From positions 1 to 33,320 of the forward strand of contig JAHKAY010000003.1 of NCBI GenBank assembly GCA_018825785.1: 33,320 bases of DNA, read 5' to 3'. Source of the DNA: Chloroflexota bacterium (GTDB taxonomy: Bacteria; Chloroflexota; Dehalococcoidia; JACVQG01; JAHKAY01). How positions within the stretch are numbered: the stretch's first letter is position 1; every line of letters starts with the position of its first letter. Positions 1-33,320 of the stretch are shown here, in pieces. The notes under the pieces are model-generated. The model made no database searches. It was not told where the DNA came from and saw only the letters and a program-made list of their open reading frames with translations. The position numbers and the translations under genes are program-made.

Positions 1-480
1 GCAGACCAGGCGGAACTCTTCTGGGCTCTTCAAAGGCTCTAGGCTGCCCGGGAGGACAGGGACCCCGATAGAGCTGGCCAGCTTCCTCACATGCAGCTTT
101 TGCCCCGCCTGGCGCAGGACGGAGGAGGGCGAACCGATGAAGACGAGCCCCGCCTCCTCGCAGACCCGGGCAAACGCGGCATTTTCAGAAAGGAAGCCGT
201 AGCCGGGGTGGACAGCCCTGACCCTACTCCGCCGGGCAATATTCAGTAGCTTGTCCATATTCATATAGGTCTCCTCGACCCAGCAGCCCCCGAGGGGATA
301 GGCTTCCGTCGCCAGGCGCACATGGGGGGCCTCCCGGTCGGGGTCGCTGTAGACAGCAACGGTGGGTATGCCAAGGCGGGAGCAGGTGCGGATAACGCGA
401 ACTGCTATCTCGCCCCGGTTGGCTACCATGACCTTGCCGACCGCTGGTCTTTGGGCAACCCCTTCTGACTGAGGGAACAT
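1..480 (-). CDS. accC: Biotin carboxylase, N-terminal part (truncated by window edge)
   Basis: Reading leftward from an ATG at 480, the 160 visible codons match the N-terminal domain of biotin carboxylase, the ATP-grasp enzyme that carboxylates biotin on a carrier protein in acetyl-CoA or pyruvate carboxylase. Visible motifs are VANRGEIAVRVIR near residues 19-31 and HPGYGFLSEN near residues 94-103, followed by the start of the ATP-grasp region (GQK where GDK or GNK is usual). The frame is open to base 1, so the ATP-grasp and C-terminal domains lie outside the window. The start at 480 gives about 14 residues more than the usual family N-terminus; an internal ATG at 429 (MVANRGE) is the alternative. 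A promoter directly upstream supports 480. AccC and the pyruvate carboxylase A subunit cannot be told apart from this part. Confidence 0.88.
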   Translation of the reverse strand, partial: MFPQSEGVAQRPAVGKVMVANRGEIAVRVIRTCSRLGIPTVAVYSDPDREAPHVRLATEAYPLGGCWVEETYMNMDKLLNIARRSRVRAVHPGYGFLSENAAFARVCEEAGLVFIGSPSSVLRQAGQKLHVRKLASSIGVPVLPGSLEPLKSPEEFRLVC

Positions 481-492
481 GCTACATAGGAG

Positions 493-522
493 AGTCTATC
501 AAAGCCCTGCGCTGCCCGTCAA
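493..522 (-). promoter_or_regulatory. Promoter of the biotin carboxylase gene
   Basis: On the minus strand TTGACG (522-517) is followed by an 18-bp spacer and TAGACT (498-493), preceded by TGA as in an extended -10. Transcription would start about 5 bases before the ATG at 480, leaving practically no leader and no Shine-Dalgarno site. Confidence 0.5.
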
Positions 523-528
523 GGAAAG

Positions 529-1716
529 CTATCTCAAGAAGAACAGGCCGGCCATGGCTACCCCGGCCAGGGAGGCCCCCAGGTAGAAGGGGGCGGCGGG
601 GGCTATTGCCTGCCAGAGCACGCCAGCGAGGAGGCTGGCCGGGAGGGCCGCCAGGCCCACCGCCCCGTGATAGAAACCATAGGCGGTGCCACGGCTCCTC
701 TCGGGCACCAGGTCTGCCACATAGGCCCTCCCCACCCCCTCTGTGGCCCCATAGTAGAGGCCATAGGCGACAAAGAGGAACACCACCTGCCAGGGGGCGG
801 TGGCCTGGGCGAAGCCCAGGTAGATGAGCGCATACACCGCAAAGCCCACCAGGAGAACGGCCTTCCTCCCCAGCCGGTCCGAGAGGACGCCGGCGGGAAA
901 GGATGTGCCGGCATAGACCAGGTTGAACATCGCCAGCACCGCCAGGATATGAAAAGGAGATAGGCCCAGGTCATGCGCCCGCAGGATGAGAAAGGCGTCG
1001 CTGAAACGCCCCAGGGTGAATACGACCATGATAGCCAGGAAGAGTTTGAACCGTCCGCTGAGGCCCTGGTGGGAGGGGGGCTTTTCGGCGGGGGGGGCGG
1101 GGGGAGGTTCCTTCACCTTCCACAGGAGGAGCAGTGGCGCCAGAAAAGCGGGGATGATGCCTATCAGAACCAGCTTTTGATAGGAGGCCCTGGTCAGGTC
1201 GGGGGCCGTGCGCTGGGCAAGAAAGACCGCCAGGGCCGCCAGGGCCAGCCCCACCACCGCCCCATAGCTGTCCAGGGCACGCTGGAAGCCAAAGCCCCTC
1301 CCCCTTTCCTGGGGGGCGGAGGAGCTGGCCACCAGGGCATCCCGGGGAGCGGTGCGCACCGCCTTCCCCAGCCGGTCGATGAACCTCACCCCCAGCACCA
1401 GGCCCCAGGTTGTTGCGAAGTAGAGGAAGGGCTTTGCCAGGCCGGAAAGGGTATAGCCCACTACGGTCAGGGCCTTTCGCTTCTTTGTCCTATCGGCCAG
1501 CCAGCCGGAAAAGACCCGGAGGGTGGTTGCAGTGCTCTCCCCAATGCCCTCTATGAGGCCGATGATAGCCGGCCCCACCCCCAGGACGCTGGTGAGGAAG
1601 AGAGGGAGGATGGTAAGGGTCATCTCCGAGCTGACATCGGTTAGAAAGCTCACCAGGCCCAGGAAGAAGATATTGGGGGGGACCCCCAGGAGCCTCTTTC
1701 CCCCTTTCTTCATCAC
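529..1716 (-). CDS. MFS transporter, 395 aa
   Basis: A major facilitator superfamily membrane transporter with about 12 hydrophobic segments in two halves separated by a hydrophilic Pro-rich loop near residues 203-220 (PPPAPPAEKPPSH). The MFS loop 2-3 signature is recognisable as GWLADRTKKRK near residues 71-81, with a second-half copy GVLSDRLGRKAVLL. The N-terminal half contains FLTDVSSEM and RLGKAVRTAPRDALV, features of an MFS group found in many bacteria whose substrate is not established. The start ATG at 1716 lies two bases beyond the nadD stop, so the two genes are probably one transcript in the order nadD, MFS. Substrate cannot be read from the sequence. Confidence 0.85.
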   Translation of the reverse strand: MMKKGGKRLLGVPPNIFFLGLVSFLTDVSSEMTLTILPLFLTSVLGVGPAIIGLIEGIGESTATTLRVFSGWLADRTKKRKALTVVGYTLSGLAKPFLYFATTWGLVLGVRFIDRLGKAVRTAPRDALVASSSAPQERGRGFGFQRALDSYGAVVGLALAALAVFLAQRTAPDLTRASYQKLVLIGIIPAFLAPLLLLWKVKEPPPAPPAEKPPSHQGLSGRFKLFLAIMVVFTLGRFSDAFLILRAHDLGLSPFHILAVLAMFNLVYAGTSFPAGVLSDRLGRKAVLLVGFAVYALIYLGFAQATAPWQVVFLFVAYGLYYGATEGVGRAYVADLVPERSRGTAYGFYHGAVGLAALPASLLAGVLWQAIAPAAPFYLGASLAGVAMAGLFFLR

Positions 1717-1718
1717 CC

Positions 1719-2324
1719 CTATTTGTAGAGGCCCTTCTCCAGGATATACTGCTCCACTGCACGGGGTACCAGATATCTTATGGGAAGCCCTTCCCTCACA
1801 CGGCGGCGGACTTCAGTGGAACTTATCTGGATGATAGGGCCCTCCAGGAGGTGAACCCTCTTCCCCACCCCCGGTAGGAGCCTCTCCAGGCCGGGGAGGT
1901 CCGGGGCGGGGCAACCCGGCCGGGGGAAGACCACCAGCTCGGCCAGGGCCAGGACCCTCTCCGGGTCTTTCCACCGGGGAAGGTTCTCCAGGGCATCCCA
2001 GCCCAGCAAAAAGAAAAGCCTTTCCCCAGGCATCTGCCCGGAAAGAGCTGCCAGGGTATCCACCGTGTATGAAACGCCGGGGTGGTCGGTTTCAATCCGG
2101 GACACGGCAAAAGCCAGGTTATCTTCTAAAGCCAGTTGGAGCATAGCCAGGCGGTGGGGGGCAGGGGTTATGGTCCTGTCCTTCATCCAGGGTCGGCCAG
2201 CAGGCATAAAGAGGACTTGCCTGAGACCAAGCCTCTCCCTGGCCTCCTGAGCAAGAAACAGATGACCCAGATGCACCGGGTCAAATGTGCCCCCCAGGAT
2301 GCCGGTTTTCACCCCTTTTATCAC
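1719..2324 (-). CDS. nadD: Nicotinate-nucleotide adenylyltransferase
   Basis: NadD transfers AMP from ATP to nicotinate mononucleotide in NAD synthesis. The 201-aa protein has the nucleotidyltransferase motif GGTFDPVHLGHL near residues 11-22, with the HxGH catalytic histidines, and the C-terminal ISSTEVRRRV motif near residues 167-176. The length fits the family. The start is a GTG at 2324; a second in-frame GTG at 2312, just before the first beta-strand (VKTGILGGTFDP), is an alternative. The gene sits between the dnaA-like gene upstream and an MFS transporter downstream, all leftward. Confidence 0.95.
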   Translation of the reverse strand: MIKGVKTGILGGTFDPVHLGHLFLAQEARERLGLRQVLFMPAGRPWMKDRTITPAPHRLAMLQLALEDNLAFAVSRIETDHPGVSYTVDTLAALSGQMPGERLFFLLGWDALENLPRWKDPERVLALAELVVFPRPGCPAPDLPGLERLLPGVGKRVHLLEGPIIQISSTEVRRRVREGLPIRYLVPRAVEQYILEKGLYK

Positions 2325-2334
2325 TTCTTAGAAA

Positions 2335-2371
2335 ATAGAAGACATATCATATTTATAAATAATAATAATGC
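2335..2371. other. AT-rich tract between dnaA-like gene and nadD
   Basis: A short, almost G/C-free tract in an otherwise very GC-rich stretch. It contains TATAAA- and TATGAT-like hexamers on the minus strand that could serve as the nadD promoter. No DnaA-box consensus (TTATNCACA) is seen beside it, so an origin is not supported. Confidence 0.35.
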
Positions 2372-2409
2372 CTGGAGGTAGAAAGGGAAAGGGGACGAAA
2401 AGGGCAGTT

Positions 2410-3798
2410 CTAGATTCGGACCTTCTGCCGGAGCTCCTGGAGTCTGGCCTGGAAAGAGGGGTCTCGTTCGAGCTGGCGAACTATCTTCTCGTAGCCATAC
2501 CTTACTGAAGCCTTTGCCGTTTGACCCAGGGCAGCCCCGATCTCGGAGATAGGCAGGCCCAGTTCTTCCCTGAGGAGGTAGATGACAATATGCCGGGCCA
2601 TGCTGATGCGGGGGGACCTCTTTCTTGAGAGTAGGTCCTGGCGGGTGAGCTGGAAGGAATGGGCCACGGCATCCAAGACCCTTGCGGGGGGTGGGGGGGC
2701 CTCCGTGTGAGGGGCCAGGGCCTGGGAAGCTAGCTCGGTGGAAAGAGGAAGACCGGTGAGGCGGGAGTAGGCCGCCAGCCGGTGGAGTCTCCCTTCCAGC
2801 TCCCGCACACTCTCCGTCGCCCCCTCTGCCACAAGCTCCAGGACCGTGCGTGAGACAGTGAGGCCCAGTGAGGCCGCCTTCGTCTTCAGGATGAGGAGGC
2901 GGGTGGTGGGGTCTGGGGGCTGGAGGCCGACGAGGAGACCTCCTTCCAGGCGGGAGCGGAGCCTTTTGTCCAAGAAGGAGAGGACCTGCGGGGGGCTATC
3001 GGCGGTGAACACAATCTGATGGCCGAAGGAAGATATGTAGTCGATGGTATGGAGGAGGCTCTCCTGGGTCTGCTGCTTGTTGGCTAGAAAGGAGAGGTCA
3101 TCCACTAGCAGGATGTCCGCAGAGATGCACTTCTGACGGAAGGCTGCAGTCCTCTTTTGCTGGATGGAGAGGATGAATTCATTGGTATACTCCTCCGCCG
3201 TCAGCAGAAGGGGCCCCCAGCCCCTGGCCTGAGAGAAGTTTCCGGTGGCATGGAGGAGGTGGGTCTTGCCCAGGCCGGGAGGGCCGTAGATGAAGAGGGG
3301 GTTAAAGCTGGCCCCGGGCCTTTCCGCGGCCTGAAGGCAGGCGGCGTGGGCCAGGCGGTTGCACTGGCCTACCATAAAGCTATCAAAGGTATAGCGGGGG
3401 TTGAAGCAGGAAAGGCGGAGGGGCGAAGGGGCCTGGGCCACCTGGAACTCCACCTCCACCTCTTGCCCCAGGAGGCCCAGGAGGGTGCGTCTTATCAGGG
3501 AATAGAGGCTCCTTTCCAACCATTCACGGGCAAAGGGGCCGGGGACTCCAACAACAAAGACGCCGGCCTCATAGCCGAGCCCCTTTGTATCTTTAAGCCA
3601 GGTCTGGTAATTGGCCTTGGTGACCTGGAGTTGGAGTTGACCCAGAACTGTTTCCCAAAGCTCTTGGGCCGATTTCAGGCTGCACCTCCAGAACGCTCCA
3701 ATGTTAGTGGGGCGGGAGGGAGGGGACAAGGGGGCTGCGGGGGGGGATAAGACAGGGGCGGGGGGGCCGGCGGGCCTTCTCGTCCCCTCTCGTTCCAT
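2410..3798 (-). CDS. DnaA-like replication initiator with divergent DNA-binding domain, 462 aa
   Basis: All DnaA regions are recognisable: domain I (AQELWETVLGQLQ... near residues 44-110), the AAA+ core with Walker A GPPGLGKTH (172-180), Walker B ILLVDDLS (229-236), arginine-finger region KRLRSRLEGGL (278-288), sensor 2 region VRELEGRLHRL (331-341), and a C-terminal helical domain IV (about 371-445). Domain IV departs from the family: the DnaA-box recognition signature G-RDHTTV is replaced by GQTAKASVRYGYEKI, so the Asp-His-Thr that contacts DNA is missing. The first 40 residues are Pro-rich and poorly conserved, so the true start may be later; a GGAGG lies 6 bases before an in-frame CTG at about residue 41. 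It may be a second DnaA paralogue and not the main initiator. No DnaA boxes were seen nearby. Confidence 0.82.
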   Translation of the reverse strand: MEREGTRRPAGPPAPVLSPPAAPLSPPSRPTNIGAFWRCSLKSAQELWETVLGQLQLQVTKANYQTWLKDTKGLGYEAGVFVVGVPGPFAREWLERSLYSLIRRTLLGLLGQEVEVEFQVAQAPSPLRLSCFNPRYTFDSFMVGQCNRLAHAACLQAAERPGASFNPLFIYGPPGLGKTHLLHATGNFSQARGWGPLLLTAEEYTNEFILSIQQKRTAAFRQKCISADILLVDDLSFLANKQQTQESLLHTIDYISSFGHQIVFTADSPPQVLSFLDKRLRSRLEGGLLVGLQPPDPTTRLLILKTKAASLGLTVSRTVLELVAEGATESVRELEGRLHRLAAYSRLTGLPLSTELASQALAPHTEAPPPPARVLDAVAHSFQLTRQDLLSRKRSPRISMARHIVIYLLREELGLPISEIGAALGQTAKASVRYGYEKIVRQLERDPSFQARLQELRQKVRI

Positions 3799-3817
3799 CT
3801 TTCTCTCCGTCTTTCTC

Positions 3818-3846
3818 TTTTCACCAAGGGGAAGGGATGCTAAGAT
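3818..3846 (+). promoter_or_regulatory. Promoter of fmt
   Basis: TTTTCA (3818-3823), 17-bp spacer, TAAGAT (3841-3846) preceded by TGC. The fmt ATG is 9 bases past the end of the -10, so the transcript would be essentially leaderless; no Shine-Dalgarno site is present. Confidence 0.5.
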
Positions 3847-3854
3847 TCTCCTAA

Positions 3855-4781
3855 ATGGCTCTGGCGGTGTTTATGGGGACCCCGGATTTTGCTGTTCCCG
3901 TCCTGGAGGCCCTGCTGGGCGCCCACCGGGTGGTGGGGGTGTATACCCGCCCGGATGAGGCGGGGGGGAGGGGGCTTCTTCCCATTCCCTCCCCGGTGAA
4001 GGTGGTTGCCCAGAGGGCGGGCCTGCCCCTCTTCCAGCCCAGGAGCCTGAAGGGCGGGGAGGAGGTGGTCAGGCTGAGGGAGCTGGCCCCGGAAGTGGCC
4101 GTGGTGGCTGCTTACGGCCTTCTCCTGCCCCCGGAGGTGCTCCGGGTCCCGTCGGCAGGCTGCCTTAACGTCCACCCTTCCCTCCTGCCCCGCCACCGCG
4201 GCCCCTCCCCCATTGCGGGGGCCATCCTGGCCGGGGATGAGGAGACGGGGGTAAGCCTGATTCTGATGGACGAGGGCATGGACACTGGCCCCCTCCTGGC
4301 CCAGGAGAGGTTGCCTATAGGGCCCCAGGACACCGCCCTCTCCCTGGGGCAGAAGCTTTCCCACCTGGGGGCCTGCCTCCTCTTAGAGGTCCTGCCCCGG
4401 TATTTGAGAGGGGAGAGCAGGCCTGCTCCCCAGCAGGGGGAGCCGAGCTATACCCGGCTCATCCGGAAGGAGGAGGGGGCGATGGACTGGTGCCTCCCTG
4501 CCCGCTCGCTGTGGCTCCGGGTAAGGGCGTTCCACCCCTGGCCGGGGGCCTTCACCAGCTTTAAGGGCCGGCGGCTGAGGGTCCTGGAGGCCTTCCCCCG
4601 GGCGGTGTCCCCTCCCCTGGTGCCGGGTCAGGTGAGGGCCCTGGGGAAAGGGGTGGGGGTGGAGACCGGGGAGGGGGTCCTGGAGCTCATTACCCTGCAA
4701 ATGGAGGGGAGGCGAGCCCTCCCCATAGAAGAGTTCCTGAGGGGCCAGAGGGACTTTGTCGGCGCTGTCCTGCCCGGCTAG
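3855..4781 (+). CDS. fmt: Methionyl-tRNA formyltransferase
   Basis: Fmt formylates initiator Met-tRNA with 10-formyl-tetrahydrofolate. The 308-aa protein has FMGTPDFAVPVLEALL at the N-terminus, the catalytic region CLNVHPSLLPRHRGPSPI (Asn, His) near residues 97-114, and MDEGMDTGPLL with the conserved Asp near 137-147. The C-terminal tRNA-binding OB-fold domain follows from about residue 205. Length is typical. The gene starts at an ATG directly behind a promoter, with no Shine-Dalgarno site. It is divergent from the dnaA-like gene (56-bp gap) and convergent with guaB3, their stop codons overlapping within CTAG. Confidence 0.96.
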   Translation: MALAVFMGTPDFAVPVLEALLGAHRVVGVYTRPDEAGGRGLLPIPSPVKVVAQRAGLPLFQPRSLKGGEEVVRLRELAPEVAVVAAYGLLLPPEVLRVPSAGCLNVHPSLLPRHRGPSPIAGAILAGDEETGVSLILMDEGMDTGPLLAQERLPIGPQDTALSLGQKLSHLGACLLLEVLPRYLRGESRPAPQQGEPSYTRLIRKEEGAMDWCLPARSLWLRVRAFHPWPGAFTSFKGRRLRVLEAFPRAVSPPLVPGQVRALGKGVGVETGEGVLELITLQMEGRRALPIEEFLRGQRDFVGAVLPG

Positions 4782-5926
4782 TTCGCGCGCTGCTGGAACT
4801 GGAAGACCTTCCCCTCGGTCTTGATAGAGGGGGCGATGACCAGGTCCACCTTGTGCATGTCGCGGAGGGTGAGGGCTCCCACAATTCCTGCACAGGTGCG
4901 CAGGGCCCCTATCAGGTTCTGGGTGCCATCGGTGCGGGAGGTGGGGCCAAAGAGGATACGCTCGAGGGAGCCGGTGGTGCCCACCCGGATGCGGGTGCCC
5001 CGGGGCAGGGCGGAATGGGGGGTGGCCATCCCCCAGTGATAGCCCCTTCCGGGGGCCTCCTCGGCCTGGGCCATGAGAGACCCCAGCATCACCGCATCGG
5101 CCCCGCAGGCGATGGCTTTGCACACGTCCCCGCCATTCCTGATGCCGCCATCGGTAATAAGGCAGACATAGCGGCCCGTCTCTCGGAAGTATTTCTCCCT
5201 GGCCAGGGCGCAGTCCATGGTGGCGGTGACCTGGGGCACCCCCACCCCCAGCACCTCCCGGGTGGTGCAGGCCGCCCCCGGCCCCACCCCCACCAGGAGC
5301 CCCGCTATCCCCGTCTCCATGAGTTCCAGGGACGCGGAGTAGGTAACACAGTTCCCCACCAGGACGGGGACCTTCAACTGGGAGCAGAACTCAGAGAAGA
5401 CCAGGCCCTTGTAGCTCTTGGAGATATGCCGGGCCGTGGTCACGGTGGACTGGATCACCACCACATCGGCCCCGGCCTCCACTGCCAGGGGGGCCAGGCT
5501 CTTGGAGGTCTGGGGGGTCATGGCCGCCCCGCAGATGGCCCCGGCCCCCTTTATCTCCTGGAGCCTCTCCCCCACCAGGTTTTCCTGGATGGGCTGGGAG
5601 TAGACCTTCTGCAGGAGCTGGGTGCAACTCTCCTGGGGGGCAGAGACAACCTCGTCCAGGACTGCCTGGGCATCTTTGTAGCGGGTTTGGACCCCTTCCA
5701 GGTTCAGAATAGGCAGGCCCCCCAGCCTGGCGAAGAGGATGGAGAACCCCGGGTCCACCACGGCATCCATGGCGGCGGTCAGGACCGGGATGGGGAAGGT
5801 CAGGGGCCCCAGCTGAAAATAGGTATTGGCCTGGTCCGGGTTGACGGTCACATCGCCGGGGACAATGGCTATCTCGTCAAAGCCAAAGGCCTGGCGTAGC
5901 TTCCTGGGCCTGGGCTCAGGCCTCAT
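4778..5926 (-). CDS. guaB3: GuaB3-family IMP dehydrogenase-related protein
   Basis: A 382-aa TIM-barrel protein of the IMP dehydrogenase/GMP reductase superfamily. It lacks the CBS domain pair of classical GuaB and matches the GuaB3 type: [15 protein letters not shown] (catalytic-loop Cys near residue 220), [60 protein letters not shown], and a C-terminal [14 protein letters not shown]. Members act in purine nucleotide metabolism, but their exact reaction differs between organisms and cannot be fixed here. A GAGAGGAG Shine-Dalgarno site precedes the ATG at 5926. It converges on fmt with a 4-base overlap. Confidence 0.92.
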
Positions 5927-5967
5927 TGCGCTGCCTGTCTCCTCTCTGGAAGATGCTAACTATGGCA

Positions 5968-5996
5968 AATTTAGCAAAATGGTGGGCCCAAGTCAA
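5968..5996 (-). promoter_or_regulatory. Promoter of guaB3
   Basis: Minus strand TTGACT (5996-5991), 17-bp spacer, TAAATT (5973-5968) preceded by TGC. It overlaps the 3' end of the 54-aa small ORF, so the copper-operon tail runs into this promoter. A leader of about 35 bases with a Shine-Dalgarno site follows. Confidence 0.5.
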
Positions 5997-6135
5997 TCCT
6001 GAGAAAGCTCCAGTCCCCCAGATGGGGAGGGAAAGCGGGCTTCCTGAGCACCTGGCCCCGGAAGCTCATGGCTAACAGGGCCAGAAAGCCCAGCCCCAGG
6101 GCCAGGCTCAGGACAAGGCCTGCCTTCTCCTTCAT
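5971..6135 (-). CDS. Small single-TM protein, 54 aa (tail of copper operon)
   Basis: An ORF starting with ATG at 6135, eight bases after the stop of the YHS-domain gene. It begins MKEKAGLVLSLALGLGFLALL, an apparent N-terminal membrane helix or uncleaved signal anchor, followed by a short polar tail containing FPPHLGDWSFL. No family was recognised. Spacing and direction suggest it is the last gene of the csoR-copA operon. It has no strong Shine-Dalgarno site and its 3' end overlaps the guaB3 promoter, so it could be fortuitous. Confidence 0.5.
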   Translation of the reverse strand: MKEKAGLVLSLALGLGFLALLAMSFRGQVLRKPAFPPHLGDWSFLRIDLGPPFC

Positions 6136-6143
6136 CTCGGGTC

Positions 6144-6302
6144 TCAGTGCTTGGGCTCGGCCTTCACATGCTTGGCCGGGTTCCTGTCAAACTCCTTCTT
6201 ACAGCCCACGGAGCAGAAATAGTAGGTCTTTCCCTGGTATTCCGACCTACCCGCGGCCTTCTTCTCATCTACCTCCATGCCGCAGATGGGGTCCCTGGTC
6301 AT
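6144..6302 (-). CDS. YHS-domain protein, 52 aa
   Basis: The sequence begins MTRDPICGMEVDEKKAAG and continues with YQGKTYYFCSVGCKKEFDRNP, which is a complete YHS domain (CGM, the YxFCS motif, then a CKxxFDxNP ending). YHS domains are small Cys-containing modules often fused to or encoded beside copper P-type ATPases, where they are thought to bind metal. Here a free-standing version lies 9 bases behind the Cys-rich 55-aa gene in the csoR-copA operon. Cysteines at residues 7, 30 and 34 are candidate ligands. Confidence 0.88.
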   Translation of the reverse strand: MTRDPICGMEVDEKKAAGRSEYQGKTYYFCSVGCKKEFDRNPAKHVKAEPKH

Positions 6303-6311
6303 GCTCTTCGC

Positions 6312-6479
6312 TTACAGCTCCTGGAGCTCGCCCGCCTTTATCTTTTCCACCAGGATGTTCCACTCTGCTCTCTTGAGGACGGCCAGGTTCTCCCCCTCCC
6401 CGATGCGGACCTCCTCGCCCCGGAACTCCACCGAGGGGCAGCACTGGCAGTCTTTGCACAGGTAAACCTTGGGTTCCAC
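6312..6479 (-). CDS. Small Cys-rich protein, 55 aa (CxxCxCC)
   Basis: Starts at GTG (6479), set by a strong GGAGG seven bases upstream. The protein begins VEPKVYLCKDCQCCPSVEF: four cysteines in a CxxCxCC cluster, followed by a charged stretch (GEEVRIGEGENLAVLKRAEW) and a short helix. No family was recognised. The cluster resembles a thiolate metal site, and the position behind copA and before a YHS protein suggests a metal-binding accessory of the copper system. Function is an inference from context. Confidence 0.75.
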   Translation of the reverse strand: MEPKVYLCKDCQCCPSVEFRGEEVRIGEGENLAVLKRAEWNILVEKIKAGELQEL

Positions 6480-6497
6480 CTTGACACCTCCTATTTT

Positions 6498-6704
6498 TTA
6501 TTTATCCCCCAGCCTCTTCTTGAGGATGGGGGTAATGGTGGGCAGGGCTACGATAAGGGCCAGGAAAAAGACCCACACCGCCCCGGCATAGCGGGCCATG
6601 GCCCCGTGGTCCTGGAGGCTTGCCGCCAGGAAGAAAGCCCCCGCCAGGACAGAGGCCACAGTAAAAGACAACAGGGTGGCCAGGCGGATAGCCTTCTCTT
6701 TCAC
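6498..6704 (-). CDS. Small two-TM membrane protein, 68 aa
   Basis: Two hydrophobic helices (about residues 7-30 and 39-59) joined by a short loop [10 protein letters not shown], ending KKRLGDK. Its ATG overlaps the copA stop by four bases (ATGA type), showing tight translational coupling with the copper ATPase. No family was recognised. It may be an accessory of the ATPase, but nothing beyond position supports that. Confidence 0.75.
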
Positions 6705-9235
6705 GCTGCCTCCAGCCTTCTCACCGGGGGCCGGTAGCCCCGGAGGAGGGTGGTGTTCAGGGTCACCGAGACGGAGCTGGTGGCCATGAAGAAGGCGGCC
6801 AGCTCCGGGCTCACCACCAGGCCGAAGAAGGGATAGAGGAGCCCGGCGGCGATGGGGATGCCCAGGGTATTGTAGCCGAAGGCCCAGAAGAGGTTCTCCT
6901 TTACCTTTCTCATGGTGGCCCGCGAGACCTGGACGGCGGCCACCACATCCAGCAAACGGTCCCGGATTAGGATGACATGGCCTGTTTCCTTGGCCACATC
7001 GGTGCCCGCGCCGATGGCTATGCCCGAATCGGCCTGGGCCAGGGCGGGGGCATCGTTGATGCCGTCCCCCACCATGGCCACCTTCCTTTTCTCTCCCTGG
7101 AGCTTCCTTACCTCCTCGGCTTTATCCTGGGGGAGGACCTCGGCCAGCACCCGGTCAATCCCCGCCTGGCGGGCGATGGCCTGGGCCGTGCGGCGGTTGT
7201 CCCCGGTGAGCATGGCCACCTGGATGCCCAGGCGGTGGAGCTGGTCAATGGCCAGGGGGGCATCGGGCCTGAGGGTATCGGCCACGGCGATAACCCCCCC
7301 GGCCTTTCCATCCCTGGCCAGGAACACTACTGTCTTGCCCTCTGCTTCCAGCCTCTCCACCTGGGGGAGGAGGCTATCAATGGCGATGGCCTTCTCCCCC
7401 ATGAGCTTGCGGTTCCCCAGGAGGATACGGGCCCCGTCCAGGCCCACCTCCACTCCCTGCCCTGGGATGGCCTGGAAGGCCTGGGGCTGGGGGACATCAA
7501 TCCCCTCCTCCCGGGCCCGGCGGAGGATTGCCTCCGCCAGGGGGTGCTCCGAGTTTCTCTCCGCCACCGCCGCCAGCAGAAGCACCTCCCTTTCCGCAAG
7601 GCTGCCCCCCACCATATCGGTGACCGACGGCTCCCCCCGGGTGAGGGTCCCGGTCTTGTCAAAGATGACTGTGTCTACCTTGCTCAGGGCCTCAATGGCA
7701 TCGGCCCCCTTGAAGAGGATGCCGTTCTCCGCGCCTTTCCCCGACCCGGCCATAATGGCGGCGGGGGTGGCCAGCCCCACGGCACAGGGGCAGGAGATGA
7801 CCAGAACGGTGATGGACAGGAGCAGGGCGAAGCCGAAGACCCCGATGGAGCCCAGGGTGTAGGGGGAGAGGATGAAGCTGCTCTCGGGGCGGAAGAAGAG
7901 GCCATAGCCCGCGAAGAACCAGAAGACAAAGACCAGGAGGGCCAGGAGGTGCACCCCCAGGATGAAGTGGCCCGCTACATAGTCGGCCACCTTCTGGATG
8001 GGTGCCTTGGTGGTCTGGGCCTCCTCCACCAGCCGGATAATCTGGGCCAGGGCGGTCTCCTTCCCCACCCGCGTGGCCTGGAAGCGGAAGGCGCCCGTCT
8101 TGTTCAGGGTGCCCCCCGTGACCGGGTCCCCGGACTTTTTCTCCACCGGCAGGCTCTCCCCGGTGAGCATGGACTCGTCCACGGCCGAATAGCCCTCCTG
8201 CACCACCCCGTCCACCGGTATGCTCTCCCCCGGTCTCACCACCACCAGGTCCCCCACCTCCACCTCATCGGCGTGGAGCTCTATCTCCTGCCCCTCCCGC
8301 ACCACCCGGGCCGTCCTGGGCTGGAGCTTCATCAGCTTGCGGATGGCCTCGGAGGTCTTGCCCCTGGTGGCCGCCTCCAGGTACCTGCCCAGGACGATAA
8401 AGCCCGTAAGGAGGGCGGCGGACTCGTAAAAGGTGGCCTTCTCCCCCCCGAAACCCGCCCGTGGCCAGAGGGTATTGAGCACGGCGATGAGGTAGGCCGC
8501 CCCGATGCCGGTGGCATAGAGCAGGTTCATATCGGTGAGGCCCTTTCTCAGCCCCCGGTAGGAATTGACGAAGAACTGCCGCGCTGGCCCCGCTACCACG
8601 ATGGTAGTGAGGGCCCCCAGCAGATATGTATTGCCCAGGAACTCGGGGACAAGGCGTGGGAGGACCCAGTAGTCCCGGAAGGTGCCCAGCATGACGATTA
8701 TCCCCAGGGGCCAGGCGATGGCCAGGTTGACAAGCTGTCGCCTTATCTCCCTCTCCCTGGCCTTCTTCTCCTGCTCCAGGGCCGCCTCCCCCTCCAGGGC
8801 CTCCTGGGCCCCATAGCCCAGCTCCTGGATGGTCCGCTTTATCTCCCTTATCCCCACCACCCCGGGGAGGTATTCCACCCGGGCCGAGCCGGAGGCCAGG
8901 TTGACCACAACCTTGCTTACCCCCTCCAGCTCCCCCACCGCCCGGGTTATCTTCTCCACGCAGGAGGCACAGGTCATCCCGGTGACCCGGAGGAGGGCTA
9001 TCTGCTTTCCTACCCCGTAGCCTATGTCCCGCACCGCCTTTTCCATCTCCCTGGGGGATGTGCGGGCGGGGTCATACTCCACCGCTGCCTGCTCGGAAGC
9101 CAGATTCACCTGGGCCGAAGTCACCCCGGGCACCTCCTCCAGGGCCTGGGTCACATGCGCCACACAGGAGACGCAGGTCATTCCTGTTATGGGCAGAGCG
9201 ATGCGCTTCTTTTCCTGGGTTTCCCTTACCGGCAT
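6701..9235 (-). CDS. copA: Copper-translocating P1B-type ATPase
   Basis: CopA exports Cu(I) across the cytoplasmic membrane. The 844-aa protein has two N-terminal heavy-metal-associated domains, each with a metal-binding motif (GMTCVSC with C21 and C24; GMTCASC with C89 and C92). The membrane and catalytic parts follow: TGES (358-361) in the actuator domain, CPC in TM6 (482-484), DKTGT phosphorylation site (526-530), SEHPLA, and GDGINDAP (723-730). The last helices carry YN and MATSS, the pattern of Cu(I)-specific P1B-1 pumps. Length is normal for a two-domain CopA. It lies 55 bp behind csoR and overlaps the next small gene, so CsoR presumably controls it. Confidence 0.97.
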
Positions 9236-9290
9236 CTTAGTCCCTGGATACAGGCTTCCCTTGCCGCTTTAGCTCTTTCACCATGTCCTG

Positions 9291-9557
9291 CTATTTCTCC
9301 GCCACATTAAAGAGCTCCAGGAGTTCCGAGATAACCTTGTCCTCTTTGCCGTCCTTTATCCCCAGGGGGACACAGGTGTGGAGGTGGTTGGCCAGGATGA
9401 GGGCCTCCAGCCTCTCAATGGCCTTCCTCACCGCCAGGGTCTGCCTCAGCACGTCCACACAGTAGCGGTTCTCCTCCACCATCTTCCTGATACCGGAAAG
9501 ATGCCCCTCAATGTAGCTCAGCCTCCTGAGCGCCTCCTGCCTCTGGCCCTCTTCCAT
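9291..9557 (-). CDS. csoR: CsoR-type copper-sensing transcriptional repressor
   Basis: CsoR represses copper-export genes and releases DNA when Cu(I) binds. The 88-aa protein has the all-helical CsoR/RcnR fold, with ligands Cys33, His58 and Cys62; the 25- and 4-residue spacings equal those of known CsoR proteins (in NRYCVDVL and ANHLHTCVP). The start is chosen at the second of two adjacent ATGs (9557), six bases behind GGAGG. An upstream TTG-started frame would reach 9608, but that would put the start inside the -10 of the promoter. It is the first gene of the copper operon. Confidence 0.93.
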   Translation of the reverse strand: MEEGQRQEALRRLSYIEGHLSGIRKMVEENRYCVDVLRQTLAVRKAIERLEALILANHLHTCVPLGIKDGKEDKVISELLELFNVAEK

Positions 9558-9571
9558 CATCCACCTCCATA

Positions 9572-9591
9572 CCCCACCCCCCTGGGTGGGG
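9572..9591. promoter_or_regulatory. CsoR-like operator
   Basis: A perfect inverted repeat, CCCCACCC, four bases, GGGTGGGG, within ATACCCCACCC...GGGTGGGGGT. This is the GC-rich pseudo-palindrome class bound by CsoR. It lies between the csoR promoter and its Shine-Dalgarno site, where binding would block transcription of the copper operon. Confidence 0.72.
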
Positions 9592-9606
9592 GTCAACCAG
9601 GGACTC

Positions 9607-9636
9607 ATTCTAGCAGAGGGGGAGGGGTATCGTCAA
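9607..9636 (-). promoter_or_regulatory. Promoter of the csoR-copA operon
   Basis: Minus strand TTGACG (9636-9631), 18-bp spacer, TAGAAT (9612-9607) preceded by TGC. The predicted start near 9600 puts the operator at about +9 to +28. Confidence 0.62.
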
Positions 9637-9646
9637 GGGGGTGGAA

Positions 9647-9676
9647 TTGCTTTGGGGGCTGTGTTTATGGTATATA
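9647..9676 (+). promoter_or_regulatory. Promoter of the 47-aa protein gene
   Basis: TTGCTT (9647-9652), 18-bp spacer, TATATA (9671-9676) preceded by TGG. It is divergent from and close to the csoR promoter, so the -35 elements are only 10 bp apart. Confidence 0.45.
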
Positions 9677-9698
9677 TCTATAGGTTAGGAGGTGTAGG

Positions 9699-9842
9699 TT
9701 GGGTACTCGGGATTTCCGAAAGCATGAGCCGAAGAAGCCCAAGAAGGGGGCCAAGAAAGCTCCCAAGGTCTCGGTGCTGGTGGAAGTGGCCCCGGTAGAG
9801 GTTATCAAGGTCAAGGGCAAGAAGAAGGAAGAAGAAGAGTAG
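9699..9842 (+). CDS. Small Lys/Glu-rich protein, 47 aa
   Basis: Starts at TTG (9699) five or so bases behind a strong GGAGGTG. The protein begins MGTRDFRKHEPKKPKKGAKK, continues with a hydrophobic stretch VSVLVEVAPVEVIKV, and ends KGKKKEEEE. The basic N-terminus, central beta-like segment and acidic tail are plainly non-random, and the reading frame has its own promoter. I do not recognise a characterised family. Nucleic-acid or ribosome binding would fit the composition but is only a guess. Confidence 0.65.
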   Translation: MGTRDFRKHEPKKPKKGAKKAPKVSVLVEVAPVEVIKVKGKKKEEEE

Positions 9843-9944
9843 TTACCATGGCCCGGGTCCTGGAGGCCCTGGAATGGCCGCCGGAAGGGCCTCCACCTCC
9901 CCCTGGTGTATAGCACCGGCGGGTATGAAGGAGGTTTTGAACTA

Positions 9945-9998
9945 GTGGGTAGTCATAAGGGCACAAAGGGTAAGGGCAAGAAGGGCACCAAGAGGTAG
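9945..9998 (+). CDS. Tiny basic ORF coupled to acylphosphatase, 17 aa
   Basis: A GTG-started ORF (MGSHKGTKGKGKKGTKR), preceded by AAGGAGGT at a slightly long spacing. Its TAG stop overlaps the GTG of the acylphosphatase gene in TAGTG. It resembles the Lys/Gly-rich part of the 47-aa protein upstream. It could be a real micro-protein, a leader that couples translation, or chance. Confidence 0.35.
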   Translation: MGSHKGTKGKGKKGTKR

Positions 9999-10279
9999 TG
10001 ACAGGGGGGGCTTCCCTACATGCCTTTGTCCGGGGGAGGGTGCAGGGGGTCCTCTTCCGCTCCTTTGTGGAGCGCCACGCCCGGAGGCTGGGGCTTGTGG
10101 GCTATGCGAGGAATCTGTTTGATGGGCGGGTGGAGGTGGTGGCGGAGGGTGAGAAGGCTGCCCTGGAAGAGCTTCTAAGACAGCTCCATCTGGGCCCCCC
10201 CGGGGCAAGGGTGGAGGGGGTGGATGCCGAGTGGGGAGTAGCTACAGGACGCTTCAGGGGCTTTGACATTAAGCACTAG
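9998..10279 (+). CDS. acyP: Acylphosphatase
   Basis: Acylphosphatase hydrolyses acyl phosphates such as carbamoyl or 1,3-bisphosphoglycerate phosphate. The 93-aa protein has the signature GRVQGVLFRSFVERHARRLG with catalytic Arg21 and the second motif GYARNLFDGRVEVVAEG with Asn39. Length is typical. It starts at GTG 9998, overlapping the stop of the preceding tiny ORF; its own Shine-Dalgarno site is weak, so translation is probably coupled. Confidence 0.93.
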   Translation: MTGGASLHAFVRGRVQGVLFRSFVERHARRLGLVGYARNLFDGRVEVVAEGEKAALEELLRQLHLGPPGARVEGVDAEWGVATGRFRGFDIKH

Positions 10280-10310
10280 AAGCTACCCCGAAGTCCCTCA
10301 CTCACTTGGT

Positions 10311-10348
10311 CCCCCTCTCCCTTGCCATGCCTGCGAGGGGAGAGGGGG
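10311..10348. repeat. G/C-rich inverted repeat downstream of acyP
   Basis: CCCCCTCTCCC (10311-10321), a 16-base loop, then GGGAGAGGGGG (10338-10348): an 11-bp perfect stem without a T tract on either side. It lies between convergent genes and may act as a bidirectional terminator or be a dispersed REP-like palindrome. Confidence 0.5.
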
Positions 10349-10400
10349 AAGATAGCATAGGGTACCAGGGGGGAACCTACCTGAGCCTGGTCAGAGGGGA

Positions 10401-10646
10401 TTAGGCCCCGCCCATGTCTACCGGGTTGGCCTCGCGGTCGAAGGCAGTCACCGAGTTCGGAACGCCCTGGAAAACATTCTGGTCGAAGTTGACAAGCCCC
10501 CGGTTGTTCGCCGGGGCATCCGGCCCGACCAGCTTCCCCTCTACGCCCGGGGTAAAAATGGGCACTTTGGCCAGCGCCGGCGCCGCCATGGTCGCCAGCA
10601 GGGCACCGCCCAGCGCCAGGGCCAGCATCAACCTTCGCATACGCAT
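10401..10646 (-). CDS. Small secreted protein, 81 aa
   Basis: Starts at ATG 10646, seven bases behind GGAGGT; the longer frame to 10712 ignores this site. The N-terminus MRMRRLMLALALGGALLATM followed by AAPALA-KVP is a clear signal peptide with an AxA cleavage site near residue 26. The mature part of about 55 residues is polar (GPDAPANNRGLVNFDQNVFQ...) and contains no cysteine or recognised motif. It stands alone, between acyP and the DUF362-like gene. Function unknown. Confidence 0.65.
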   Translation of the reverse strand: MRMRRLMLALALGGALLATMAAPALAKVPIFTPGVEGKLVGPDAPANNRGLVNFDQNVFQGVPNSVTAFDREANPVDMGGA

Positions 10647-10877
10647 CGCCTTCACCTCCAGTTGCTGAATCCACCACTCACGGTAGTCCCCTTCACGCGC
10701 GCATGGAATCACCCGAACGTCCTGATTCGACCACCAGAAGGTAGGAGGACGGTACGAGGGAAGGAAGTCACATTTCTGGCTAAAAAGAGGAGCCCGGCGG
10801 TGCTCCCGAGGTGTTAGCTAGGACCTCTCAGGCGAGGGGAACGGAAAGAAACTTGCGCGACGAACCATCACGGGCGC

Positions 10878-11561
10878 TCAGCTCTCCAGCTCCTTCTGGG
10901 CCTGGCGGATTAGCTCCAGGTAGGGGGAGGGGGCGCCGGCGGCCCGGGCGGCCTCGCTGTCCGCCTTGAAGGGCTCACCCAACCAGACCTTTCCCAGCTT
11001 TTCCCTCCCGTCCACAATCCCCAGGTCAAAGGGCAGGATGAAGTAGAGGTCGGCAAAGACCTTTGCCATCCCCAGGGCCTGGAGTTCTTCCTGCCGGTAC
11101 TTGTGGTGGGGAAGGAGGCCCAGGAGGTTGGGGATGGTGAAACGGCCCTCCCCGTTGACCACCTGGAAGGGGGCTATGGAGACCCAGTAGTCGCAGGAGA
11201 GGAGGACATTGGGCACCCAGGCGCTGGGCAGGGCCAGGGACTTGGAGAGGGGGTTGTCAATCTCCACCAGGAGGCTGTCCTTCACATCCAGGAGCAGCAC
11301 CCGGGGAAAGTCATAGCCCAGGGCCTGGTAGATAGGGGGCATGGCCCGGCCCTCGGGGTTGCCCTCCAGGATGATGATATCGGCCTTTGAGACGCGGCGT
11401 ATGCCCTTGATAATGGCCTCCAGGGTCTCACGGCTGGTGGTGGCGGGGTGCGGCTGGGGGTGGGGGGCATAGGGCTTGAGGAGGACCCGCCGGGCGTGGG
11501 CTATCTGGGGCGGAGGCTGGAAGACAAAGCGCCCCGCATCGTGGACCTTTACTTCTTCCAC
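10878..11561 (-). CDS. DUF362-like protein, 227 aa
   Basis: The conserved part starts at GTG 11561 (VEEVKVHDAGRFVFQ), behind GGAGA and overlapping the end of mobB by 13 bases; the open frame continues to 11810, but that stretch is antisense-like filler inside mobB. The body resembles the DUF362 family: RVLLKPYAPHPQPHPATTSRETLEAIIKGI, ADIIILEGNPEG, then the VLLSCDYWVSIAPFQVVNG and TIPNLLGLLPHHKY segments. DUF362 proteins have no settled function; some carry iron-sulfur domains, which are absent here. The position behind moeA and mobB suggests a link with molybdenum or redox enzyme maturation, by context only. Confidence 0.72.
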   Translation of the reverse strand: MEEVKVHDAGRFVFQPPPQIAHARRVLLKPYAPHPQPHPATTSRETLEAIIKGIRRVSKADIIILEGNPEGRAMPPIYQALGYDFPRVLLLDVKDSLLVEIDNPLSKSLALPSAWVPNVLLSCDYWVSIAPFQVVNGEGRFTIPNLLGLLPHHKYRQEELQALGMAKVFADLYFILPFDLGIVDGREKLGKVWLGEPFKADSEAARAAGAPSPYLELIRQAQKELES

Positions 11562-12190
11562 AGCCTTATCTCCAGCCGGCGGGGGTCTCCTATTCCCCTC
11601 AGGGCGGAGACCATCCCCCGCACAGTCCTGGCCAGGAACTCCCGGACAAAGGGGTTCAAGGGCACCGGACGGCCATCGGCAAAGAGCTCCGCCTCTTCCT
11701 CTCTGTCCTTGAGGTAGGTGGTCTCTATCAGGTCGGCCAGCTTCTCTGTTTCCTCCCAGCGGAACTGGAGGACTGGCAGGGGGAGGGGCTCGTCGGTGAC
11801 CACCGCCCATAGTTCCTCTGCTGAGCAGTGGAGCTCCCCTGTCTCCCGCCGGTGGACCTCTATTTTGGTGGCCCGGGCCTCGCGGAAGCCCTCCGTCAGG
11901 ATGAGGTCAAAGCCGTCCCCCAGAAGCCTCAGGAGCCCCTCCAGGTCCGTTTCCTTCTCCATCTGGCGGAGGAGGGCGAACTGGTTGGAGGAGGCCAGGG
12001 CCACCGGGTTTGCTCCCGCCTTCTGAAGGCGGTCGCTGTCCTTCCCCTCCCGGTCCATGTCAAACCCCTGGGCACTGTGCTTTATGACCGCCACGCGGTA
12101 GCCCCGCCTGGCGAGGGCCGGGATAAGGGCCTCCAGAAGGGTGGTCTTCCCCGCACCGGACTTGCCTACGATGGAGACAATTGGTGGCAT
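11549..12190 (-). CDS. mobB: Molybdopterin-guanine dinucleotide biosynthesis adapter MobB
   Basis: A P-loop GTPase-like protein that assists formation of the guanine dinucleotide form of molybdenum cofactor. Walker A GKSGAGKTT is at residues 9-17, followed by VAVIKHSAQGFDMDREGKDSDRLQKAGA, the MobB signature, and LILTEGFREARATKIEV. At 213 aa it is longer than the usual 160-175: a C-terminal extension from about residue 160 contains GRPVPLNPFVREFLARTVRGM. It follows moeA by one base and overlaps the DUF362-like gene, forming a three-gene cofactor operon. Confidence 0.92.
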   Translation of the reverse strand: MPPIVSIVGKSGAGKTTLLEALIPALARRGYRVAVIKHSAQGFDMDREGKDSDRLQKAGANPVALASSNQFALLRQMEKETDLEGLLRLLGDGFDLILTEGFREARATKIEVHRRETGELHCSAEELWAVVTDEPLPLPVLQFRWEETEKLADLIETTYLKDREEEAELFADGRPVPLNPFVREFLARTVRGMVSALRGIGDPRRLEIRLWKK

Positions 12191-12191
12191 G

Positions 12192-13430
12192 TTATCCCCT
12201 CCAGTCCAGTCTTATCGCCTGGACCTCATCCCCCTCCCTCACCTGGGGGAGGTCCTCGGGGATGATGGCCAGGCCATCGGCCCCGGCCAGAGAGGAGAGG
12301 ATGCCCGAGCCCTGGGGGCCGGAGAGGCGGGCATACACCTTCCCCCCCTCCTCCCTCAGCTTCACCCTGGCATAGACCCGCCGGCCATCGGTGTTCTTCA
12401 CCCCCTCCTCCATGATGGCGGAGAGGGTGGGGAGCAGGAGGTCTTTCCTGCCCATCATCTTCCTGATGGCGGGGCGGGCGAATAGCTCAAAGGTTATCAT
12501 GGCGCTTACCGGGTTCCCCGGCAGGCCCAGGTGGGGGACAAGCCTCTTGCCCTGGGAGAAGACGCCGAAGGCCAGGGGCTTGCCCGGCTTCATCCGCACC
12601 AGGTGAAAGCCCACCTTCCCCTTCCGGGCCAGGACCCCCTTCACCATATCATAGTCCCCCCGGGACACCCCTCCCGAGGTGATAAGGAAGTCCGCCTCCA
12701 GGCCCTCCTCTATCCTGGCCTCCAGCTCTGTCTCCTGGTCCCGGGCGATGCCCAGCAATCGGGGGATACCCCCCGCCGCCATCACCTGGCAGGCCAGGAT
12801 GTAAGCGTTAGAATTGTAGATTTTGCCTGGGGCGAGGGGCTGGCCGGGTTCCACCAGCTCGTCCCCGGTGGAGAGGACGGCCACGACCGGCCGGCGGATG
12901 ACCGAAACCCGGCTCAGGCCCAGGGAGGCCAGGAGGCCGATGGCTGCGGGGGAGAGCTCCGTCCCCCGGGCCAGGACCAGGCGGCCCCGGGCTATATCCT
13001 CCCCTCGCCGTCTTATGTTCCACCCCGCCGGGGCCTCCCGGAGAATGCCGATAGAGGTCAGGTCGCCCTTTCTCTTCTCTTCATCGGTGTCCTCAAAGGG
13101 GACCACGGCGTCGGCACCGGGGGGGAGGGAGGCGCCGGTCATGATGCGGAAGGCGGTCCCCGGCCCCACCCCCCCTGCCGCCACCCCCCCTGCCGCCACC
13201 TCCCCAACTACCCGCAGCAGGCGAGGGTTCTCCTTCCCCGCCCCCCGGGTATCCTCCGCCCGGACGGCATAGCCATCCATGGCGGAGTTATCGGCCGGGG
13301 GGACATCCAGGGGTGAAAAGACATCCCCCGCCAGCACCTGGCCCAGGGCCTCAAGGATTGGCTTCTCCTCGGTCCCCAGTGGTTTCGCCAGGGCCAGGAC
13401 CTTCTCCAGGGCCTCCTCAACGCTGAGCAT
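12192..13430 (-). CDS. moeA: Molybdopterin molybdenumtransferase
   Basis: MoeA inserts molybdate into adenylated molybdopterin. The 412-aa protein shows the family order: SPLDVPPADNSAMDGYAVRAED near residues 38-59, an MPT-binding middle domain with STGDELVEPG and SGGVSRGDYDM, GLPGNPVSAM near residues 301-310, and the C-terminal beta-barrel domain IV. A short in-frame duplication, VAAGGVAAGG, near residues 74-83 comes from a 15-bp direct repeat around 13170-13200. The ATG at 13430 is close behind a promoter. It is the first gene of the moeA-mobB-DUF362 group. Confidence 0.96.
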   Translation of the reverse strand: MLSVEEALEKVLALAKPLGTEEKPILEALGQVLAGDVFSPLDVPPADNSAMDGYAVRAEDTRGAGKENPRLLRVVGEVAAGGVAAGGVGPGTAFRIMTGASLPPGADAVVPFEDTDEEKRKGDLTSIGILREAPAGWNIRRRGEDIARGRLVLARGTELSPAAIGLLASLGLSRVSVIRRPVVAVLSTGDELVEPGQPLAPGKIYNSNAYILACQVMAAGGIPRLLGIARDQETELEARIEEGLEADFLITSGGVSRGDYDMVKGVLARKGKVGFHLVRMKPGKPLAFGVFSQGKRLVPHLGLPGNPVSAMITFELFARPAIRKMMGRKDLLLPTLSAIMEEGVKNTDGRRVYARVKLREEGGKVYARLSGPQGSGILSSLAGADGLAIIPEDLPQVREGDEVQAIRLDWRG

Positions 13431-13446
13431 ATTTCTCTATGAAACA

Positions 13447-13474
13447 AGTATATCACATGCCTTTCCCGTATCAG
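13447..13474 (-). promoter_or_regulatory. Promoter of moeA
   Basis: Minus strand CTGATA (13474-13469), 16-bp spacer, TATACT (13452-13447) preceded by TGA. The leader would be about 10 bases with no Shine-Dalgarno site. Confidence 0.42.
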
Positions 13475-13536
13475 CTTTGACCTTCCCCGATGGCCCCGGC
13501 TGGGCAGGTCTGCTATGATTTGGCCGGAAGAGGGCA

Positions 13537-13623
13537 ATGGAGAAGGAAGAGGCGAAGGCAAAAGTTGCTGACCTGGTGGCGAAATATGAGCACGTTATGA
13601 GTAGGCTTGCCAACGGTCAGTGA
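13537..13623 (+). pseudogene. 28-aa ORF resembling the N-terminus of a type II restriction-methylase
   Basis: MEKEEAKAKVADLVAKYEHV then MSRLANGQ and stop. The pattern of an acidic start followed by LVxKYExV resembles, from memory, the first residues of large Eco57I-like restriction/N6-methylase proteins. An extended -10 (TGC-TATGAT, 13514-13519) precedes it. Because a C-terminal-like scrap of such a protein occurs just past abiV, I read it as a remnant; a genuine small ORF is possible. Confidence 0.35.
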
Positions 13624-13640
13624 AGCGGTGGACATGACTG

Positions 13641-14279
13641 ATGGTAGAGCGACTTAGCAAAGAACAAATTCGGGTTCTCTTGGAACTGTGTTTACAGAAT
13701 GCCGAGGAACTCATTGGGGAGGCTGATATATTGCTTCAAGCAGGCAAGTATGCACGTGCAACCGGTCTTTGTATCATAGCCATGGAAGAATTGGGCAAAC
13801 GAACGACGCTCTGGAGAGCAATAGGTTTTGGCGAGGATGAAACAGAATGGAAAGCATTTTGGAGACGCTTCCGTCAGCACGAGGTCAAGATTAGCTACAT
13901 TCTCAGCGAGAAATATTCTGTCGTAATGGACCCCAGACGTTTTGAGGAATTCGAGAGGCAAGCGGCACAGGCTGGAGTGCTTACTAGTGCCCGCAAATAT
14001 GCGTTCTATGTTGATGTGCTGCGGGGCAAACCTCATCTCCCTTCAGCATCGTTCACCAAGAAAAAGGCTGTGACAGCATTCAAGTCTGCCCATGCGCACC
14101 TGCGTCTTCACCAAGAGCTTTATCCTACTGACAGAGGGTTGGAATTGGCAGAGAAATGGGGTAACCGGAGGAAAGGCGAGACTCATCGGCAGTGGGCGGA
14201 ACGAGTATTCGGAAAAGACATTCCCCCAGCTCTTGAGAAAATGGTGGACGAATATGATAAGGCGGAACGAAAGGCTTAG
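13641..14279 (+). CDS. abiV: AbiV-family abortive infection protein, 212 aa
   Basis: The protein matches the AbiV family: an N-terminal helix (LELCLQNAEELIGEADILLQAGKYARA), then GLCIIAMEELGKRTTLWRA with the EELGK motif at residues 49-53, then FRQHEVKISYI. Length agrees with the Lactococcus AbiV protein (about 200 aa), which blocks phage growth at the level of translation. The basic C-terminal part ends KMVDEYDKAERKA. The gene is clearly less GC-rich than both neighbours and lies between apparent fragments of a restriction-methylase, which suggests horizontal acquisition. It has no strong Shine-Dalgarno site and begins 17 bases after the preceding 28-aa ORF. Confidence 0.82.
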   Translation: MVERLSKEQIRVLLELCLQNAEELIGEADILLQAGKYARATGLCIIAMEELGKRTTLWRAIGFGEDETEWKAFWRRFRQHEVKISYILSEKYSVVMDPRRFEEFERQAAQAGVLTSARKYAFYVDVLRGKPHLPSASFTKKKAVTAFKSAHAHLRLHQELYPTDRGLELAEKWGNRRKGETHRQWAERVFGKDIPPALEKMVDEYDKAERKA

Positions 14280-14280
14280 G

Positions 14281-14382
14281 TTATACCTTGACTTCTACGG
14301 CCTTACCGCCGAAGAAATAAAGATACTGGAAGCGTCCCATCCTTCTTGTCCTGGGCCCGGGGCCTGCTATAATGTCCTCTAA
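14281..14382 (+). pseudogene. C-terminal remnant resembling a type II restriction-methylase
   Basis: Directly after the abiV stop, another frame reads LYLDFYGLTAEEIKILEAS and runs to a TAA at 14380-14382. The YGLTxEEIKIxE ending is, from memory, characteristic of the C-terminus of Eco57I-like restriction enzymes/methylases. The trpS promoter lies inside this scrap. Confidence 0.4.
14346..14373 (+). promoter_or_regulatory. Promoter of trpS
   Basis: TTGTCC (14346-14351), 16-bp spacer, consensus TATAAT (14368-14373) preceded by TGC. The trpS ATG is 9 bases beyond the -10, so the transcript should be leaderless. Confidence 0.62.
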
Positions 14383-15392
14383 TGAAGAAGAGGGTGCTTA
14401 CAGGGGACCGCCCCACGGGCCGGCTCCACTTGGGGCATTATGTGGGCAGCCTGGAGAACCGGGTGAGGCTCCAGGACAAGTACGACTGCTTCTTCCTCGT
14501 CGCCGACCTCCACATGCTCACCACCCGGTATGAGCCCCAGGACCTGAAGGAGACCGCCGAGAATATCCGGGGCCTGGTCCTGGACTACCTCGCCGTGGGG
14601 ATTGACCCGGAGAAGAGCGTCATCTATCTTCAATCACTGGTCCCCGAGGTAACGGAGCTCTTCACCCTCTTCTCCATGCTCATCACTGTCCCCAGGTTGC
14701 AGCGGGTGCCCACCCTGAAGGATGTGATGAGGGACCTGGAGATAGAGACGGCCTCGCTGGGCCTCCTCTCATACCCGGTGCTCCAGGCGGCAGACATACT
14801 GATGGTCCGGGCCAATGTAGTTCCCGTAGGGAAGGACCAGGCCTCTCACCTGGAGGTGACCCGGGAGATAGCCCGCCGCTTCAACGGCCTCTATAAGACC
14901 GTGTTCCCTATCCCTCAGACTCTGGTGGGGGATGTCCCCCTCCTTCCCGGCACCGATGGCAAGACCAAGATGTCCAAGTCCCTGGGCAATGCCATCTACC
15001 TTTCCGATGACCCCCAGACCGTTGAGGCCAGGGTGATGTCCATGTACACCGACCCCACCCGCGTCCACGCTACTGACCCCGGCCACGTGGAGGGGAACCC
15101 TGTCTTTGCCTACCATGATGCCTTCAACCCCAACAAGGATGAGGTGGAGGAGCTCAAGACGCGCTACAGGGAGGGCAAGGTGGGCGATGTGGAGGTGAAG
15201 AAGCGCCTCTGCCGGGCCCTGAATGAGTTCCTGGAACCTATCCGGCAGAGGCGGGCGGAGTATGCCAAAAGGAAAGGGCTGGTGGAGGAGGTGCTCAAGG
15301 TAGGGAGCCGGAAAGCCCGGGAGGAGGCCCAAAAGACCCTGGACCTGGTGAAAGACGCCATGGGCTTCTACCACCTGGTTTCCCCCCTTTGA
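14382..15392 (+). CDS. trpS: Tryptophanyl-tRNA synthetase
   Basis: A class I aminoacyl-tRNA synthetase charging tRNA-Trp. The 336-aa protein has [17 protein letters not shown] (HIGH-type motif near residues 16-19), the tryptophan-pocket region VADLHMLTT, and [10 protein letters not shown] (KMSKS near residues 195-199). Length is typical. The start has no Shine-Dalgarno site but sits directly behind a consensus -10, so it is probably translated from a leaderless message. Its last codons overlap the infC promoter. Confidence 0.97.
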
Positions 15393-15418
15393 CGGGGGGC
15401 CAAAGACTGTGATATAGT
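15389..15418 (+). promoter_or_regulatory. Promoter of the infC operon
   Basis: TTGACG (15389-15394, overlapping the trpS stop), 18-bp spacer, TATAGT (15413-15418) preceded by TGA. It leaves a leader of about 25 bases containing AGGAGG. Confidence 0.55.
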
Positions 15419-15448
15419 CTAGGCGCTTTTCAGGAGGGGAAGAGAAAG

Positions 15449-16012
15449 ATAGTTAAAGAGCTTCCAGTAAACGAGAAAATCATGGCCAGGGAGGTCCTCC
15501 TCATCGGGGCGGCGGGGGAGAAAATGGGGGTAGTCCCCTTCTTTCGGGCCCTCCAGATGGCCAGGGAACATGGGCTGGACCTGGTCCAGGTGGCCAGTCA
15601 GGCAGTGCCCCCTGTTTGCAAGATATTGGACTATGGAAGATACAAATACGAGCAGGCCAAGAAGGAGAAAGAGGCACGAAAGGGCCAGCATATCGTTGGC
15701 ATCCGGGAGATACGCCTCCGGACCAAGATAAAGGAACATGACCTGGAGGCCAAGGCCCGGCTGGTCGAGAGGCTCTTAACACAGGGGAATAAAGTAAAGG
15801 TAACGGTCGTCTTCCGGGGGAGGGAGGTGACCCACCCGGAGTTGGGCTGGAAGCTTATAAAGAAGCTGGCCGAGTCGGTGAAGGGGCCGGGTGGGGTGGA
15901 CGGGCCGCCCACCACGGAAGGGGGCAACCAGGTCCTCATCTTCTCCCCCAAGAGGGAGATGAAAGGGGTAAAGACCAGAGATGCCCAAACTGAAAACCCA
16001 CAAGGGGGCTAA
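15449..16012 (+). CDS. infC: Translation initiation factor IF-3, probable AUA start
   Basis: IF-3 binds the 30S subunit and checks initiator tRNA and start codon. The frame has the N-domain ([25 protein letters not shown], then [25 protein letters not shown]), a Lys-rich linker, and the C-domain ([45 protein letters not shown]). The first ATG (15482) would drop the conserved VNEKI stretch just before it. Extending to ATA 15449 gives [17 protein letters not shown], the family N-terminus, behind AGGAGG at 15432. IF-3 genes are known for rare start codons (AUU, AUA, AUC) used in autoregulation. The 3' end overlaps rpmI by 32 bases. Confidence 0.92.
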
Positions 16013-16184
16013 ACGCCGGTTCCACATAACGGGGACGGGGAAGATCCTCCGGGTCAAGGGGGGCAAGAGCCACTTCCGCCGCCGCAAGGCCAAGCGGGTC
16101 AAGGGCCTCTATGATGAAATGGTCCCCCTGGATAAAGCAGACGTGGCCCGGATAAAACGGGTTATCCCCTATGGGGTCCCCTAG
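15981..16184 (+). CDS. rpmI: Ribosomal protein L35
   Basis: The 67-aa protein begins [20 protein letters not shown] and continues [16 protein letters not shown], the signature of bacterial L35. It is part of the large subunit. Its start lies inside the last codons of infC, the usual tight infC-rpmI-rplT arrangement, and the overlap implies translational coupling. Confidence 0.97.
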
Positions 16185-16195
16185 AGGAGATTTCT

Positions 16196-16546
16196 TTGAG
16201 GATAAAAAGAGGAAAAGTCGTCCGCCGCCGCCATAAGAAGCTCCTGGAGCTTACCGCAGGCCACCGGGCTACCAGGCACAACCTCTACAGGAGGGCCCAT
16301 GATTCCATGCTCCATGCGCTCTCCTATGCCTATCGCCACCGCCGGGAGCGCAAAGGGGATATGAGGCGGCTGTGGATTGCTCGCATCAACGCCGCCTGCC
16401 GCCAGGCGGGCCTCACCTACAGCGTGTTTATGGCGGGTCTTAAAAAGGCCAATATCGCCCTGGACCGCAAGGCGCTGGCGGAGCTGGCGGTGAGGGACCC
16501 TCAGGCCTTTGCCCAGGTAGTAGAAAAGACCCGCGCCCAGGCCTGA
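16196..16546 (+). CDS. rplT: Ribosomal protein L20
   Basis: The 116-aa protein ([20 protein letters not shown], then RDSM-like [36 protein letters not shown] split over residues 34-68) is L20, an early assembly protein of the 50S subunit and a known translational repressor of its operon in other bacteria. The start is TTG at 16196, behind GGAGA. Unlike many L20 proteins, it lacks the usual MPR at the very start; the frame begins directly with RIKRG. Confidence 0.96.
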
Positions 16547-16553
16547 ACCTTCT

Positions 16554-17588
16554 ATGGCCCTGAACCTCCGGGAGCTCCAGGAGCAGGCCCTGAGGGAGCT
16601 TGCCAGCCTTTCTGATAGTGAAGGGCTGGAGGCCTGGAGGGTGAGGTACCTGGGGAGGAAGGGGGCTCTGCCCCAGTTCCTCCGCGGCCTTGGCTCCCTC
16701 TCCCTGGAGGAGAGGAAAACCCTGGGGGCCCAGGCCAACCAGCTGAAGGACAGCCTCTTGGAGGCCCTGGAAAAGAGACTTGGGGAAATCAGGTCCCAGG
16801 CCCTTTCTGTCCTACACCGCGAGGCTTTTGATATCACCCAGCCCGGCCGCCCTTTCCCCATGGGGCGGCTCCATCCCATAACCCAGGTAGTCCGGGAGGT
16901 CTGTGCTATCTTCTCCTCCCTGGGCTTCCAGGTGGTGGAGGGGCCGGAGGTGGAGTGGGACTACTACAACTTTGAGGCCCTCAACATCCCCCCCGAGCAC
17001 CCGGCCCGGGACATGTTCTCCACCTTCTGGATTGACTTTGCCGGGGAGAAGGGGAGGAACATGCTCCTGCGCACCCACACCTCCCCCATGCAGATAAGGG
17101 TGATGGAGAAGACCGCCCCGCCGGTGAGGGTGGTGGTGCCGGGGAAGGTCTTCCGCTACGAGGCCACCGATGCCACCCACGAGGCCATGTTCCACCAAGT
17201 TGAGGGCCTGGCTGTGGACCGGGGCATCACCATGGCCGACCTCAAGGGCACCCTCTTTGAGTTTGTCCGCCTGCTTTTCGGGGAGGAGAGGAAGGCCCGC
17301 TTCCGGTGCACCTATTTCCCCTTTGTGGAGCCCGGGGTGGACATGGCCATTGACTGCTTCCTTTGCAAGGGCCAGGGCTGCCGGGTGTGCGGCCATTCGG
17401 GGTGGCTGGAGGTCCTGGGGGCGGGGATGGTCCACCCCGAGGTCCTGGACAGGGTGGGCTATGATAGCCGGGTGTACACCGGCTTTGCCTTCGGCATGGG
17501 GGTGGAGAGGCTGGCCATGCTCCGCTGGGGCATTGAGGACATCCGCCTCTTCTTCCAGAACGATATCCGGTTCTTGAGGCAGTTCTAG
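16554..17588 (+). CDS. pheS: Phenylalanyl-tRNA synthetase alpha subunit
   Basis: Catalytic subunit of the heterotetrameric class II enzyme that charges tRNA-Phe. The 344-aa protein has an N-terminal coiled-coil region (about residues 1-85), then [28 protein letters not shown], motif 2 [23 protein letters not shown], and motif 3 [18 protein letters not shown] near the C-terminus. A Cys-rich insertion [17 protein letters not shown] near residues 266-282 is the normal family segment. It starts 7 bases after rplT and ends immediately before the pheT ATG. Confidence 0.97.
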
Positions 17589-19967
17589 ATGAAAGTCCCG
17601 CTCTCCTGGCTCCGGGACTATGTCCCTTTGACCCTGCCAGCGAAGGAGCTGGCTGAAAAGCTCACCATGGCCGGGCTGGAGGTCACCGGCATGGAGGTCC
17701 GGGGCGGGGGCTGGGAGAAGGTATGGGTGGGCCAGGTCGTGGAGGTCTCCCCCCACCCCAACGCCGACCGGCTGAAGCTGGTGACCGTGGACCTCGGCAC
17801 TTCCCGCGAGACCGTTGTGAGCGGGGCGCCCAATCTCCGGGTTGGGGACAAGGTCCCCTTCGCCAGGGTGGGGGCCAGGCTCATTGATGGGCATACCGGC
17901 CAGCCCCTGGAACTTAAACCCGTCAAAATCAGGGGGGTAGCCTCGGCGGGGATGGTGTGCTCGGAAAAGGAGCTGGGCCTCTCCGACCAGCACGAGGGGA
18001 TAATGGTGCTTCCCTCCGAGGCCCCGGTGGGAGTCCCCCTTTCCCAATACCTGGGGGACACCATCCTTGATATAGATATAACCCCCAACCGCCCCGATTG
18101 CCTTTCGGTGCTGGGGGTCGCCTGGGAAGTAGCTGCCCGCACCGGCCAGAGGCTCTCCCTCCCCCCCAGCGACTATCCTGAAGAGGGCCTGCCCATAGAG
18201 GGGCTGGCCTCGGCGGAGATACGGGACCCGGACCTCTGCCCCCGCTATTCGGCGGCGCTGGTGCTGGGGGTGAAGGTAGGCCCCTCCCCCTCCTGGCTCC
18301 GGGAGAGGCTGGAGGCCTACGGCATGCGCCCCATCAACAACGTGGTGGACATAACCAACTATGTGATGATAGAGATGGGCCAGCCCCTCCATGCCTTTGA
18401 TTTTGACACCCTCCGGGGGAGGAAGATCATCGTACGCCGCGCCCGGCAAGGCGAGAAGTTCACCACCCTGGACGGGGTGGAGTGGGAGCTCAATCCCCAG
18501 ATGCTGGTCATCGCCGATGCCGAGAGGGCGGTGGCCCTGGGGGGGATTATGGGCGGGCTGGACACCGAGGTCACCCCCTCTACCACTGCTGTCCTCCTGG
18601 AGGCTGCCAGCTTCGCCTTCCCCCAGATAAGGGCTACCTCCCGGGCCCTGGGGCTGGATACCGAGGCCGTCATGCGCTTTGGTCGGGGCCTGGCCCCCGG
18701 CCTCACCGTCCCTGCCCTCAGGAGGGCGGTTAAGCTCATCCTGGACCTGGCGGGGGGAAAGGCGGCCCCGGGCCATCTGGACACCTACCCTGGAAGAAAA
18801 GGGCCTGAGTCCATCTTCCTGCCTCACCAGGAAATAAAGCGCCTGCTGGGAGTGGAGCTTGTCCCGGATGAGGTAGAGAGAATTCTCACCTCCCTGGGTT
18901 TTGAATGTCTTGCGGCCCCATCCGGCCTTCAGGTCCGGGTCCCCCACTGGCGCAGTGATATAAGGCTGGCGGCGGACCTGGTGGAGGAGGTGGCCCGGCT
19001 CCGGGGCTATGACCAGGTCCCCCTCACCCTTGTTTCTGGCCCACCCCCCAGCCCCCGGCCCAACCCCATGCTCCAGCTCAAGGAGAGGTTACGGGATCTC
19101 CTGGTGGCCCTGGGCCTCCAGGAGGCCATCACCTATGCCCTCGTCTCCGCAGAGAGGCTGGAAGCGGCGAAGGCCCCCCTGGGGATAAGGGTGGCCAACC
19201 CCCTCACCCGGGAGCAGGAATACCTGCGCACCAGCCTTCGCCCCGGTCTCTTCTCCCTCCTGGCCCAGAACCAGAAGCATGATGAGCTCCTCCGCTTCTT
19301 TGAGCTGGGCAGGGTGTATCTGCCCAGGGAGAAGGACCTGCCGGTGGAGAGGGAGATGGCGGGGGTGGTGGTGGTGGGGAGGCGCCGTCCCCTCTCCTGG
19401 GCGGAGAAGGAGGAGACGGCGGACTTCTACGACATCAAGGGCCTGGCCCAGGAGCTCCTCTCCCGCCTGGGCTTGGAGCCTCAATTTCTGCCCGGCCGGG
19501 ACCCCTCTCTCCACCCCGCCCGCCAGGCGTATATAGCGGTGGCGGGAAACCCAATAGGGCTGCTTGGCGAAGTCCACCCACATCTGGCCGAGGCCTTTGA
19601 GCTGAAGGGGCCTGCCTATCTCCTGGAGCTGGACCTGGCGGGAATCCTGCCCCATCTCCCGCCCCACCGCCCCTACCGGCCCCTGGCCCGCTTCCCCGCT
19701 GTCCTCCGGGACATAGCCCTGGTGGTGGACGAAGGGGTGCCTGCCGAGAAGGTGGAGGGGCTTATCCGGGCCAACCCGCTGGTGCTGGCGGCGACCCTCT
19801 TTGATGTCTATACAGGCAAGCCCGTCCCGCCGGGGAAGAAGTCCCTGGCCTTCCGCCTTGAATACCAGTCCCTCTCCCGCACCCTCACCGATGAGGAGGT
19901 GGACCAGGCCCTGGGGCAGGCCCTGGCCCGCCTGAAGCAGGAGCTGGGGGCGGACCTCAGGACCTAA
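17589..19967 (+). CDS. pheT: Phenylalanyl-tRNA synthetase beta subunit
   Basis: The 792-aa partner of PheS, with the full domain series: N-terminal B1 domain, EMAP-like tRNA-binding domain ([25 protein letters not shown], about residues 44-68), the B3/B4 editing domain containing [25 protein letters not shown] (about 242-266), B5, the catalytic-like core, and the C-terminal FDX-ACB anticodon domain ([15 protein letters not shown]...). Its ATG abuts the pheS stop without a gap. The stop overlaps the convergent thrS stop within CTAA. Confidence 0.97.
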
Positions 19968-21688
19968 AGCTTCTCTTTGATGGCCTGGCGGGCCAGGGCC
20001 CTGAACTGGGAAAGGGTCACGGGCCCTTTGTCCTGGCCGTCCCGCAGGCGCAGGGCCACGGTGCCGGTCTGGGCCTCTTTATCCCCCACCACCAGCATAT
20101 AGGGGACCTTCTCCAGCTGGGCCTGTCTTATCTTCTGTTGCATCCTCTCCGGGCGGCTGTCCAGCTTCACCCGCAGCCCCGCCCTCTTGAGGGCCTTCTC
20201 CACCTTCTGGGCATAGGCCAGGTGGCGGTCGGCGATGGGGATGAGGACGGCCTGGACGGGGGCCAGCCAGACGGGGAAGGCCCCCCGGTAGTGCTCGGTG
20301 AGGCAGGCCAGGAAGCGCTCCATGCTCCCCAGGACGGTGCGGTGGACCATCACCACCGGGTGGGGCTTCCCGTCCTCGCCGTCGTAGTTCACCTCAAAGC
20401 GCTGGGGGAGGTTGAAGTCCACCTGGATGGTGGGGCCCTGCCAGGCCCGGCCCAGGGCATCCTTCAGCTTGATATCTATCTTGGGGCCGTAGAAGACCCC
20501 CTCCCCGGGGTCTATCCCATAGGGGAGGGAGAGCTTCTCCAGGGCCCGGCGCAGGGTGGCGGTGGCCTCCTCCCACATCTCGGAGTTGCCGGCATATTTC
20601 TCCGGGCGGGTGGAGAGGCGGAGCTCGTACTCCTTGAAGCCGAAGGAAGAGAGCATGAAGCGGGCCAATTCCAGCACCGCCACCACCTCCGCCTCCAGCT
20701 GGTCGGGGCGGCAGAAGATATGGGCATCGTCCTGGGTAAATCCCCGCACCCGGGCCAGCCCGTGGAGGACCCCGGAGCGCTCATAGCGATAGACCGTTCC
20801 CAGCTCCGCCAGGCGGATGGGCAGTTCCCGGTAGCTGTGGCGGCGGCTCTGGTATATCTTGATATGGAAGGGGCAGTTCATGGGCTTGAGGATATACTCC
20901 TGCCCCTCGATATCCATGGGGGAGTAGAGGTATTCCCGGTACAGCTCCCAGTGCCCGCTCACCTTCCACAGGTCCGCGCGGGCGATGTGGGGGGTATAGA
21001 CCAGCTCATACCCCCGCCGCACATGCTCGTCCTTCCAGAAGTCCTCAACAATCCGGCGGACGGCGGCCCCTTTCGGGTGCCAGTGGACGAGGCCCGGGCC
21101 TATCTCCTCGTGGATGCTGAAGAGCTCCAGCTCCCTCCCCAGCCGGCGGTGGTCCCGCCTTTCCGCCTCCTCCAGCTTTGCCAGGTGGGCCTCCAGCTCC
21201 TCCCGGTGGAGGAAGGCGGTGGCGTAGAGGCGCTGTAGCATGGGGCGCTTTTCATCCCCCCGCCAGTAGGCCCCGGCGATGGAGAGGAGCTTGAAGGGGC
21301 CCACTTCCCCGGTGCTTTTCACATGGGGCCCCCGGCACAGGTCCACAAAGCCCCCCTGCCGGTAGGTGGTGAGGGCCCCATCGGGGAGCTCCTCAATCAG
21401 CTCCAGCTTGTAGGGCTGCTGGGCAAAGAGCTTCCTGGCTCCCTCTTTGCCTATCTCCTCCCGCACGATGGGCACGTCCCTGGAGATAATCTCGGCCATG
21501 CGCTTTTCAATCTCCGGCAGGTCCTCGGGTTTCAGGGGGCGGGGGAGGTCAAAGTCATAGTAGAAGCCATCCTCAATGTTGGGGCCGATGCCGAAGCGGG
21601 CATCGGGGAACATCTCCCCCACCGCCTGGGCCATCACATGGGCGCAGGAGTGCCTCATAGCCTCCAGCCGTGAGCTATCTTCAGCCAT
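19964..21688 (-). CDS. thrS: Threonyl-tRNA synthetase lacking the TGS domain
   Basis: A class II synthetase for tRNA-Thr. At 574 aa it is about 60 residues shorter than typical ThrS: it begins directly in the editing domain ([20 protein letters not shown]) without the N-terminal TGS domain. The editing site is intact (H13, H17, C118, H122), as are the catalytic zinc ligand region KPMNCPFH (C272), [16 protein letters not shown] (motif 2), and the C-terminal anticodon domain. No upstream frame encoding a TGS domain is possible because a promoter lies right before the ATG. tRNA-Thr(CGT) lies 1.5 kb away. Confidence 0.96.
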
Positions 21689-21696
21689 CGCCAGGG

Positions 21697-21725
21697 ATTT
21701 TACTGGAAATGGGCCCGGCTATCAA
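21697..21725 (-). promoter_or_regulatory. Promoter of thrS
   Basis: Minus strand TTGATA (21725-21720), 17-bp spacer, TAAAAT (21702-21697). The ATG at 21688 is 9 bases after the -10, so the message should be leaderless. There is no room for a T-box leader. Confidence 0.58.
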
Positions 21726-21740
21726 CGGCCCTTCTAGGAG

Positions 21741-21770
21741 TTGACCGAGGGAGGGGCTTTTGCTTATACT
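21741..21770 (+). promoter_or_regulatory. Promoter of the MBL-fold hydrolase gene
   Basis: TTGACC (21741-21746), 18-bp spacer, TATACT (21765-21770). Transcription would start about 3 bases before the ATG at 21780. The in-frame TTG at 21741 is the -35 itself and so is not the start. Confidence 0.58.
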
Positions 21771-21779
21771 GGCCCGAAT

Positions 21780-22430
21780 ATGAAAAGGTCTGCAGGAATG
21801 GTGGTGCGGTGTCTGGAGGTGGGGTCCTTTATGGCTAACTGCTACATCGTGGGCTCCGGGAAAACGAAAGAGGGGATGGTCATAGACCCTGGGGACGAAG
21901 GCCAGCTCATCCTGAAGACTGTCCAAGAGCTGGGCCTGAGAATAAAGGCCGTTGTCGCCACCCATGCCCATATGGACCATTTCTCTGCCGTGGGGGAGAT
22001 AAAGGCGGCCACGGGGGCTGATTTCCTGGTCCATGAGGATGATGCCCCGGGCCTGAAGCAGAGGGAGTATTTCTCCTCTCTTTTTGGCGTGTCTTTCCCC
22101 GAGGCCCCTCCCGCCGACCGGCTCTTGAGGGACGGGGACACCATCCAGGTGGGGGACCTCCGGTTCCAGGTCCTCCACACTCCCGGCCACACCCGTGGGG
22201 GCATATGCCTCCTGGGGGAGGGGGTAGTATTTACCGGGGACACCCTCTTCTCCCAGGGCATTGGCCGGTCTGACCTGCCCGGAGGGGACTACCAGGTGCT
22301 GATGGAGGCCATCCGCTCCCGGCTCATGTCCCTCCCCGACGATACCGTTGTCTACCCCGGACACGGCCCCGAGACCTCCATCGGCTACGAGCGGCGCTAC
22401 AATCCGTATCTAAAGGAGGAGCTGAACTAG
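21780..22430 (+). CDS. MBL-fold hydrolase, glyoxalase II-like
   Basis: A metallo-beta-lactamase-fold enzyme of the hydroxyacylglutathione-hydrolase group, 216 aa from the ATG at 21780. Metal ligand motifs are ATHAHMDHFSAVGE (HxHxDH type), HTPGHTRGG, FTGDTLFSQGIGRSDLPGG, and VYPGHGPETSIGYERRYNPYL. Such proteins hydrolyse thioesters or related compounds using two zinc or iron ions; the physiological substrate is unknown. The C-terminal glutathione-binding part of true glyoxalase II is reduced to this short ending, the usual form in bacteria without glutathione. It is followed 9 bases later by a small membrane protein gene. Confidence 0.9.
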   Translation: MKRSAGMVVRCLEVGSFMANCYIVGSGKTKEGMVIDPGDEGQLILKTVQELGLRIKAVVATHAHMDHFSAVGEIKAATGADFLVHEDDAPGLKQREYFSSLFGVSFPEAPPADRLLRDGDTIQVGDLRFQVLHTPGHTRGGICLLGEGVVFTGDTLFSQGIGRSDLPGGDYQVLMEAIRSRLMSLPDDTVVYPGHGPETSIGYERRYNPYLKEELN

Positions 22431-22439
22431 CTTTCTGCC

Positions 22440-22709
22440 ATGGAATTCCTGCCGCTGCTCTTTATGGCCGTCCTGGTGAGGTATCTATGGGCCCGCTATC
22501 TGCCTCTGGTGGCGCCCAGGGGCTGGTTTTTTTCTACGCTCGGCGCCTATCTGGGGGCCCTGGGTGGTGGCCTCCTCCAGCGCTTTTTCCTCCCCTGGGG
22601 GCCTCATCTGCTTGGGTTCTATTTTATTGGGGCCCTGCTGGGCTCGGTCCTGGTCCTCTTCGCCTGGGGGGTGGGGCCTTACATCCGGGTGTTGCTCCGG
22701 GGGAAGTAG
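22440..22709 (+). CDS. Small membrane protein, 89 aa
   Basis: Three hydrophobic segments (about residues 2-22, 28-47 and 55-80) with Gly-rich GAYLGALGGGLLQ and GFYFIGALLGSVLVLFAWG, ending in a basic tail VLLRGK. The layout resembles GlsB/YeaQ/YmgE-type small membrane proteins (transglycosylase-associated family), but the match is not certain. It lies 9 bases behind the MBL-fold gene and is convergent with the GYD gene six bases away. Confidence 0.7.
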   Translation: MEFLPLLFMAVLVRYLWARYLPLVAPRGWFFSTLGAYLGALGGGLLQRFFLPWGPHLLGFYFIGALLGSVLVLFAWGVGPYIRVLLRGK

Positions 22710-22715
22710 GGCCTA

Positions 22716-23042
22716 TTACTTCGCCTTTTTGGCCCCGGGTCTGGCCGGCCTCCCGCTGCCCTTCAGGCTCTTCACAAAATCGTCCACGGTGAGGGCTGCC
22801 ATGGTCATGGTCCCCAGTGTCCCCCTGGACCCCAGCTCAATGGCTACCCTTACCATTACCTCGTTGGTCGGAGCCTCCAGAATATTGATGAAATCGTAGG
22901 GGCCCAGCAGAGCATACTGGGCGAGGACCTTCGCCCCCATGGCCTCGACCTCTTTGTTCACCTCTTTGATCCTGGCGGGGTTAGCCTTTATGGACTTCCG
23001 GCCCTCGTCGGTCAAAGTGGTGAGCATCAAATAGACAGCCAT
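22716..23042 (-). CDS. GYD-domain protein, 108 aa
   Basis: Starts at ATG 23042 behind GGAGGTGCGAA. The sequence MAVYLMLTTLTDEGRKSIKA, then a helix (RIKEVNKEVEAMGAKVLAQY), GPYDFINILEAPTNEVMVRVAIEL and GSRGTLGTMTMAALTVDDF fit the GYD family of small dimeric alpha/beta-barrel-like proteins (the motif here is GPYDF, where GxYD is usual). Their role is unknown. The C-terminus is a basic tail GSGRPARPGAKKAK. The longer frame to 23129 has no Shine-Dalgarno support. Confidence 0.88.
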   Translation of the reverse strand: MAVYLMLTTLTDEGRKSIKANPARIKEVNKEVEAMGAKVLAQYALLGPYDFINILEAPTNEVMVRVAIELGSRGTLGTMTMAALTVDDFVKSLKGSGRPARPGAKKAK

Positions 23043-23157
23043 TTCGCACCTCCAGTTTTTTCCCCCTCGGTGGGGTAGCCGCATACCTCGGATGGTTCCA
23101 ATACTAGTCCATTCAGCAGAGGGCGTCAATCTTCCGGGGGCCAGGGGGTGGTGGGTG

Positions 23158-23166
23158 TGCTATACT
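23158..23166 (+). promoter_or_regulatory. Extended -10 of the tRNA-Thr gene
   Basis: TGC followed by TATACT ten bases before the tRNA 5' end. No good -35 hexamer is visible, so the extended -10 probably compensates. Confidence 0.45.
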
Positions 23167-23175
23167 AAATCCTGG

Positions 23176-23247
23176 GCCAGGGTAGCTCAGGGGTAGAGCA
23201 GCGGTTTCGTAAACCGCCGGTCGGAGGTTCGACTCCTCTCCCTGGCT
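23176..23247 (+). tRNA. tRNA-Thr (anticodon CGT)
   Basis: A complete 72-base cloverleaf: acceptor GCCAGGG/CCCTGGC, D-stem GCTC/GAGC, anticodon stem GCGGT/ACCGC with loop TTCGTAA (anticodon CGT, reading ACG), five-base variable loop, and T-arm GGAGG-TTCGACT-CCTCT with one G-T pair. The 3' CCA is not encoded. It sits 59 bp in front of the IS3-type element. Confidence 0.95.
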
Positions 23248-23422
23248 GTATCTGAACCCTCCCCTCATGTTGACGGTTTGTTGACGGGCCTCGATGGGGT
23301 AGGTAGTGTAGACCGTCAGCTAAAATGGGACATTTTTAAGGCCACTAAAACCGTACACTTTGGGTAGTGGCGCAAGCTCCTGATGGGGTAGTAGACTAAC
23401 CTACCGACAGAAAGGAGCTAAC

Positions 23423-23830
23423 GTGTCCCAGGAAAACAAAGACAAAGCTAACGCTGCCGAAGCCAGGACGCAGGGTACCCGGGGCTTCATGCAGCAGGTC
23501 AGAGTGGCAGCGAGGCGCAAGTACACCCCGGAGGAGAAGGTCCGTATCGTGCTGGAGGGGTTCCGCCGGGAGGTGGGAGTAAGGGACCTCTGCCGCCGGG
23601 AAGGGATCAAACCGGGGGCCTTTTACGCCTGGACCAAGGACTTCATGGAAGCAGGGAAGGGGCGGCTCACCCGGGACGCCGCACGCGACGCCACGCGCCA
23701 AGAGATCGACGAGATAAAGCGGGAGAACGCTGAGCTCAAGCACCTGGTGGCTGACCTGTCATTAGAAGCTTACCGTCTCAAAGAAACGGCTATTCCTCCG
23801 CTGGGGAACCACGCCGGCGACGGCGCATGA
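23423..23830 (+). CDS. IS3-family transposase OrfA
   Basis: A 135-aa DNA-binding protein with a helix-turn-helix (KYTPEEKVRIVLEGFRREVG, then VRDLCRREGIKPGAFYAW, about residues 32-70) and a leucine-zipper-like coiled coil (EIDEIKRENAELKHLVADLSLEA, about 93-115). It starts at GTG 23423, behind AAGGAG. Its stop overlaps the OrfB start as ATGA, so OrfB is probably made by reinitiation and not by the -1 frameshift common in IS3 elements. Confidence 0.9.
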   Translation: MSQENKDKANAAEARTQGTRGFMQQVRVAARRKYTPEEKVRIVLEGFRREVGVRDLCRREGIKPGAFYAWTKDFMEAGKGRLTRDAARDATRQEIDEIKRENAELKHLVADLSLEAYRLKETAIPPLGNHAGDGA

Positions 23831-24786
23831 GCCCCGCGGAGAGGGCTCATGTCCTGGCCCAGGTGGAAAGCCAGTCCGGGTGCAAGCGACAGGCGCTGGC
23901 AGTGCTGGGGGTACCCAGGAGCACCTACTACCGCTGGCGACAGGGGCAACCCGGTTCGGGCTACAGAGGAAGGCCGTGGAACCGGATCACTCCTAACGAG
24001 GAGCGCCGAATACTGGCGGTAGCCCGGGAGTACCCTGAACTCTCCAGCCGGCAACTCTCAGCCCGGATTACGGACTACGAGGGCTTCTCCGTGTCCGAAT
24101 CGACGGTGTACCGCATTCTTAGAAGGGAAGGCCTGGTGAAACGCCTGGAAATGCAGGTTACAGCTGGCAAGGAGTACCACACCAAGACCACACGGCCCCA
24201 CCAGATGTGGGCCACCGACGCTTCCTACTTCCGGGTGGTCGGCTGGGGCTACTACTACCTGGTAACCGTGATGGACGACTATTCCCGCTTCATCCTGGCC
24301 TGGAAGCTGCAGAAAGACATGTCGGCTGATTCTCTCATCGAGGTGATTCAGGAAGCCATCGATGCCACCCACATGACCGAAGTGCACGTAGAAGACCGCA
24401 CCAAGCTGCTGTCGGATAACGGGTCTGGCTACTTGTCCCGCGTCTTCAAAGACTACCTGCACCTGGTAGGGATAAGGCACATCGTGGCCGCGCCCTTCCA
24501 TCCCCAGACCAACGGCAAGGTGGAGCGCTACCAGCAGTCTCTGAAACATGAGGTGAACCAGCTACCCTATGAACTTCCCAGCCAGCTGGAGAAAGCTATT
24601 GCCGACTTCGTCGACTACTACAACCACCGCCGCTACCACAAGGCCCTGGGCGACGTGACGCCCGCCGATGTCCTCTATGGCAGGAGAGAGCAGATCCTAC
24701 AGCGCAGGAAGGAGGTGCGAATACAGACACTTAACCAGCGGAGGGATTACAACCAGGGCCTCAAGGAGCTTGTCAGTGCCGCCTGA
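23827..24786 (+). CDS. IS3-family transposase OrfB (DDE catalytic subunit)
   Basis: A 319-aa integrase-core protein. N-terminal HTH_21-like part (ELSSRQLSARITDYEGFSVSESTVYRILRREGLVKR) is followed by the DDE domain, with D131 in WATDASYF, D197 in LLSDNGSGY and E233 in NGKVERYQQ; the last two are separated by 35 residues as in the DD(35)E class. The HPQTNGKVER and YYNHRRYHKALGDVTPADVLYG motifs are typical of rve transposases. The frame appears intact, so the element may still be active. Confidence 0.93.
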   Translation: MSPAERAHVLAQVESQSGCKRQALAVLGVPRSTYYRWRQGQPGSGYRGRPWNRITPNEERRILAVAREYPELSSRQLSARITDYEGFSVSESTVYRILRREGLVKRLEMQVTAGKEYHTKTTRPHQMWATDASYFRVVGWGYYYLVTVMDDYSRFILAWKLQKDMSADSLIEVIQEAIDATHMTEVHVEDRTKLLSDNGSGYLSRVFKDYLHLVGIRHIVAAPFHPQTNGKVERYQQSLKHEVNQLPYELPSQLEKAIADFVDYYNHRRYHKALGDVTPADVLYGRREQILQRRKEVRIQTLNQRRDYNQGLKELVSAA

Positions 24787-25116
24787 TCGGGCAAAAGTGT
24801 TCGGTTTAAAAAGTGTCCCATTTCGCTGATTGACAACAATACAGGTTTCATTGCTTCTCGGAGGGGGTTCTGCTCGGACATGGGCGTGTCCTACTAAACG
24901 AATTGACGTTCTGTTTTCTCACTGCACAAGCGCTCTGGGGGTGGCAAGGGCTGACGGCCTACATCGGCACTCACTAACGAAAAGTCAGATCATAAATACC
25001 AGAACCATCATATCCCTGAGGTCGCCTATGAGTCATCAACCCAAAGCAAGGAGAACCCAGGGCTCATTTTACTTCTTTTCTGCAAGTGGGGCTGCGAAGT
25101 AGAGAGGTTGGGTGCC

Positions 25117-26121
25117 TTATTGGAACTCTTCCAGGAAGGCTTCTACATTCTCGCCCAGGACCTCCTGGTTGTAGCCCCCTTCCAGGACGGCGAACCTCTT
25201 CCCTTGGCAGTTTCTCTCGGCAGCTTCTTTAAGCAATTTGCCAATTGTCCCGTAGTCTTCAACTTCAAATATGCGGCCCCGGCCTTCCTTGGCTCTATCA
25301 AAGCCGGCTGATACGGCCAGGATATCGTAACCTGTGGCGTTTTTGAGATACTCTTCCAGGGCTTGCAGTTGTGGAATTCTGTCTTCTTCCGGCTTGTAAA
25401 GGTAGGTGGCACCCGTCTCAACCCAACTTTCCCCGGGTGGGGGCCGTAGCGCATCTCTACCTACCATTGGCAGGTAATAATAGGTAACTCTACTATCATT
25501 GCGGAATATCTCCGCTGTCCCGTTTCCGAAATGAAGGTCAATGTCCACAATCAAGGCCCTTCCTATCTTCTTCTCATCCAGCAGCTTCTTAACGGCAATG
25601 GCGATGTTGTTGAAGTAACAATAGTTCGAGGAATTGTTGGGACTGGCATGATGGCCGGGGGGCCTGATGAGGCCAAAAGTGACCTCTCCTTTTACTGCCA
25701 GCTCACCAGCCAAAATGGCTCCGCCGGCAGAGAGGCTGGCAACCTCATAAAGCTGAGGGTCCAATTTGACGAAGTCAATAAGCCGTTGCGTATGGACCCT
25801 TCTCAGGTCTTCTTCGCTGGTCGGTTCGGGTTTAACAAAGTCGTAAAAGCCTTCAAGTTCTTCCAAGATGGCTTCCATTCTCCCCGGGGCGGCACCTGGG
25901 AACTGTGAATAGACCTTCTGATAGTCCGGGTGAAAGATTACTTTGATTTTGGTTGCCTGAGGGGTCAAGGGAGCGGGCACCTCGGGTGTAGGGGTGGGGG
26001 TAGGTGTGGGCGCAGGAGTTGCAGCCGGCGACGGTGTAGGAGTTGGAGTTGCTTTTGGACGACACGTGCATCCGGGGGTCAAAAGCAACAGCAAGAGGAC
26101 AACGACCAAATAGCGCCACAT
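25117..26121 (-). CDS. Histone-deacetylase-fold amidohydrolase, predicted lipoprotein, 334 aa
   Basis: Starts at ATG 26121, six bases behind GGAGG; the frame open to 26361 is not supported. A lipoprotein signal MWRYLVVVLLLLLLTPGC (lipid on Cys18) is followed by a Thr/Pro-repeat linker to about residue 55. The rest is an arginase/deacetylase-fold domain: RPPGHHA (H157, H158), NYCYFNNIAIA, DIDLHFGNGT (zinc ligands D195, H197), VSAGFD (D275) and LEGGYN (Y317). In most relatives the residue after the ligand His is a second His; here it is Phe198. These enzymes cleave acetyl-amide bonds of lysines, polyamines or similar compounds and are normally cytoplasmic, so an exported lipid-anchored form is unusual. 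Confidence 0.88.
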   Translation of the reverse strand: MWRYLVVVLLLLLLTPGCTCRPKATPTPTPSPAATPAPTPTPTPTPEVPAPLTPQATKIKVIFHPDYQKVYSQFPGAAPGRMEAILEELEGFYDFVKPEPTSEEDLRRVHTQRLIDFVKLDPQLYEVASLSAGGAILAGELAVKGEVTFGLIRPPGHHASPNNSSNYCYFNNIAIAVKKLLDEKKIGRALIVDIDLHFGNGTAEIFRNDSRVTYYYLPMVGRDALRPPPGESWVETGATYLYKPEEDRIPQLQALEEYLKNATGYDILAVSAGFDRAKEGRGRIFEVEDYGTIGKLLKEAAERNCQGKRFAVLEGGYNQEVLGENVEAFLEEFQ

Positions 26122-26444
26122 TGTCCACCTCCTCCGGAGGGATGCTGAAAATACTATCATAATTCTTGTCCAAGTATCGATTCCCCTGTGCCTGTTCACC
26201 GGAGTCGGCTGTGAACACGGCCATGAAACGAACTGAACGTCTGCCGGGTGAACCCTCGGCTTCCCCTGCGCCACCCCACCCATGGTGAGGTTGTGATGGA
26301 GGACCTGCTGACAACTTTGGGCTGGAGGCCCCGGGTAAGGAAATCGACCCCGCCAGCCCAAGAGCCGCTAGGGCCTCTCGAGAGGTGAAGGACGAGGAAC
26401 TCAGGAAGCTCGAGGCCTCCTATGATTCCCTCGAGACTCTCAAC
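26122..26444. other. Intergenic region upstream of the deacetylase-like gene
   Basis: Contains the Shine-Dalgarno site of the deacetylase-like gene and a minus-strand TGA-TAGTAT -10-like sequence at about 26150. On the plus strand, around 26300-26460, a frame reads EAPGKEIDPASP and later KDEELRKLEASYDSLETL, which looks like decayed coding sequence of unknown origin without a plausible start. Nothing else was recognised. Confidence 0.3.
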
Positions 26445-27690
26445 TTAGCTAGGGGCCCAGGCGATGACAAAGGCATCCCAGTTGCCAGCGATGGTCTGGC
26501 CAAGCATGTCGCCATTCGCGTCGCCCACCACGATGACTTGTCCTCTCCCATCCACTCCCACCCCAGAAGGCTTAACAGAGGGTAAGATGGTTGTGGAGGC
26601 ATTTCGGCCAGGTTGGAGAACTGAGCGAGAAGAGGAGCTGAACTGGCGTGTCCACAGCTCGACACCTGCCGGGCTGTACTCCCGCACAAAGCCATCATAG
26701 GCGCCAACCTGTTTCTGGCCGGGCAGGGCGTCCGCTGTCGCGCCCGCCACGAAGATGTTCCCTGCCCCATCCACCGCCACTCCAAAAGCCTGAGTAGAAC
26801 GGGGGGAGCCGAACTGGCGGGTCCACAGCTCTGTGCCCGCCGGGCTGAGCTTCTGCACGAAGGCATCATTGTAGCCAGCTTTGGTCTGGCCAGGCAAGGT
26901 GCCCATTAGGTGGCCCGCCACGATGATGTTTCCTGTCCTATCCACCGCCACCCCAAAAGCCTCATCCGGACCGGGGGAGCCGAACTGGCGGGTCCACAGC
27001 TCTGTGCCCGCCGGGCTGAACTTCCGCACAAAGGCATCCCAGGAGCCAGCGTTGGTCTGGCCGGGCAGGTCGCCCTCTGTACGGCCCGCAACGATGATGT
27101 TCCCTTCCATGTCTGCCACCACCCCATTAGCCCTATCCACAGCGCCGGTGCCGAACTGGCTGGTCCACAGCTCGGCACCCGCCGGGCTGAACTTCAGCAC
27201 AAAGGCGTCTTCCTTGTCAGCGCCAGCGTTGGTCTGGCCGGGCAGGGCGCCATCTGTGCCGCCCACCACGATGATGTTTCCTGACGCGTCCGCCGCCACC
27301 CCAAAAGCCTGCTCCGCACCGGAGGTGCCGAACTGGCGGGTCCACAGCTCTGTGCCCGCCGGGCTGAACTTCCGCACATAGGCGTCATCCACGCCAGCAT
27401 GGGTCTGGCCGGGCAGGGCGCCCTGTACATGGCCCGCCGCGATGACGTTCCCTGTTCCATCCACCGCCACCGCCAAAACCCCAACCGAAACGGTGTTGGT
27501 GAACTGGCGGGTCCACAGCTCGACGCCCGCCGGGCTGAGCTTCCGCATATAGGCATCCCATATGCCACCCTGGGTCTGGCCAGGCAGGGCACCCTGTAGA
27601 GCGCCCGCAACGATGATGTTCCCTTCCATGTCTACTGCCACCCCATTGGCCCTATCCCAACCGGGGGTGCCGAACAGGCTGCTCCAGGCT
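26445..27690 (-). repeat. Seven tandem ~170-bp coding repeats
   Basis: The propeller units are visible in the DNA as recurrent blocks such as GAACTGGCGGGTCCACAGCTC with small differences (shown without its last base they still recur seven times). High DNA similarity among middle units suggests recent duplication or gene conversion and makes copy number unstable in principle. They are coding repeats, not a CRISPR array. Confidence 0.75.
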
Positions 27691-27851
27691 ACAACAGAAG
27701 CAGGTGTAGCCGTGGGCGCAGGCCCTGGCACAGGTGTTGGGGTGAGTTCGGGTGTCGGAGTGGGTACACAGCCACCTACAATTCCTAACAACAGGAGAAG
27801 AATCGGCAAAAGCTGGGAACGCGCGGAAAACTTTGATGGACGCTGTCTCAA
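26445..27851 (-). CDS. SBBP-type beta-propeller lipoprotein, 468 aa
   Basis: Starts at TTG 27851, six bases behind GGAGG. A signal peptide with lipobox-like IVGGC (Cys28) is followed by a Thr/Pro-rich linker to about residue 52. The rest is seven tandem repeats of about 56 residues with the pattern LWTRQFG...GVAVD..GNIIVAG...G.LPGQT.AG..DAFVRKFSPAGxE, the SBBP (beta-propeller) repeat. Seven units suggest a closed seven-bladed propeller; the last is longer and more divergent (it contains VLQPGRNASTTILPSVKPSG). It is predicted to sit on the outer face of the membrane as a binding or scaffolding protein. Ligand unknown. Confidence 0.88.
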   Translation of the reverse strand: MRQRPSKFSARSQLLPILLLLLGIVGGCVPTPTPELTPTPVPGPAPTATPASVVAWSSLFGTPGWDRANGVAVDMEGNIIVAGALQGALPGQTQGGIWDAYMRKLSPAGVELWTRQFTNTVSVGVLAVAVDGTGNVIAAGHVQGALPGQTHAGVDDAYVRKFSPAGTELWTRQFGTSGAEQAFGVAADASGNIIVVGGTDGALPGQTNAGADKEDAFVLKFSPAGAELWTSQFGTGAVDRANGVVADMEGNIIVAGRTEGDLPGQTNAGSWDAFVRKFSPAGTELWTRQFGSPGPDEAFGVAVDRTGNIIVAGHLMGTLPGQTKAGYNDAFVQKLSPAGTELWTRQFGSPRSTQAFGVAVDGAGNIFVAGATADALPGQKQVGAYDGFVREYSPAGVELWTRQFSSSSRSVLQPGRNASTTILPSVKPSGVGVDGRGQVIVVGDANGDMLGQTIAGNWDAFVIAWAPS

Positions 27852-27888
27852 TTCGTCCCTCCTTTGCTTTCGTCAATTGCTTTGCTAC

Positions 27889-27917
27889 ACCCTAGACCAT
27901 TGGTCACATCTTGTCAA
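27889..27917 (-). promoter_or_regulatory. Promoter of the propeller lipoprotein gene
   Basis: Minus strand TTGACA (27917-27912), 17-bp spacer, TAGGGT (27894-27889). The leader of about 30 bases includes the GGAGG used by the TTG start. Confidence 0.45.
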
Positions 27918-27960
27918 GTTCTCCAGCAGTTCGGCTCTGTTTGCTTCAAGGTGGCAGCCA

Positions 27961-28338
27961 TTACTTGACTCCCCTTTGAACGGCTTGTCTGACTGCTGAG
28001 GCAATGCGCTGAGAAAGCATTTGCCGGAAGTTTGCCTCAGCTTCCCGCCAACTTCTGCCTTCTTCCAAAGCCATGCAGAGCGTTTGCAGATACAGACCAA
28101 TGCCACCGTCTATGAAACTTGCGACGTCGTCTTCTGTCACCAGCATTATAGCAGTCTTCCCACCCTCAAGCAAGCAGCACCCCCTTGACAGGAGCATAGG
28201 ATTTGTTTGTCCTGTCCGCGTCAACCGGCGGTAGAGGGGATATGTAGCGAATGCGCGATTTGGTCGTAGCGAAGGTATCTCAACCCGAGAACGTTCCGGT
28301 TTGCTGTAGCCAACGTATTCAAGCCTCAGAATCTTCAC
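27961..28338 (-). CDS. Hypothetical protein, 125 aa
   Basis: A GTG-started frame beginning VKILRLEYVGYSKPERSRVE and ending in a helical region (FIDGGIGLYLQTLCMALEEG, then EANFRQMLSQRIASAVRQAV). The N-terminal half is basic and beta-like. It has no clear Shine-Dalgarno site and no recognised family. The C-terminal half has natural-looking amino-acid and codon usage; the start is doubtful, and the gene may be a fragment of something longer. Confidence 0.45.
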   Translation of the reverse strand: MKILRLEYVGYSKPERSRVEIPSLRPNRAFATYPLYRRLTRTGQTNPMLLSRGCCLLEGGKTAIMLVTEDDVASFIDGGIGLYLQTLCMALEEGRSWREAEANFRQMLSQRIASAVRQAVQRGVK

Positions 28339-28450
28339 GTTGGGTGTGGCTTAGGTGGCTAGCAGCGGTGAGGAGGTGATGTCTATAGCAGGGTGAGCTT
28401 TGTTGTGGCGAAGGAAATCTCAACGCGGGATAAGAAAAGAAGGAGGCTAA

Positions 28451-28963
28451 ATGCCGAAGCGGATAGTTGGTCTGTTTGTTCTTGTGGTAGTGCTTGTCAC
28501 TTCGGGGCTCCTTGCCTGTGTCGCCCCAGTGGCCACCACCCCTGCCCCTGCCCCTGTTGCCACCGGGACTCCTGCCGCTACCCCTACGAGGCCTGCGGAT
28601 ATCCCTACCGCTACTCCCACCCCTGTTGTTGTGATTCCCGGTGATATTACTCCCATTTCTACTACCTACAGGTTCGCTGGCCAGTCGAATCAGAACATTG
28701 ACCTTAAGGCAGGGGACATAGTGGAGTTGACGATTAGGGTCGTCGGGGGCGGCGTGTCGCTGAGCGTGGACGAACCCATAGCAGGATTTGGGGCCATGAT
28801 GCCCAGAAATATTGCCAATGACTCAACATCGAAACATGCGTTCGTGGCTAGGGTGGATGGAACCTATCGTATCATGATGCAGGCTGGGAACAACCCTATG
28901 GGCGCCGGGCAAATCACCCTCTCTGTGGATATCTACAGGAAAGGGGCCCCTGCCATCCCCTGA
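28451..28963 (+). CDS. Predicted lipoprotein with Thr/Pro linker, 170 aa
   Basis: Starts at ATG 28451, four bases behind GGAGG. Signal peptide MPKRIVGLFVLVVVLVTSGL with lipobox LLAC (Cys23), then an Ala/Thr/Pro-rich linker to about residue 58, then a domain of about 110 residues rich in beta-strands: TYRFAGQSNQNIDLKAGDIV, RVVGGGVSLSVDEPIAG, HAFVARVDGTYRIMMQAGNN, AGQITLSVDIYRKG. This pattern resembles GOLD-like or pre-peptidase C-type beta-sandwich modules, without a firm match. It shares the anchor-plus-linker design with the two lipoproteins to its left. Confidence 0.8.
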   Translation: MPKRIVGLFVLVVVLVTSGLLACVAPVATTPAPAPVATGTPAATPTRPADIPTATPTPVVVIPGDITPISTTYRFAGQSNQNIDLKAGDIVELTIRVVGGGVSLSVDEPIAGFGAMMPRNIANDSTSKHAFVARVDGTYRIMMQAGNNPMGAGQITLSVDIYRKGAPAIP

Positions 28964-29041
28964 GGGAATTGAGAAGGAAGTAAATAGTAGTTCCTTTCCC
29001 GGCACCGTGCCAGTAGTCTGGCGGGCCGGGGGCCGGGTTTG

Positions 29042-29123
29042 GCAGGCGGGAACGCACCTCTTTTCGAAAGAGGTCAGGACTTTCTCGGAAAGGGGTGCGT
29101 TTCGGTCTGTCCCGTAGGCCTGC
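29042..29123. ncRNA. Candidate structured RNA with three-way junction
   Basis: Nested complementary segments: GCAGG/CCTGC (29042-29046 with 29119-29123), CGGGA/TCCCG (29047-29051 with 29110-29114), ACGCACC/GGTGCGT (29052-29058 with 29094-29100). These enclose two small hairpins with TCG loops, TCTTT/AAAGA (59-63 with 67-71 of 29000) and CTTTC/GAAAG (80-84 with 88-92). It does not match a class I know, and the strand is undetermined. Confidence 0.35.
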
Positions 29124-29173
29124 GATGTGGCGTCGCGCTCCATAATTCCACCACCCCCACCCTCAGATATGTA

Positions 29174-29268
29174 TTCAGGGGGAGTTCGACTCTCCCCCAC
29201 CTCCACCAGAAACACGGCGCCTCCGGGTCAGATTCCGGAGGCCATTTCATTAGCAGGACACCTGAGCC
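29174..29268 (+). repeat. tmRNA (ssrA) 3'-end scar, copy A
   Basis: A 95-bp block: T-arm-like GGGAG-TTCGACT-CTCCC, tmRNA-like acceptor end CACCTCCACCA, then a terminator hairpin GCCTCCGG/CCGGAGGC. It is repeated in inverted orientation at 31509-31603 with 92 of 95 bases identical. No tmRNA body or tag frame precedes it, so it is only the 3' end, as left at an attachment site. The minus strand reads GSGVLLMK ahead of the block, like a recombinase C-terminus. Confidence 0.72.
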
Positions 29269-29360
29269 AGGGCTCCCAATGCATCGCGTTACTACCGGCG
29301 GACAGGTCATCCCTCCTGTTGTTTCCCCTCGGTCTTGCTGAGGATATCCAAAAGACTCTC

Positions 29361-29389
29361 TTTTGCATGCCGCGTAAACATGCTATAAT
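29361..29389 (+). promoter_or_regulatory. Promoter of typA
   Basis: Consensus TATAAT (29384-29389) preceded by TGC, with TTTTGC (29361-29366) 17 bp upstream as a weak -35. The leader contains a CTGGCC/GGCCAG hairpin (about 29402-29420) just before the coding region. Confidence 0.5.
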
Positions 29390-29444
29390 ATGAATCAGTC
29401 TGCTGGCCTAGCGGGGCCAGTTTCTTGTGGCATCTCTCACTGAC

Positions 29445-31274
29445 ATGACACAAAACATAAGAAACATTGCTATCATTGCTCATGTTGACCATGGCAAGAC
29501 TACCCTGGTGGATGCCATGCTCAAGCAGAGCCATATCTTTCGCGAGAACCAGCAAGTTGGCGAGCTCATCCTCGATAGTAATGAGCTGGAGAGGGAAAAG
29601 GGCATTACCATTCTGGCCAAGAATACGGCTATCACTTATCAGGGGGTAAAGATAAACATCATAGATACCCCAGGCCATGCCGATTTTAGTGGCGAGGTGG
29701 AACGGGTGCTTAACATGGCCGATGGATGCCTCCTGGTCATCGACGCTGTGGATGGCCCGATGCCTCAGACCAGATTTGTGCTGCGTCACGCTCTCCAGAA
29801 GCGACTCAAACCCATTGTGGTCATCAATAAGATAGACCGCCCTTCGGCCCGCCCTGTAGAGGTGGCCAATATGGTGCAGGACCTTTTCCTGGAGCTTGCC
29901 GCAGATACCGAGCAACTGGACTTTCCTATCCTCTATACTGCCGCCAAGGCCGGTTACGCCCTTGCCGATCTGAGAGACCAGCCCAAGAGCATGGTGCCCC
30001 TCTTCGAAGCCATCCTTAAGCACGTTCCGCCGCCAAGTGGCGATGTCCATGGTGGCTTTCAACTCCTGGTGGCAGCGTTGAGCTACGACAGCCACGTGGG
30101 ACAAATCGCCGTGGGACGCATCGCTCGCGGAAAGGTGTCACTGGGGGACCAGGTGGCACGCGTCACCGGGGACGGCGCAATAACCTCCCACAAAGTCTCG
30201 AAGCTTTTCATCTTTGATGGGCTCTCCCGCCTCGAGGTTGCCGAGGCAGAGGCGGGAGAGATTATCGCTCTGGCTGGTCTGGGACAGGTGGCCATAAGCG
30301 ACACCATCGCCGCAGCTGGCCAGCCTGAGGCACTGCCCAGCATTGACATCGGCGAGCCTACAATGCAGATGACTATTGGGGTGAACACATCGCCATTCTC
30401 CGGACAGGACGGGCGGTATGTAACCTCTCGACAGCTTCGGCGGCGTCTAATGACTGAGCTTCAGACCAACCTCAGCCTGCAAGTGCACGAGACTAGCAGC
30501 GCTGATGTCTTTCTGGTATCGGGGCGAGGTGAGTTGCATCTGGCCATCCTCATCGAAAACATGCGCCGGGAGGGCTATGAGTTTCAGGTTTCCAGGCCGG
30601 AGGCTATTGTCAAAGTCATAGACGGGCAGATGCTGGAGCCCTACGAGCTGGTGGTGCTGAATATTGCCGAAAAAGACATAGGTCTGCTGACAGAGGAATT
30701 GTCCTTGAGGTTGGGGCAAATGACGAATATGCGTAGCGATGGGCAGGGGAATGTGCTCCTGGAGTTCAAGATCCCTACCAGGGGACTAATCGGCTTCCGT
30801 GGCTTCTTCCTTAAAGCCATTCGGGGTAACGGGCAGATGAGCAGCATTTTCACGGGATATGAGCCCTTGCGTGGAGAAGTGAAGTCCGGGAGGACAGGAG
30901 TCATCGTCGCTACCGAAGCTGGTGTGGCAGCCACTTATGGCTTGAACAATGCTCAGCAGAGAGGGCTTACCCTCATCGACCCGGGCATGCCGGCCTATGA
31001 AGGCATGATTGTAGGGGTGCACGCACGAGACAATGACCTGGCGGTGAATGTGTCCAAGCAAAAGAAGCTGACCAATATGCATGCCTCTACCTCTGACATC
31101 GCTGTCAGACTCTCCCCGGCGTTGCGGATGAGCCTGGAAGAGGCCATTGGCTTTATCCGTGAGGATGAGATGGTTGAAGTAACGCCCAAGAACATCCGCC
31201 TGCGCAAGCGCATACTCTCCAACAACGAGCGGCACCGGCAAGGCCGTGAGAAGGCCCGGGCTGTTCCAGAATAG
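29445..31274 (+). CDS. typA: Ribosome-associated GTPase TypA/BipA
   Basis: A translational GTPase that binds the ribosome and affects assembly and stress responses. The G-domain has [15 protein letters not shown] (G1), EREKGITI (G2), [15 protein letters not shown] (G3) and [10 protein letters not shown] (G4). EF-G-like domains III and V follow, with [26 protein letters not shown] and the TypA-specific [19 protein letters not shown], and the C-terminal domain includes [23 protein letters not shown] 29445 ([19 protein letters not shown]) fits the family start; GTG 29427 would add six residues, and neither has a Shine-Dalgarno site. The gene is intact but enclosed by two inverted ssrA scars. Confidence 0.95.
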
Positions 31275-31397
31275 GGTCATCCTTCAATCTCGCTATTAAA
31301 TAGGATGGACGTTTGTACGAGTCCAGTTGCACCCTGGGGGCGCAAACGAATGGCAGAGACAAGTTCACAACGCTAGAATTACAGCCAAGGTGTTTGT

Positions 31398-31602
31398 ATG
31401 TGGGGGAGAAACGCGGTCTATGTGGATGCAAAGGAAGACAAGCGCATCGTGGGCATCAAGCCCAAGCCGCCGTTCAGGCCAATCTTCCAGGTGGCGGCGA
31501 CTAAAGAGGGCCCAGGTGTCCTGCTAATGAAAGAGCCTCCGGAATCTGACCCGGAGGCGCCGTGTTTCTGGTGGAGGTGGGGGAGAGTCGAACTCCCCCT
31601 GA
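31398..31602 (+). pseudogene. C-terminal fragment of a serine-type site-specific recombinase
   Basis: The frame reads AVYVDAKEDKRIVGIKPKPP then FRPIFQVAATKEGPGVLLMK and runs through the ssrA scar as EPPESDPEAPCFWWRWGRVELPL. From memory, the IxIKPKPxFxPIF ending is typical of large serine recombinases of Dehalococcoidia-type islands. A stop (31374-31376) closes the frame upstream and no catalytic domain is present, so only the tail remains. The extension of this frame past 31603 has no support. Confidence 0.5.
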
Positions 31603-31603
31603 A
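31509..31603 (-). repeat. tmRNA (ssrA) 3'-end scar, copy B (inverted relative to copy A)
   Basis: Reverse complement of the 29174-29268 block with three mismatches: the T-arm-like segment, CACCTCCACCA acceptor end and terminator hairpin are all kept. The plus-strand recombinase tail runs into it, the arrangement expected at an attachment site in ssrA. Beyond 31603 the two copies show only weak similarity. Confidence 0.72.
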
Positions 31604-31730
31604 ACGCGGAGTGGATGTGGTGGTGGCCTGGTTCTGGGGGCCGAGTGGCGGTGCAGGAAAGCCCCATTGGCTCTGCCCGATGAGCACCTTGCTGACTTCC
31701 GAACTTGAAAGGGCTCGGGCTGCAGCGGTT

Positions 31731-31759
31731 TTGACACGCCAGATTCGAGACTGTAAGAT
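31731..31759 (+). promoter_or_regulatory. Promoter of the CvpA-like gene
   Basis: Perfect TTGACA (31731-31736), 17-bp spacer, TAAGAT (31754-31759). The predicted start is about 5 bases before ATG 31771, so the message is nearly leaderless. Confidence 0.62.
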
Positions 31760-31770
31760 TGGCACTTGGA

Positions 31771-32277
31771 ATGCTCTGGGTGAGTCTTGTAGCGGTCTTC
31801 ATCCTCGTGGCCAGCCTATTGTCGGGCCTGAAGGAAGGGGCGGCAAAGCACGTCGCCAACCTGGTGGCAACGCTCATCGGCGTCTATGTCGCGGGCCGCA
31901 GCTACCATCTCGTGGCCGGGCTGCTCCACTTCATTTCGAGTGAGAATTGGCAGAATTTCCTCGGCTTCTTCATCGCTCTTGCCGTCTCCGTAGCTATCCT
32001 GTATCTTGTCTTCCTTGCTCCCCGGAAGCTTACTGAGGTTGTCTGGAGACGGGGTTTGCTGAGCCGATTGCTCGGCGGAGCCATCAGCGTAGTCGACGCT
32101 GGCATAGGCCTTGCCGTATTTGCGCTGGTTTTGACCGCCTTTCCCGTTTTCGACTGGCTGGCGCGGTGGGTGGGGGGCTCGGGAGTCATGGCCTCTTTGG
32201 TGCGGACCTTTAGCTTCGTCCAGCAGCTCCTGCCGGAGGTATTCCGCGCCGCCGCGACGAGGATCCTTGGCTCGTAG
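31771..32277 (+). CDS. CvpA-family membrane protein, 168 aa
   Basis: About four hydrophobic segments: MLWVSLVAVFILVASLLSGL, HVANLVATLIGVYVAGRSY, FLGFFIALAVSVAILYLVFL and VVDAGIGLAVFALVLTAFPV. The early GLKEG and the RLLGGAISVVDAGIG segment fit CvpA-type proteins (colicin V production family), whose role in envelope homeostasis is poorly defined. The start at ATG 31771 is chosen because the TTG at 31759 lies at the -10 itself. It is followed 24 bp later by a GyrI-like gene. Confidence 0.72.
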   Translation: MLWVSLVAVFILVASLLSGLKEGAAKHVANLVATLIGVYVAGRSYHLVAGLLHFISSENWQNFLGFFIALAVSVAILYLVFLAPRKLTEVVWRRGLLSRLLGGAISVVDAGIGLAVFALVLTAFPVFDWLARWVGGSGVMASLVRTFSFVQQLLPEVFRAAATRILGS

Positions 32278-32301
32278 GTACTGCGGGAGGCAGGTAAAGG
32301 A

Positions 32302-32754
32302 ATGGAAGTGACCCTGAAAGACGTGCAGGCACAGCCCGTTCTGTACGTAAGGACCAGAACGAGCCTCGACAGGCTACCTCAGGTCATTGGGGAAAGCTAC
32401 CACAAGATAGCCAACTACATGCAAGGCCTGGGTGAGAAACCAGCAGGTGTGCCTTACACTGCCTACCACAACCTCGATACGAGGGACATGGATGTGGAGA
32501 TGTGCTTCCCGGTTTCGAATCCTCTGCCGGGACGAGAAGAGATCAAAGGCGGTGAGTTGGCGGCCGGGCGCGTGGCCGCTGCCATGTACAAGGGCCCGTA
32601 CGCGGCGATGGAAGCTATCTATAGTGAGATCTTCAGATGGCTTGCCGAAAGAGGTCATCAAGCGAAGGGTGTCTACTATGAGTACTACTACAATTCGCCC
32701 CAGGACGTGCCGGAAAGCGAGCTTCTGACAGAAATCGTAATACCGCTAAAATAG
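32302..32754 (+). CDS. GyrI-like effector-binding domain protein, 150 aa
   Basis: A stand-alone GyrI-like (AraC effector-binding) domain: VTLKDVQAQPVLYVRTRTSL at the N-terminus, YHNLDTRDMDVEMCFPVSNP in the middle, then GGELAAGRVAAAMYKGPYAA, IYSEIFRWLAERGHQAKGVY and EYYYNSPQDVPESELLTEIVIPLK with the family-typical late Glu residues. Such domains bind small hydrophobic or amphipathic molecules. No DNA-binding domain is attached. AAGGA precedes the ATG closely. Confidence 0.85.
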   Translation: MEVTLKDVQAQPVLYVRTRTSLDRLPQVIGESYHKIANYMQGLGEKPAGVPYTAYHNLDTRDMDVEMCFPVSNPLPGREEIKGGELAAGRVAAAMYKGPYAAMEAIYSEIFRWLAERGHQAKGVYYEYYYNSPQDVPESELLTEIVIPLK

Positions 32755-32781
32755 ACTTGCCTGAGGCGCCACCGGACAACT

Positions 32782-32889
32782 CTAGCAGGGTGCTGAAAAA
32801 GGGGGTGCCCAACCAAACGCAGATACGAAATATCCGACAGGTCCAAAGCTAAGGTCTCGTTCTACGGGACTTTTTCATCACCCTGCTAG
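32782..32889. repeat. 108-bp element with 20-bp terminal inverted repeats
   Basis: CTAGCAGGGTGCTGAAAAAG at 32782-32801 and its inverted copy at 32870-32889 match at 19 of 20 bases, facing inward, with TA at both outer sides. The transposase stop codon falls in the right arm. This is either a small non-autonomous (MITE-like) element or the terminal region of the adjacent IS630-type element. Confidence 0.65.
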
Positions 32890-33320
32890 TCTAGTGTTTC
32901 ATGAATGGCTTTACAACGAGCGAGCTTGTCAAGGATGGCTTTGGCGGACGCTTTCCACACCAACGGTTTAGGGTCGGCGTTAGACGTTGTTAGGTACTCC
33001 TCAATGGCATGGATCAACTCCAGCACACTTCCGAAGCTTCCACGCCGCACACGCTTTTCCGTCAACTCCCGGAACCAACGCTCAACAAGGTTCAGCCACG
33101 ACGAGCTCGTCGGCGTGAAGTGCAGCATGAACCGTGGGTGCTTTTCCAGCCAAGCCCTTACCTTGGGCTGGTTGTGGGTCCCGTAGTTGTCCACGATCAG
33201 ATGCAGCGGCGTCTCTTTGGGGAATTCCCGGTCCAGCTGCCGCAGGAAGCGCAGGAACTCCTGGTGCCGGTGCTTGGCCATGCACTCCCCGATCACCCGT
33301 CCGTCCAAGACGTTGAGGGC
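32886..33320 (-). CDS. IS630-family transposase, C-terminal part (truncated by window edge)
   Basis: The visible 144 codons end a DDE transposase: HLIVDNYGTHNQPKVRAWLE with the second catalytic Asp, then FTPTSSSWLNLVERWFRELT with the catalytic Glu 36 residues later, and a C-terminal ILDKLARCKAIHETLD. These motifs mark the IS630/mariner group. The frame is open through base 33320, so the N-terminal HTH and first Asp lie outside. The stop codon overlaps an inverted-repeat arm at 32870-32889. Confidence 0.88.
   Translation of the reverse strand, partial: ALNVLDGRVIGECMAKHRHQEFLRFLRQLDREFPKETPLHLIVDNYGTHNQPKVRAWLEKHPRFMLHFTPTSSSWLNLVERWFRELTEKRVRRGSFGSVLELIHAIEEYLTTSNADPKPLVWKASAKAILDKLARCKAIHETLD

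Follow-up and report, generated by a model that had tools for sequence, protein, structure and literature searches.

Enzymes of the histone deacetylase (HDAC) fold have usually been studied as intracellular regulators. Among the bacterial members, HdaH from P. aeruginosa and K. pneumoniae, Kdac1 from A. baumannii and the B. phymatum protein 5ji5 are classical deacylases of the class II type, with chains of about 300–380 aa. The protein described here, encoded in a 33,320-nucleotide stretch of DNA (the window) from a Chloroflexota bacterium, an anaerobe of the class Dehalococcoidia, shares with them the fold, the zinc triad, the double His and the GGY motif, and its structure model aligns with theirs with Z scores of 33.9–35.7 over 260–266 residues, at 26–30% identity. 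In contrast to these enzymes, it has a compact core, a Phe after the ligand His (a His in the 5ji5 alignment) and an Arg at the gatekeeper position, and it is predicted to be exported. Catalytic domain 1 (CD1) of HDAC6, an intracellular eukaryotic domain with full-length loops, is among its best PDB sequence matches. According to the sections of the survey PMC11532494 on which we draw, this domain has a basic gatekeeper (Lys, PKG motif). The window copy has a basic residue there too, Arg. The acetylpolyamine amidohydrolases (cluster 4) and HDAC10 have the same fold and zinc site as the window protein, but their extended L2 loop and Glu gatekeeper are absent from it. An enzyme of this fold that does not stay in the bacterial cytoplasm is Legionella LphD/Smh1; it belongs to another cluster and is secreted into host cells by the type IV route, and those sections do not present it as a protein with a signal peptide on the surface of its own cell (PMC11532494). 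In the limited library of literature that we searched, no relevant description was found of exported bacterial HDAC-fold members or of such enzymes on a bacterium's own outer surface.

The gene, whose coordinates had been given correctly by an earlier sequence-only reading that named no strand, is real and lies on the minus strand. Its features, together with the gene upstream, are as follows:

25117–26121, minus strand: HDAC-fold gene, 334 aa, ATG start at 26121, stop at 25117–25119 (PF00850, 1.7e-41)
26128–26135, minus strand: Shine-Dalgarno sequence GGAGGAGG, 6 nt 5' of the deacylase ATG, from the sequence
26068–26121, minus strand: predicted signal peptide, residues 1–18 (MWRYLVVVLLLLLLTPGC), with candidate lipid-anchor Cys18 and a non-canonical Pro at -2
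25951–26067, minus strand: Thr/Pro-rich linker, residues 19–57, a layout common to other candidate lipoproteins of the genome
25120–25950, minus strand: catalytic HDAC-fold domain, residues 58–334 (Pfam; pLDDT 92.3; Z 35.7 to 5ji5)
25648–25653, minus strand: double-His motif H157-H158
25528–25539, minus strand: D195-L-H197-F198, with zinc ligands D195 and H197 and the subfamily-type F198
25393–25467, minus strand: insert of about 25 residues (219–243), without counterpart in the three paralogs and mostly a low-confidence loop
25297–25299, minus strand: D275, third zinc ligand
25279–25281, minus strand: R281, gatekeeper position, Trp in 86/87 non-exported relatives
25171–25173, minus strand: Y317, catalytic Tyr of the GGY motif
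26445–27851, minus strand: candidate lipoprotein of SBBP beta-propeller type, beginning at a TTG and homologous to the propeller that forms a fusion with the C18 paralog

The window protein matched PF00850 with 143 bits against a cut-off of 27.9 (E 1.7e-41, Pfam) and 137 distinct PDB sequences at E≤0.001, so its assignment to the HDACs is not due to chance; an NCBIfam search gave no match near any cut-off. The structure model of residues 58–334, built with 76 aligned sequences, had a mean pLDDT of 92.3 and a pTM of 0.90, its only poor region being a loop at about model residues 161–190 (block pLDDT 46–64) that covers the insert. Superposed on 5ji5, the model gave Z 35.7 and rmsd 2.2 with 262 residues aligned (VIA-align). 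As modelled, the catalytic domain is a complete HDAC fold, in agreement with what the sequence-only reading had claimed.

Aligned with the canonical copy of its own genome, the core is shorter by about 30 residues in one stretch, YPGTG among them. We place the protein in a compact HDAC subfamily, a grouping defined in the present analysis and without an existing name, which is marked by a separate score cluster, the loss of the YPGTG-type loop and a residue other than His after the ligand His. A profile of seven sequences, including the window protein (whose own score is thus high by construction), found 29 compact matches in 26 of the 393 genomes of the class scanned, four of them in the genome under study, with scores of 257–440 bits, the next match scoring 160 bits. 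Compact copies were absent from the other four genomes of the order examined, and in a scan of 400 genomes of the phylum at E≤1e-33 the matches were confined to this genome and two others of its class, whose open frames are short. In a named-genome collection, the window protein as single query retrieved no relatives, and the alignment-based scan yielded at least 80 loci; those listed include Archaeoglobi, Bathyarchaeota, Asgard lineages, Syntrophaceae, Desulfobacterales and Syntrophomonadaceae, among other groups, and the lowest-scoring loci are canonical HDACs with His. The best PDB match to the compact profile is HDAC6, and judged by sequence none of the solved structures looks like a member of the subfamily.

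The non-exported compact relatives, 37–56% identical to the window domain in an alignment that also holds a few canonical rows, share with it the loop loss and the Tyr, Phe or Thr after the ligand His; unlike the window protein, they have no detected signal, and they carry Trp281 (86/87) and Gly166 (87/87). The Phe after the ligand His, which had been singled out as an oddity, is in fact the norm here: among 87 non-exported relatives this residue is Tyr in 37, Phe in 37, Thr in 12, Val in one and never His, counts that omit incomplete members, rows below 200 bits and the long-branch L118, with Arg. Phe198 was consequently discarded as a novelty. The immediate neighbours of the non-exported relatives showed no theme in 96 of 113 ORFs (17 omitted by hand, crude ORF calling, six loci without a recognised target) and gave no clue to function, the commonest family, NUDIX, accounting for only 5/96. 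In another genome, a second, different HDAC-type gene (L043, 6278–7162) lies beside the compact one (7143–7889), and similar second HDAC genes occur within loci L145 and L148.

Our results show that the active site is complete. The window protein has the D195/H197/D275 triad, H157-H158, Y317, D193 and N200, and the earlier numbering of D195, H197, F198, D275 and Y317 is correct; loss of the metal-binding residues, which that reading had considered, is not seen. The survey describes the catalytic site as a double His, Asp-His-Asp and GGY, and, where it treats the relays, Asn at the second position as normal for clusters 1, 3 and 4 (PMC11532494). D193, D195, H197, D275, Y317 and H158 are invariant in 87/87 relatives and in all four exported paralogs. 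We propose, with a probability of roughly 0.6, that this is an outward-facing, membrane-held zinc deacylase acting on external acylated amines. The fold, the intact active site, the signal, the four exported paralogs and their single origin are well supported by the sequences; anchoring, orientation, activity, substrate and the role of the propeller we infer. A deacylase of the compact subfamily would have been relocated to the cell exterior: its N-terminus would direct Sec passage, most likely followed by lipidation at Cys18, and the Thr/Pro stalk would hold the catalytic domain at the outer face of the membrane. There, Zn2+ on D195/H197/D275 would polarise the acyl carbonyl and water, H158 would serve as general base and acid, with the relays H157-D193 and H158-N200, and Y317 would steady the reaction intermediate. 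Since neither ATP nor NAD+ is required, such an enzyme could work outside the cell, taking acyl groups off external acylated amines to give acetate and a free amine for uptake, and the SBBP propeller, adjoining or fused, may serve to bind the substrate or to position it.

What could the substrate be? In pairwise alignments R281 falls opposite the Lys of DPKG in HDAC6 CD1, at low posterior and with the gap shifted in HDAC6 CD2, and with the Leu of DLG in 5ji5. In the gatekeeper scheme, as set out in the sections of PMC11532494 cited here, the position is Glu in HDAC10, which acts on polyamines, Lys in HDAC6 CD1, where it is linked to a preference for C-terminal acyl-lysine, and Ile in bacterial ApaH; polyamine deacetylases are marked by an acidic gatekeeper (PEG) and an extended L2 loop. 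On the basis of R281 and this scheme, we favour, with low confidence, carboxylate-bearing acetyl-lysine compounds over polyamines; R281 would select substrates with a carboxylate near the acetyl-lysine, for example free N-epsilon-acetyl-lysine or peptides ending in acetyl-lysine. Arg281 is not general among the exported copies, C19 having Trp and C7 Gly. An exported, active zinc deacylase with some other external substrate, be it acetylated polyamines, amino sugars, xenobiotic amides or longer acyl chains, seems unlikely to us, even if the HDAC fold is promiscuous, hydrolases of acetylpolyamine, dimethoate and propanil are among the close structural matches, and a compact core without the YPGTG-bearing loop perhaps has a more open channel. 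Polyamines, which the sequence-only reading had listed first, are disfavoured by a core that lacks both the extended L2 loop and the Glu gatekeeper and is basic at position 281 (PMC11532494, in the same sections), and no sugar-related gene adjoins the window copy.

The genome codes for five HDAC genes, the canonical C54 and the compact C3 (window), C7, C18 and C19. The C7 and C19 deacylases have their own signal, Cys and linker, and in C18 the deacylase domain is fused behind a lipoprotein-type SBBP beta-propeller. The junction APLAPQPTRI in C18 matches the window linker APLTPQATKI, and because of this linker remnant C18 looks like a fusion in which the deacylase lost its own signal. In a quick tree of 99 rows with weak inner resolution, the four exported paralogs group together in a single clade (SH-aLRT 98), and a single gain of export is inferred. 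Their pairwise identity is 58–69%, all four frames are open, and the dN/dS of 0.20–0.29 among them indicates purifying selection on a function. The window itself carries dnaA, pheS/pheT and other core genes, and other exported copies adjoin dap or aspartokinase/GHMP-kinase genes; with a listed contamination of 0.32%, a contaminating contig was judged unlikely. A plasmid search gave only matches below 60% identity.

The exported copies differ at residues of the substrate channel. At position 281, C3 and C18 have Arg, C7 has Gly and C19 has Trp, and the GFC channel motif reads NYC in C3, GYC in C18, GHC in C7 and GFC in C19, which, with its ancestral residues, may be the least changed enzyme of the four. 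Gly166, invariant in the 87/87 non-exported relatives, is Asn in the window copy; this change and the insert that the copy carries in its shortened loop may point to activity that has been modified or lost. In C7, Ser replaces the first His of the double-His motif (H157S), which could weaken catalysis, the zinc ligands, H158 and Y317 being kept. The C7 paralog (L040, 8953–7973) also has an insert of about 17 residues before a core helix. These changes of otherwise invariant channel residues in three of four paralogs, and the fact that the SBBP partners are repeat proteins, would suit exported proteins that are catalytically weak or dead and serve at the surface to bind acylated amines. We regard this as decidedly improbable, as the zinc ligands, H158 and Y317 are retained in all four copies, and the window copy also keeps H157 and the Asn at the second relay position found in clusters 1, 3 and 4.

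As for export, the sequence-only reading had described a lipobox signal and a Thr/Pro linker. A basic residue, a hydrophobic stretch and Cys18 are indeed followed by such a linker, and the same layout recurs in other candidate lipoproteins of this genome; the lipobox itself, L-T-P-G-C, is not a textbook one. Lipoboxes usually have Leu, Val or Ile at -3 and small residues at -2 and -1, and Pro at -2 is disfavoured. C7 and C19 have P-A-A-C, and neighbouring lipoproteins V-G-G-C and L-L-A-C. Given this T-P-G-C, lipid anchoring of the window deacylase is less certain than export, for which its predicted signal is clear and which is well supported by two paralogs with the same arrangement and a third behind an SBBP lipoprotein. 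Export also proved as unusual as had been suggested: a simple hydrophobicity rule, used in place of SignalP, detected signals in only 3 of the 161 distinct HDAC ORFs of the fetched loci (C3, C7 and C19) and in none outside this genome. The lipobox flag of that scan missed C7 and C19, which have Pro, and the signal of C18 was judged from the full-length ORF, its copy in the scan being cut at the start. In the main text of the surveys PMC11532494 and PMC13325672, 'lipoprotein' does not occur; 'signal peptide' occurs not at all in the first and six times in the second, where the occurrences listed deal with eukaryotic targeting, the evolution of signal peptides or methods, and none with a bacterial lipoprotein. 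This silence agrees with rarity and proves nothing.

Past the hydrophobic stretch, the first 100 codons hold only GTG48, TTG52, ATG82 and TTG86 as in-frame ATG, GTG or TTG codons. A full Shine-Dalgarno sequence is absent from the 20 nt 5' of GTG48, TTG52 and ATG82, and a start at ATG82 or TTG86 would remove the first strand and Arg81, invariant in 87/87 relatives; the upstream ATG, with its strong Shine-Dalgarno sequence, is therefore the credible start, and the cytoplasmic start after the linker that had been considered finds no credible codon. A cytoplasmic enzyme, its hydrophobic stretch and linker untranslated or its anchor facing inwards, would fit the imperfect lipobox and the signal-less family members examined outside this genome, but is very improbable given the strong ribosome-binding site at the upstream ATG with none before the later starts, three copies with signal and linker, and one behind a lipoprotein propeller.

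The window SBBP gene and the deacylase gene share a strand, with 323 bp separating the SBBP gene from the deacylase start downstream; the SBBP product and the propeller portion of the C18 fusion are 60% identical. A duplicated SBBP-deacylase pair is possible, and only that, since other SBBP proteins of the genome are equally close (59–65%). The C7 deacylase gene is oriented divergently to the genes of an NHL protein and of an SBBP candidate lipoprotein. With SBBP matches on only six contigs of the genome, it is striking that three of the four exported deacylases lie beside or are fused to SBBP, even though shared ancestry makes these cases dependent. Two further candidate lipoproteins without Pfam match (L040, 6307–7498), with a similar signal and linker, lie downstream of the C7 deacylase on the same strand, and in the window another (28451–28963; MPKRIVGLFVLVVVLVTSGLLAC, then Pro/Thr-rich) is encoded upstream of the SBBP gene, on the opposite strand. 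At 52.7%, the G+C content of the window deacylase gene is below that of the window (61.3%) and of the adjoining SBBP gene (63.3%). About 290 bp from the deacylase stop ends an IS-like element (23323–24823), whose 15-bp inverted repeats, 93% complementary, flank an rve-integrase transposase (23827–24786, plus strand); a tRNA-Thr (23175–23248) lies just before the element. Elsewhere in the window, an AbiV-type HEPN protein (PF18728; 13641–14279), possibly for phage defence, adjoins a Trp/Tyr-type tRNA synthetase gene.

The C19 deacylase overlaps dapA by ATGA, after dapB-asd-dapA, and C18 is divergent from a GHMP-kinase/aspartokinase pair. These two placements point weakly to lysine, being two of four and seen after the fact. 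At the C18 locus (L039, 6082–6422), a tRNA-Pro gene has its end some 270 bp ahead of the SBBP-deacylase fusion. No lysine riboswitch passed the threshold at the four paralog loci. The genome has a PF02784 (LysA-type) gene, so lysine auxotrophy was rejected as a reading and lysine scavenging is not obviously needed.

The kind of enzyme itself is known; the exported, duplicated and propeller-associated form is new. Tentatively, this single lineage may possess an extracellular deacylation system of four lipid-anchored HDAC-type deacylases, coupled to beta-propeller surface proteins as neighbours or by fusion and diversified at the gatekeeper, that act on acyl-lysine compounds. If this is true, acyl groups would be stripped from such compounds in the organic matter around the cell, supplying it with acetate and lysine. 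Four copies outside the cell under purifying selection would point to a nutritional or surface-remodelling role for the HDAC fold, and raise the question of which acylated amines occur in anaerobic habitats. The analysis also brings to light that anaerobic bacteria and archaea, with Asgard lineages among them, have a compact HDAC subfamily for which no solved member was found, and the series of gatekeeper and channel residues in the exported copies (W/F, R/Y, G/H) makes substrate selection directly testable.
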